Under the pieces are notes generated by a model, which made no database searches, had not been told where the DNA came from, and saw only the letters and a program-made list of their open reading frames with translations. Shown piece after piece: positions 1-38,970 of a stretch of 38,970 nucleotides of DNA. Positions within the stretch are counted from its first letter, which is position 1. Each line of letters opens with the position of its first letter. The translations under genes and the position numbers were made by a program. This stretch comes from Clostridia bacterium (lineage in GTDB: Bacteria > Bacillota > Clostridia > Oscillospirales > CAG-272): positions 1 through 38,970 of the forward strand of contig JAFTKJ010000092.1 of NCBI GenBank assembly GCA_017453305.1, read 5' to 3'.

Positions 1-53
1 AACACGCCGAAAGCCTCATATTTATTTTTGGATACACGATTGGACTATAACTA

Positions 54-82
54 ATTATAGCATGCAAACCGATTTTTGTCAA
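54..82 (-). promoter_or_regulatory. Consensus sigma-A promoter reading off the left edge
   Basis: On the minus strand TTGACA (77-82) and TATAAT (54-59) are separated by exactly 17 nt, a perfect housekeeping promoter. Transcription would start near position 47 and run out of the window, so the gene served is not visible. Positions 1-150 hold no convincing reading frame; besides this promoter they are AT-rich sequence between the broken yfcE and whatever lies to the left. Confidence 0.8.
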
Positions 83-150
83 CACAATATTTCGCACAAA
101 AATGCTCCACTATTTTTGTGCATTTTGACCAAAATGTAAAAAACATGCCA

Positions 151-693
151 TTACAAATCACATTCCATGTAAACCTCGCCGTCGAGCGTTTTCCATTGGA
201 GGTGAGTATCCTGCAGGAGCAGGTAGGAATGCGGAGAGCTTTCCTTGGGAATGGACACCGAACCGGGATTGAGATAAAGGTAGTCGCCGTGGTCGGTGCA
301 TTTGGGCACGTGCGTGTGCCCATGGAGCAGGACTTCACCCTTTTACAGGGGCGGAAGCTAGCCCTCGGTGTACACGTGTCCGTGTGTGGCGTAGATCATC
401 CGTCCGCCAACGTAAAAAACGGCGTAGTCGGCAAGCACGGGAAACTCCAGCACCATTTGATCTACCTCGGTGTCACAGTTGCCGCGCACGCAAAGCAGCT
501 TCTCCTTGCCCGCGTTGAGCATGGCGATCACCTCTTTGGGTGCATACTCGCGCGGCAGATCGTTGCGCGGTCCGTGGTACAAAATATCGCCCAGCAAAAG
601 GAGCTTTTCTGCCCCCTCGCGCTCAAACGCCGCAAGCATCTGCTTGCAATAATATGCCGAGCCGTGAATATCGGATGCAATCATCAGTTTCAT
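151..693 (-). pseudogene. yfcE: YfcE-type phosphodiesterase, interrupted by two in-frame stop codons
   Basis: A metallophosphoesterase of the YfcE family (about 180 residues). The first 111 codons carry the family motifs: DIHG near residue 8, GDILYHGPRN near 35, RGNCD near 72 and ATHGH near 102. Codon 112 is TAG (358-360) and codon 117 is TAA (343-345). In the same frame the protein then continues intact with KGEVLLHGHTHVPK, the last metal-binding motif, and LNPGSVSIPK, and ends at a normal TAA at 151. The four residues between the stops (LPPL) also fit the family, so there is no frameshift or deletion, only two nonsense codons 15 nt apart. The start at 693 follows an AAGGAAG ribosome binding site. 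The truncated product lacks the HGHTH metal site and should be inactive unless the stops are read through or are sequencing errors. It lies downstream of the PFL gene behind a hairpin. Confidence 0.85.
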
Positions 694-717
694 TTTCTTT
701 CTTCCTTTCATATAAAG

Positions 718-743
718 GGGGAGCACTCAGCAGAGCGCTCCCC
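718..743 (-). terminator. Hairpin between the PFL gene and yfcE
   Basis: GGGGAGC pairs with GCTCCCC and continues through a wobble pair into CTC/GAG, an 11-bp stem with a 4-nt loop, seven bases after the PFL stop codon. On the minus strand it is followed by only CCTTTAT, a short T-run, so termination may be partial and yfcE may be read by leak-through. Confidence 0.6.
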
Positions 744-749
744 TACGTG

Positions 750-2108
750 TTAATTCTTCAAGCTGTGAATGGGAGCCGGAATGCGTCCGCCGCGGTGAAT
801 GAATTTTGCGGGCGAGTAGGTGTTGATCTCCATGATGGGAGCCGTACCCAAAAGTCCGCCAAACTCCACGCTCTCGCCTGCTTTTTTACCATACGCAGGG
901 ATCAGACGCACCGCCGTGGTCTTTGTGTTGACCACGCCAATGGCGATCTCGTCGGCAATAATGCCGTTGATGACGTCCTCGGAGGTATCCCCGGGAACGG
1001 CGATCATATCAAGACCGACCGAGCAAACTGCGGTCATGGCTTCCAGCTTTTCCAAAGTGAGCGCACCGCGCTCCACCGCCGCGATCATGCCTGCATCCTC
1101 GGAAACGGGAATAAACGCGCCCGAAAGTCCACCCACGTGCGAGGACGCCATGACGCCGCCCTTTTTGACCGCATCGTTGAGCATTGCCAGCGCCGCCGTT
1201 GTTCCGTGCGCACCGCAGGACTCAAGTCCCATGCCCTCCAGAATATACGCCACCGAGTCACCGACTGCAGGCGTGGGAGCCAAGGAGAGATCCACAATGC
1301 CAAACGGCGTATCCAGACGCTTTGCCGCCTCGTTTGCCACGAGCTGACCGACACGCGTGATCTTGAACGCGGTCTTTTTGATGACGTCGGCAAGCTCCGA
1401 GAGGTTGCAATCCCCTGCGCGGCGAATGGCAGACGCCACAACGCCGGGACCACTGACACCTACGTTGATTGCTGTTTCGGGCTCACCGATTCCGCAGAAC
1501 GCGCCCGCCATAAACGGGTTATCCTCGGGCACGTTGGCAAACACCACCAGCTTTGCGCAGGCAATGGAATGATCGTCACGCGTCAGGTACGCCGCACGCT
1601 TGATGGCAGATCCCATCAGGGCAATGGCGTCCATATTGATACCTGCCTTGGTGGAGGCAACGTTGACGGACGAGCAAACGTTACGCGTCTGGGCAAGCGC
1701 CTCGGGAATGACGGAGATCATATTCTGTGCCCCAACGGTCATCCCCTTTTGCACGAGCGCCGAAAAGCCGCCGATAAAGTTGATGCCCAGCGCATCTGCG
1801 GCACGCTGAAGCGTGTGCGCAATTTTAAGATATCCCTCAGGCGATGCCGCACCGCCAACAAGCGAAATAGGCGTTACCGATACGCGCTTGTTGACAATCG
1901 GGATGCCGTACATTTTTTCGATGTCCGCGCCCGTGGCAACCAGGTGCTCGGCTTTCTTGGTGATCTTATCGTAGATCTTATCGCAGAGGCGATCCACGTC
2001 CTCGCTGACGCAATCCCACAGAGAAATGCCCATGGTAATGGTGCGAATGTCGAGGTTCTCCTCACGGATCATATTGATCGTTTCTAAAATGTCTTGTGTA
2101 TTGATCAT
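750..2108 (-). CDS. PFL family protein (UPF0210/DUF711)
   Basis: A 452-residue protein of the UPF0210 (DUF711) family, often labelled PFL family for a fold resemblance to pyruvate formate-lyase. It begins [20 protein letters not shown] and carries VTPISLVGG near residue 80 and a conserved GVSGPGVV segment in the middle, both typical of the family. Full length, no signal peptide, hence cytosolic. The biochemical role of the family is not established. The gene lies 11 bp downstream of an ACT-domain gene; this two-gene arrangement recurs in Firmicutes, which suggests the small protein senses a ligand for, or regulates, the large one (inference). Expression is from the promoter at 2427-2455. Confidence 0.92.
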
Positions 2109-2119
2109 GCCGCGTCACC

Positions 2120-2389
2120 TCAAATATGATGCATGGTGTTGAAGATGTCCTCGTGCACGGCGTGGATCATCAAGCCCTTGTTTTTGCCCAGAGCGGTGAG
2201 CTCGTCGGCAAAGGCGGCGAATTCGATATCCAAACCTTGAATGTCCGCAAGCATGATCATCGCAAAGTATTCGGAAATTACACTTTGGGTAATATCCAGA
2301 ATATTTGCATGATGCGTGGCACATACAGCGGCAACGTCGGCAATGATGCCTACGGCATCCTTTCCCGTAACGGTAATAACAGCTTTCAT
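2120..2389 (-). CDS. ACT domain protein (UPF0237)
   Basis: An 89-residue single ACT domain starting MKAVITVTGKDAVGIIADVA, with the ILDITQSVI strand typical of UPF0237. ACT domains usually bind amino acids or other small ligands as dimers. It is the first gene of the minus-strand transcript from 2427-2455 and precedes the PFL gene by 11 bp. The AGAGG ribosome binding site lies about 12 nt before the ATG. No catalytic residues are expected; a regulatory partner role for the PFL protein is inferred from the conserved pairing. Confidence 0.9.
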   Translation of the reverse strand: MKAVITVTGKDAVGIIADVAAVCATHHANILDITQSVISEYFAMIMLADIQGLDIEFAAFADELTALGKNKGLMIHAVHEDIFNTMHHI

Positions 2390-2426
2390 ATCGGTTTTAA
2401 CCTCTCTTTTGTGTTCTATCCCTTAC

Positions 2427-2455
2427 ATTATAGAACATTTCGGCGCAAAAGTCAA
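2427..2455 (-). promoter_or_regulatory. Promoter of the ACT-PFL transcript
   Basis: TTGACT (2450-2455) and TATAAT (2427-2432) on the minus strand with a 17-nt spacer. Transcription should begin near 2420, about 30 nt upstream of the ACT start codon. Confidence 0.8.
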
Positions 2456-2494
2456 GACGCAAACAAGATTTTCGGTAAAAAAGCAATTCAAATG

Positions 2495-2524
2495 TTGACA
2501 AGCAGGCGTTGTGTATGCTATAAT
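2495..2524 (+). promoter_or_regulatory. Divergent promoter of the small membrane protein gene
   Basis: TTGACA (2495-2500), 18-nt spacer, TATAAT (2519-2524), with TGC before the -10 giving an extended -10. It lies back-to-back with the ACT-PFL promoter. The ribosome binding site CGGAGG (2538-2543) follows. Confidence 0.8.
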
Positions 2525-2552
2525 GTAAAAAAACAAACGGAGGTTTTTACCC

Positions 2553-3104
2553 ATGAACAGTGATTCCGGATTCGGTTCGGGCGGTTCTCCCTACGAGTAT
2601 ACCGTCGCCGAGGCGAAAAGCAAGACCTTGACCTTGAAGAAGATCGGCTTGATCGCGGCTTATATTTTGTGGGCGGCTGTATTCTTTATCGTTGGCGCTT
2701 CCACACGACTGTTTATCTATCTCATCGCGCTCGTTCCCATTTCCCTTTGGATCATCGTATGGCTCACTTGGAAATACACACAGGTAGAGTATGAGTATTC
2801 CTATTTTACGGGTGCGCTCACCGTTTCGCGTATTCTTGGAAATCGCACACGCAAAAAGTTGCTCAACGTGCGCATCCAGGAGCTTGCCGCAATCTTCCCC
2901 TACGGAGATGCAAACGCCTCTCGCCTGGAGGCATACGGAGCCGAAAACGTCATTTTTGCCGCCTCCTCCCAAAGCGCCGAAAACTTGTACGTTGCGCTGT
3001 GGCAGGACAATGAAAGCGGAAAGCGCTGCGTACTCTTTTTTGAGCCGAACGAAAAGGCAATCAAAATTCTCAAATATTACAATATGTCTGCTTTTTCCAA
3101 GTAA
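2553..3104 (+). CDS. Small two-helix membrane protein, DUF6106-like
   Basis: A 183-residue protein with two adjacent hydrophobic helices (about residues 33-51 and 54-73) and a soluble C-terminal part of about 105 residues. I recall similar proteins in Clostridia under DUF6106, but cannot confirm this. Its topology (short N-terminus, helical hairpin, then a tail with basic TRKKLLNVRIQEL) suggests the tail faces the cytosol. No catalytic motif is visible and no function is proposed. It is monocistronic, with its own extended -10 promoter and a strong terminator directly after the stop codon. Confidence 0.8.
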   Translation: MNSDSGFGSGGSPYEYTVAEAKSKTLTLKKIGLIAAYILWAAVFFIVGASTRLFIYLIALVPISLWIIVWLTWKYTQVEYEYSYFTGALTVSRILGNRTRKKLLNVRIQELAAIFPYGDANASRLEAYGAENVIFAASSQSAENLYVALWQDNESGKRCVLFFEPNEKAIKILKYYNMSAFSK

Positions 3105-3105
3105 G

Positions 3106-3156
3106 AACAAAATAAGGGCACCGCGTGCCAATGGCACGCGGTGCCCTTATTTTGTT
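3106..3156. terminator. 24-bp perfect bidirectional terminator
   Basis: The arms 3106-3129 and 3133-3156 are perfectly complementary over 24 bp around a 3-nt AAT loop. The outer stem is A/T-rich (AACAAAATAA...TTATTTTGTT), giving a T-run on both strands. It sits between two convergent genes, 1 nt after the plus-strand stop and 3 nt beyond the minus-strand stop, so it should terminate both. Confidence 0.95.
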
Positions 3157-3159
3157 ACT

Positions 3160-4743
3160 TTAGCGCAACTTTACATCATAGGTCAAACAGCCCTTTGCCT
3201 CGCGCGTACCCGTAAGGACCTCCAAAGCAGCGACAACGCCGTCGGCGGAAATCGTTCCTACGATCACGCGTGAAACGTGCGGCACGTCCTCCAAAACAAA
3301 GGGATTGCCGAAATGAACGACCGTAGAAATGCGATCGGATGCCTGCATCGCCTCCATCACGGAAATGATGCGCGAGGTAAGACACTCGCTTCCAATATAA
3401 CATTGGCTATTGAAAAAGGTGATAAACACCACCTCATATCCAAGTGACTCGCGCAAAAATTTCTCAATGCGATCTGCCGTAGGATACTCACCTATCGTCT
3501 TGATCATACTGCACGGAAAGTTCGCTTTGAGATAATCGGCAATGCGGTCGGGATGATACCAACGGTTCTTCATAGTATCTACACCGATCTCTCCGCTTGC
3601 AAGATCCGCCTCGTGCTCGGTCAGGATCGCAAAGCAATATTTGCCGTTCTTATCCAAAGAGGGCGTAACACCGTCGTCGGTTTTGGCAAACACGGAATCG
3701 GTATTGAGACGTGCAAAAATCGCCGCCTCCTTCTTTGTAACCGGTTCTGCCTTTGGCATCAGCGTCAGCTTATGTTGTGCCGCAAGTACTCGCTTAACGG
3801 CATCGTTCAAGCGATCCTCGTTGATCATGCCCTCCTCGTAGCAGGCGCACAGCCAATCCATCGCTTGACGGTTGCAGTTGATAAACGGTAGTGCAAGATC
3901 TGCCCCGCCGCCTACCGCAAGTCCTACGCTGTTCTTATATCCGTACTTTGCCACAACGCCCATCATGCAAAGAGCATCGGTCAAAGCCAAGCCGTCAAAT
4001 CCCAATTCCCGAAGAATATCGATCCCCTTTGGGGAAAGACTCATGGGATAATCGGGATCGACGTTCACAAACCGATTGTGCCCCATCATGACGCCATCCA
4101 GCAAGCCTTGCTCGATCAGCTTTACGTAGGGGTAGAGATTATAATCCAAAAGCTCTTCCTTGGTTTCAAAGGAAATGGCTTCTCCCATGTGCGAATCGAT
4201 CCGTTCAGAGGTCTTTGCCATACCGGGAAAATGCTTTCCGATGGTCAATACACCTGCATCGTGCATACCGCGCGCCTCGGCAGCCGCCAATGCGGCAACG
4301 CGCTCCTTATCGCTCCCCAAGGAACGAACGACCGAGCCACAGGTGGAATTCACCCTGACAAGATCCAGCATGGGATTGCAAACGACGTTGTATCCGCGTG
4401 CACGTGCGGCTTTTCCCACAACGAGCCCAAAGTGATACGCCAGCTCCTCGCTGTTTGCCATACCGATGGTGTTTTGTCTGCCGATCAGGTAGGGTTCCAA
4501 TCCGTTTTCTGCATCCGTAAAAACGAGAAGCGGATAATCTGCGATTTCCAATAAGCGCTTGATCACCCAATCGTATTCTCCGTTTTTGGGAATGACCCAA
4601 ACGGCTCCCACGGCGCGCTCGCGAACCAATTCTTCAATGTAGTCCACGTCGCAATCGTCTCGTCCGCAATGTGCGATCATCGCCATACCAAGCTTTTGCT
4701 TGATCGTCAGATCTTCAAGCTTCAGTTCTTTCAGTTGTTTCAT
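3160..4743 (-). CDS. Glycoside hydrolase family 3, NagZ-like beta-N-acetylhexosaminidase
   Basis: A 527-residue GH3 enzyme expected to remove beta-linked N-acetylhexosamine (or a related sugar) from small substrates in the cytosol; no signal peptide is present. Visible motifs are KHFPG (170-174) followed by DSH (183-185), the loop that supplies the acid/base in NagZ-type enzymes, and LTDAL with the presumed nucleophile Asp256. Residues 1-325 form the catalytic barrel; about 200 further residues form a second domain that classic NagZ (about 340 residues) lacks. The ATG at 4743 is preferred because GGAG lies 8 nt upstream; the ATG at 4770 overlaps the preceding gene and has no ribosome binding site. 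It is the last gene of the seven-gene operon and ends at the bidirectional terminator. GH3 also includes beta-glucosidases and phosphorylases, so substrate is inferred from motifs and the GH20 neighbour. Confidence 0.85.
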   Translation of the reverse strand: MKQLKELKLEDLTIKQKLGMAMIAHCGRDDCDVDYIEELVRERAVGAVWVIPKNGEYDWVIKRLLEIADYPLLVFTDAENGLEPYLIGRQNTIGMANSEELAYHFGLVVGKAARARGYNVVCNPMLDLVRVNSTCGSVVRSLGSDKERVAALAAAEARGMHDAGVLTIGKHFPGMAKTSERIDSHMGEAISFETKEELLDYNLYPYVKLIEQGLLDGVMMGHNRFVNVDPDYPMSLSPKGIDILRELGFDGLALTDALCMMGVVAKYGYKNSVGLAVGGGADLALPFINCNRQAMDWLCACYEEGMINEDRLNDAVKRVLAAQHKLTLMPKAEPVTKKEAAIFARLNTDSVFAKTDDGVTPSLDKNGKYCFAILTEHEADLASGEIGVDTMKNRWYHPDRIADYLKANFPCSMIKTIGEYPTADRIEKFLRESLGYEVVFITFFNSQCYIGSECLTSRIISVMEAMQASDRISTVVHFGNPFVLEDVPHVSRVIVGTISADGVVAALEVLTGTREAKGCLTYDVKLR

Positions 4744-4760
4744 AAGCGGCTCTCCACTTC

Positions 4761-6887
4761 TCACGTCCACATATCACGCGGAAAATGCTTTCTGTCGCGG
4801 TTTTTCACCGTACCGTCTGCACGAAGTGCAGGAATCTCCTCCTCTAGAATCTGTGTTTGTAATGCAAGCTTCCACTCCAAAGCTTCACGGTGGCACATGT
4901 AGTCCATGCTCGGCTCAAATCCAAGACGGGAATCGAAGTCCACCAGCGGAACTGTCGCCTTTGCATTTTCAATTTCAGCGCGCATGATTTGTGCAAGCTC
5001 GTCAAGCGTTGCAGAGAAATCGATGCTCTCGTCGGTAAGGAGTGCATATTTACGGAAATATGTCTCTTTCACGTGGTGCGTTGTCAACACCGCACGTCCC
5101 ATAAACTCGGCAATCCCCGCAATGCGCTGTGCATCGTCGCGTTTTTCCTTTGAAACAGATGGGAGCAGTGCAGTCAACCGCTTAGCGCCTTCGATCAGTA
5201 GCGCAGCGGCACGCTTGTAAAGGCGGCTCTCTCCCTGACACTTTTCATACATTCCATCACGATAAAAGGGGTACGTGTAATTCGGAAAGCAAATACGATT
5301 ATTTCCGTGCATTGCGTGAGTGCCGAACGGAATCTCCAAATCCTTGTGATTGTACAGCACGATGGGATAAGAGGGTCCGATCCGCATCGGTCCGTACTGA
5401 TCCTCACCCGTAGTGATTAAATCATTAATCGCGTCGCCGAAATCCCGATACGCCAATTGTACGGTTTCCAGATTTTCAATGCCCCAATCGCGGACAATAA
5501 AACGTTCGATGATCTTCTCACCGTCCGGATTCTTTTCGGTAAACATCGCTTTTGCGATTTCGGAGATAAAGGAGGGATATACGCCGTAATGGTGACACTC
5601 CATAAGTCCCACAAGCCCGTATTTATCGTGCGCCTCGTTGACCGCCTGAAAGCGCTTGAGCCATTGGTAGGGTGCAGGCTCGTACGGAACGGTTCCAACA
5701 TCCCAGGTAAGACCTGCGGTGTTGGTCATAGAGTAAAGAGGGATCTTGCGTCTGCCCGCAACCTCTGCCTCACTTGTAAAATACTCGCCTGCGCCTGTGA
5801 CAAACAGCGTATAGTCGGTTGCATGACCGGGAACACCGTCCCGAGTGACGTGCTGAGACATTTCAAAGGTTGCCTGCAGGGAGATATCCGTGGGCAAATT
5901 TTCCAAAAGTTCCACCCGAAGCTCCTTGGGCTTATTGCTCCAATTGTAGGTCCAGAAAACGATATCCGCATCCGGCTTTTGACGACGGATGACTTTTTTG
6001 ACCATGTTGAGCCAATCGGGATAATCGCGGCAAGGGAACCAACCCGGACGGGGTGGGCGCTTGGAGCGATCGGGATACGCCTCGGTATTTGCCTTTGTAC
6101 CAACCAAGCCGGTCGTTCTCTCGTCTTTGCTGGGAAATTCCACACTTTCGCCAACCAGCGTGACACCCTTGAGACCGGGACAACGGCGGAACAAATCTCC
6201 GTAAAGTCCGTCGTAATATTCCTCCGCGCCCTCATCGTCGGGGTGCATCTTGCTGACCATGTAGCTGTAGGCATAGGTATCAAGACCGTACATTGCCGCA
6301 CGATTGATGATATCGTTAAAATCGGTATGACCGTAGCTGGTTTCATCTACGGCACGCGTAAAGAGCAAAATTGCGGTAAAGCCCTGATGCGCAATTGCAT
6401 TCAGATGCTCATTTGGGAAAATATCGAGTGAAAAACCGGAATGCACCATACGGGTGTGGTATCTTTGCACTCGCTCCTCCACGCCAAGCGTCAGATACGG
6501 CGCCTCCTCCAAATTCATCAGATCCTCAAGAAGATAGCTTGCTTGCGCCGCCATGCGCTCATTGAAGCCAACCAATCGCACACGCGTTGGTGTCGTTTCC
6601 ACATAATAGGCACACCGCTCCTCGATGGAAGGATCGACTACGTATTCAATCACATAGTCGTCCACCGCCTTGGTCGTCAGCGCGACCTCCTCGTTCATGG
6701 ATGTGAAGAAATAATCCTCCAAATCGCGTCCGACACGCATGAGGAAATCGTTATCGGCGGGGACGCGGATTTTCCAATCCGATGTGATTTGAATTTGCTC
6801 TTTGCCGAGCATTTTTTCTACGCGGCGGTTCTTTTTGTGAACCTCCAACATTCTTTGACGAAATTGATAATTGAGTTCTTTTTTCAT
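4761..6887 (-). CDS. Large glycosidase-like protein with GH20/GH67-type architecture, family unassigned
   Basis: A 708-residue cytosolic protein. Residues about 75-135 resemble the small alpha/beta domain that precedes the barrel in GH20 and GH67 enzymes (VRLVGFNERMAAQASYLLEDL). A barrel-like segment follows from about 150, with strand-like GFTAILLFTRAV (169-180) and GLKGVTLVGESVEF (238-251), where Glu247 and Glu250 are catalytic candidates. The rest is largely helical with many aromatic residues, as in alpha-glucuronidase-like proteins. I cannot assign a CAZy family. An AAGGAGAA ribosome binding site precedes the ATG. It lies between the ceramidase-like gene (39 bp) and the GH3 gene (17 bp), so it presumably acts on the same substrate. 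A glycosidase acting on uronic or N-acetylated sugars is the best guess. Confidence 0.65.
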   Translation of the reverse strand: MKKELNYQFRQRMLEVHKKNRRVEKMLGKEQIQITSDWKIRVPADNDFLMRVGRDLEDYFFTSMNEEVALTTKAVDDYVIEYVVDPSIEERCAYYVETTPTRVRLVGFNERMAAQASYLLEDLMNLEEAPYLTLGVEERVQRYHTRMVHSGFSLDIFPNEHLNAIAHQGFTAILLFTRAVDETSYGHTDFNDIINRAAMYGLDTYAYSYMVSKMHPDDEGAEEYYDGLYGDLFRRCPGLKGVTLVGESVEFPSKDERTTGLVGTKANTEAYPDRSKRPPRPGWFPCRDYPDWLNMVKKVIRRQKPDADIVFWTYNWSNKPKELRVELLENLPTDISLQATFEMSQHVTRDGVPGHATDYTLFVTGAGEYFTSEAEVAGRRKIPLYSMTNTAGLTWDVGTVPYEPAPYQWLKRFQAVNEAHDKYGLVGLMECHHYGVYPSFISEIAKAMFTEKNPDGEKIIERFIVRDWGIENLETVQLAYRDFGDAINDLITTGEDQYGPMRIGPSYPIVLYNHKDLEIPFGTHAMHGNNRICFPNYTYPFYRDGMYEKCQGESRLYKRAAALLIEGAKRLTALLPSVSKEKRDDAQRIAGIAEFMGRAVLTTHHVKETYFRKYALLTDESIDFSATLDELAQIMRAEIENAKATVPLVDFDSRLGFEPSMDYMCHREALEWKLALQTQILEEEIPALRADGTVKNRDRKHFPRDMWT

Positions 6888-6926
6888 AAAGGATTCTCCT
6901 TAAATGGACGTATGACAAAAAACGCG

Positions 6927-8219
6927 TTATACCCGATAAAGCTCTCCGATCAGATCCATTGCGGTCTTGATGCATTCCTCCTCCAGACAAGTCGGATACG
7001 GTGAAGAGCTTGCTTCATAGCCACCCTCAGCAAAAATCTCAGGCGTGGGCAGATATCCCTCGCCTCCGTTACACAGGCAGGAGGTCAGAACTGTAAGCTC
7101 GGGGCAAGCCTCCTCCACGGCAGTACCGTAGTGAGTAAAGGGCTCGCCTCCAAATCCAACGATACAAATCTGACCAAGCCTCATCACAGTGACGGGCAAT
7201 TGCTGGAATGCGGGCGCGGTACGCAGTCCAACGACTCGGTTTGCGTCGCCAAGCTGTGCTCCGGAGGGACGTGGGATACTGCCCTCAAAAGTTGCCTTCA
7301 AAAGCGCCTTGCATTCCTCATAGCGCTCCATACCGTCGGTACGCGTGGGCAAAACCACGTCGCGCACTCCGTATCCGAGACTCACGTCCGTCTGCGGAGC
7401 GGTACGTTCCCAGATTTTCACCACCACGTCAGCAATAATGCGCCCCATGCGCGCGCTGTGCTCGTATCCGTGGCGTCTGCCGCCGATATAGTCGTTATGA
7501 TTACTGTCTCCTTGCACACCGTTGAGAAGAATACAGAATACGTTCTCAATATCCTTCTCCACATACCTTCGAACAAAGCCGGGCCAATCGGCAGAAATAT
7601 ATTCTCCGCCGATCACATCGGGATGCGTACAGAAATTGACAAACGCGATGTCCTTCTTGCCCTCTCTGAAAAAGCGCAAAAGGCGCACACGGTTATCGGC
7701 ATCTCCCAGACGGCGAACGATCTCACTCTGTCTGCCAAAGGGATGACCGATAATCGTACCGTCAGTCATCAGATATCTGCGGATAAAAGCGATCGGCTCG
7801 GCGGTTTCCTCCATCGCAAAGCCGAGCGTTGCATCGCTCATGTCATCAAGCGCCATTTGCGCGACGTCGCAGTATCTACTGTACAGCATCTCCATATATG
7901 CGAAACCATGTGTCTCCTGCTCTTTCCTGTTACCCACGTAGATGGAGGTGTGTTGGTGAAGTGCGGAAAGCATGATGTGAGCAGTATCAATTTTGATCCG
8001 TTCTGCGATTTTATTGCGAATTTTTTCGCAATATTTACGGTCCACCCCAAGAAAATCCGAGGTGACAATCAAGTTTGTCGTTTTTCCGTCGAACAATGCA
8101 ATCGCATTCAACTGAAGCGGATCGAGCACGCCCTTTGCATAGCGATCTGCAAAATATCCCGGAATATAGGAACCGAGCGGTGGAGTGACGTCCACTCTTG
8201 CAAAGCCTGCTTTTAACAT
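6927..8219 (-). CDS. Neutral/alkaline ceramidase N-terminal domain-like hydrolase
   Basis: A 430-residue protein resembling the catalytic domain of neutral ceramidases, zinc amidases that cleave N-acyl bonds. It opens with GFARVDVTPPLGSYIPGYF, the family start motif. LSALHQHTS (84-92) occupies the place of the THTHS zinc-ligand segment, and CTHPDVIGGEYISADWPGF supplies the later His and the Asp-Trp-Pro-Gly stretch. True ceramidases are secreted and about 650 residues long with a C-terminal domain; this one has no signal peptide and only the first domain, so ceramide itself is an unlikely substrate. Similar stand-alone proteins occur in carbohydrate clusters. An AAAAGGAA ribosome binding site precedes the ATG. 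In this operon I infer an amidase or N-deacylase acting on an amino-sugar conjugate. Confidence 0.8.
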   Translation of the reverse strand: MLKAGFARVDVTPPLGSYIPGYFADRYAKGVLDPLQLNAIALFDGKTTNLIVTSDFLGVDRKYCEKIRNKIAERIKIDTAHIMLSALHQHTSIYVGNRKEQETHGFAYMEMLYSRYCDVAQMALDDMSDATLGFAMEETAEPIAFIRRYLMTDGTIIGHPFGRQSEIVRRLGDADNRVRLLRFFREGKKDIAFVNFCTHPDVIGGEYISADWPGFVRRYVEKDIENVFCILLNGVQGDSNHNDYIGGRRHGYEHSARMGRIIADVVVKIWERTAPQTDVSLGYGVRDVVLPTRTDGMERYEECKALLKATFEGSIPRPSGAQLGDANRVVGLRTAPAFQQLPVTVMRLGQICIVGFGGEPFTHYGTAVEEACPELTVLTSCLCNGGEGYLPTPEIFAEGGYEASSSPYPTCLEEECIKTAMDLIGELYRV

Positions 8220-8238
8220 GGTTATATTTCCTTTTCAA

Positions 8239-9420
8239 TCACATCAGTTTTTTTCCGATTGCCTTTATGAAGGGCAAAACGTGCTCCAATACCTCGTCCT
8301 CAGTCTCGGCGGCAGGCATATCCGACCAGAGACAGTAGCCGCCGCCCAGCACGCCCTCACAGGGCGCTTTGGGGTTGTTCTCGGGAACGTCCTTATCAAA
8401 CAGATACGCATCCCATTCCCGCTCTACCTGATCTGCGGGAACGCCGAAATAAGAACCCATTCCGACAACGTAATAGGTATAATAGCTGATAAAATTGAGC
8501 ACCTTGTGTCCGCGTTCCAGATACACAAACACCGTATTTTTACCGCCGTTGGCATTCTTCGACCAGTACTGGATCTCAAGTGTGGGATCGATCTGTGTAA
8601 CGCCCGTGTATCCCGTGTCAAAATCGCGGTACACGTCGTCGTTCCACATTCTCAGATTTGTATACCCCAGAGAGCGAAGCAATTCGCAGATCTCGTTGAT
8701 GTACAGAATGAAGGCATCGTAGGCAACGGCGTTTTCGTTCCCCGTCTTCTCCTTTGCATAGGCATCCCAATGATCCAGGTTCTGCCACTTGGAACGTGTT
8801 TCGTCGATCGTTTCACCAAAGCCCAGCAGCTCGTCGCCACCGATGTCAAATTTGGTGCACCCGAGCTTGCGGAAGAATTCGCCATACTCGCGGTATAGAT
8901 TTTTAGCAAAGGTCACACCCTCCTCATTCGAAAGATCGATTCCGCGCGAATAGTTGAGCTGTGCCGCCTCGTTCTTCTTGCTTGATCCGTGCACAAGCTC
9001 CACCTTGCCGTCTCTGTGAAAATAATTGGAGATATTGCTTCCAAAGTGCTCGTTGTATTTTTTTACAGCGTAGTTCATGTGTCCCGGGGAATCAAAGGAG
9101 GGCACGATCTCAAGCCCCAACGCCTGTCCGAAGCGGACGATTTCCGCCATCGTCTCCTGCGTATAATATTTTTCGTCATCCTCGGCGATCCCGTTTTCCA
9201 CACCGTACACGCAAAGGGAATGATCCCCTCCCGCGAGCCACGGATATTGCTTGGACTCCAGTCGCAGACCGATATCCTCCGAAAAGTGCAGGTAAAAGAC
9301 GTTAAAGCCCTCCTCCTTTACGGTTCGCATCAGTCGCTTTACCCATTCCGTTGTGTAGTATTTTCGCGCGCAGTCCAAAAAAAAGATGCGCTCCTCTACT
9401 CCGTGATCTGTTTTATTCAT
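8239..9420 (-). CDS. Glycoside hydrolase family 20 beta-N-acetylhexosaminidase
   Basis: A 393-residue GH20 catalytic barrel. It begins with FLDCARKYY (14-22), which matches the conserved first strand, then FDSPGHM (109-115) and FDIGGDEL (191-198), where Asp196-Glu197 is the catalytic pair of substrate-assisted GH20 enzymes. Near the C-terminus GGGYCLWSDM matches the barrel-closing Trp segment. There is no separate N-terminal GH20b domain and no signal peptide, so it is a compact cytosolic enzyme. It should release terminal beta-GlcNAc or GalNAc. Its start has only a weak upstream purine run. Sixteen bases separate it from the creatininase gene and 19 from the ceramidase-like gene. Confidence 0.92.
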   Translation of the reverse strand: MNKTDHGVEERIFFLDCARKYYTTEWVKRLMRTVKEEGFNVFYLHFSEDIGLRLESKQYPWLAGGDHSLCVYGVENGIAEDDEKYYTQETMAEIVRFGQALGLEIVPSFDSPGHMNYAVKKYNEHFGSNISNYFHRDGKVELVHGSSKKNEAAQLNYSRGIDLSNEEGVTFAKNLYREYGEFFRKLGCTKFDIGGDELLGFGETIDETRSKWQNLDHWDAYAKEKTGNENAVAYDAFILYINEICELLRSLGYTNLRMWNDDVYRDFDTGYTGVTQIDPTLEIQYWSKNANGGKNTVFVYLERGHKVLNFISYYTYYVVGMGSYFGVPADQVEREWDAYLFDKDVPENNPKAPCEGVLGGGYCLWSDMPAAETEDEVLEHVLPFIKAIGKKLM

Positions 9421-9436
9421 TTCGCATCCCGCACAA

Positions 9437-10177
9437 TCAGACGATCGCGTCCTTCAGATATTCCAAAGAAAGTGACACCATTTTCTCGCCCAGCTCTGCG
9501 TTTGCCTTCGCCGAGCTCTTGGTAAACCAGTGCTCACGATCGCCCAAACGCGACAGATCCACACAATCGGGATACAACGCCATGAGCAAGGAGCATTCAA
9601 ACTCGCCCGCATGATCGTAGCCCGTAGCATTTTGCACGGGAGTGCTCATGGTAGGAATGACCTTGATCCAGGAGAAGGGATTGTTCGCCCCCTCAAGCTC
9701 CTCGTAATAATTTGCGTAGCTCTCACTCCCCCACCAGCCTTGTCCCATGGTCTTTTCCAGATAGTCCATCGTTGCGCGCTTGGCGGCAAGACGGTAGCAA
9801 AGCGTCATGGGCATTTCGCTTTCCTGCTCGAACTGATGGTGAATCACAACGTAAATATTGCGGAAGCCTGCGCTCAAAAGGCTCTTGAACACGTAGTAAA
9901 CGTAATCCTCAAACGCGCGCTCCGGCACGTGAACGGTTCCGCTCTTTTCGTCACCGACGGCATAGCTGGAGGGGCTGTAATGAATGGACGGTGCCAACAT
10001 CATCTCCTTCCCTCCCTCACCAAGGCGGCGAAGAAGCCCTTCGGCGATCAGCGTATCACAACCGTAGGAGCACTGCGGGCCGTGATACTCAACGGTTCCG
10101 CCCGCAATGACCAGCGGAAGATTGTTTTTTTGAATGTACTCGACTTCTCTGGGGAAGCTGCGTTCCAAAAGAAACAT
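9437..10177 (-). CDS. Creatininase-family amidohydrolase
   Basis: A 246-residue metal-dependent amidohydrolase of the creatininase family. The metal-site pattern is visible: GGTVEYHGP with Glu30 and His32, Asp41 in GCDTL, His113 in VVIHHQFE, and Glu191 in DHAGEFECS. The family opens small cyclic or linear amides such as creatinine and formamidopyrimidines, and includes the peptide-trimming protein MftE, so the name does not fix the substrate. An AAAGGAGAG ribosome binding site precedes the ATG. It lies between the ASRT-family gene and GH20. With glycosidases and a creatinase-fold protein in the same transcript, hydrolysis of an amide on an amino-sugar compound is likelier than creatinine breakdown (inference). 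Confidence 0.88.
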   Translation of the reverse strand: MFLLERSFPREVEYIQKNNLPLVIAGGTVEYHGPQCSYGCDTLIAEGLLRRLGEGGKEMMLAPSIHYSPSSYAVGDEKSGTVHVPERAFEDYVYYVFKSLLSAGFRNIYVVIHHQFEQESEMPMTLCYRLAAKRATMDYLEKTMGQGWWGSESYANYYEELEGANNPFSWIKVIPTMSTPVQNATGYDHAGEFECSLLMALYPDCVDLSRLGDREHWFTKSSAKANAELGEKMVSLSLEYLKDAIV

Positions 10178-10192
10178 CTTTTTTCTCTCCTT

Positions 10193-10561
10193 TTATTCAC
10201 TATAACCCAGCGTGGTATAGTACGCGAGGTTGACCTGACGGTTATCCAATCTGCCGTATTGCAAAACGATGTTGCCGGAGCTTTCTAGCTTCATGGCGTA
10301 CTGCGTTTCCAGCGGAACGGTATAGCCGCACATATCGGTGATATTGTTCATGCGGAAGCAACGCACGCTCTTTGCCTTGACCGTCCACTCGATGCCCTCG
10401 TATGCGGGATCATCGGTAAAGAACAAGGTCACCTTGATGCGTACGTCTTCCTCGTTGTCGTTTACAATGATGACGGATTCGTGTCCCTTCAATTCCCCTT
10501 CGCCCTCACGCGGCAGCTCACAGTCGGGGATGATCCATCTCTTTTTTCCAATTGCTTCCAT
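10193..10561 (-). CDS. Sensory rhodopsin transducer (ASRT) family protein
   Basis: A 122-residue all-beta protein matching the family named after the Anabaena sensory rhodopsin transducer (Pfam ASRT). Family signatures are GKKRWIIPDCELP at the N-terminus, SVIIVNDNEEDVRIKVTLFF in the first half, FRMNNI, then IVLQYGRLDNRQ and LAYYTTLGY near the end. Most relatives have no link to rhodopsins; a published family analysis proposed small-molecule, probably sugar, binding. No rhodopsin gene is visible here. It is the second gene of the operon, 17 bp after the M24-like gene and 15 bp before the creatininase gene, consistent with a sugar-binding or regulatory subunit. Cytosolic. Confidence 0.85.
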   Translation of the reverse strand: MEAIGKKRWIIPDCELPREGEGELKGHESVIIVNDNEEDVRIKVTLFFTDDPAYEGIEWTVKAKSVRCFRMNNITDMCGYTVPLETQYAMKLESSGNIVLQYGRLDNRQVNLAYYTTLGYSE

Positions 10562-10578
10562 GCTTCAACCTCTCAATT

Positions 10579-11751
10579 TCAGAACGGCAGCTCGATGATG
10601 CCCTTCTTCAGGTAATCGGTGTAGGTTTCGATGCCATCCTTCTTTACGGCAACGCCCTTCTCCCAGCGGCAACCAAAGGTGGGACCGGAGATAAAGGTAT
10701 CGATTTGGAAGGTCATGTTCTCCTGCAACAGGTAATCGGTGCTGGTCTCCATCCAGGGAGCCTCAACCTCGATCATACCCGTACCGTGGCAGGGGCCGTA
10801 TACGTAGTTATCCTTATAGCCTGCATCGCAGTACTTTTGATAGAAGCCCTTTGCGATATCGCTTGCCATAACGCCCGCTTTCATCTGTTCGCCCGTCCAC
10901 TCGTGCATCTGACGGCAGAACTCAACCAGCTCACGTCTTTCGCCCTCCAACTTACCCATGATTACGGGAAGACCAATGCTGGGAGAATAACCGTCGATCT
11001 TTGCGGAAAGATTCAACTGTACGATATCGCCCTTTTTGATCTCGCGGTAGCAGGAACGGCTGATTGCATGACGGGTGCTCTCCTCGCTGAATACGTACAT
11101 GGGAAGACCTTCATACTCTGCGCCATTCTCATAAATGACTCTCTGTGCAACACCAACCATCTGCAGCTCGTTCACGCCGGGACGGAGTTGACGAATGACC
11201 TCGTCGGTTGCAAGCTCGATGATGCGGAAGCCCTCGCGGATGCAGGCAAGCTCGTTCTCACTCTTGATCTGGCGAAGTGCTACCATGATCTCGTTGCACT
11301 TTACGATCTCAGCCTTGGGATACGCATCCTTAAGCCCCTCAAAGATGGGGAGCGTGCACTCTACGTAGCTTCCAAGACCAATGCGGATGTGCTCACCCTT
11401 GACACCGATCGCCTTGAAAACGTCGTTGAAGGTATCCGCCTTCAATTCGGGGTAAGAGGGGTCTGCAGACTCGCGGAACTCGCGAAGCACGAATACTTTG
11501 TCAATCTTACTGCGATCCTTGCCGAAGACAGCGGACTCGGGACCTACCAAAAGTGCGGCGTCTCCGGTTGCGCTGATAGCAACACCGGCTCTTTCAAACA
11601 ACGGCCAAAAGCCGGAAAAATATCTCGCGTTTGCGTAGTCGCTCTCGGTGGAGCATACCAGCATCACGTCCAGATTCTTTTCACGCAGCATTGCCGCCGC
11701 CTTTGCAATTCTTTCTTGATATTCATAATCGGGGATACAAACTCTGCTCAT
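10579..11751 (-). CDS. M24/creatinase-fold protein lacking the usual metal ligands
   Basis: A 390-residue protein with the two-domain layout of aminopeptidase P, prolidase and creatinase: an N-terminal creatinase-like domain (1-155) and a pita-bread C-terminal domain (165-390). Active M24 peptidases need Asp, Asp, His, Glu, Glu as metal ligands. Here GDIVQLNLSAKIDGY has Asn247 at the first position, the second Asp is missing in the following SPSIG, His322 remains in CHGTG, the first Glu is Asp351 (MTFQIDTF), and Glu364 remains in RWEKG. Creatinase itself lost the metals and uses the same fold for C-N hydrolysis, so a metal-free hydrolase is plausible. First gene after the operon promoter, with a good AAGGAGA site. 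It may pair functionally with the creatininase-family protein. Confidence 0.85.
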   Translation of the reverse strand: MSRVCIPDYEYQERIAKAAAMLREKNLDVMLVCSTESDYANARYFSGFWPLFERAGVAISATGDAALLVGPESAVFGKDRSKIDKVFVLREFRESADPSYPELKADTFNDVFKAIGVKGEHIRIGLGSYVECTLPIFEGLKDAYPKAEIVKCNEIMVALRQIKSENELACIREGFRIIELATDEVIRQLRPGVNELQMVGVAQRVIYENGAEYEGLPMYVFSEESTRHAISRSCYREIKKGDIVQLNLSAKIDGYSPSIGLPVIMGKLEGERRELVEFCRQMHEWTGEQMKAGVMASDIAKGFYQKYCDAGYKDNYVYGPCHGTGMIEVEAPWMETSTDYLLQENMTFQIDTFISGPTFGCRWEKGVAVKKDGIETYTDYLKKGIIELPF

Positions 11752-11784
11752 TTTTTCAGTCTCCTTTTACATTATTATTTTGAA

Positions 11785-11795
11785 GAACTAAGTTC
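11785..11795. promoter_or_regulatory. Small dyad just downstream of the operon start site
   Basis: GAACT-A-AGTTC, an 11-bp palindrome, covers roughly +2 to +12 of the glycosidase/amidase operon. This is a common position for a repressor operator, but arms this short occur by chance, and no regulator gene lies nearby. Confidence 0.25.
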
Positions 11796-11803
11796 ACAAC
11801 TTC

Positions 11804-11832
11804 ATTATACCAAACATCAGCCGCTTTTTCCA
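11804..11832 (-). promoter_or_regulatory. Promoter of the seven-gene glycosidase/amidase operon
   Basis: TATAAT (11804-11809) preceded by TGG gives an extended -10 on the minus strand. The -35 position 17 nt upstream reads TGGAAA, which is weak. Transcription should start near 11797. This is the only promoter-like signal seen for the seven genes down to 3160; all gaps between them are 15-39 bp. Confidence 0.7.
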
Positions 11833-11860
11833 TGAAAAATCAATAAAAATATTTGAATAA

Positions 11861-11897
11861 TCCATAAAAATAGGGCGCTCATGCATTCACGAGCGCC
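11861..11897 (-). terminator. Terminator of cysE-tmk
   Basis: GGCGCTC (11874-11880) pairs with GAGCGCC (11891-11897) across a 10-nt loop. On the minus strand the stem is followed by CTATTTTTATGG. The tmk stop codon lies within the hairpin. Confidence 0.75.
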
Positions 11898-12502
11898 ACG
11901 ATTTGCATATGAATTTCTTCAATTGAACGATAGGCATTTACAATTTGTACGTTTTCGCGATCCGAAAGCTCCGAGAAGACACGATAAAATTGATCCCGTA
12001 CCAGGGTCAAGCGCTCCTCGGTTTCGTAAATTTCCTGCGTTGCACGTCCTCTTGTAATGCGTTCCATGCTTTGCGCAGGGGTCAGATCCAAAAAGATGCA
12101 AAGATCCGGGTGTAAAATCTCGGGGCAGTTCAAATTCATATCACGAACCCACGCGGCATCCGTCTCGCTCCCCTGATAAGCCATTGACGAATAATAATAA
12201 CGATCGCAGATCACGTCGTATCCGTCATCAAGCATTTTTTGGATTCCATTTACGGGATTGACGTTGTGAAAAATGCGGTCAAAAACAAACATTGCCGCCA
12301 TTTCACAAGCGGTACGTTTGGAAACGCCCGAAAGCGCATCACGCAAAAGACCGCCGCTGACCGATTCGGTAGGCTCTGCGGTACGGTACACCGCTCTGCC
12401 GTTCGCTTTCAGATATTTTTCCAAAAGCTCGATCTGTGTCGTTTTTCCCGCACCGTCAATTCCTTCAAAAACGATAAACCGTCCCCGTTTTTTTTCACTC
12501 AT
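11879..12502 (-). CDS. tmk: Thymidylate kinase
   Basis: A 207-residue dTMP kinase that converts dTMP to dTDP with ATP. The P-loop is FEGIDGAGKTTQ (12-23); DRYYYSSMAYQG is the dTMP-binding DRY segment, with two Tyr in place of the more usual Leu-Asp; RGRATQEIYE forms part of the lid. The start at 12502 is chosen because AGGAG lies 7 nt upstream and the codon begins one base after the cysE stop; an upstream ATG at 12523 would lie within cysE. Downstream of cysE and read from its promoter. Full length and unremarkable. Confidence 0.95.
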   Translation of the reverse strand: MSEKKRGRFIVFEGIDGAGKTTQIELLEKYLKANGRAVYRTAEPTESVSGGLLRDALSGVSKRTACEMAAMFVFDRIFHNVNPVNGIQKMLDDGYDVICDRYYYSSMAYQGSETDAAWVRDMNLNCPEILHPDLCIFLDLTPAQSMERITRGRATQEIYETEERLTLVRDQFYRVFSELSDRENVQIVNAYRSIEEIHMQIVALVNA

Positions 12503-12503
12503 G

Positions 12504-13247
12504 TCATTGCTCCTTCTGCTCATTTGCGACGCCTGCCGCTCTCAAAGCTTCTACCTCACGGCGAAGCTCCGCAATGGTACGCTCCATTTTTGCCAGCTCC
12601 TGCGCTACAGGGTCAGGAATGTGGATCTGGTCAAGATCGTTGACCTTCACGCCACCGCGGCGCACGACCTTTGCCGGAATTCCGACAGCCGTAGAATGCG
12701 GAGGCACCTCATGAAGCACCACCGCGTTTGCGGCGATCTTACTGTTGTCCCCCACCTTTAAGGGACCCAAGACCTTCGCTCCGGAGCCAACCATAACGTT
12801 GTTTCCAAGTGTAGGATGACGCTTTCCAACGTCCTTGCCCGTACCACCAAGGGTCACCCCCTGGTAGAGCGTGCAGTTATCGCCAATTTCGGTCGTCTCA
12901 CCAATCACAACGCCACTGCCGTGGTCAATGAAAAAATTTTTACCAATCGTTGCACCGGGGTGGATCTCAATACCCGTCAAATGGCGAGCAGCCTGGCTGA
13001 TGGCACGTGCGGCAAAATAATGCTCGTCTTTTTGCAGCTGATGTGCCAACCGATGTGCTACGATTGCATGCACGCCGGAATAAAGGAGAACGATCTCGGC
13101 GGTACTGCGCGCGGCAGGGTCACGCTCGCGGACAGCCTGCACCGTTTCCTTCAACTCCCTTTGCGTCGTATCAATCACAACGGCTACGGTGCGTTGAGCG
13201 TTTCGTATTTTATTTCCCATACGCTGAAATACGTTTTGCTTTTTCAT
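12504..13247 (-). CDS. cysE: Serine O-acetyltransferase
   Basis: A 247-residue enzyme that acetylates serine to O-acetylserine for cysteine synthesis. The left-handed hexapeptide-repeat domain spans about residues 95-200 and includes IDHGSGVVIGETTEIGDN and GVTLGGTGKDVGKRHPTLG, the His/Asp active-site and acetyl-CoA-binding segments. About 40 residues follow the hexapeptide domain, ending in a charged coiled helix (AKMERTIAELRREVEALRA), somewhat longer than in short bacterial forms. No cysteine synthase gene is adjacent. The upstream leader is about 30 nt and shows no T-box or riboswitch; a short dyad (GGT-AGA-ACC) lies just after the -10. Confidence 0.95.
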   Translation of the reverse strand: MKKQNVFQRMGNKIRNAQRTVAVVIDTTQRELKETVQAVRERDPAARSTAEIVLLYSGVHAIVAHRLAHQLQKDEHYFAARAISQAARHLTGIEIHPGATIGKNFFIDHGSGVVIGETTEIGDNCTLYQGVTLGGTGKDVGKRHPTLGNNVMVGSGAKVLGPLKVGDNSKIAANAVVLHEVPPHSTAVGIPAKVVRRGGVKVNDLDQIHIPDPVAQELAKMERTIAELRREVEALRAAGVANEQKEQ

Positions 13248-13279
13248 GAAATAGCCTCCGATAGGTGGTTCTACCCTAT

Positions 13280-13308
13280 ATTATACACGTAAAATCGCTT
13301 TTTGTAAA
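13280..13308 (-). promoter_or_regulatory. Promoter of cysE-tmk
   Basis: TTTACA (13303-13308) and TATAAT (13280-13285) on the minus strand with a 17-nt spacer. The start should lie near 13273, about 25 nt before cysE; GGAGG-like purines precede the ATG. Confidence 0.8.
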
Positions 13309-13351
13309 TACCTTTTTGAAAAAAGGAGAACGGAACTTTCACAAAACGAAG

Positions 13352-13379
13352 GACGGGTGTCGCCAAAGCGACACCCGTC
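13352..13379 (-). terminator. Terminator of the surface protein gene
   Basis: A perfect 12-bp stem, GACGGGTGTCGC (13352-13363) with GCGACACCCGTC (13368-13379), and a 4-nt loop, followed on the minus strand by CTTCGTTTTGTG. It separates the surface protein gene from the cysE promoter. Confidence 0.85.
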
Positions 13380-13418
13380 GGTTTTATTGACCGAACCAAC
13401 ATTTTTAAGTTGATCCGA

Positions 13419-16400
13419 TTATGCGTTTTGGTTTTCGTCCTCTACGACCTCAGCCTGTGCAGGAACTTCCTCCACGGGAGTTTCTTCTACAGGAGTTTCC
13501 TCAACGGGAGTTTCAACAACGGGTTCCTCCTGCGCTACAGCCTCACCGTTGATCCAGGACATGGGAACTGCGGCAACCATCATCTTAACGGTGCCTTCGT
13601 TTACAAGCTCCTCCGTGGTCTTGAACGGAACTCTGTAGTCGATTTCCTCAACAACCTTCTTCTTGGGAAGCTGGAGCTTCTCTTCGCAGAGCTTGGTGAT
13701 GAGCTCGAGTGCATGCTTGAATTTGCGGTCACCCTTGATCTTAACAAGTACGGGAACAGCTGCATACTTCTTCTTGGAAGACATATCGTTGAAGCCATAC
13801 TTAGTATCAACCAATTCCTCGGGATCAAGAGCCATGTAGAGATACAGCGTACGGGTCTTTGCATTGAACTTTGCAACCTGGGTTCTGCCAAGGTTGAAGG
13901 ATTCGTAGTTCCAGCTGATACGGTTCTTAACGCCCTTGTAGGAGAGGAGTGCGTTCTTGATCGCATTGTAGTAATCCTGAACGTTGCCTTGGGACTGAGC
14001 CAGACGGGAGAGGTAGCTTCTGCGGTAACGGGTTACCAGCTGAACCTCACCTGCGCGCTCCTGCTCAAGCATTTCGTTGTAACGCTCTGCCTCAGCAACA
14101 GCATCAATGAAATCCAAAGGCATCGAGCCGAACGCACCGAAGGAAGTATCGTTGTCGTCGTCATCGTTGTCATTATCATCATTGTCGTTGTCCTCGTCGG
14201 ATGCTTCCACGGGAGCGGCCTCCTCTGCCGGAGCTGCAACCTCCTCAACGGGGGTCTCCTCTGCAGGCTCGTCAGTTCCAAGCAAGCGAGCTGCAAGCTC
14301 TTCTACGATCGCGGTCTTGACCTCGTCGGTCATATCCTCGTTCCAATTTGCGGGGACATGGGTTTCAGCGGCGTTGTTTACAGCCTCAGCGATGGAATCC
14401 ATCGTTGTGCCTGCAACAGCCTTGGGAGCGGCACCGTCAACGGTAACCATTTCAAATGCTTCTGCTACGGAATCTGCAACAACCGCGCAAACCACGAGCT
14501 CTTGCTCTGCCTCTTCTGCAGTTGCCTCTTCGGTAGGTTGCTCTGCGGCAGCCTCTTCGGTGCTCTCTTCTGCAGGTGCGATTTCGGGAAGCTCCATGGT
14601 AGCGGTCATTGCATCTGCAACGATTGCATCCACAACCTCGCGGAATGCCTCGGGAGAGATCTCCTCAGCCTCGTCGATCAAAGCAATCGCGTCGGTAGCA
14701 TCCGCAGATTCGTTGAAGTTCTCTGCCATAGCGGCTGCAACAGCTGCCTGAACTGCATCGGAAACGTCAGCGCTCTCATCAGCAGCGGCATCAACGCTAT
14801 CTTCAAGATCACCTGCCAGTGCATCAGCCTTAGCCTGAGCCAAAGCATCGGCTTCGGAATTATCAACCGGCTCTTCACCCTCGTGCAGGTCAATCGCGGA
14901 AGCCTCATCCTTCATTTCGTTCATCGCCTCAGCAACTGCCTCGGTAGCATCCACGTCTGCGGTCTCTTCGTCCACAGCGGGAGCAACCTCTGCATTCAGT
15001 GCGTCAGCCATATTGTCAATTGCATCCTCAAGGCATGCATCGGCATCGTCGAGCTTATCGGGAACAACCACGGGAACAACCTCGGGAACGTTACCTTCGG
15101 TCTCAATCGTGATCACGGGATTCTTGCCGCTTCTCTCAATTGCGATCAGCTTCAAACCAACGATCAGCGGGATCACAACGAGAATCAGAAGAGCAAGCAG
15201 AATGATCAGCGCAATGCCGGGTGCGGTTACCCAGAAGGGAGCGTGGTACTCGGGCGCGATCATAAAGGTGATGGAATTTACGGGAGCATAGGAATCGATT
15301 ACGTAGTATGCGCCGTCCTCACTCAGGCTGACTGCATACTTTTTGTTTGCAGCTTCCTTGGTTCCAACTGCATCGTCGTAGATGTAAAGATCGTTGACGG
15401 TCAATGCTTCGCAGTTGGGGTTAGAGATCAGTGCGGAATCAACGGGGATGTATACGCGGAAGGTCTCGCCGCTCTTTGCGCCGGAGATCTCAAGCGTGTA
15501 TTCCTTATGTACGTAGAAGCCACGGGTTGCGTTGCGGTTGAGTGCCTCGGGAATGCTCAGCTTTGCAACGAGATCGTTGGAAATACCGTTCTCGTTGACA
15601 ATGATCATACCGCCTGCTACATCACCGGGAACGGTCAGTACCAAGTGAGTTGCCGTAATGGTCAGGGTTGCCTGAACCTCGGTAGCAGCGAATGCTGCAT
15701 TTTCGAAGTCACCCTCAATGAGTGCGGGAAGAGTTGCAACAACGGTGTAAACACCGGGATTGCAAACACCGGTCTTGGAGACCTCGTTGCCTGCCTCATC
15801 GTAGTAGGTGTAAACGATCTTGGAAAGAGCAGACTCGGGAACAAATGCACCCTCTGCACCCTGCACCATCAGCTGATACAGACCGGAGTTGTTTGCCTCG
15901 TCACCCTTTACGAGATATTCCGCATCGGACATGGTAACGTTGTAGATGACCTTGGATACGGAAACGGATCTCGTTGCATCAGTAATGTTCTCTGCAATGG
16001 TGTAAAGCTCGTTGGGAGCGCAAGCACAAACGGTGTACTTGGTTTCGTTCTCACCTTTCTTTACCTGACCGTACTGACCGGCGGCATAAGCCTCGTCAAA
16101 GGTCTTATACTCTACGGTAGCGCCCTCGCCGATCTGAACCAGAACCTTCATGGGAATGGCGGTAGCACCTGCCTCGGTGGAAGCATAGCCGTTTGCGGTA
16201 ATTTCGTACATGCCCTGATCACCGTACACAAAGGTGTAACCGGCAGCACTCCAGTCGATCTTCACGATCTCTACGGGAGTTACGGAAACCAGAACCTTAA
16301 CGGGAGTTACGGTGTAGTTGGAAGCAACGGTAGCGGCGTTTCCTGCCTTGAGAGTTACGTTGGCGTACGCAACAATGTCTGCCGTGGTAACGGAATCAAA

Positions 16401-16928
16401 GGAAACTGCACCCACCGTGTCAACCGCGATCTGCTCACCTGCCAGAACGCCGGTGACAACAAGTGCGTCATCCGGAAGCGTTACCGGAACACCGGTGTAA
16501 GCATTTGCGGTGGGATTATATGCCACGGTTGCGGAAGCATCCTTGCCCCAGGAAAGCTCAATCGGCTTGATCTTTGCGGGCAGAGTCACGGTAGCGGTTT
16601 CGCCGTCTGCCGTGTAGGTCACGGTAATGACGTTGGCATCAGCCGCGTTCTTGGAGTCAAACTCCGCAGAAACAACGGTTGCCTGAACACCGCCAACAGT
16701 CACCTTGACGCCTGCTGCATTGATGGTAGCGGTTCCGTCATAGGTCTTGGTCCAACGGCCGTTTTCCAGAACGATGCCCGTAGATGGATCGAATTCGACC
16801 TTATCAGCGGCACTTCCGGCAAAGGCAAGGACGACCATGCAACAAACCATTACCGCAAGCATTGTCAATACGGCTGCGACTCGGATGATCTTTTTCTTGT
16901 TTGCAAGCTTAACATGTTGATTTTTCAT
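13419..16928 (-). CDS. Large membrane-anchored surface protein with acidic linker and conserved C-terminal domain
   Basis: A 1169-residue protein. Residues 1-40 form a signal peptide (KKK, then a hydrophobic stretch to AFAGSA). Residues 41-560 are beta-rich, with Ig/MBG-like repeats such as TKTYDGTATINAAGV and TVAYNPTANAYTGVPVTL, presumably outside the cell. One transmembrane helix spans about 565-595 and is followed by basic residues, so the rest should be cytosolic. It comprises a very acidic Ala/Glu-rich linker (600-970) ending in an Asp/Asn run (911-928), a basic boundary (RYRRSYLSRL), a compact domain (971-1115; KNALLSYKGVKNRISWNYES and LYLYMALDPEE) and a PVEET-repeat tail. I recall the C-terminal domain from other clostridial membrane proteins, but know no function. 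Monocistronic, with a perfect promoter and a strong terminator. Codon use is strongly biased, consistent with high expression. It could link the envelope to an internal partner (inference). Confidence 0.85.
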   Translation of the reverse strand: MKNQHVKLANKKKIIRVAAVLTMLAVMVCCMVVLAFAGSAADKVEFDPSTGIVLENGRWTKTYDGTATINAAGVKVTVGGVQATVVSAEFDSKNAADANVITVTYTADGETATVTLPAKIKPIELSWGKDASATVAYNPTANAYTGVPVTLPDDALVVTGVLAGEQIAVDTVGAVSFDSVTTADIVAYANVTLKAGNAATVASNYTVTPVKVLVSVTPVEIVKIDWSAAGYTFVYGDQGMYEITANGYASTEAGATAIPMKVLVQIGEGATVEYKTFDEAYAAGQYGQVKKGENETKYTVCACAPNELYTIAENITDATRSVSVSKVIYNVTMSDAEYLVKGDEANNSGLYQLMVQGAEGAFVPESALSKIVYTYYDEAGNEVSKTGVCNPGVYTVVATLPALIEGDFENAAFAATEVQATLTITATHLVLTVPGDVAGGMIIVNENGISNDLVAKLSIPEALNRNATRGFYVHKEYTLEISGAKSGETFRVYIPVDSALISNPNCEALTVNDLYIYDDAVGTKEAANKKYAVSLSEDGAYYVIDSYAPVNSITFMIAPEYHAPFWVTAPGIALIILLALLILVVIPLIVGLKLIAIERSGKNPVITIETEGNVPEVVPVVVPDKLDDADACLEDAIDNMADALNAEVAPAVDEETADVDATEAVAEAMNEMKDEASAIDLHEGEEPVDNSEADALAQAKADALAGDLEDSVDAAADESADVSDAVQAAVAAAMAENFNESADATDAIALIDEAEEISPEAFREVVDAIVADAMTATMELPEIAPAEESTEEAAAEQPTEEATAEEAEQELVVCAVVADSVAEAFEMVTVDGAAPKAVAGTTMDSIAEAVNNAAETHVPANWNEDMTDEVKTAIVEELAARLLGTDEPAEETPVEEVAAPAEEAAPVEASDEDNDNDDNDNDDDDNDTSFGAFGSMPLDFIDAVAEAERYNEMLEQERAGEVQLVTRYRRSYLSRLAQSQGNVQDYYNAIKNALLSYKGVKNRISWNYESFNLGRTQVAKFNAKTRTLYLYMALDPEELVDTKYGFNDMSSKKKYAAVPVLVKIKGDRKFKHALELITKLCEEKLQLPKKKVVEEIDYRVPFKTTEELVNEGTVKMMVAAVPMSWINGEAVAQEEPVVETPVEETPVEETPVEEVPAQAEVVEDENQNA
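13461..13520 (-). repeat. 15-bp tandem repeat encoding P-V-E-E-T units
   Basis: Four adjoining 15-nt units (13461-13475, 13476-13490, 13491-13505, 13506-13520), each a variant of GGGAGTTTCNTCNAC on the plus strand, encode the repeated Pro-Val-Glu-Glu-Thr tail of the surface protein. Slippage here could vary tail length without changing frame. Confidence 0.8.
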
Positions 16929-16964
16929 AGCTCATCAACCTTTCCATAAAAAAATTCGCGGCTG

Positions 16965-16991
16965 GGCGCACTGAATTTCAGGCACTGCGCC
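16965..16991 (-). promoter_or_regulatory. Stem-loop in the surface protein leader
   Basis: In the roughly 80-nt leader, GGCGCA pairs with TGCGCC and encloses an inner CTGAA/TTCAG stem with a 4-nt bulge. A T-run (TTTTTTT) follows about 10 nt later, just before the ribosome binding site. It may stabilise the mRNA or act as a weak attenuator. Confidence 0.35.
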
Positions 16992-17013
16992 ACGTGTTTT
17001 TATATTCTGTTTA

Positions 17014-17042
17014 ATTATACCACATCAAAACCATAATGTCAA
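17014..17042 (-). promoter_or_regulatory. Perfect consensus promoter of the surface protein gene
   Basis: TTGACA (17037-17042), 17-nt spacer and TATAAT (17014-17019) on the minus strand, with TGG before the -10 as an extended element. This is one of the strongest promoters in the window and fits an abundant envelope protein. Confidence 0.9.
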
Positions 17043-17051
17043 CACATTTTT

Positions 17052-17080
17052 TTGCAATTTCTTTCTCTTTTTCATAAAAA
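17052..17080 (+). promoter_or_regulatory. Possible promoter of the glycosyltransferase/CsaB-rarA transcript
   Basis: TTGCAA (17052-17057), 17-nt pyrimidine-rich spacer and TAAAAA (17075-17080). This is the best plus-strand match in the 200 nt before the GTG start, but both elements deviate from consensus. The rest of that stretch is T-rich and shows nothing else clear. Confidence 0.3.
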
Positions 17081-17243
17081 AGCATTCTTTTTTTCGCCGA
17101 AAACGCACAGATGTACTGCAAAAGTATAAAAGTCTCTCCCTTTTTTCCAACATTTTCCTATTCGCTTCTTAAAGTGGAAAGAGCATGCCTCACGAATAAT
17201 CCGCCCCCATTGGGAAAAACTTGTAGGGAAAGGAGGCGAGGAC

Positions 17244-19451
17244 GTGAAAATTTTACTCTTGACCGACCGCCTTGGGACAGGAGGAGCAGAAACGCACATT
17301 GCTACCCTTGCTCTGGAATTACGGCGCAAAAATGCGGACGTATGTGTGCTTTCCGCAGGGGGAAGGACCTCTACACTTTTGGAGCGCATGGGAATCCGAC
17401 AGATCCGCATGCCCCTCCTGACGCATAATCCGTTTCGGCTCCTCACTCTACGCCGCCGCATCCGACGCCTGATCCGCACCGAAAAATTCGACGTCTTACA
17501 TGCACATGCGCGCATCCCTGCCTTTTTAATTCGTAATTTCAGAAAATATGGCTGTACCGAGGTCGTTACAGTGCACGCGAGGTTCAAAAGCACCGTTTTT
17601 TTACGGCATATCTGCAATTGGGGTGAGCATACCATTGCAGTCAGCGAGGATCTGCGCACGTATTTGCAAGAGGTTTATCACATTCCTCCGCAACGCATTA
17701 CAGTTATCCCAAACGGAATTGACTTGCAACGCTTTTCCCCTCCTACCGACAAGCAAGAGAGCGAAACGCCATCCGTTCTTTTTGCAAGTCGATTGGACGG
17801 AGATTGCTCACTGGGAGCAGAACTGCTCTGCTCGATTGCTCCTTCTCTCGCCCGCCGTTTTCCACATCTTCACATCACCATTGCAGGAGGAGGCAATCGC
17901 ATGGCGGATCTGCAAAAAGCAGCAGAGCAAGCCAACCGCAAGCTCGGATTTTCCTGCATCACGCTGTGCGGCGAGGTAGAATCGATGGCGTCCTTGATGC
18001 GCGCGCACAACGTGTTTGTCGGAGTTTCCCGTGCCGCTTTGGAAGCGGCGGCGTGCGGCTGTGCCGTTGTGCTTTGCGGAAACGAGGGATATCTTGGAAT
18101 TCTGAACGGTGAGACCTTCCCCTTGGCTTCTCTCTCGAATTTTTGCTGCCGCGGAGAGCACAGTGCGACCGAAGAGGCTTTGAAACGAGACCTTGCCACG
18201 CTGTTGGAATCTCCGCAAGAGCGTTACCGCTGTACCGACGAATGCGCCGAAGCCTTGAAAGCTCACTTTGACGCGCGACGCACCTCTGCCGAGACCTTTG
18301 CCTTATATTGCCGCGCGCTTCACGTTCCAACCACAAAAACGGTCACCATTGGTGGATATTTCGGGTGTGGGAACATGGGAGACGACGCAATTTTGCAAGC
18401 CTTTCTTGCGCAGATGAAACATCAAGCCCCCGGGGTGCGTGTGCTTGCGCTGACCGGGAAGCCAAGGAAGGATCGCCGCCGTTTCGGCATTCTCTGCTAC
18501 GGCAGAAAGAACCCCTTCGGCATTATTTTTGCATTCCTGCGCTCAACCGCTTTTTTGTGTGGCGGCGGTTCTTTGCTTCAAAATTTGACGGGCAAGCTAT
18601 CCTTATTCTATTACTTGACGCTTTTGCGTGTTGCTCGGTTGTGCGGTGCCACTCCCATCCTCTATGCAGCAGGCATCGGACCGATTTACGGAAAGCGTTC
18701 TCGTGCACGCACGTACCGCGTTTTACAACGGTGCACCTATATTGGAGTGAGGGATTACGAGTCACAACAAAAGGTGCTCATCGGCGATATCGACCGCGCC
18801 CGGGTGCATCTTGGAGCCGATCCGGCACTTTTGTTGCCTCCTCCTCCGCTCTCTCGCACACACGCGACCCTGCATGCATTGGGGATTGAACCGCATCAAC
18901 GTTACGTTTGCGCCGTTCTGCGCACCGACAGCATGAATGCAGAAGCACAGCAGATTACAGTTGCCGCCTTGCGCATGCTTTGCAAACGGCATGGCTTTTT
19001 TCCACTTTTCATCTGTCTGGATCCGCACGATCAAAAAGCCAATGCGCAAGCCGTCGATCGCATTGGCGGTGCCCTGCTTCTGCCTTGCGAACCCGGTGAC
19101 GTCCTTGCCGTATTGCACAACGCCGCCTTTCTCCTTACCATGCGGTTGCACGCGCTGATTTTTGCCACTGCAGTTGCCACACCCGCAATTGGAATCGCTT
19201 GCAACGATGACCCTAAAATCGCATCCTTTGCACGGCTGTGCGGTCAAGAATGCATCCCACGCGAGGAGCTTTCCGTTGCGTCCTTGGTTGCAAAATGTGA
19301 GCAAATGTACGAACACAGAGATTCTTTACGTCCGATTTTGTTGGATGCTGTTGCCGATTTGCAAAAAAAAGCGCAAAAAGACCTTGAAAATATCGTAACG
19401 ATGGTTTATAATATAAATCGGTATGATAAGAAAAGTGAGGACATGACATGA
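17244..19451 (+). CDS. Fusion: GT4-type glycosyltransferase with CsaB polysaccharide pyruvyltransferase
   Basis: A 735-residue two-enzyme fusion. Residues 1-360 form a GT-B glycosyltransferase: TDRLGTGGAETHI (7-19) is the acceptor-side GG loop, FDVLHAHAR and VIPNGIDLQRF follow, and VSRAALEAAACG (261-272) is the donor-side segment. Residues 365-730 match CsaB, the enzyme that adds ketal pyruvate to secondary cell-wall polysaccharide: IGGYFGCGNMGDDAIL (369-384), FLCGGGSLLQN, YAAGIGPIYG, and LTMRLHALIFA near the end. Pyruvylated polysaccharide is the usual anchor for SLH-domain surface proteins. The GTG start is supported by AAAGGAGG 7 nt upstream. It overlaps rarA by 4 bp. It probably builds and pyruvylates an envelope polysaccharide at the inner membrane face; a WecG/TagA enzyme is encoded nearby on the other strand. 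Confidence 0.9.
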   Translation: MKILLLTDRLGTGGAETHIATLALELRRKNADVCVLSAGGRTSTLLERMGIRQIRMPLLTHNPFRLLTLRRRIRRLIRTEKFDVLHAHARIPAFLIRNFRKYGCTEVVTVHARFKSTVFLRHICNWGEHTIAVSEDLRTYLQEVYHIPPQRITVIPNGIDLQRFSPPTDKQESETPSVLFASRLDGDCSLGAELLCSIAPSLARRFPHLHITIAGGGNRMADLQKAAEQANRKLGFSCITLCGEVESMASLMRAHNVFVGVSRAALEAAACGCAVVLCGNEGYLGILNGETFPLASLSNFCCRGEHSATEEALKRDLATLLESPQERYRCTDECAEALKAHFDARRTSAETFALYCRALHVPTTKTVTIGGYFGCGNMGDDAILQAFLAQMKHQAPGVRVLALTGKPRKDRRRFGILCYGRKNPFGIIFAFLRSTAFLCGGGSLLQNLTGKLSLFYYLTLLRVARLCGATPILYAAGIGPIYGKRSRARTYRVLQRCTYIGVRDYESQQKVLIGDIDRARVHLGADPALLLPPPPLSRTHATLHALGIEPHQRYVCAVLRTDSMNAEAQQITVAALRMLCKRHGFFPLFICLDPHDQKANAQAVDRIGGALLLPCEPGDVLAVLHNAAFLLTMRLHALIFATAVATPAIGIACNDDPKIASFARLCGQECIPREELSVASLVAKCEQMYEHRDSLRPILLDAVADLQKKAQKDLENIVTMVYNINRYDKKSEDMT

Positions 19452-20668
19452 AACACGCACAGCTTGCCGATCTCCTGCGCCCTACCGACCTTGACGGTAT
19501 TGTCGGTCAGGAGCATTTGTTTGGGGAACGCGGTGTCGTTCGCCGCATGCTTTCGGGCGGACGTATTACCAACATGATCTTTTACGGCCCTCCCGGCACG
19601 GGAAAAACAACGGCGGCATCCATCATTGCCAAGCTTTCGGGCATGACCTTCCGCAAGCTCAACGCCACCTCGGCGTCACTGTCGGATATCAAGGACATCC
19701 TGCAGGAAACGGGCAATCTGTTTGGCGCGGACGGTATTTTGCTGTATCTGGACGAGATCCAATACTTTAACCGCAAGCAGCAGCAATCACTTCTGGAATA
19801 TATCGAGGACGGTCGCATCACCCTCATTGCCTCCACCACCGAAAATCCGCATTTCTTCGTTTATAACGCCATTCTGTCGCGTTCCTCCCTGTTTGAGTTC
19901 AAGCCCGTTTCCCCCTCACAAATGCGCCCCGTGTTGCATCGCGCATTGGCATATCTCAATGAGGAAAACGGATTGAACAAGACCGTTTCGGACGAGATCT
20001 GCGACTATATCGGGCATTGCGCGCGCGGTGACGTGCGTCATTCGGTGGTACTGTTTGAAAACGCCTACCACACCGCCGATGAGGTGATCGAAAAGGAGCA
20101 CGTGGACAGCTTTGACAGCTCGGTGGGCAATTTTAACGACGACACGCACTACGATTTGCTCTCCTGCCTGCAAAAATCCATTCGTGGATCCGATCCCGAC
20201 GCCGCCGTTTTTTACCTTGCAAAGCTTTTGCTGGCAGGCGAGCTGCTTTCGGTGTGCAGACGCCTGCAGGTCATCGCCTCCGAGGATATCGGACTTGCCT
20301 ACCCCATGGCGGCGGCGATCACGCGCGCCTGCTGTGAGTCGGCAAAGGAGCTTGGAATGCCGGAAGCCCAGATTCCGCTTGCCAACGCCGCCATCATGCT
20401 TGCCACCGCCCCAAAATCCAACGCCGCGGATATGGCGGTGCACGCCGCCGCCGAATGCGTGCAGGCAGGAAAAGGCATCAACGTCCCCCTACATCTGCAA
20501 AGCCCCCTCTTTAAAGGATACAAATATCCGCATGACTACGAAAACCACTACGTGTCGCAGCAATACCTTCCCGACGATCTCAGGGGCAGCGTCTTTTATC
20601 ATCCGGGTCCGAACAAGACCGAGCAAGCTGCGGCAGAATATTGGAAAAAGATCAAGGGGAATCCATGA
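19448..20668 (+). CDS. rarA: Replication-associated recombination protein A, AAA ATPase
   Basis: A 406-residue RarA/MgsA protein, a clamp-loader-like ATPase acting at stalled replication forks. Walker A is GPPGTGKTT (47-55), Walker B LLYLDEIQ (98-105), sensor 1 is STTENP and the arginine-finger segment is SRSSLFEF. The C-terminal tetramerisation domain includes ASEDIGLAYP and KGYKYPHDYENHYVSQQYLP, highly typical of the family. It starts within the end of the preceding gene (ATGA overlap) and overlaps the DUF523 gene by another ATGA, so the three are translationally coupled. The link with cell-wall glycosylation appears positional only. Confidence 0.96.
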   Translation: MKHAQLADLLRPTDLDGIVGQEHLFGERGVVRRMLSGGRITNMIFYGPPGTGKTTAASIIAKLSGMTFRKLNATSASLSDIKDILQETGNLFGADGILLYLDEIQYFNRKQQQSLLEYIEDGRITLIASTTENPHFFVYNAILSRSSLFEFKPVSPSQMRPVLHRALAYLNEENGLNKTVSDEICDYIGHCARGDVRHSVVLFENAYHTADEVIEKEHVDSFDSSVGNFNDDTHYDLLSCLQKSIRGSDPDAAVFYLAKLLLAGELLSVCRRLQVIASEDIGLAYPMAAAITRACCESAKELGMPEAQIPLANAAIMLATAPKSNAADMAVHAAAECVQAGKGINVPLHLQSPLFKGYKYPHDYENHYVSQQYLPDDLRGSVFYHPGPNKTEQAAAEYWKKIKGNP

Positions 20669-21102
20669 AAAAGATATTGGTCAGCGCCTGCCTGTTGGGG
20701 GATGCCTGCCGCTATGACGGTAAAAGCAAGCCCTCGCCCGCAGTAATCGCTTTGCGCAAGAAATATGAGCTTATTCCCGTGTGTCCAGAGGTCATGGGTG
20801 GGTTGCCTACACCGCGTATGCCGTCCGAGATCTGCGGTACGCGCGTTGTAATGAAGGACGGCACCGACGTGACACAAAATTACGAGGCAGGGGCGCAAAT
20901 TGCCCTGCGCATGGCACGTGAACACGGTTGCACGGTTGCAGTGCTCAAAGAAAGAAGCCCCTCCTGCGGGAGCGGCTTAATTCACAACGGGCTGTTTGAT
21001 GGCGGCATGACCGACGGTGACGGCATCACAGCGCGTCTGCTGAAGGCAAACGGCATCCGCGTACTGGGCGAGAGCGAGATCACCTCTCTTTTGGAGGATT
21101 GA
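20665..21102 (+). CDS. DUF523 (YbbK-like) protein
   Basis: A 145-residue protein. The start MKKILVSACLLG at 20665 matches the family start and overlaps the rarA stop as ATGA; AAGGGGA precedes it. Conserved features are SACLLG, CRYDG, PVCPEVMGGLPTPR and KERSPSCG, with Cys residues resembling a metal or thiol site. The family is widespread in bacteria and its biochemical role is not settled. Its last 23 bp overlap the convergent glycosyltransferase gene. Confidence 0.88.
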   Translation: MKKILVSACLLGDACRYDGKSKPSPAVIALRKKYELIPVCPEVMGGLPTPRMPSEICGTRVVMKDGTDVTQNYEAGAQIALRMAREHGCTVAVLKERSPSCGSGLIHNGLFDGGMTDGDGITARLLKANGIRVLGESEITSLLED

Positions 21103-21826
21103 GCATCGCATTTCGCGGTACGTGCCGCAAAAAGGACACCATCCTTGGAATTGACGCCATGCGTCGAGGCTGACAAAGCATGCGCCACGCCCACTCCAAC
21201 CCCATACCCGAGAAGAGTGCAGGCGCGCGACGAAGCCGCCCCGACCAAACGTCAAGACTTCCACCAAGCCCTGCTATCACTTGAATATCTTCTAATAAAT
21301 GAAGATTATCAACGATCCAACGCTCCTGCAAAGGAAAGCCGAGGCAAACGAATAAAATATGAGGACGGCACGCGCGGATATACGAGATCACACGCACGTT
21401 TTCCGCTCCGTTCCGATCAAAGTAGCCCCACGTTGTGCCGCAAATGCACAGACGTGGGTGCTTTTTTTGCAATTCCCGCGCGGCTGTGTCTGCCACACCC
21501 TCTCCGCCGCCCAGCAAAAATACGCGCAAGCCGCGCGCCTCGGCGGTAGCGATCAAGCTCTCGCCAAAATCAATTCCCGCCACGCGTGCGTCAAGTGGTG
21601 TCCCCTGCTTTTTTGCCGCCAGCAAAACACCGGCGCCGTCGGGAAGCGAGAGCGAGGATCGGTTGAGCAGATCGCGCAGAGTATCGTCGCGCCGACATTG
21701 CTCCAGCATGATCGCATTGGGCGTAAAGACCACGCATGGCTCGCCCGTTTCGGTCAATGCCTCCTCAATTGCCCTTTGCAAGGTCGTACCGTCAATTTTG
21801 ACACCGTATATCCGAATTTGTCCCAT
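21080..21826 (-). CDS. WecG/TagA/CpsF-family glycosyltransferase
   Basis: A 248-residue GT26 enzyme related to TagA and WecG, which transfer N-acetylmannosamine (or a uronic form) onto undecaprenyl-PP-GlcNAc at the membrane. Motifs are VVFTPNAIML (32-41), PDGAGVLLA (62-70) with the presumed catalytic Asp63, FLLGGGEGVADTAA, and LFVCLGFPLQERWI. The C-terminus LFSGMGLEWAWRMLCQPRRM is the usual basic membrane-contact segment. Start supported by GAGGTGG. The 3' end overlaps the convergent DUF523 gene by 23 bp. With the glycosyltransferase/CsaB fusion, it points to a secondary cell-wall polysaccharide pathway in this region. Confidence 0.9.
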   Translation of the reverse strand: MGQIRIYGVKIDGTTLQRAIEEALTETGEPCVVFTPNAIMLEQCRRDDTLRDLLNRSSLSLPDGAGVLLAAKKQGTPLDARVAGIDFGESLIATAEARGLRVFLLGGGEGVADTAARELQKKHPRLCICGTTWGYFDRNGAENVRVISYIRACRPHILFVCLGFPLQERWIVDNLHLLEDIQVIAGLGGSLDVWSGRLRRAPALFSGMGLEWAWRMLCQPRRMASIPRMVSFLRHVPRNAMLNPPKER

Positions 21827-21912
21827 TGTTCCACCTCAATTCCTTTGATGGGATTAGTTTCCCGCATTTTTTGCTCCGCATTCCCAAACAGGATCGGCAA
21901 AATTCTGCCAAA

Positions 21913-21952
21913 AAAGGACCGCCGAGAGCGACCAAACGGTTACTCTCGGCGG
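21913..21952 (-). terminator. Terminator of the first sigma factor gene (shared hairpin type)
   Basis: CCGCCGAGAG pairs with CTCTCGGCGG, with an inner ACC/GGT pair, and is followed on the minus strand by a run of six T. It closely resembles the hairpins after the other two sigma genes. Confidence 0.9.
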
Positions 21953-21969
21953 TGATTCTATTTTGTTGA

Positions 21970-23619
21970 TTACGGCATATTAAAGTATGCGCCAACAGAA
22001 GGTGATGTGTTTTCATCATATTTTAGCCATCCGCTTGCGAGTGCATACTTAACAACATATCCCAGCGTATGACTTGTTGTACATATCGATTCAAGCAATG
22101 CATTAACTGTCCTTTCGTCGTCTCGGAGACACTTTGGAAGATCCGAAACGAGAATTTCACGAACCGAGTTATTGATTTTTTCAATTGTTTGCAAAATGCT
22201 TTCGTTTAACTTGCCTCTAACATTGGAGTGCTGGATAAAATCCGAACTGAATTTTTCCTTTTTACAAAACTTTAAAAACGCTTGACATGTACTTTGCTTT
22301 ATAACTGTCACGTTCGGAATATACTTGTCTTCTTTTTTTGCGACATATCCATAATTGATAAGTTTTTCTCTAACAGCCTCGTTCTTGGCTTTCTTGTTTT
22401 CCACAATAAGCCGCAGTTCGTGAGCCTCATCCTTGGTAAGGTTTGCTGGGGTTCTGTTTTGAATTCCGCAATACCCAAAACGGTAATGCACAAAGCCTTC
22501 ATACTGACAGTGGAAGCCTACCGTATCGGGGCAAAAATCGCACTTTTCAAAACCTACAACATCCCAAATGCCTCTGTTTTGTCTTGGCGTGTTGCCAAGT
22601 TTGTCTTTTGGAGAGTTACCACATAGTGAATACAAGCTTTTATAAAAATCCATCAGCAACATCCATTTGGCTTCCTCATAGCTCTGATACTCACCGTAAT
22701 AACAAAGACCTGCTTCTTGGTATTGCGCCATCAACCTATCGATATCTTCCGTTATAAGTGCAATTAACTGAGGTAATATGCCTTCATAGTAAAAATGGAT
22801 TTTTTGCTGTGCCTCGCGACTGATGATCGGGAAGTTCGTTTCATATCTGTCACCGCTTTTGACAAGCAACGTTTGTGCTGTCAAATGCTTTACCGCATCT
22901 TCCATGTATGGCAAAGCAACTCCCACCTCTATAGCAAGTTCCTCCACCGTCATAGGATTGTCGTAACACGCAAGGAAAATATTCTGGTTCAGCTTGGGAT
23001 CCATCAAAGTCCACGGCTGACCGAGCTCACCGGGAGCAGTGCAAATATTTGAATATACGATTTCTTCGGGATTATAACTGCGTTTTCCAAATTCTCTTGC
23101 CATATTCATACCTTCTTTCAATATGATTCTTGCACGGTGAAGTCTTTGCTGAACCGCGCTTATGGAAAGTGACAGCGATGATGCAATGTCACGAACGCTC
23201 TTGTTCTCGATGTAATAGGCAACGACAATATTGCGATAATCGCTTTTGATGAACGCCAGCTCACGCCGAAGCAGAGCCATTTGCTCTGTATATATCATTT
23301 CATCAAGAATATTTTCGCTTTCATCCTCGATTTCATAATCGCCGATATCGGAACCGGTTACCGATTCGTTTCGATTATGCTTTTCTTTTGCCCATACCGA
23401 ATAACGGTTACGCGCGATCTGCCATACCCATGCCGAAAAGCTTGTTGGTATCGTGCCTTTGTTCAAAGCCGTGATGATCTGAAGTGCTATATCTTGCGTC
23501 AGATCTTCAGCTTCGGTATGGCTTCCTGTCTTTTTCAAACAGAAGTAAAACAGCTTCTCCATATAGTTTTCGGCAAACTCGTTTATGAGCTGATAGCGCA
23601 TTTTGTTCGTTTCCTGCAT
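21970..23619 (-). CDS. ECF-type sigma factor with long C-terminal sensor-like extension (copy 1)
   Basis: 549 residues. Sigma region 2 spans about 8-80 (EAEDLTQDIALQ, FSAWVWQIARNRYSVW) and region 4 about 112-166 with helix-turn-helix SLSLSISAVQQRLHRAR. A normal ECF sigma ends here; this one continues for about 380 residues. The extension has a winged-helix-like segment (219-268, TVEELAIEVGVALPYMEDAV), a helical part with YQSYEEAKWMLLM, a GIWDVVGFE strand, CDFC (Cys360, Cys363) followed by YCGIQNRTP (Cys384), and a second wHTH-like segment (LINYGYVAKKEDKYIP). The ATG at 23619 is chosen for its GGAGG site 7 nt upstream. It has its own operator-containing promoter and hairpin terminator. I do not recognise a described ECF group. 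A ligand- or metal-responsive sigma factor without an anti-sigma is inferred. Confidence 0.85.
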   Translation of the reverse strand: MQETNKMRYQLINEFAENYMEKLFYFCLKKTGSHTEAEDLTQDIALQIITALNKGTIPTSFSAWVWQIARNRYSVWAKEKHNRNESVTGSDIGDYEIEDESENILDEMIYTEQMALLRRELAFIKSDYRNIVVAYYIENKSVRDIASSLSLSISAVQQRLHRARIILKEGMNMAREFGKRSYNPEEIVYSNICTAPGELGQPWTLMDPKLNQNIFLACYDNPMTVEELAIEVGVALPYMEDAVKHLTAQTLLVKSGDRYETNFPIISREAQQKIHFYYEGILPQLIALITEDIDRLMAQYQEAGLCYYGEYQSYEEAKWMLLMDFYKSLYSLCGNSPKDKLGNTPRQNRGIWDVVGFEKCDFCPDTVGFHCQYEGFVHYRFGYCGIQNRTPANLTKDEAHELRLIVENKKAKNEAVREKLINYGYVAKKEDKYIPNVTVIKQSTCQAFLKFCKKEKFSSDFIQHSNVRGKLNESILQTIEKINNSVREILVSDLPKCLRDDERTVNALLESICTTSHTLGYVVKYALASGWLKYDENTSPSVGAYFNMP

Positions 23620-23684
23620 TTTCTCGCCTCCTTTCACCCATATAGTGTGGCATTTCTCGAATTGCTGACAAGATTATTGAAAAT

Positions 23685-23713
23685 ATTATAACATAAATTT
23701 ATGAATTAGTCTA
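23685..23713 (-). promoter_or_regulatory. Promoter of sigma copy 1 with palindromic spacer
   Basis: On the minus strand TAGACT (23708-23713), 17-nt spacer and TATAAT (23685-23690). The spacer contains the 12-bp palindrome CATAAATTTATG (23692-23703). The same arrangement occurs before sigma copy 2 with a paired change in the palindrome, so this is a likely operator. Confidence 0.75.
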
Positions 23714-23722
23714 TACCAAAAG

Positions 23723-23758
23723 CCGCCGAGAGCGATCAAATACGGTCGCTCTCGGCGG
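23723..23758 (-). terminator. Terminator of the second sigma factor gene (shared hairpin type)
   Basis: CCGCCGAGAGCGA (23723-23735) pairs with TCGCTCTCGGCGG (23746-23758) without mismatch, followed on the minus strand by CTTTTGG. It lies between the stop of copy 2 and the promoter of copy 1. Confidence 0.9.
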
Positions 23759-23764
23759 TGATTC

Positions 23765-25429
23765 TTATGAATTTGGAAGTATAATCGTTGTCAGCGCTTT
23801 TTTCTGCTCCTCGGTAGGCGGCTTTAACTTGCCATTGTTCAAAAGAGCAACGATACAATGGCACAAGAACCATCCGTCAGAGTGGAAAACAAATTGCAGC
23901 TCATATTCTTTTAGTTTTCGCAAATGTGCAGGAACGGAATTCAATACAGCATCCACATAGGGTGCTTTGATGGTGTCAAATTCATCCTTGTATTTAGCCT
24001 TGATCTTTTCTCCGACGGCGAGGAGCTTATTTTGAATACCTTTGTTCCTCAAAACAACAACCTGCCACGCCGTTTTGAAGTTTCCGTCATAATCTCCCCA
24101 GAACTTGATATATCCGCGCTCGGAAAGCCATGCATAATCTTCTTTGGAAAGAAGATTTTCTTCTTCGTGCTCATACAACGAGAGAACACGTTCTGCAACT
24201 TCATGCTCATATTGATTTACGCCGATGCGGTGTCCCGACCACTCGGTATCAACCTTCCAAAGCATATGCTCCACATTCGTGTCATAATATGGCCCGCACC
24301 AATTTCTCATGTAAACGTAATCTTCCGGCAGCTTCATTTCTTCGGGCACAACCGCAGCATGTGCAATATTGTGCGCTCCATCGGGGCGAATGGTAGCAAC
24401 CTCTTCAAAGGTGATTGTACTATCCATCAATTTTTCGCCCGACATTGCGGCAATATACGGGATAAGCGACCACAAAAGGAAGTTTTTATCTCTGAGCGGC
24501 TTCTCTTGCGTAGAATTGGGTAGCATTTGGTTGCAGAAAATATTCTCATCATCCAAAATGCCGCTGTTTGTCAGCTCATCGTAAAGCGCATTTGCAAATA
24601 ACCCTGCCGCCTTTTTGTACATTGCATCCTGCATGGTCAAAAGCTCTGCCGTCGGCTCACTGATGATAAAATTAACGATATACCTGTCCCCCGTTTGCTT
24701 TAGAAAGCCGTATTCCTCCAAAAACTCTGCTTCGGTTTCTACGTATACGGGTGAAACGCCAAGGGCATCGGCAATTTCATTGACCGTTTTTGCTTCGTTA
24801 CGTACGCAATAGCAAATGTTTTGGGAAAGCGCGGAACGGAAAAATTCATCACAAGATTTCGTCCCGATAGAACCGTTAATCCCCACCGAGGTGAATTTAA
24901 TCGGGTTAAATTTCAATTCACTTGTTTTTCTCATCGTATCCATACCTCGTTTCAATTCTTTTTTGGCTTCAAACAAGTGCCATTTAACAGTACCGAGAGG
25001 AATATCCAGCTCTTTTGCAATATCGGCTTGCTTACGTTTTTCAAAATAGTACGCAATTACGATCTTTCGCTGGAGCTTAGAAAGATATGCGATTTCGCTC
25101 TGCAATCTACGGATAGTACCGGCATTGTCGTCATCTGCCAACATTGAGTCGGGATCGGCAATCACCTCTGCTACTTCATCAATGGACACGCCTATCACGC
25201 TTTTTGCGGCATCTCTATAGTAATTGCTGAGCGCGTTATGCGCAATCGTCCAAATAAACTTTCTGACGTCACCGATATCGTCCTTGATCAACAGTGCGCG
25301 AAACGCCCTGAGCACGATATCCTGCGAAAGATCCTCCGCATCGTGTGCATTTTTACACCGCTTCAGCGCAAAGCCGAATATGGGCTGTAAATATTCATTT
25401 ATGATTTTTTCGGCATCTTGTCTGTTCAC
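23765..25429 (-). CDS. ECF-type sigma factor with long C-terminal sensor-like extension (copy 2, divergent)
   Basis: 554 residues, GTG start with GAGGT 8 nt upstream. Sigma region 2 spans about 1-75 (AHDAEDLSQDIVLRAF, FIWTIAHNALSNYY) and region 4 about 105-160 with IAKELDIPLGTVKWHLFEAK. The extension starts after a KFNP motif equivalent to SYNP in copies 1 and 3. It has a winged-helix-like segment (205-257, TVNEIADALGVSPVYVETEA) and a helical middle part. Instead of the Cys-x2-Cys motif it has only NWCGPYYDTN, and a second wHTH-like segment (LSERGYIKFWGDYDG) follows. It is clearly the most distant of the three copies. Promoter, operator and terminator are its own. Visibly AT-richer than rarA and uppP on either side. 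Confidence 0.85.
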   Translation of the reverse strand: MNRQDAEKIINEYLQPIFGFALKRCKNAHDAEDLSQDIVLRAFRALLIKDDIGDVRKFIWTIAHNALSNYYRDAAKSVIGVSIDEVAEVIADPDSMLADDDNAGTIRRLQSEIAYLSKLQRKIVIAYYFEKRKQADIAKELDIPLGTVKWHLFEAKKELKRGMDTMRKTSELKFNPIKFTSVGINGSIGTKSCDEFFRSALSQNICYCVRNEAKTVNEIADALGVSPVYVETEAEFLEEYGFLKQTGDRYIVNFIISEPTAELLTMQDAMYKKAAGLFANALYDELTNSGILDDENIFCNQMLPNSTQEKPLRDKNFLLWSLIPYIAAMSGEKLMDSTITFEEVATIRPDGAHNIAHAAVVPEEMKLPEDYVYMRNWCGPYYDTNVEHMLWKVDTEWSGHRIGVNQYEHEVAERVLSLYEHEEENLLSKEDYAWLSERGYIKFWGDYDGNFKTAWQVVVLRNKGIQNKLLAVGEKIKAKYKDEFDTIKAPYVDAVLNSVPAHLRKLKEYELQFVFHSDGWFLCHCIVALLNNGKLKPPTEEQKKALTTIILPNS

Positions 25430-25500
25430 TTGTTTGTACCTCGTTGAAAGCTTTCACCCATATAGACACGGATTTTAAAAAAGGTTGGAACTTTTTTATC

Positions 25501-25529
25501 ATTATATCACAAATTTGTGAATTAGTCTA
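25501..25529 (-). promoter_or_regulatory. Promoter of sigma copy 2 with palindromic spacer
   Basis: TAGACT (25524-25529), 17-nt spacer and TATAAT (25501-25506) on the minus strand. The spacer holds the perfect 14-bp palindrome TCACAAATTTGTGA (25507-25520). Compared with copy 1, the left-arm T has become C and the right-arm A has become G, keeping the dyad intact. Confidence 0.8.
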
Positions 25530-25538
25530 TACCAAAAG

Positions 25539-25574
25539 CCACCGAGAGCGACCAAATACGGTCGCTCTCGGCGG
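25539..25574 (-). terminator. Terminator of the third sigma factor gene (shared hairpin type)
   Basis: CCACCGAGAGCGACC (25539-25553) pairs with GGTCGCTCTCGGCGG (25560-25574) with one wobble on the minus strand, followed by CTTTTGG. It starts seven bases beyond the stop of copy 3 and abuts the promoter of copy 2. Confidence 0.9.
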
Positions 25575-25580
25575 TGAAAT

Positions 25581-27245
25581 TTATATTACCAAATAAGCCC
25601 CCAACATCTGTTTGTTGTTATCCTTGTCAAAGGTTAAATAGCCCTGTCTGATAGCTTCTTCCAAGACCGCGCCGCGTATTGAAAAAATGTTAACGCAAGC
25701 GTGAGCAATTTGAAATTCATCCTCTTTCAAGAATTCGGGGATTTCTTTATAAATCTGTTCTCGGCAGAACAAATAGTGACGAGTCGCTATTTCCGTTGCT
25801 TTATGGCGAAGCACCTCAAATTGTTCTCGTATCTCTTTTGGCATTTTGTTTGATTTGTTTTTGCGCATAACCATAATGGCGGGAATATAACCATCATCAG
25901 TCTTTTTGATATATCCATAAGATTCTAATCTGTTTAGAATAGACGTATCAACATCTGCGCTCTTACCCTCGGCAACCGCAACCATTGCTTGCCCGTCCGC
26001 ATAGGTAAGAACCGGTGGTGTGCGATTTTCAATTCCGCAATACTTGAAGCGGAATTGGCGGAACATAATTTCGGGCAAATCCTTTTCGTTGGGGCATGAA
26101 ACACATCCGCTAAGACCCACATGTTTGGGCTCATCGCCGTGATGGATTTCCATACCAAGCAAATCCCATTCGCCACCATTAGGACGGAGAGTATGTCCCC
26201 ATGGACCAATATTAGGAACATCTTTGGCGTTTTTATTAAAAGGCTTAAGGGTATCAAAAGATACGTTATCAGCTTCGATCATAAGAAGCGCCCACTTCAT
26301 ATCCTCATAGCTTTGATAACCTTCATGCCACTCGGGTGCATTTTTGTTTGACCACTGAATATTATACTCCATCGTGTCAATGATCGCCTTTGTAAGCTCT
26401 GGAGCAATCCCACGCACATGTGCACAAATCTTTTCTTGTGCTTCTGCACTCACAATAAATATGTTGGTTTCGTATTTGTTGCCATTTTTCTTCATCAATG
26501 TAGCATTTACGAGTGTAGATAGTTCTTCCTCCATATACGGAAGTGCTACTCCCACCTCCATTGCCAATTCTTCTGCCGTTGCCGGTGTTCTATATGCTGC
26601 AAGCATAATATTTTTACTGAGAGAACGCGAAACATAAATTCCGGGTTCGCCATTTGCGCCAGGTAACCCATTAACCCAAAATGCAATATTTTCGGGATTA
26701 TAGCTTAATTTTCCAAATTCTCTTGCCATATCCATACCTTCTTTCAAAATTTGTCTTGCACGGAACAGTCGAGACTTTACCGTGCTTGTGGGAAGCGAGA
26801 GTGATTCTGCAATTTCACGAATGGTTTTGTTTTCGATGTAATAGGCAACGACGATGTTGCGGTAATCGCTTTTGATGAACGCCAGCTCACGCCGAAGCAG
26901 AGCCATTTGCTCTGCACGTATCATTTCATCAAGGATATTTTCGCTTTCGTCTTCTATTTCATAATCGCCGATATCGGAACAGGTTACCGACTCGTTTCGA
27001 TGATGCTTTTCTTTTGCCCATACGGAATAACGGTTGCGCGCAATCTGCCATACCCACGCCGAAAAGCTTGTAGGAATTATACCTTTATTCAAAGCGGTTA
27101 TAATTTGAAGCGCAATGTCCTGTGTCAGATCTTCCGCTTCAATGTGGCTGCCGGTCTTTTTCAAGCAGAAGTAAAACAGCTTTTCCATATAGTTTTCGGT
27201 AAATTCATTGATCAGTCGATCACGCATTTGGTTCATTTCTTGCAT
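25581..27245 (-). CDS. ECF-type sigma factor with long C-terminal sensor-like extension (copy 3)
   Basis: 554 residues from the ATG at 27245, which has the same GGAGG-CGAGAAA leader as copy 1; upstream in-frame codons to 27329 lack a ribosome binding site. Sigma region 2 and the linker are almost identical to copy 1 (about 7 changes in 128 residues). The region 4 helix-turn-helix (SLSLPTSTVKSRLFRAR) and everything after it differ much more. The extension has a winged-helix-like segment (TAEELAMEVGVALPYMEEEL), YQSYEDMKWALLM, a GEWDLLGME strand, CVSC (Cys381, Cys384) with YCGIENRTP (Cys403), and a second wHTH-like segment (LESYGYIKKTDDGYIP). The shared TAGACT/palindrome promoter is absent; only weak -10-like sequences lie in 27330-27360. 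Confidence 0.85.
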   Translation of the reverse strand: MQEMNQMRDRLINEFTENYMEKLFYFCLKKTGSHIEAEDLTQDIALQIITALNKGIIPTSFSAWVWQIARNRYSVWAKEKHHRNESVTCSDIGDYEIEDESENILDEMIRAEQMALLRRELAFIKSDYRNIVVAYYIENKTIREIAESLSLPTSTVKSRLFRARQILKEGMDMAREFGKLSYNPENIAFWVNGLPGANGEPGIYVSRSLSKNIMLAAYRTPATAEELAMEVGVALPYMEEELSTLVNATLMKKNGNKYETNIFIVSAEAQEKICAHVRGIAPELTKAIIDTMEYNIQWSNKNAPEWHEGYQSYEDMKWALLMIEADNVSFDTLKPFNKNAKDVPNIGPWGHTLRPNGGEWDLLGMEIHHGDEPKHVGLSGCVSCPNEKDLPEIMFRQFRFKYCGIENRTPPVLTYADGQAMVAVAEGKSADVDTSILNRLESYGYIKKTDDGYIPAIMVMRKNKSNKMPKEIREQFEVLRHKATEIATRHYLFCREQIYKEIPEFLKEDEFQIAHACVNIFSIRGAVLEEAIRQGYLTFDKDNNKQMLGAYLVI

Positions 27246-27360
27246 TTTCTCGCCTCCTTTCCGAAAAGCGCTTTGCTTTTCATCCATATAGTGTGGCATT
27301 TTTGAATTTGGTTGCACCGATTTTTTCAATATTTTAAAATTATCACCCCGTATGCAAAAA

Positions 27361-27397
27361 GCGCCCGAGGAATGGAATACCCATTCCCCTGCGGCGC
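27361..27397 (-). terminator. Terminator of the U32-uppP-RNase M5-DUF1653 transcript
   Basis: GCGCC...AATGG (27361-27375) pairs with CCATT...GGCGC (27381-27397) with an internal bulge, followed on the minus strand by TTTTTGCAT. It starts six bases after the DUF1653 stop. Confidence 0.85.
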
Positions 27398-27403
27398 TGT
27401 TTG

Positions 27404-27640
27404 TTATTCTTCTATCTTTTCAAAGCGCTGTCTTTCAACGCCGTCAACGGTCACGGTTTCGTTCCACATGGAGGCGGGGCGAACCCAAAAGCCCGTGCTC
27501 CCGTCCAGCGGCTCGTACACGACCATATCCTCCAGCGTTTCGGAGTGGTGCGCCAAGCAGACCACACGGTACATGCCGCCCTTGTAGTGACGGTAAACAC
27601 CCGTAATATCACTCTTGATGGGTTGGATCTCTTTTTTCAT
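27404..27640 (-). CDS. DUF1653 domain protein
   Basis: A 78-residue single-domain protein. GVYRHYKGGMYRVVCLAHHS (14-33), ETLEDMVVYEPL and FWVRPASMWNETV are the hallmark of DUF1653. The family is a small beta barrel common in Clostridia and Proteobacteria; its function is unknown. Last gene of a four-gene minus-strand set, 24 bp after the RNase M5-like gene. The ribosome binding site is GGAGG. Confidence 0.92.
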   Translation of the reverse strand: MKKEIQPIKSDITGVYRHYKGGMYRVVCLAHHSETLEDMVVYEPLDGSTGFWVRPASMWNETVTVDGVERQRFEKIEE

Positions 27641-27664
27641 AACCGTTCCTCCGTTTGATGCGTT

Positions 27665-28267
27665 TTATACTTCTCTGCCCCTGCCAACGGCGGCACAATA
27701 TTCCTCGTACGTGCAAAGCATGCGCAACGCCGCAAGCAATGCGTTGGGTGTCATGCCCGTGGGAAGTCCCAGTTTTTGTGCCAGCGCGTCGCGCTTTTCG
27801 CGGCTCCCCTCTCCGCCCGTCAAACCGTCCTCGTACAGATCGGTCTTGGAAAGCGGATTTTCCTCCATGCGTCGCTCCACCGTGTGCGCGTCCGCATAGG
27901 GGGCAAGCAGGTCGCGCAACAGCGCACGCTCCATGCCCTCCACGCCAAGAACACCTTCGGCAGAAGGCTCTCTTTTACGCATTTCTTTTCCTGCAATGCG
28001 CGGCACGTAAAGCTGGATCAAGCGGTCGGCAGGCAAAATGGAGCTCAGGTGCGAGCGGATCAGCTTACCTGCGCCGTCGCTGTCGGTCAGGACGATGAGC
28101 GGCGTCTTTTTGGCAAGCGCGCGAAAGAGCGTTGCCTTTTCGGTCTTATTGAACACGCCAAAGCCGTCGGTCGTGAGGATCTGCCCCTCCACCACGCTCT
28201 CCAAGCGTAATTTGTCGTACCGTCCCTCCACGATGATGGGGTACGGGATCTTTAAGCGTTCACTCAT
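27665..28267 (-). CDS. rnmV: Toprim protein, ribonuclease M5-like (with DUF4093)
   Basis: A 200-residue protein whose first 90 residues are a small Toprim domain: IIVEGRYDK (11-19, catalytic Glu14) and VLTDSDGAG (59-67, Asp62 and Asp64), as in RNase M5, which matures 5S rRNA in Firmicutes. The rest resembles the DUF4093 domain attached to clostridial RNase M5 proteins, ending MTPNALLAALRMLCTYEEY. It starts one base after the uppP stop. No 5S gene or ksgA, a frequent partner, lies in the window. The main alternative is another small Toprim nuclease. Confidence 0.85.
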   Translation of the reverse strand: MSERLKIPYPIIVEGRYDKLRLESVVEGQILTTDGFGVFNKTEKATLFRALAKKTPLIVLTDSDGAGKLIRSHLSSILPADRLIQLYVPRIAGKEMRKREPSAEGVLGVEGMERALLRDLLAPYADAHTVERRMEENPLSKTDLYEDGLTGGEGSREKRDALAQKLGLPTGMTPNALLAALRMLCTYEEYCAAVGRGREV

Positions 28268-28268
28268 A

Positions 28269-29159
28269 TCAACCTCTCAAAAGCCCCAGCAAAAGCACAA
28301 TTACGCCAAGCACGATGCGGTAAACGCCAAAGGGCGCAAAGCTGTGCTTTTTGACAAAATCCATTAAAAAGCGAATGGCAAGCATGGAAACGGCAAAGGA
28401 GACAATGCACCCCACCGCCAAGGTCACCCACGCCATTGCGGGAACAGCCACCGACGCCTCCCCTACGTAGGAGAGAAAACCGAGCGCCTTGATGCCGCTG
28501 GCGCCGACCATGACGGGAATTGCCATAAAGAAGGAGAACTCCGCCGCCGTGGTGCGCGATACGCCCATGAGCATGGAGCCGAGAATGGTAGAGCCGGAGC
28601 GCGAGGTTCCGGGAACGATGGAGAGCGCCTGAAACGCGCCGATGCAGAGCGCTGTGCGGAAGGAAAGCTCCTCAAGACTCCCCACGCGTGCCGTCTTGTT
28701 TTTATTGACGCGCTCAATGAGGACGAACGCCACACCGTACACGATCAGCGCAACGGCAACCACGGTGGAGTTATAAAGCCAGCCGTCAATGTCCTTGCTT
28801 GTCAGAGCCTCCAGCACCTCATCGATCACGATGCCTGCAAACGCCGCAGGGAGGCTCGCCACAAGCACGCGAAGCCAAAGCCGCCACGTACCGCGTTTTT
28901 GCTCGTTGCTCTTCTTTTTGGAAAAAGGCCACAGCTTCTCCCAAAACAGCACCACGACCGCCAGGATCGCGCCCAATTGGATCACGACCTGAAACATCTC
29001 CCAAAACTCCGCCGTAAAGGTGGGATCGTTTGAGAAAGCAAAGGGCAACCAATCCTCCACCAGGATCAGGTGTCCCGTGGAGCTGATGGGCAACCATTCG
29101 GTAATGCCCTCGACGATACCGTAAAGGATCGCCTTTAAAATTTCAAATATGTGTATCAC
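28269..29159 (-). CDS. uppP: Undecaprenyl-diphosphatase
   Basis: A 296-residue polytopic membrane enzyme that dephosphorylates undecaprenyl pyrophosphate, recycling the lipid carrier for peptidoglycan and wall polysaccharides; it can confer bacitracin tolerance. Motifs are EGITEWLPISSTGH (17-30) and VPGTSRSGSTI, the two halves of the active site. About eight hydrophobic helices are visible. A charged insert after the second helix (KKKSNEQKRGTW) faces the cytosol. It lies 20 bp after the U32 gene and 1 bp before the RNase M5-like gene. Confidence 0.96.
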   Translation of the reverse strand: MIHIFEILKAILYGIVEGITEWLPISSTGHLILVEDWLPFAFSNDPTFTAEFWEMFQVVIQLGAILAVVVLFWEKLWPFSKKKSNEQKRGTWRLWLRVLVASLPAAFAGIVIDEVLEALTSKDIDGWLYNSTVVAVALIVYGVAFVLIERVNKNKTARVGSLEELSFRTALCIGAFQALSIVPGTSRSGSTILGSMLMGVSRTTAAEFSFFMAIPVMVGASGIKALGFLSYVGEASVAVPAMAWVTLAVGCIVSFAVSMLAIRFLMDFVKKHSFAPFGVYRIVLGVIVLLLGLLRG

Positions 29160-29179
29160 ATCTTACTCCTTTGTCAACG

Positions 29180-30496
29180 TCAGCAATCGCCTTTAAGGCG
29201 ATCCTTGGCACGGATCTCCAAGCCCTTGCCGCAGGACGCACGCATAATATCCCCTACCTTGACCTCAAAGGGCACGCGACACCAATAGATCATTGAGGGG
29301 TGCGGCGTAGACTCCAAAGCACCTCCGTCGGGGGCGTAAAGCTCGGATACGTGCAACGCCTTACCGATCTTACCGGGGGAGATCAGCTCCGCGTCCTCCC
29401 CTGCCGACACCTTGTTGCGCTGAATGAAGCGGTAAAGTCTTCCGCTTTCGTTTTCAAGTGCCACTCCGCACGCAGCAATCGCTTCGGCTTCTGCCTCATC
29501 ATATTCGATGGCGGTGGAGAAATATGCCTTTTCGCGGATGTAGCCGCACGCGCTGACCAATTGAGGATTGACCATGGGATCGTCAAAGTAGAACCCCGTG
29601 CCGTATTCGCGATGCGAAACGCTTTCCAGCTCCTCCAACCACGCGGGATCAAAGCGGTAGCCATCGGGGTCCCTTTGGTAGGTGTCCATTGCCATACGGT
29701 ATGCGTTTGTGACCACCGCCGTATAGTACGCGCTCTTCATGCGTCCTTCAATTTTAAAGGAGGCAACACCACTTTGCATCAATTCGGGGATATGCTCGAT
29801 CATGCACATATCCTTGGAGGACATGATAAACGTGCCCACGTTCTCCTGCTGCTCGATCGGGAACGGCGTATCAAGCCGTTTTTCCTCCACCAAGGAGTAG
29901 TTCCAACGGCAGGGCTGTGAGCAGGTACCGCGGTTACCGTCGCGCCCGTTAAAGGCGTTGGCAAGCAGGCATCTGCCGCTGTAGGATACGCACATAGAGC
30001 CGTGAATAAACGCCTCCAGCTCGATCCCGTCGGGCAACTCCGCGCGAATGGCTTTGATCTCCTCCATGGTCAATTCCCGTGCCAAAACCAAGCGCTTGGC
30101 TCCCATTGCCGCCCAAGCCTTGGCTGACGCCGGGCTGACGATGCTGGTTTGTGTGGAAACGTGGATCTCCATATCGGGAATGATCTCACGAATGGTTGCC
30201 ATAACGCCAAGGTCCGCCACGATCATCGCATCGATTCCGGCATCCTTGACGTCGGCAAGAAATTTGCGCAAGAGCGGATACTCCTGCACGTGCGGCATGG
30301 TATTGACGGTCAGATAAAGCTTCTTTCCGCGCGCGTGGACGTACTCCACCGCCTCGTAAAGCTCCTCAACGCTGAAATTATCCGCCGCGGCGCGCATGCC
30401 GAACATTTGCCCCGCACAGTATACCGCGTCCGCTCCGTACAGAAGCGCCGCCTTTAATTTTTCAAAATTCCCCGCCGGGGATAATAGTTCTGGCAT
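29180..30496 (-). CDS. U32 family protein (YegQ/TrhP-like)
   Basis: A 438-residue U32 protein, annotated as a peptidase for historical reasons; characterised relatives act in RNA hydroxylation (TrhP makes 5-hydroxyuridine in tRNA). The barrel opens with PELLSPAGNFEKLKAALLYGADAVY. Conserved Cys lie in HGSMCVSYSGRCLLAN and RGTCSQPCRW, the likely iron-sulfur ligands; FKIEGRMKSAYY follows. Typical length for TrhP-type proteins. The start codon is unusual: the preceding 19 nt (AGTTCCCATATTGTAAAAA) show no ribosome binding site, and a 46-nt perfect palindrome lies directly upstream. A second U32 gene, often adjacent, is absent. Confidence 0.9.
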   Translation of the reverse strand: MPELLSPAGNFEKLKAALLYGADAVYCAGQMFGMRAAADNFSVEELYEAVEYVHARGKKLYLTVNTMPHVQEYPLLRKFLADVKDAGIDAMIVADLGVMATIREIIPDMEIHVSTQTSIVSPASAKAWAAMGAKRLVLARELTMEEIKAIRAELPDGIELEAFIHGSMCVSYSGRCLLANAFNGRDGNRGTCSQPCRWNYSLVEEKRLDTPFPIEQQENVGTFIMSSKDMCMIEHIPELMQSGVASFKIEGRMKSAYYTAVVTNAYRMAMDTYQRDPDGYRFDPAWLEELESVSHREYGTGFYFDDPMVNPQLVSACGYIREKAYFSTAIEYDEAEAEAIAACGVALENESGRLYRFIQRNKVSAGEDAELISPGKIGKALHVSELYAPDGGALESTPHPSMIYWCRVPFEVKVGDIMRASCGKGLEIRAKDRLKGDC

Positions 30497-30515
30497 TTTT
30501 TACAATATGGGAACT

Positions 30516-30561
30516 GCGGGGGAAGAGGAGAACTTTTGCAAAAGTTCTCCTCTTCCCCCGC
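30516..30561. repeat. 46-nt perfect palindrome upstream of the U32 gene
   Basis: Positions 30516-30538 and 30539-30561 are exact reverse complements with no loop, G-rich outside (GCGGGGGAAGAGGAG) and AACTTTTG at the centre. It ends 20 bp before the U32 start codon. Followed by CACCCCCATCTCCTTT and AAAAGCTTTT, it resembles the G-run/hairpin intergenic repeats seen in some clostridial genomes. Confidence 0.9.
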
Positions 30562-30724
30562 ACCCCCATCTCCTTTCAAAAGCTTTTAAAAGAGGTAATG
30601 GTATGTGCTAATGCAGCACATAGGGGTTTGCATAATTGAATTTCATCCGAAAGCAAGACGCAGATGTGATCGGCTGCAAAGCTCTCGCCCGTTCTTTGCT
30701 TGAACGTTTTTTGAGGTGGGCATG

Positions 30725-30756
30725 GGGGGAAGGATTTTTCGAAAATTCCTTCCCCC
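30725..30756. repeat. 32-nt palindrome after aspS
   Basis: GGGGGAAGGA at one end and TCCTTCCCCC at the other, centred on TTTTC|GAAAA, with one mismatch in 16 pairs. It lies 16 bp beyond the aspS stop. On the minus strand it is followed by CCCATGCCC, not a T-run, so it is a poor intrinsic terminator and looks like a second, inverted copy of the element at 30516-30561. The spacer 30562-30724 holds no gene; it contains ATGTGCT-AATGC-AGCACAT and an imperfect inverted pair around AAAGCAAGACG and CGTTCTTTGCTT. Confidence 0.85.
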
Positions 30757-30771
30757 ACACAAAAACACTTC

Positions 30772-32562
30772 TTACTCGCCCTCGGTCACCGCAATGCCGA
30801 GAACCGCAAGATCCTCTGCCGCCACGGGAGTGGGACACTGCGACATCAACTCGCTTGCGTTCTGTACCTTCGGGAAGGCAACGACGTCGCGCAAGGAATC
30901 TGCGCCCGACATAACCATTGCAAGGCGGTCAAGTCCCATTCCGGATCCACCGTGCGGAGGTGCGCCGTACTTATATGCGTCCACGAGGAAGCCGAACTTA
31001 CGTTGAATATCCTCGGGGGTAAGTCCCAGAGCCTTGAACATTTTTTCCTGCAGCTGCCAATCGGTGATACGAATAGAGCCGGAGAGCAGCTCGGTGCCGT
31101 TGAGGACCATATCGTAGCATTGTGCGCGAACCTTTCCGGGATCGCTTTCCAGATACTCGAGGCACTCCTGCAAAGGCATGGTAAAGGGATGGTGCATTGC
31201 ATCCCAATGCTCGGTCTCCTCATTCCACTCGAAGAACGGGAACTCCACTACCCACAGGAAGTTGAACTTGCCCTCCTCGATCAGATCCAGCTTCTTGCCA
31301 AGGATCGAACGCAGAGCACCCAACGTGGGCAGCACGACCTTATTCTTGTCGGCAACGATGAGCATCACGTCGCCTTTTTCCATCTTTCCTGCATCCAGAA
31401 TTGCCTGCAGCTCCTCGGGAGTGAGGAATTTTGCAAAGGAGCAGTTGGGAGCCTCATCCGCCCAACGGATATATGCCAAGCCCTTGGCACCAATACCTTT
31501 GGCATGCTCGGTCAGCTTGTCGATCTCCTTACGGGTCAGGGTTGCTGCAGCATTCTTTGCAACGATAGCGCGCACAGAGCCGCCGTTTTCAATTGCGGAG
31601 GTAAATACGCCAAAGCCACAGCCCTTGACCACGTCGGAAAGATCCTGGATCTCCATGCCAAAACGTGTATCGGGCTTATCGGAGCCGTAACGGTTCATGG
31701 CGTCTGCAAAGGTCATGCGCGGCAGAGGCGTGGGAATATCCACGTTCAACACTTCCTTGAATACGCGCTTGATAAAGCCTTCGTTCATTGCCATGATGTC
31801 CTCCTCGGTTGCAAAGGACATTTCCAGGTCGATCTGCGTAAATTCGGGCTGACGGTCGGCACGAAGGTCCTCGTCGCGGAAGCAACGCGCCAATTGGATG
31901 TAACGGTCATAACCGCTGAGCATCAGGAGCTGCTTATACAGCTGAGGAGACTGCGGAAGCGCGTAAAAGCTTCCCTTATGGATACGGCTGGGCACCAGAT
32001 AATCACGTGCGCCCTCGGGCGTAGACTTGATCATCATGGGCGTTTCAATCTCCAAAAAGCCGTTTTCGTAATAGTATTCGCGTGCCACTCTTGCAATCTC
32101 GTGACGCATCATAATATTGCGCTGCAAGGAGGGACGACGGAGGTCAAGATAACGGTATTTGAGTGCCGTTTCATCGTTGACCTTTTTGCTGTCGGAAACC
32201 TCAAAGGGAGGGGTCTGCGCTGCGGAAAGGATCTTGAGCTCGGTCACGAACACCTCAACCGCACCCGTGGGGAGGTTGGGGTTAACAGCACCCTCACCGC
32301 GAGGACGAACGGTACCGTGCGCACAAAGCACGTACTCGGCGCGAATGCCGAAAGCCTTACCAAAGATCTCCTTGTCGGTCGCGTTATCAAACGCGAGCTG
32401 CACGATACCCGTGCGGTCACGCAGGTCGATAAAGATCAGGTTGCCAAGGTCTCTTTGCTTTTGTACCCAGCCCATCACGCATACCTGATTGCCGATATCA
32501 CTTTCTCTTACCGTACCGCAATAGTGGGTACGTCTGTCTTTTGCAGTCATCAATTCTGCCAT
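30772..32562 (-). CDS. aspS: Aspartyl-tRNA synthetase
   Basis: A 596-residue class II synthetase that charges tRNA-Asp. The N-terminal anticodon-binding OB fold includes VMGWVQKQRDLGNLIFIDLRDRTG. Then come KYRYLDLRR, motif 2 with ARCFRDEDLRADRQPEFTQID, the bacterial GAD insertion (about 290-420), and motif 3 GSGMGLDRLAMVMSG followed by SLRDVVAFPK. The ATG at 32562 has AAGGAG 8 nt upstream; the in-frame GTG at 32571 would directly abut that site. Last gene of the exonuclease-DUF2007-thiI-phosphoribosyltransferase-aspS set. Confidence 0.97.
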   Translation of the reverse strand: MAELMTAKDRRTHYCGTVRESDIGNQVCVMGWVQKQRDLGNLIFIDLRDRTGIVQLAFDNATDKEIFGKAFGIRAEYVLCAHGTVRPRGEGAVNPNLPTGAVEVFVTELKILSAAQTPPFEVSDSKKVNDETALKYRYLDLRRPSLQRNIMMRHEIARVAREYYYENGFLEIETPMMIKSTPEGARDYLVPSRIHKGSFYALPQSPQLYKQLLMLSGYDRYIQLARCFRDEDLRADRQPEFTQIDLEMSFATEEDIMAMNEGFIKRVFKEVLNVDIPTPLPRMTFADAMNRYGSDKPDTRFGMEIQDLSDVVKGCGFGVFTSAIENGGSVRAIVAKNAAATLTRKEIDKLTEHAKGIGAKGLAYIRWADEAPNCSFAKFLTPEELQAILDAGKMEKGDVMLIVADKNKVVLPTLGALRSILGKKLDLIEEGKFNFLWVVEFPFFEWNEETEHWDAMHHPFTMPLQECLEYLESDPGKVRAQCYDMVLNGTELLSGSIRITDWQLQEKMFKALGLTPEDIQRKFGFLVDAYKYGAPPHGGSGMGLDRLAMVMSGADSLRDVVAFPKVQNASELMSQCPTPVAAEDLAVLGIAVTEGE

Positions 32563-32577
32563 TGCAATCACTCCTTT

Positions 32578-33138
32578 TTAAAGCACGTTGCCGTCTTTGT
32601 CGAACAACGGTAATTTTTCAAGATAGATCAGATCGTCACGTTCACTTGCCTTACCCTCGGCAAGAATGGTCATTTTGCCGCAAATGTTACCGCCTGCTGC
32701 CTTGACCAACTCCTCTAGCGCGTGCAAGGAATCTCCAAGAGACACCACGTCGTCCACGATCAGAATACGCTTGCCGCGCATCATTTCCGCATCGGCGGTA
32801 TCCAGATACAGCTTTTGCAGACGGTCGGTGGTGATTGAACGCACCTCAACCTCGGTCACGCCCGTCATATAGAGTTTTGGCGTCTTGCGCGCGAGGACGT
32901 ATTTCTGATTTCCCGCAAGACGTGCCATTTCGTGCACGAGCGGAATGCCCTTTGCCTCTGCCGTGATGAGATAATCGTATGCGGGAGCGCGTTTGAGCAG
33001 CTCCTCGGCACATGCGGTGGTCAATTCGGGATCACCGAAAATGACGAACGCACCGATCATCATGCTTTCGTTGAGGGGACAGAGCGGAAGATCGCGCTCA
33101 CATCCCGCAATTGTCATATGATAATATTTCTGTTCCAT
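32578..33138 (-). CDS. Type I phosphoribosyltransferase, adenine/xanthine PRT-like
   Basis: A 186-residue PRTase. The PRPP-binding signature RILIVDDVVSLGDSL spans 124-138, with Gly-Asp in place of the more common Gly-Gly/Thr-Gly. YLITAEAKGIPLVHEMAR matches the PPi loop region of adenine PRT, and RKTPKLYM the flexible loop. The substrate base cannot be read with certainty; adenine or xanthine is likely. The ribosome binding site is AAGGGG. It lies 15 bp before aspS and 29 bp after thiI. Confidence 0.85.
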   Translation of the reverse strand: MEQKYYHMTIAGCERDLPLCPLNESMMIGAFVIFGDPELTTACAEELLKRAPAYDYLITAEAKGIPLVHEMARLAGNQKYVLARKTPKLYMTGVTEVEVRSITTDRLQKLYLDTADAEMMRGKRILIVDDVVSLGDSLHALEELVKAAGGNICGKMTILAEGKASERDDLIYLEKLPLFDKDGNVL

Positions 33139-33167
33139 GGTCTTAACCCCTTTTCATACAAGCAAAT

Positions 33168-34346
33168 TTAGAATTCAACGGGAATGTACTCTACGTAAGA
33201 GGAATCAAGCGCCTCCTGCACCAGAGCATCAAAATCCAAGCGGCGCTGTTGCTCCTCGACCTTGGAAAGCTCCGGCCTTGTTTTGGGATGCTTTGGCGTA
33301 AATACCGTACAGCAATCCTCGTAGGGCTGAATGGAGGTCTCAAAGGTCCCGATCTTGCGCGCGATCTGCACGATCTCCTCCTTGTCCATACCAATGCAGG
33401 GACGGAACACGGGAAGCGTAGACAAGGGATCGGTCACGCCGATCGCCTGCATGGTTTGCGAGGCGACCTGACCAAGACTCTCGCCCGTGATCAGAGCACC
33501 GCAACCGATGCGATGTGCGATCTTATCGGCAATTGCCATCATGTAACGGCGCAAAAGCAGCGTGAAGTAGTCCTCCTCGCAGTTTTTGACCAACTCCTCC
33601 TGAATGTGCGTCAGGGACACCACGTACACGGTAAAGGTTCCCGCATATTGCGCAACCTCGCGTGCCAGCGTAAAGACCTTTTCCCTTGCCATTTCGCTGG
33701 TGTAAGGGAAGGACTCAAAGTGCACCGCCTCCAGCTGTACGCCTCTTTTTGCGATCATGTATCCCGCAACGGGTGAATCGATGCCGCCCGACAAAAGAAG
33801 CAATGCCTTGCCATTGGTGCCCACCGGCATGCCGCCCGCCCCCTTGAACTGCCCTGCGTGCACGTATGCGCCGTATTCACGGATTTCGACCTGCACGACG
33901 ATCTCGGGGGTTTTGACGTCCACGCGAATACCGGGAACGCAGGAGAGCACGTAACCGCCTACCTCGCGCGCAATATCCATGGAGTCCAGCGGAAAGCGCT
34001 TGTCCGAGCGCTTGGCAACCACCTTGAAGGTGCTCTTGCCGACCAAAAACTGCGGCACGTATTCGCGCACGGTCTGTTCGATCGCCTCCATGCTCTTTTC
34101 ACACACGGCACAACGACTGATACCGACAATGCCGAACACCTTTTGCACGCTTTCGAACATGCCGTCAAGATCGGCAAATTCATCCTTTGGCTCAATGGTG
34201 ATGGTGCTCTGTGAGCTGGTGATCTCAAAGCTCCCAAAATGCTTTGCCCGATAACGAAGCGTGCGGCAGAGCGTATCCTCAAAATAGCGGCGATTGCTGC
34301 CCTTAAGCACGATTTCGCCAAGCTTACAAAGTAAAATTTCTTTCAT
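33168..34346 (-). CDS. thiI: tRNA 4-thiouridine synthetase
   Basis: A 392-residue ThiI that adenylates U8 of tRNA and directs sulfur insertion. It has the N-terminal ferredoxin-like/THUMP region (1-165) and the PP-loop LLLSGGIDSPVAGY (183-196). It has no C-terminal rhodanese domain, as is usual outside enterobacteria, so sulfur transfer must use another Cys; EDCCTVFTPKHPKTRP is a conserved Cys segment. No cysteine desulfurase gene is adjacent, although one often precedes thiI in Firmicutes. Confidence 0.96.
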   Translation of the reverse strand: MKEILLCKLGEIVLKGSNRRYFEDTLCRTLRYRAKHFGSFEITSSQSTITIEPKDEFADLDGMFESVQKVFGIVGISRCAVCEKSMEAIEQTVREYVPQFLVGKSTFKVVAKRSDKRFPLDSMDIAREVGGYVLSCVPGIRVDVKTPEIVVQVEIREYGAYVHAGQFKGAGGMPVGTNGKALLLLSGGIDSPVAGYMIAKRGVQLEAVHFESFPYTSEMAREKVFTLAREVAQYAGTFTVYVVSLTHIQEELVKNCEEDYFTLLLRRYMMAIADKIAHRIGCGALITGESLGQVASQTMQAIGVTDPLSTLPVFRPCIGMDKEEIVQIARKIGTFETSIQPYEDCCTVFTPKHPKTRPELSKVEEQQRRLDFDALVQEALDSSYVEYIPVEF

Positions 34347-34357
34347 ATCCGCGCACC

Positions 34358-34663
34358 TCAGTCGTCCTCTTGTACGATCTCGTCGTCAGCAAAAACCGGC
34401 TCGCCATTGCGATAGACCTCCAACAGCTCGTTTGCCTTGTCAAACAATTCCGTGGGAACGTAAATATCGCATCCGTACATTGAAAATCCCATGGCAACGC
34501 GCACTGCCTCGCCGGCGCCGCGATCCTTTGCCATATACGGGATCTGCTCCTCGTCGAGAATGCCGCAGATGATACTCTTTTCCACGTCGTCATGCGTAGT
34601 GGTTAAAAGTACGGTGTTTTTGTCGGGAGCGTTGGACTTATCCAAACCAAAAAATCGATCCAT
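34358..34663 (-). CDS. DUF2007 domain protein
   Basis: A 101-residue protein. DDVEKSIICGILDEEQIPYMAKDRGAG and YGCDIYVPTELFDKANELLE match DUF2007, a small ferredoxin-like domain predicted to be signal-transducing; its function is unproven. The start at 34663 has AGGTGAGAGGA upstream; the longer frame to 34789 runs into the exonuclease gene. It lies between the exonuclease gene (10 bp) and thiI (11 bp). Confidence 0.85.
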   Translation of the reverse strand: MDRFFGLDKSNAPDKNTVLLTTTHDDVEKSIICGILDEEQIPYMAKDRGAGEAVRVAMGFSMYGCDIYVPTELFDKANELLEVYRNGEPVFADDEIVQEDD

Positions 34664-34673
34664 TCCTCTCACC

Positions 34674-35756
34674 TCAATCCTCGTAATAGTTCGGGAACAG
34701 CTTCTCCCACACCTTTGCACAACCGATGGTATCGGCAATGGAGGTATGTGCAACGCCATCCCACTCGATCCCCAACAGTGCCATTGCATCGCTCAGGGAT
34801 GCATGCACAAGATCGGGATAGTGCTCCGATTGAAAACGAACGAACTCGATCGATGCGCAACGCGTTTTCTCATGCAACGCCTCGCGCTCCGCCTCGGTAT
34901 CGTAAATATACTTGATATGGCTGTAATCGGTGGAAACGCCGTACGCAATCAGAACGTCTGCACCGGCAAAGATCTCTTTGATGGTAGGGATCAGATCATC
35001 CAGCATTGGAGCATCCACTACCATATCGGGAGTGATGCCGTGGATCTTTTCGGTCTGCTTCCACTTCTTTTTGTGCGCGGGCTTGACCAAAGTATCCATC
35101 ACGATTTTTCCGTTTCCGTCGGTAATGGAGATGGAAAGGATCTCGTCGTGGGTATAAACACCCGTCAACTCCAAATCAAAGAAGAGTACGCGCTCGCGCT
35201 TCATGTGATAGTGCTCGGCGCGGTGCAGATCTCCCTCAGCGCGGCGCACCGCAAGATCGTCAGCAAAGCAGCCTTTACAAAGCTTGCGACGGTAGCGTAC
35301 CTCCTTACCGCATTGCACGCACATCAACGGGCGGCGAATAGCGGTCTTTTTGTCGTAAAAGTAGATCACGCTCTTATCGTTGCGCAACGTATACGCAACG
35401 GGCTCCTCAATGACGTCGTAGTTCATTTGCGAAAGCCGCTCCTGCGTATAAAAGCCGCAGGTGGCTGCACGCTTGGTGCTCATGCGAGTAATCTCCACGC
35501 CGCTCTCCAAAGTCATCGTCTCGGTCTTTTGAGTCGGCGCGTACCAAAGCTCAGGGGGCGCCTCCACCACCTTGGTGGGATCAAAAAAGTATGTAATGCT
35601 GCCATCCTCGTTTTCGTCAAAGGCGGCAGGGTCTCCCACAGGCATCAGGTGCATTCTGTTGAGAATATTGCGCGTGAGATAGTTTTTCTTTTCCGCATCA
35701 GACAAAGAGATGTGCGGAATGGTAGCGCCGGAGCGCAGCTTCATATCAGTCTTCAA
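34674..35756 (-). CDS. DEDDh exonuclease with zinc ribbon (DnaQ-like)
   Basis: A 360-residue protein. Residues 1-145 form a conserved but unnamed N-terminal region; four Cys (146, 149, 160, 163; MCVQCGKEV...LCKGCF) form a zinc ribbon; residues 188-350 form a 3'-5' exonuclease domain with FFDLELTG (Asp194, Glu196), YGVSTDYSHI and HTSIAD (His337, Asp342), the DEDDh set. It could trim DNA or RNA. The start is a TTG at 35756, five bases after a strong AAGGAGG; upstream in-frame codons to 35963 cannot be used because they run through the promoter. First gene of the thiI-aspS set. Confidence 0.82.
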   Translation of the reverse strand: MKTDMKLRSGATIPHISLSDAEKKNYLTRNILNRMHLMPVGDPAAFDENEDGSITYFFDPTKVVEAPPELWYAPTQKTETMTLESGVEITRMSTKRAATCGFYTQERLSQMNYDVIEEPVAYTLRNDKSVIYFYDKKTAIRRPLMCVQCGKEVRYRRKLCKGCFADDLAVRRAEGDLHRAEHYHMKRERVLFFDLELTGVYTHDEILSISITDGNGKIVMDTLVKPAHKKKWKQTEKIHGITPDMVVDAPMLDDLIPTIKEIFAGADVLIAYGVSTDYSHIKYIYDTEAEREALHEKTRCASIEFVRFQSEHYPDLVHASLSDAMALLGIEWDGVAHTSIADTIGCAKVWEKLFPNYYED

Positions 35757-35928
35757 AAAATCCTCCTTACCGTCCCGTACCTGACGCATGCACGCCTGCG
35801 CGATGGGCAGCGGATGCCGGTTTTGAAAACGGTTTTGCTCATAATTGCTGTGAGCTTTTCGGCAACGTGCATCCGCGTCAAACGGCGTGGCACAGCCCGA
35901 TTTCCGATCAGCATAAAATAACACAGAT
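35757..35928 (-). other. Long leader of the exonuclease transcript, with an overlapping short reading frame
   Basis: The mRNA should start near 35928, giving a leader of about 170 nt. It contains a 53-codon frame (ATG 35914, TGA 35753-35755) whose stop overlaps the TTG start codon. The frame has no ribosome binding site and encodes an Arg-rich peptide of no recognisable family, so it may be non-coding. The main frame is also open through the leader. Positions 35964-36052, towards tepA, are AT-rich with no clear terminator. Confidence 0.4.
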
Positions 35929-35934
35929 ACAATT

Positions 35935-35963
35935 ATTATATCACAATATAGCTCCACTTTCAA
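35935..35963 (-). promoter_or_regulatory. Promoter of the exonuclease-thiI-aspS set
   Basis: TTGAAA (35958-35963), 17-nt spacer and TATAAT (35935-35940) on the minus strand, with TGA before the -10 as an extended element. Its position rules out the long upstream reading of the exonuclease frame. Confidence 0.82.
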
Positions 35964-36052
35964 TACCTTATTTTATTTTTCTCTCCTCTATTCTATGCAA
36001 ATTTGACTTTCTTTCGCAGTTATTTTAAGTTAGAATAATTCTTATTATTGAA

Positions 36053-36778
36053 TTATGGATTATTTCGACCTTTATCAACGTTTTTTTTGCGCATTTGACG
36101 TAAACAAGCCAATGCACGATCCAATCCACCAACCTCGTCGATAATTCCATATTTGACCGCCTCGCTCCCTTCAATAATCGAGCCACAATCGGTGGCAAGC
36201 TGGTCAGGACGCATCATCAGCTCCCGTACCGCCTCAGCATCGGCACGGGAATGTGCGCAGATGAAATCTATGATCCGTTTTTGCATCTCGCTCATGTAGC
36301 GGAAGGATTGCGGAACGCCTACAACCATGCCGCTGATACGCACGGGATGAATGGTCATAGTAGCACTTGGAACGATAAATGAGCGCTTGGCTGCGGTTGC
36401 CAACGGCACACCGATGGAGTGCCCTCCCCCCAACACCAAGGAGACCGTCGGCTTGGTCATGGATGCGATCATTTCTGCCAGGGCAAGTCCTGCCTCCACG
36501 TCCCCTCCCATCGTGTTGAGAATGATCAGCACCCCATCCACGTCCTCGCTTTCTTCAATAGAAACGAGGAGTGGGATGACCTGCTCGTATTTGGTCGCCT
36601 TTTGCCCCTCGGGAAGGACGTAGTGCCCCTCGATCTGCCCGATAATGGAGATACATTGAAAGCGTTCACTGCTGTTTTCGGCAACGCTTCCGCTACTGCT
36701 TGCAATGTTCTCCAATTGCAGTTGTCTTGCCTCCTCTTCTTCCCTTTTTGCATGACTTTGATCCTCAAATGTACGCAT
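36053..36778 (-). CDS. tepA: ClpP-fold serine protease, TepA type
   Basis: A 241-residue ClpP/crotonase-like protein of the TepA (translocation-enhancing protein, YmfB) group. After an acidic, Gln/Glu-rich first 40 residues, the core carries NTMGGDVEAGLALAEMI (88-104), LVLGGGHSIGVPLA (115-128; catalytic Ser121) and SATMTIHPVR (138-147; His144), as in ClpP. AAGGAGG precedes the ATG at 36778. TepA is linked to sporulation and protein export in Bacillus. Transcribed divergently from pduL; no clear minus-strand promoter was found in 36779-36868, which is AT-rich. Confidence 0.9.
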   Translation of the reverse strand: MRTFEDQSHAKREEEEARQLQLENIASSSGSVAENSSERFQCISIIGQIEGHYVLPEGQKATKYEQVIPLLVSIEESEDVDGVLIILNTMGGDVEAGLALAEMIASMTKPTVSLVLGGGHSIGVPLATAAKRSFIVPSATMTIHPVRISGMVVGVPQSFRYMSEMQKRIIDFICAHSRADAEAVRELMMRPDQLATDCGSIIEGSEAVKYGIIDEVGGLDRALACLRQMRKKNVDKGRNNP

Positions 36779-36868
36779 CGGTTGCTCCTCCTTGATTTTC
36801 CAAATTCGTTTTTCTATATCTTCTCCAACTTTTTTCTTTTGTAAGCAAGGATTTTTAAAAAAACACTC

Positions 36869-36897
36869 TTTACAAGCGACAAAATATGTGTTATAAT
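36869..36897 (+). promoter_or_regulatory. Promoter of pduL and downstream genes
   Basis: TTTACA (36869-36874), 17-nt spacer and TATAAT (36892-36897). The leader of about 70 nt contains TGTGTT (36915-36920) and AACACA (36935-36940), which can pair as a small hairpin. The ribosome binding site is GAGGAAAGG. Confidence 0.82.
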
Positions 36898-36976
36898 GAT
36901 ATAGTATGGAGTATTGTGTTCGTCCATTGGTGTCAACACACAAAATATTACTAAAACGAGGAAAGGTTTTGAAATT

Positions 36977-37555
36977 ATGGAAAACAAGATCCTGATCGAA
37001 ACGTCCGCGCGCCACATCCACCTGACCGCGGAAGCAGTTGAAATTCTGTACGGCAAGGGTGCTGAGCTGACCGTAAAGAAGGAGCTTAGCCAGCCCGGCC
37101 AATATGCCGCAGGCAATGAAAAAATCACTCTCGTAGGTCCCAACGGCAAGACCCTCGCAGTCAGCGTGCTTGGTCCTACGCGCCCCGCAAACCAGGTAGA
37201 GCTCTCTTTCTCCGACGCACGCGTGCTCGGCTTGAAGGACGTTCCCGTTCGTGAGAGCGGCGACGTTGCAGCTACCCCCGGCCTGAAGATGGTAGGCCCT
37301 GCAGGCGAGGTTGAAATCAGCGAAGGCGTTATCATCGCAAAGAGACATATCCACATGACCCCCGAGGATGCAGAAAAGATCGGCGTTACCGACAAGCAGA
37401 TCGTTAAGGTTCGCCTTGACACCGCTCGTCCTTTGATCTTCGACGACGTTGTTTGTCGCGTCAGCCCCAAGTTTGCGCTGGCAATGCACATCGACACCGA
37501 TGAGTGCAACGCCGCTTGCGCCTTCGGCACCGTTTACGGCGAGGTTCTGGCTTAA
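36977..37555 (+). CDS. pduL: Phosphate propanoyltransferase/phosphotransacetylase PduL
   Basis: A 192-residue PduL, the zinc phosphotransacylase unrelated to Pta that converts acyl-CoA and phosphate to acyl phosphate and CoA. It has two PduL domains, with zinc-ligand motifs SARHIHL (10-16; His13, His15) and AKRHIHM (121-127; His124, His126), plus VELSFSDARVLGL and the GVIIAKRHIHMTPEDA hinge. It starts directly at the domain with no encapsulation peptide, and no microcompartment shell gene is near, so it is probably the housekeeping enzyme for acetyl-CoA to acetate. No acetate kinase gene lies in the window. The codon choice suggests high expression. Confidence 0.95.
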   Translation: MENKILIETSARHIHLTAEAVEILYGKGAELTVKKELSQPGQYAAGNEKITLVGPNGKTLAVSVLGPTRPANQVELSFSDARVLGLKDVPVRESGDVAATPGLKMVGPAGEVEISEGVIIAKRHIHMTPEDAEKIGVTDKQIVKVRLDTARPLIFDDVVCRVSPKFALAMHIDTDECNAACAFGTVYGEVLA

Positions 37556-37584
37556 TTTACATCTACCGAAAAGGAGATTCGATT

Positions 37585-38208
37585 ATGAGAATCCTGTTCC
37601 AAGGTGACAGCATCACCGATGCCGGCAGAGACAAACGAAACTACCATAATATGGGCAACGGCTACCCCAAGTTTGCTACGGCGGCACTTCGGGATGCATT
37701 TCCAAATGAGGAGATCGAGTTCATCAACCTCGGCATCAGCGGCAACCGCACCGATCAGCTGTTTGACCGTATGTACGATGACGTCATTGCACTTCAGCCG
37801 GATATCGTATCCTTTTTGATCTGCATCAATGACGTGTGGCATCGTCACAGTCATCACGTTGAGACAACCGATGCACAGATTGCCGCAAACTACCGCGCCA
37901 TTTTGGAGCGTGTGAAAAAGCAGACGAATGCAAAGATCGTTATTCTCGCCCCCTTCCTCCTCGATTGCGCGGAAAAAGAGGCGTGGAGAGATGAGCTTGC
38001 AAGCATTTTGGAGATCGTCCGCTCGCTTGCCGACGAGTTTGCAGACGTCTATATCCCACTGGATCAAATTTTCGATGAGGCGCTGAAAAACCAGCCCGAA
38101 CCGAAATTTTATTCTGCCGACGGCGTACACCCCAATCAAAACGGTGCGGAGTTCATCGGCAAGCTTTACGCAGAGGCAGTCGCTCCTCTGATCAAAGGCG
38201 ACAACTGA
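37585..38208 (+). CDS. SGNH/GDSL hydrolase
   Basis: A 207-residue esterase-fold protein without a signal peptide. Block I is FQGDSITD (6-13) with Ser9; the block II Gly is in GISGNRTDQL (50-59); block III is CINDVW (Asn82); block V is DGVHPNQNG with Asp179 and His182. All four blocks are intact, so it is probably an active cytosolic acetyl-esterase, perhaps for deacetylating sugars. AAAGGAGA precedes the ATG. It lies 29 bp after pduL and 34 bp before the NifU-like gene. Confidence 0.92.
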   Translation: MRILFQGDSITDAGRDKRNYHNMGNGYPKFATAALRDAFPNEEIEFINLGISGNRTDQLFDRMYDDVIALQPDIVSFLICINDVWHRHSHHVETTDAQIAANYRAILERVKKQTNAKIVILAPFLLDCAEKEAWRDELASILEIVRSLADEFADVYIPLDQIFDEALKNQPEPKFYSADGVHPNQNGAEFIGKLYAEAVAPLIKGDN

Positions 38209-38242
38209 ACTTGTTTTAAAAAATAAAAAGGAGATAAAAACA

Positions 38243-38959
38243 ATGAGCAACGTAAGTGAATTCCCTTACGCACAGAGCACTGAAGTAGCAAACATGTGCG
38301 TTGTGAAAAAGGGCTGTGACCACGGTCCTGCTCCCCTGCCCGAGGAAGGCAAGTGGATCCAGGCAAAGCAAATCACCGATATTTCCGCATACACCCACGG
38401 TGTGGGCTGGTGTGCACCCCAGCAGGGCGCCTGCAAGCTTTCTCTGAACGTCAAGAACGGTATCATCGAGGAAGCTTTGGTTGAGACCATCGGCTGCTCC
38501 GGTATGACCCACTCCGCAGCAATGGCTGCAGAGATCCTGCCCGGCAAGACCATTCTCGAAGCACTGAACACCGACCTCGTTTGCGATGCTATCAACACCG
38601 CAATGAGAGAACTGTTCCTGCAGATCGTTTACGGCCGTAGCCAATCCGCATTCTCCGAGGGCGGTCTCGTCATCGGAGCAGGCATGGAAGACCTCGGCAA
38701 GGGCGAAAGATCCATGGTTGGTACCATGTACGGCACCAAGGAAAAGGGCGTTCGTTACCTCGAAATGACCGAGGGCTACTGCACTCGCATGGCTCTGGAC
38801 GAGAACAACGAAGTCATCGGCTATGAGTTCGTATCTCTGGGCAAGATGACCGATATGATCAAAAAGGGCATGGAGCCCAACGAAGCCTACGAAAAGGCAA
38901 AAGGCACGTACGGTAGATTCAATGATGCTGCAAAGTACATTGACCCCCGTAAAGAGTAA
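38243..38959 (+). CDS. NifU/IscU-like iron-sulfur scaffold family protein
   Basis: A 238-residue protein resembling the NifU-N/IscU scaffold domain: GWCAPQQGACKLSLNVKNG, then ETIGCSGMTHSAAMAAEIL, with candidate cluster ligands Cys57 or Cys64, Cys85 and Cys114. It is longer than IscU (about 130 residues), with an extra C-terminal part (150-238). In Clostridia such proteins commonly precede a gene annotated as GGGtGRT protein; the window ends just before the next start codon. AAAAGGAG precedes the ATG. Codon use is strongly biased. Confidence 0.85.
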   Translation: MSNVSEFPYAQSTEVANMCVVKKGCDHGPAPLPEEGKWIQAKQITDISAYTHGVGWCAPQQGACKLSLNVKNGIIEEALVETIGCSGMTHSAAMAAEILPGKTILEALNTDLVCDAINTAMRELFLQIVYGRSQSAFSEGGLVIGAGMEDLGKGERSMVGTMYGTKEKGVRYLEMTEGYCTRMALDENNEVIGYEFVSLGKMTDMIKKGMEPNEAYEKAKGTYGRFNDAAKYIDPRKE

Positions 38960-38960
38960 T

Positions 38961-38970
38961 TGAAGGAGGG
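38961..38970 (+). promoter_or_regulatory. Ribosome binding site of the next gene, beyond the right edge
   Basis: TGAAGGAGGG at the last ten bases is a strong Shine-Dalgarno sequence two bases after the NifU-like stop codon, so a co-transcribed gene starts just outside the window. Confidence 0.75.

Follow-up and report, generated by a model that had tools for sequence, protein, structure and literature searches.

Three genes for sigma factors with long C-terminal tails, G1, G2 and G3, lie next to each other on the reverse strand of the window, that is, the whole stretch of 38,970 nucleotides analysed here (contig JAFTKJ010000092.1 of assembly GCA_017453305.1). The source of the DNA is a gut bacterium. 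In the order of the window, the genes and the features around them are:

21919-21952, reverse strand: terminator-type hairpin after G1
21970-23619, reverse strand: G1, 549 aa, ATG start (MQETNK); sigma2 and sigma4 in residues 1-185 (23065-23619), soluble tail 21973-23064
23641-23671, reverse strand: ECF promoter of G1, -35 TTGTCAGC (23664-23671), N14, -10 CACACTATA (23641-23649)
23685-23713, reverse strand: SigA-type promoter-like site upstream of G1 (class by consensus only), TAGACT-N17-TATAAT, with a near-palindrome in the spacer
23723-23758, reverse strand: terminator-type hairpin after G2
23765-25429, reverse strand: G2, 554 aa, GTG start; ECF sigma part in residues 1-165 (24935-25429), tail 23768-24934
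25445-25456, reverse strand: 12-bp palindrome TGAAAGCTTTCA, directly 3' of the -10 element of G2
25460-25488, reverse strand: ECF promoter of G2, -35 CCAACC(TTTT), -10 GTGTCTATAT (25460-25469)
25501-25529, reverse strand: SigA-type promoter-like site upstream of G2 (class by consensus only), TAGACT-N17-TATAAT, with the perfect palindrome TCACAAATTTGTGA in the spacer
25539-25574, reverse strand: terminator-type hairpin after G3
25581-27245, reverse strand: G3, 554 aa, ATG start (MQEMNQ); ECF sigma part in residues 1-185 (26691-27245), tail 25584-26690
27287-27316, reverse strand: ECF promoter of G3, -35 TGCAACC (27310-27316), N14, -10 CACACTATA (27287-27295)

All three proteins match Sigma70_r2 and Sigma70_r4 or r4_2 above the Pfam gathering score, with no sigma3 match listed in that search, and TIGR02937 matches them with E values of 1e-22 to 3e-24. 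Both this domain composition and the AAC-type -35 element before each gene, which in G1 is the variant TGTCAGC, are those of ECF (group IV) sigma factors, and the first-pass annotation, which had described sigma regions 2 and 4 followed by a long extension, was right for all three ORFs. Longer ORF versions of G1 and G3 start 5' of the likely ribosome site. The same annotation had noted one hairpin type at the end of each gene, and the folding energies agree (-28.8 to -33.5 kcal/mol, z -5.5 to -7.6); since each gene has its own strong hairpin and its own promoter-like sites, each is probably monocistronic, as proposed. The common hairpin was rejected as a mark of the unit, because in 9 of 22 hairpin loci the 1.5 kb fetched contained no sigma-like ORF. 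The view of the three genes as a single tandem expansion does not hold: G1 and G3 have a sigma module in common (91.7% over residues 1-108) with unlike tails (34.7%), and G2 is a member of a separate, essentially single-copy and conserved group. The flanking genes resemble those for RarA ATPase, WecG/TagA transferase, RNase M5, UppP and U32 peptidase in NCBIfam, which left two of seven tested flanking ORFs without a match. There was no Rfam element in the region at gathering score, and a defence system was rejected, PADLOC giving weak matches only (E 0.00032 or worse).

The tails of G1-G3 are soluble, about 370-390 aa long, and matched no Pfam, NCBIfam or PHROG family above cut-off, in line with their earlier description as a kind not recognised. 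The best sub-threshold match in Pfam was HTH_Cmi2_C (E 0.0035-0.02, within residues 200-286), and the G2-group tail gave two weak winged-helix matches among solved structures (2x4h, E 0.0025; 6sbs, E 0.07), while nothing convincing was found there for the G1-group tail. Of the two winged-helix-like segments proposed for each tail, the first thus receives weak outside support from 2x4h and 6sbs and the second none. Profile alignment with hhalign paired the G1-group and G2-group tails (98.0%, E 1.5e-13, 323 columns), and the tail of a Ruminococcus albus relative aligns with the family tail (99.3%, E 4e-20, 260 columns). By these alignments, the tail represents a genuine domain family, the G1 and G2 groups being homologous over most of the tail's length. 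None of the titles and abstract openings listed in literature searches deals with this tail.

Relatives are present in 59 genomes out of 98 from the host's family, with up to 11 matches and many paralogues per genome, and in 27 of 291 genomes from its class, and one member lies on plasmid pRUMAL02 of R. albus 7. Full-length ORFs with sigma part and tail were recovered from 72 of 80 fetched loci; seven of the others are cut at contig ends and one is short. No anti-sigma gene was seen beside G1-G3 in the window flanks, as the first reading had it, nor was one consistently linked in relatives: in the clustering of neighbours at the 80 loci, which did not use anti-sigma models, no family recurred in more than four loci except two common ones. 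The linked gene of a canonical ECF/anti-sigma pair was found neither in the flanks nor by clustering. A phage or plasmid origin was rejected: pattern-limited scans of IMG/VR found no relative, a single unannotated 7.7-kb phage record matches the G1 tail (24.6%), and pRUMAL02 is the only plasmid record to do so; full-length G2 matches 78 plasmid records, among the matches listed mostly over the sigma part.

A usable ECF promoter lies directly 5' of the gene in 62 of the 74 members of alignment A2; these were kept for a -10 element with at most one mismatch from CACACTAT and enough upstream DNA, and 12 were dropped. Across this set, distances between -35 elements track distances between sigma4 helices (partial r 0.534 with sigma2, tail and pre-helix distance controlled for, a value reached in 0 of 2000 permutations), and do not track tail distance (plain r 0.076). 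Residue 158 goes with position 3 of the -35 element (S with C in 24/24 cases, Q with T in 29/30, K with T in 5/5, and T with A in 3/3, two of these last with an uncertain -35 register), and residue 157 with position 6 (K with C in 42/42, Q with G in 12/14, V or M with T in 4/4). In the SigW-DNA crystal structure, T171 contacts position -34, K170 position -31 and H174 positions -32/-33 (PMC6713349); by alignment, these contacts correspond to residue 158 and position 3, residue 157 and position 6, and residue 161 and positions 4-5, respectively. Bacillus subtilis SigW, whose sigma domains are also the nearest to those of G3 among solved structures (5wuq, E 1.6e-13), differs in being controlled by the anti-sigma factor RsiW and in having no such tail. 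Helix and promoter are clearly mismatched in 2 of the 62 pairs (L097 and L108), with smaller departures elsewhere, and the nearest neighbour by helix predicts the exact -35 heptamer in only 52% of cases, compared with 15% for the nearest neighbour by tail and 9% at random. Of 15 further genes inspected, including far relatives, the host genome's own copies on C14 and C33, and R. albus, 14 carry an AACC...CTATA-like site at the corresponding position; the start of the remaining one, L264, was not placed. Because changes in the sigma4 recognition helix and in the -35 element go together at the positions of base contact in SigW, the members of the family look like working, self-transcribing sigma factors, which is new here.

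Beyond their own genes, few targets appear. In the host genome, good matches are confined to the promoters of G1 and G3 themselves; one search returned six other matches against eight in the control, and another none. Across the 98 genomes, 39 of 44 model hits precede family genes, partly by construction: model R1 draws on 42 of the 62 promoters, model R2 on 22 of the 25 G2-group rows, and many of the genes concerned lie in the genomes searched. The informative part of this search is the scarcity and identity of the other hits. A pattern search placed 17 of 23 matches before family genes, and one site, on G084 C28, is followed at about 0.6 kb by a sigma gene from a different subfamily. The non-self targets that recur, on the strength of few sites, encode a 230-aa membrane protein or lipoproteins.

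The sigma modules and the tails seem to have unlinked histories, as if tails had been swapped between members, a feature also new here. Sigma2 distances are unrelated to those of the first tail domain (r 0.024, a value reached in 339 of 1000 permutations), while the tail parts agree among themselves (r 0.775); a sigma2 identity of at least 85% is combined with a distal tail identity of at most 40% in 239 pairs covering 32 of the 74 proteins. A weak link between sigma2 and distal tail remains (r 0.264; 0 of 1000 permutations). Codon identity at common residues is 0.68 in the sigma part and 0.40 in the tail, and selection could account for part of the high value. Concerted evolution within genomes was rejected as not specific, because codon identity of the sigma modules is equally high between genomes, in a comparison whose genome map consists of noticed shared bins only.

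Among characterised systems, ECF41 (SigJ, Ecf41Bli) is one of the closest: its extension controls activity, no target beyond its own or a neighbouring transcript could be detected, and, like G1-G3, it lacks a linked anti-sigma gene and has a conserved promoter of its own with hardly any further target (PMC3426412). However, ECF41 carries a SnoaL-like extension of about 100 aa and an adjoining COE gene, whereas G1-G3 have tails of 370-390 aa and many paralogues per genome, and no SnoaL-like extension (about 100-150 aa), as in ECF41 and other SnoaL groups, was matched in Pfam. ECF42 also combines a C-terminal extension with the absence of an anti-sigma factor (PMC8999054), but it has TPR repeats and a YCII-type neighbour, and Pfam found no TPR match in the tails. 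In ECF238/ECF44 (CorE), as would be the case in G1-G3, an extension senses in the cytosol (PMC8999054); these groups have a Cys-rich C-terminal domain and a CXC motif in the linker, but in G1-G3, cysteine positions do not fit this arrangement, and tail cysteines are not conserved among relatives, as judged by eye in part of one alignment. The transmembrane segment and zinc finger of ECF48/52/53 were absent by hydropathy (maximum 19-residue values of 0.92-1.26) and Pfam, respectively.

On this basis, we consider it fairly probable that G1-G3 are working one-component, autoregulated ECF switches, each gated by its tail, of a large family with exchangeable promoter-sigma and tail blocks. The best reading is that they function like ECF41, with an unrelated tail that probably begins with a winged helix and probably stands in place of the usual separate inhibitor. 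The earlier proposal of a one-component sigma family without a linked anti-sigma gene is supported at the sequence level by the full-length ORFs, the lack of a recurrent anti-sigma candidate and the covariation of promoter and own sigma4 helix; that each tail gates its own sigma factor, and through a ligand, we infer. We propose the following hypothetical mechanism, in which (i) a small amount of protein would be made from the SigA-type promoter (G1, G2) and kept inactive by the tail; (ii) the first, winged-helix-like tail domain would pack against sigma2/sigma4; (iii) binding of a cytosolic signal by the variable distal tail would free the sigma domains; (iv) the freed sigma factor would transcribe its own gene in an all-or-none positive feedback, and at most a few envelope genes (the 230-aa two-helix membrane protein, lipoproteins, ABC transporters). 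In this view, the tail would be one exchangeable block and the promoter with its sigma module the other, and new sensors could therefore be joined to a ready-made self-amplifying output. Binding of DNA or of a partner by the distal tail would be an alternative.

Several other explanations have to be weighed. It is quite possible, if somewhat short of an even chance, that G1-G3 belong to ECF262, a recorded extended group that Table 2 of PMC8999054 places under regulatory extensions, class Others, with the R. albus representative SFB89493.1 and no mechanism given there. The searches described above, which covered ECF groups other than ECF262, matched the tails to no described ECF group of known mechanism. 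The comparison is by host and description only: the family member on pRUMAL02 ties the two through the host species, and the same host species is not homology. That the tail serves as a docking site for a partner protein, as proposed for ECF42, or undergoes proteolysis, as expected for ECF48/52/53 (PMC8999054), rather than sensing a small molecule, is unlikely; such mechanisms have been described or suggested in other extended groups, but the tails show no TPR, WD40 or zinc-finger match in Pfam and no transmembrane segment, and neighbour clustering revealed no consistent partner gene.

We regard as rather improbable that the tail is a DNA-binding autorepressor, whose winged helix would sit on the palindrome after the -10 element so that one polypeptide is sigma factor and repressor and a ligand shifts the balance. 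Besides the weak winged-helix likeness of the first tail domain, this would account for perfect palindromes of 10-14 bp, differing in sequence, directly after the -10 element in several subfamilies (TGAAAGCTTTCA in the G2 group, CAGAAGCTTCTG in R. albus, ACAACATGTTGT in L233, AATCATCGATGATT in L234, ATCACCGGTGAT in L263, TGAACGTTCA in L053, ATTGATCAAT in C33 and AAAGCGCTTT in G3; shuffle p 0 to 0.035 each). In the G2 group, GAAAGCTTTC is kept in 23 of 25 aligned rows (by eye; two rows are one gene), and the other two carry a paired, compensated change (L284) and a spacer (L286). However, at least five pairs were found in 23 of 72 sites (69 taken by script; C33, L263 and G3 added by hand), and the count alone is no excess, because 15 of the 23 belong to the G2 group and the upstream control gave 19 of 68. 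Most G1-type members have no palindrome, and the palindrome may serve something else, because canonical ECF genes without a tail start alike, e.g. TGAAGGCCTT. We are similarly doubtful, and slightly the more so, of a plug-in family in which a promoter-sigma block is recombined onto a large set of diverged sensor tails, several subfamilies having a tail that also acts as a DNA-binding repressor at the palindrome of its own transcript start. Very unlikely is a largely selfish cassette, with a sigma factor whose sole transcript is its own and with copies that spread as units of promoter, gene and hairpin: the predominance of own promoters among the hits, the copy numbers and the AT-richness of the units relative to their flanks would fit, but relatives are missing from the pattern-limited IMG/VR scans, G2 is conserved in essentially single copy, and repeated non-self targets exist.

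In summary, our study describes a widespread family, and new here are its own promoters, its few other sites and the unlinked histories of sigma part and tail. Few bacterial switches are as poorly understood as extended ECF sigma factors, and 15 extended groups remain to be studied (PMC8999054, section 3.5). The family offers dozens of natural sigma4/-35 pairs, and their covariation agrees with the crystal contact map, so that the recognition code is directly testable; R. albus 7 is a cultured host with one family member. If the plug-in reading were true, activator, repressor and sensor would be one protein. Our results suggest that signalling diversity in gut Clostridia arises when a self-amplifying sigma module is fitted with new sensor tails.

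By the features tested, the three neighbouring window genes G1, G2 and G3, members of one wider family, encode ECF sigma factors. The genes are bordered by those for a WecG/TagA-like transferase and RNase M5, in a stretch of 41–47% GC with less AT-rich flanks.

ECF sigma factor genes with long C-terminal tails in the window
25581–27245, minus strand: G3, 554 aa
23765–25429, minus strand: G2, 554 aa
21970–23619, minus strand: G1, 549 aa

As the first-pass annotation had proposed, sigma regions 2 and 4 fall within residues 1 to 165–185 of each protein (Pfam, NCBIfam) and precede a long extension, the tail; each gene ends in a strong hairpin of one shared type, and no anti-sigma gene is seen beside the three, with seven flanking ORFs compared against NCBIfam. 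The comparison with Pfam suggested there returned no family for the tails: whether taken singly or as a 28-member alignment, they gave no Pfam, NCBIfam or PHROG match that was above cut-off or convincing, and hydropathy indicated no transmembrane stretch. The CCGAGAG...CTCTCGG hairpin also follows XRE-like regulator genes at two loci (L154, L165) and therefore seems to be a common terminator of the lineage. The annotation had also considered that the tails might match a described ECF group. G1–G3 lack the defining features of ECF41, which they resemble in an apparently tiny regulon, and those of ECF42, ECF48/52/53 and ECF238. The sole described group found that might include them is ECF262, whose representative comes from R. 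albus (PMC8999054), the comparison being by this host species.

G1-group and G2-group tails are homologous (hhalign 98.0%, E 1.5e-13, 323 columns). The best-conserved part of the tail (0.93 in residue window 231–240, GVALPYME) adjoins sigma4 and carries weak winged-helix signals; the distal tail is variable, as would be expected of a sensor. When the G1 tail alone served as query, 59 of the 98 genomes of the same taxonomic family proved to hold relatives, with as many as 11 matches in one genome; among the matches listed, most fall in ORFs of about 500–600 aa. At class level, 27 of 291 genomes, own genome counted, had a match at E 1e-5 (17 family labels). In named genomes, 230 relatives were confirmed; the 80 loci retained are all titled metagenome bins, mainly from Clostridia and Oscillospiraceae and mainly from ruminant gut; a cultured carrier is Ruminococcus albus 7 (RUMAL_RS18960, 512 aa, plasmid pRUMAL02). 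Two further members lie on contigs C14 and C33 of the genome holding the window, a draft of 2.63 Mb that is 80% complete; an open reading frame of 1069 aa on its contig C55 matches sigma weakly. Genomes with a G2-group gene have essentially a single close copy each (38 of 98 match at E 1e-10, 29 of these at ≤1e-35), and the aligned proteins of the group are 49–87% identical to G2; G1/G3-type genes occur in many copies and change rapidly. Two family genes appear broken (L216 in G053 and L343 in G087), one being split into two ORFs and the other lacking a start.

Directly 5' of the ribosome site, family genes carry the site TGYAACC-N14-CACACTATA, in which the −10 is almost invariant; variation sits in the −35 and in the sigma4 recognition helix. 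Usable sites were available for 62 of 74 aligned proteins, 12 being left out. Across these 62, −35 distance tracked helix distance with the rest of the protein controlled (partial r 0.534; 0 of 2000 permutations as high), and was not explained by distances in sigma2 (0.074), the pre-helix part (−0.077) or the tail (−0.045). The nearest neighbour by helix predicted the exact −35 heptamer in 52% of cases, by tail in 15%, and random pairs agreed in 9%. In low-gap columns, the top residue–base pairs were 158/position 3, 157/position 6 and 161/position 4, and the residue-to-base table is nearly a code. These residues align with SigW T171, K170 and H174, which in the SigW–DNA crystal touch −34, −31 and −32/−33 (PMC6713349), corresponding to −35 positions 3, 6 and 4–5. 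The agreement of the covariation with this independent structure is strong evidence for functional sigma factors that use the site before their own gene as −35. Helix and promoter are plainly mismatched in 2 of 62 pairs (L097, L108), where a QQRLHRA-type helix lies downstream of a promoter of another type, perhaps through cross-regulation or recent exchange.

An AACC...CTATA-like site occupies the equivalent place in 14 of 15 more genes (far relatives, C14, C33 and R. albus); in the remaining one, L264, the start codon was not placed. The 22 aligned G2-group promoters read CCAACCTTTT...GTGTCTRTAT, and a G2-like CCAACCTTTT-type promoter precedes very large ECF-like sigma genes, at least 957–1067 aa long as far as the fetched DNA reaches (L334 in G043, L337 in G081, L339 in G065, L340 in G045). 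Short ECF genes at L329, L331, L335, L336, L338 and L341, each followed by another ORF (membrane proteins by eye), share the G2-type −10 and a GTGAAAG or GTGAAGG start, which is therefore not peculiar to tailed sigma factors. One sigma gene on contig C11 of G048 has the ECF promoter twice (7829–7866 and 7963–8001). A repeated SigA-type promoter-like site lies before G1 (23685–23713) and G2 (25501–25529); its spacer holds a palindrome, TCACAAATTTGTGA in the case of G2 and a version with one mismatch in that of G1. Similar sites precede many relatives.

A bolder option is that the tail winged helix would additionally bind a palindrome just after the −10. Perfect, subfamily-specific palindromes stand there in the window (25445–25456) and at L253, L233, L234, L263 and L053, and among G2-group genes the palindrome is retained with a paired change. 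Conservation and position in several subfamilies carry the case; by plain count, palindromes are not enriched relative to an upstream control.

Across the 74 proteins, sigma2 identity was no predictor of how alike the first tail domains are (r 0.024, equalled in 339 of 1000 permutations) and was weakly linked to the distal tail (r 0.264; 0 of 1000); the two tail parts covary (r 0.775). Thirty-two proteins contribute 239 pairs that combine a sigma2 identity of ≥85% with a distal-tail identity of ≤40%, and mean identity drops from 84% at residues 171–180 to 30% at 191–200. Over the 312 between-genome pairs whose sigma modules are alike, shared residues use the same codon at a rate of 0.68 in sigma but 0.40 in the tail (G1 versus G3: 0.70 and 0.39), and the promoter travels with the sigma module (spacer versus sigma2, r 0.635; versus tail, 0.15). 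On these grounds we read the pattern as exchange of sigma modules and tails by recombination at the sigma4–tail joint. The high identity of sigma codons may instead reflect stronger selection, but that would need to act on silent sites.

Nine of the 80 loci have another sigma-like gene in their flanks as fetched, many of which are truncated. With neighbours grouped by clustering and named by eye, the commonest non-sigma families are ABC transporters and XRE regulators (14 of 80 loci each), which are common genes in any case; every other family reaches at most 4 of 80. Short operons join a family gene to one for a 178–182-aa membrane protein (L044, L045, L048, L220) or to an ABC ATPase and permease followed by a hairpin (L037). 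Within the window's own genome, nothing but the G1 and G3 promoters matches well; six more weak pattern matches compare with eight for a reversed-pattern control, and a second search gave none. With one mismatch allowed, the 98 genomes gave 23 matches, 17 of them 527–637 nt upstream of a tail match; the other six, one lying ~0.6 kb upstream of a sigma gene from another subfamily, are no excess over the control's eight.

Promoter models from 42 of the 62 usable sites (R1) and from 22 G2-group sites (R2) were trained partly on genes from the searched genomes, so self hits are partly by construction: 38 of 44 R1 hits (E ≤0.0065) lie 519–669 nt upstream of a tail match and 26 of 28 R2 hits (E ≤3e-7) 508–550 nt upstream of a G2-group tail match. 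The other two R2 hits precede a contig-end G2-group gene (L342) and an apparent remnant (L343). The remaining six R1 hits comprise one before a contig-end family gene (G067) and five elsewhere, four with plausible targets. In G048 and G088 these are two-helix membrane proteins of 230 aa, homologous to each other (25% identity, E 8e-23); the G080 hit precedes a lipoprotein gene and the G091 hit that of a putative membrane protein of 188 aa, while the fifth, in G089, has no plausible target. Weaker hits precede two ABC transporter genes (R1, G068, E 0.03) and, for R2, a 230-aa protein and a lipoprotein (G068), a lipoprotein (G043) and several other ECF genes; some weaker R2 hits have no clear gene. 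The 230-aa family is present in 47 of the 98 genomes, with an ECF-type site upstream in five (G048, G068, G088, G080, G039); its proteins have two helices near the N-terminus and match no Pfam family above cut-off.

Genes of the 230-aa membrane protein family
L210, 1780–2469
L212, 1923–2612
L327, 515–1207

Among 30 such loci scanned, with starts placed by script in 21 (some wrongly, G048 included), four carry the motif, two of them previously known, against 0.47 expected from shuffles. Overall, the regulons look tiny and envelope-directed.

What the sequence shows is a self-promoter, a conserved tail and no anti-sigma neighbour; gating, signal and amplification we infer from ECF41 and other extended groups (PMC3426412, PMC8999054). 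We favour a mechanism in which the tail would hold the sigma domains shut until binding of a cytosolic signal frees them, whereupon the freed sigma factor would amplify expression of itself and of a small number of envelope genes.
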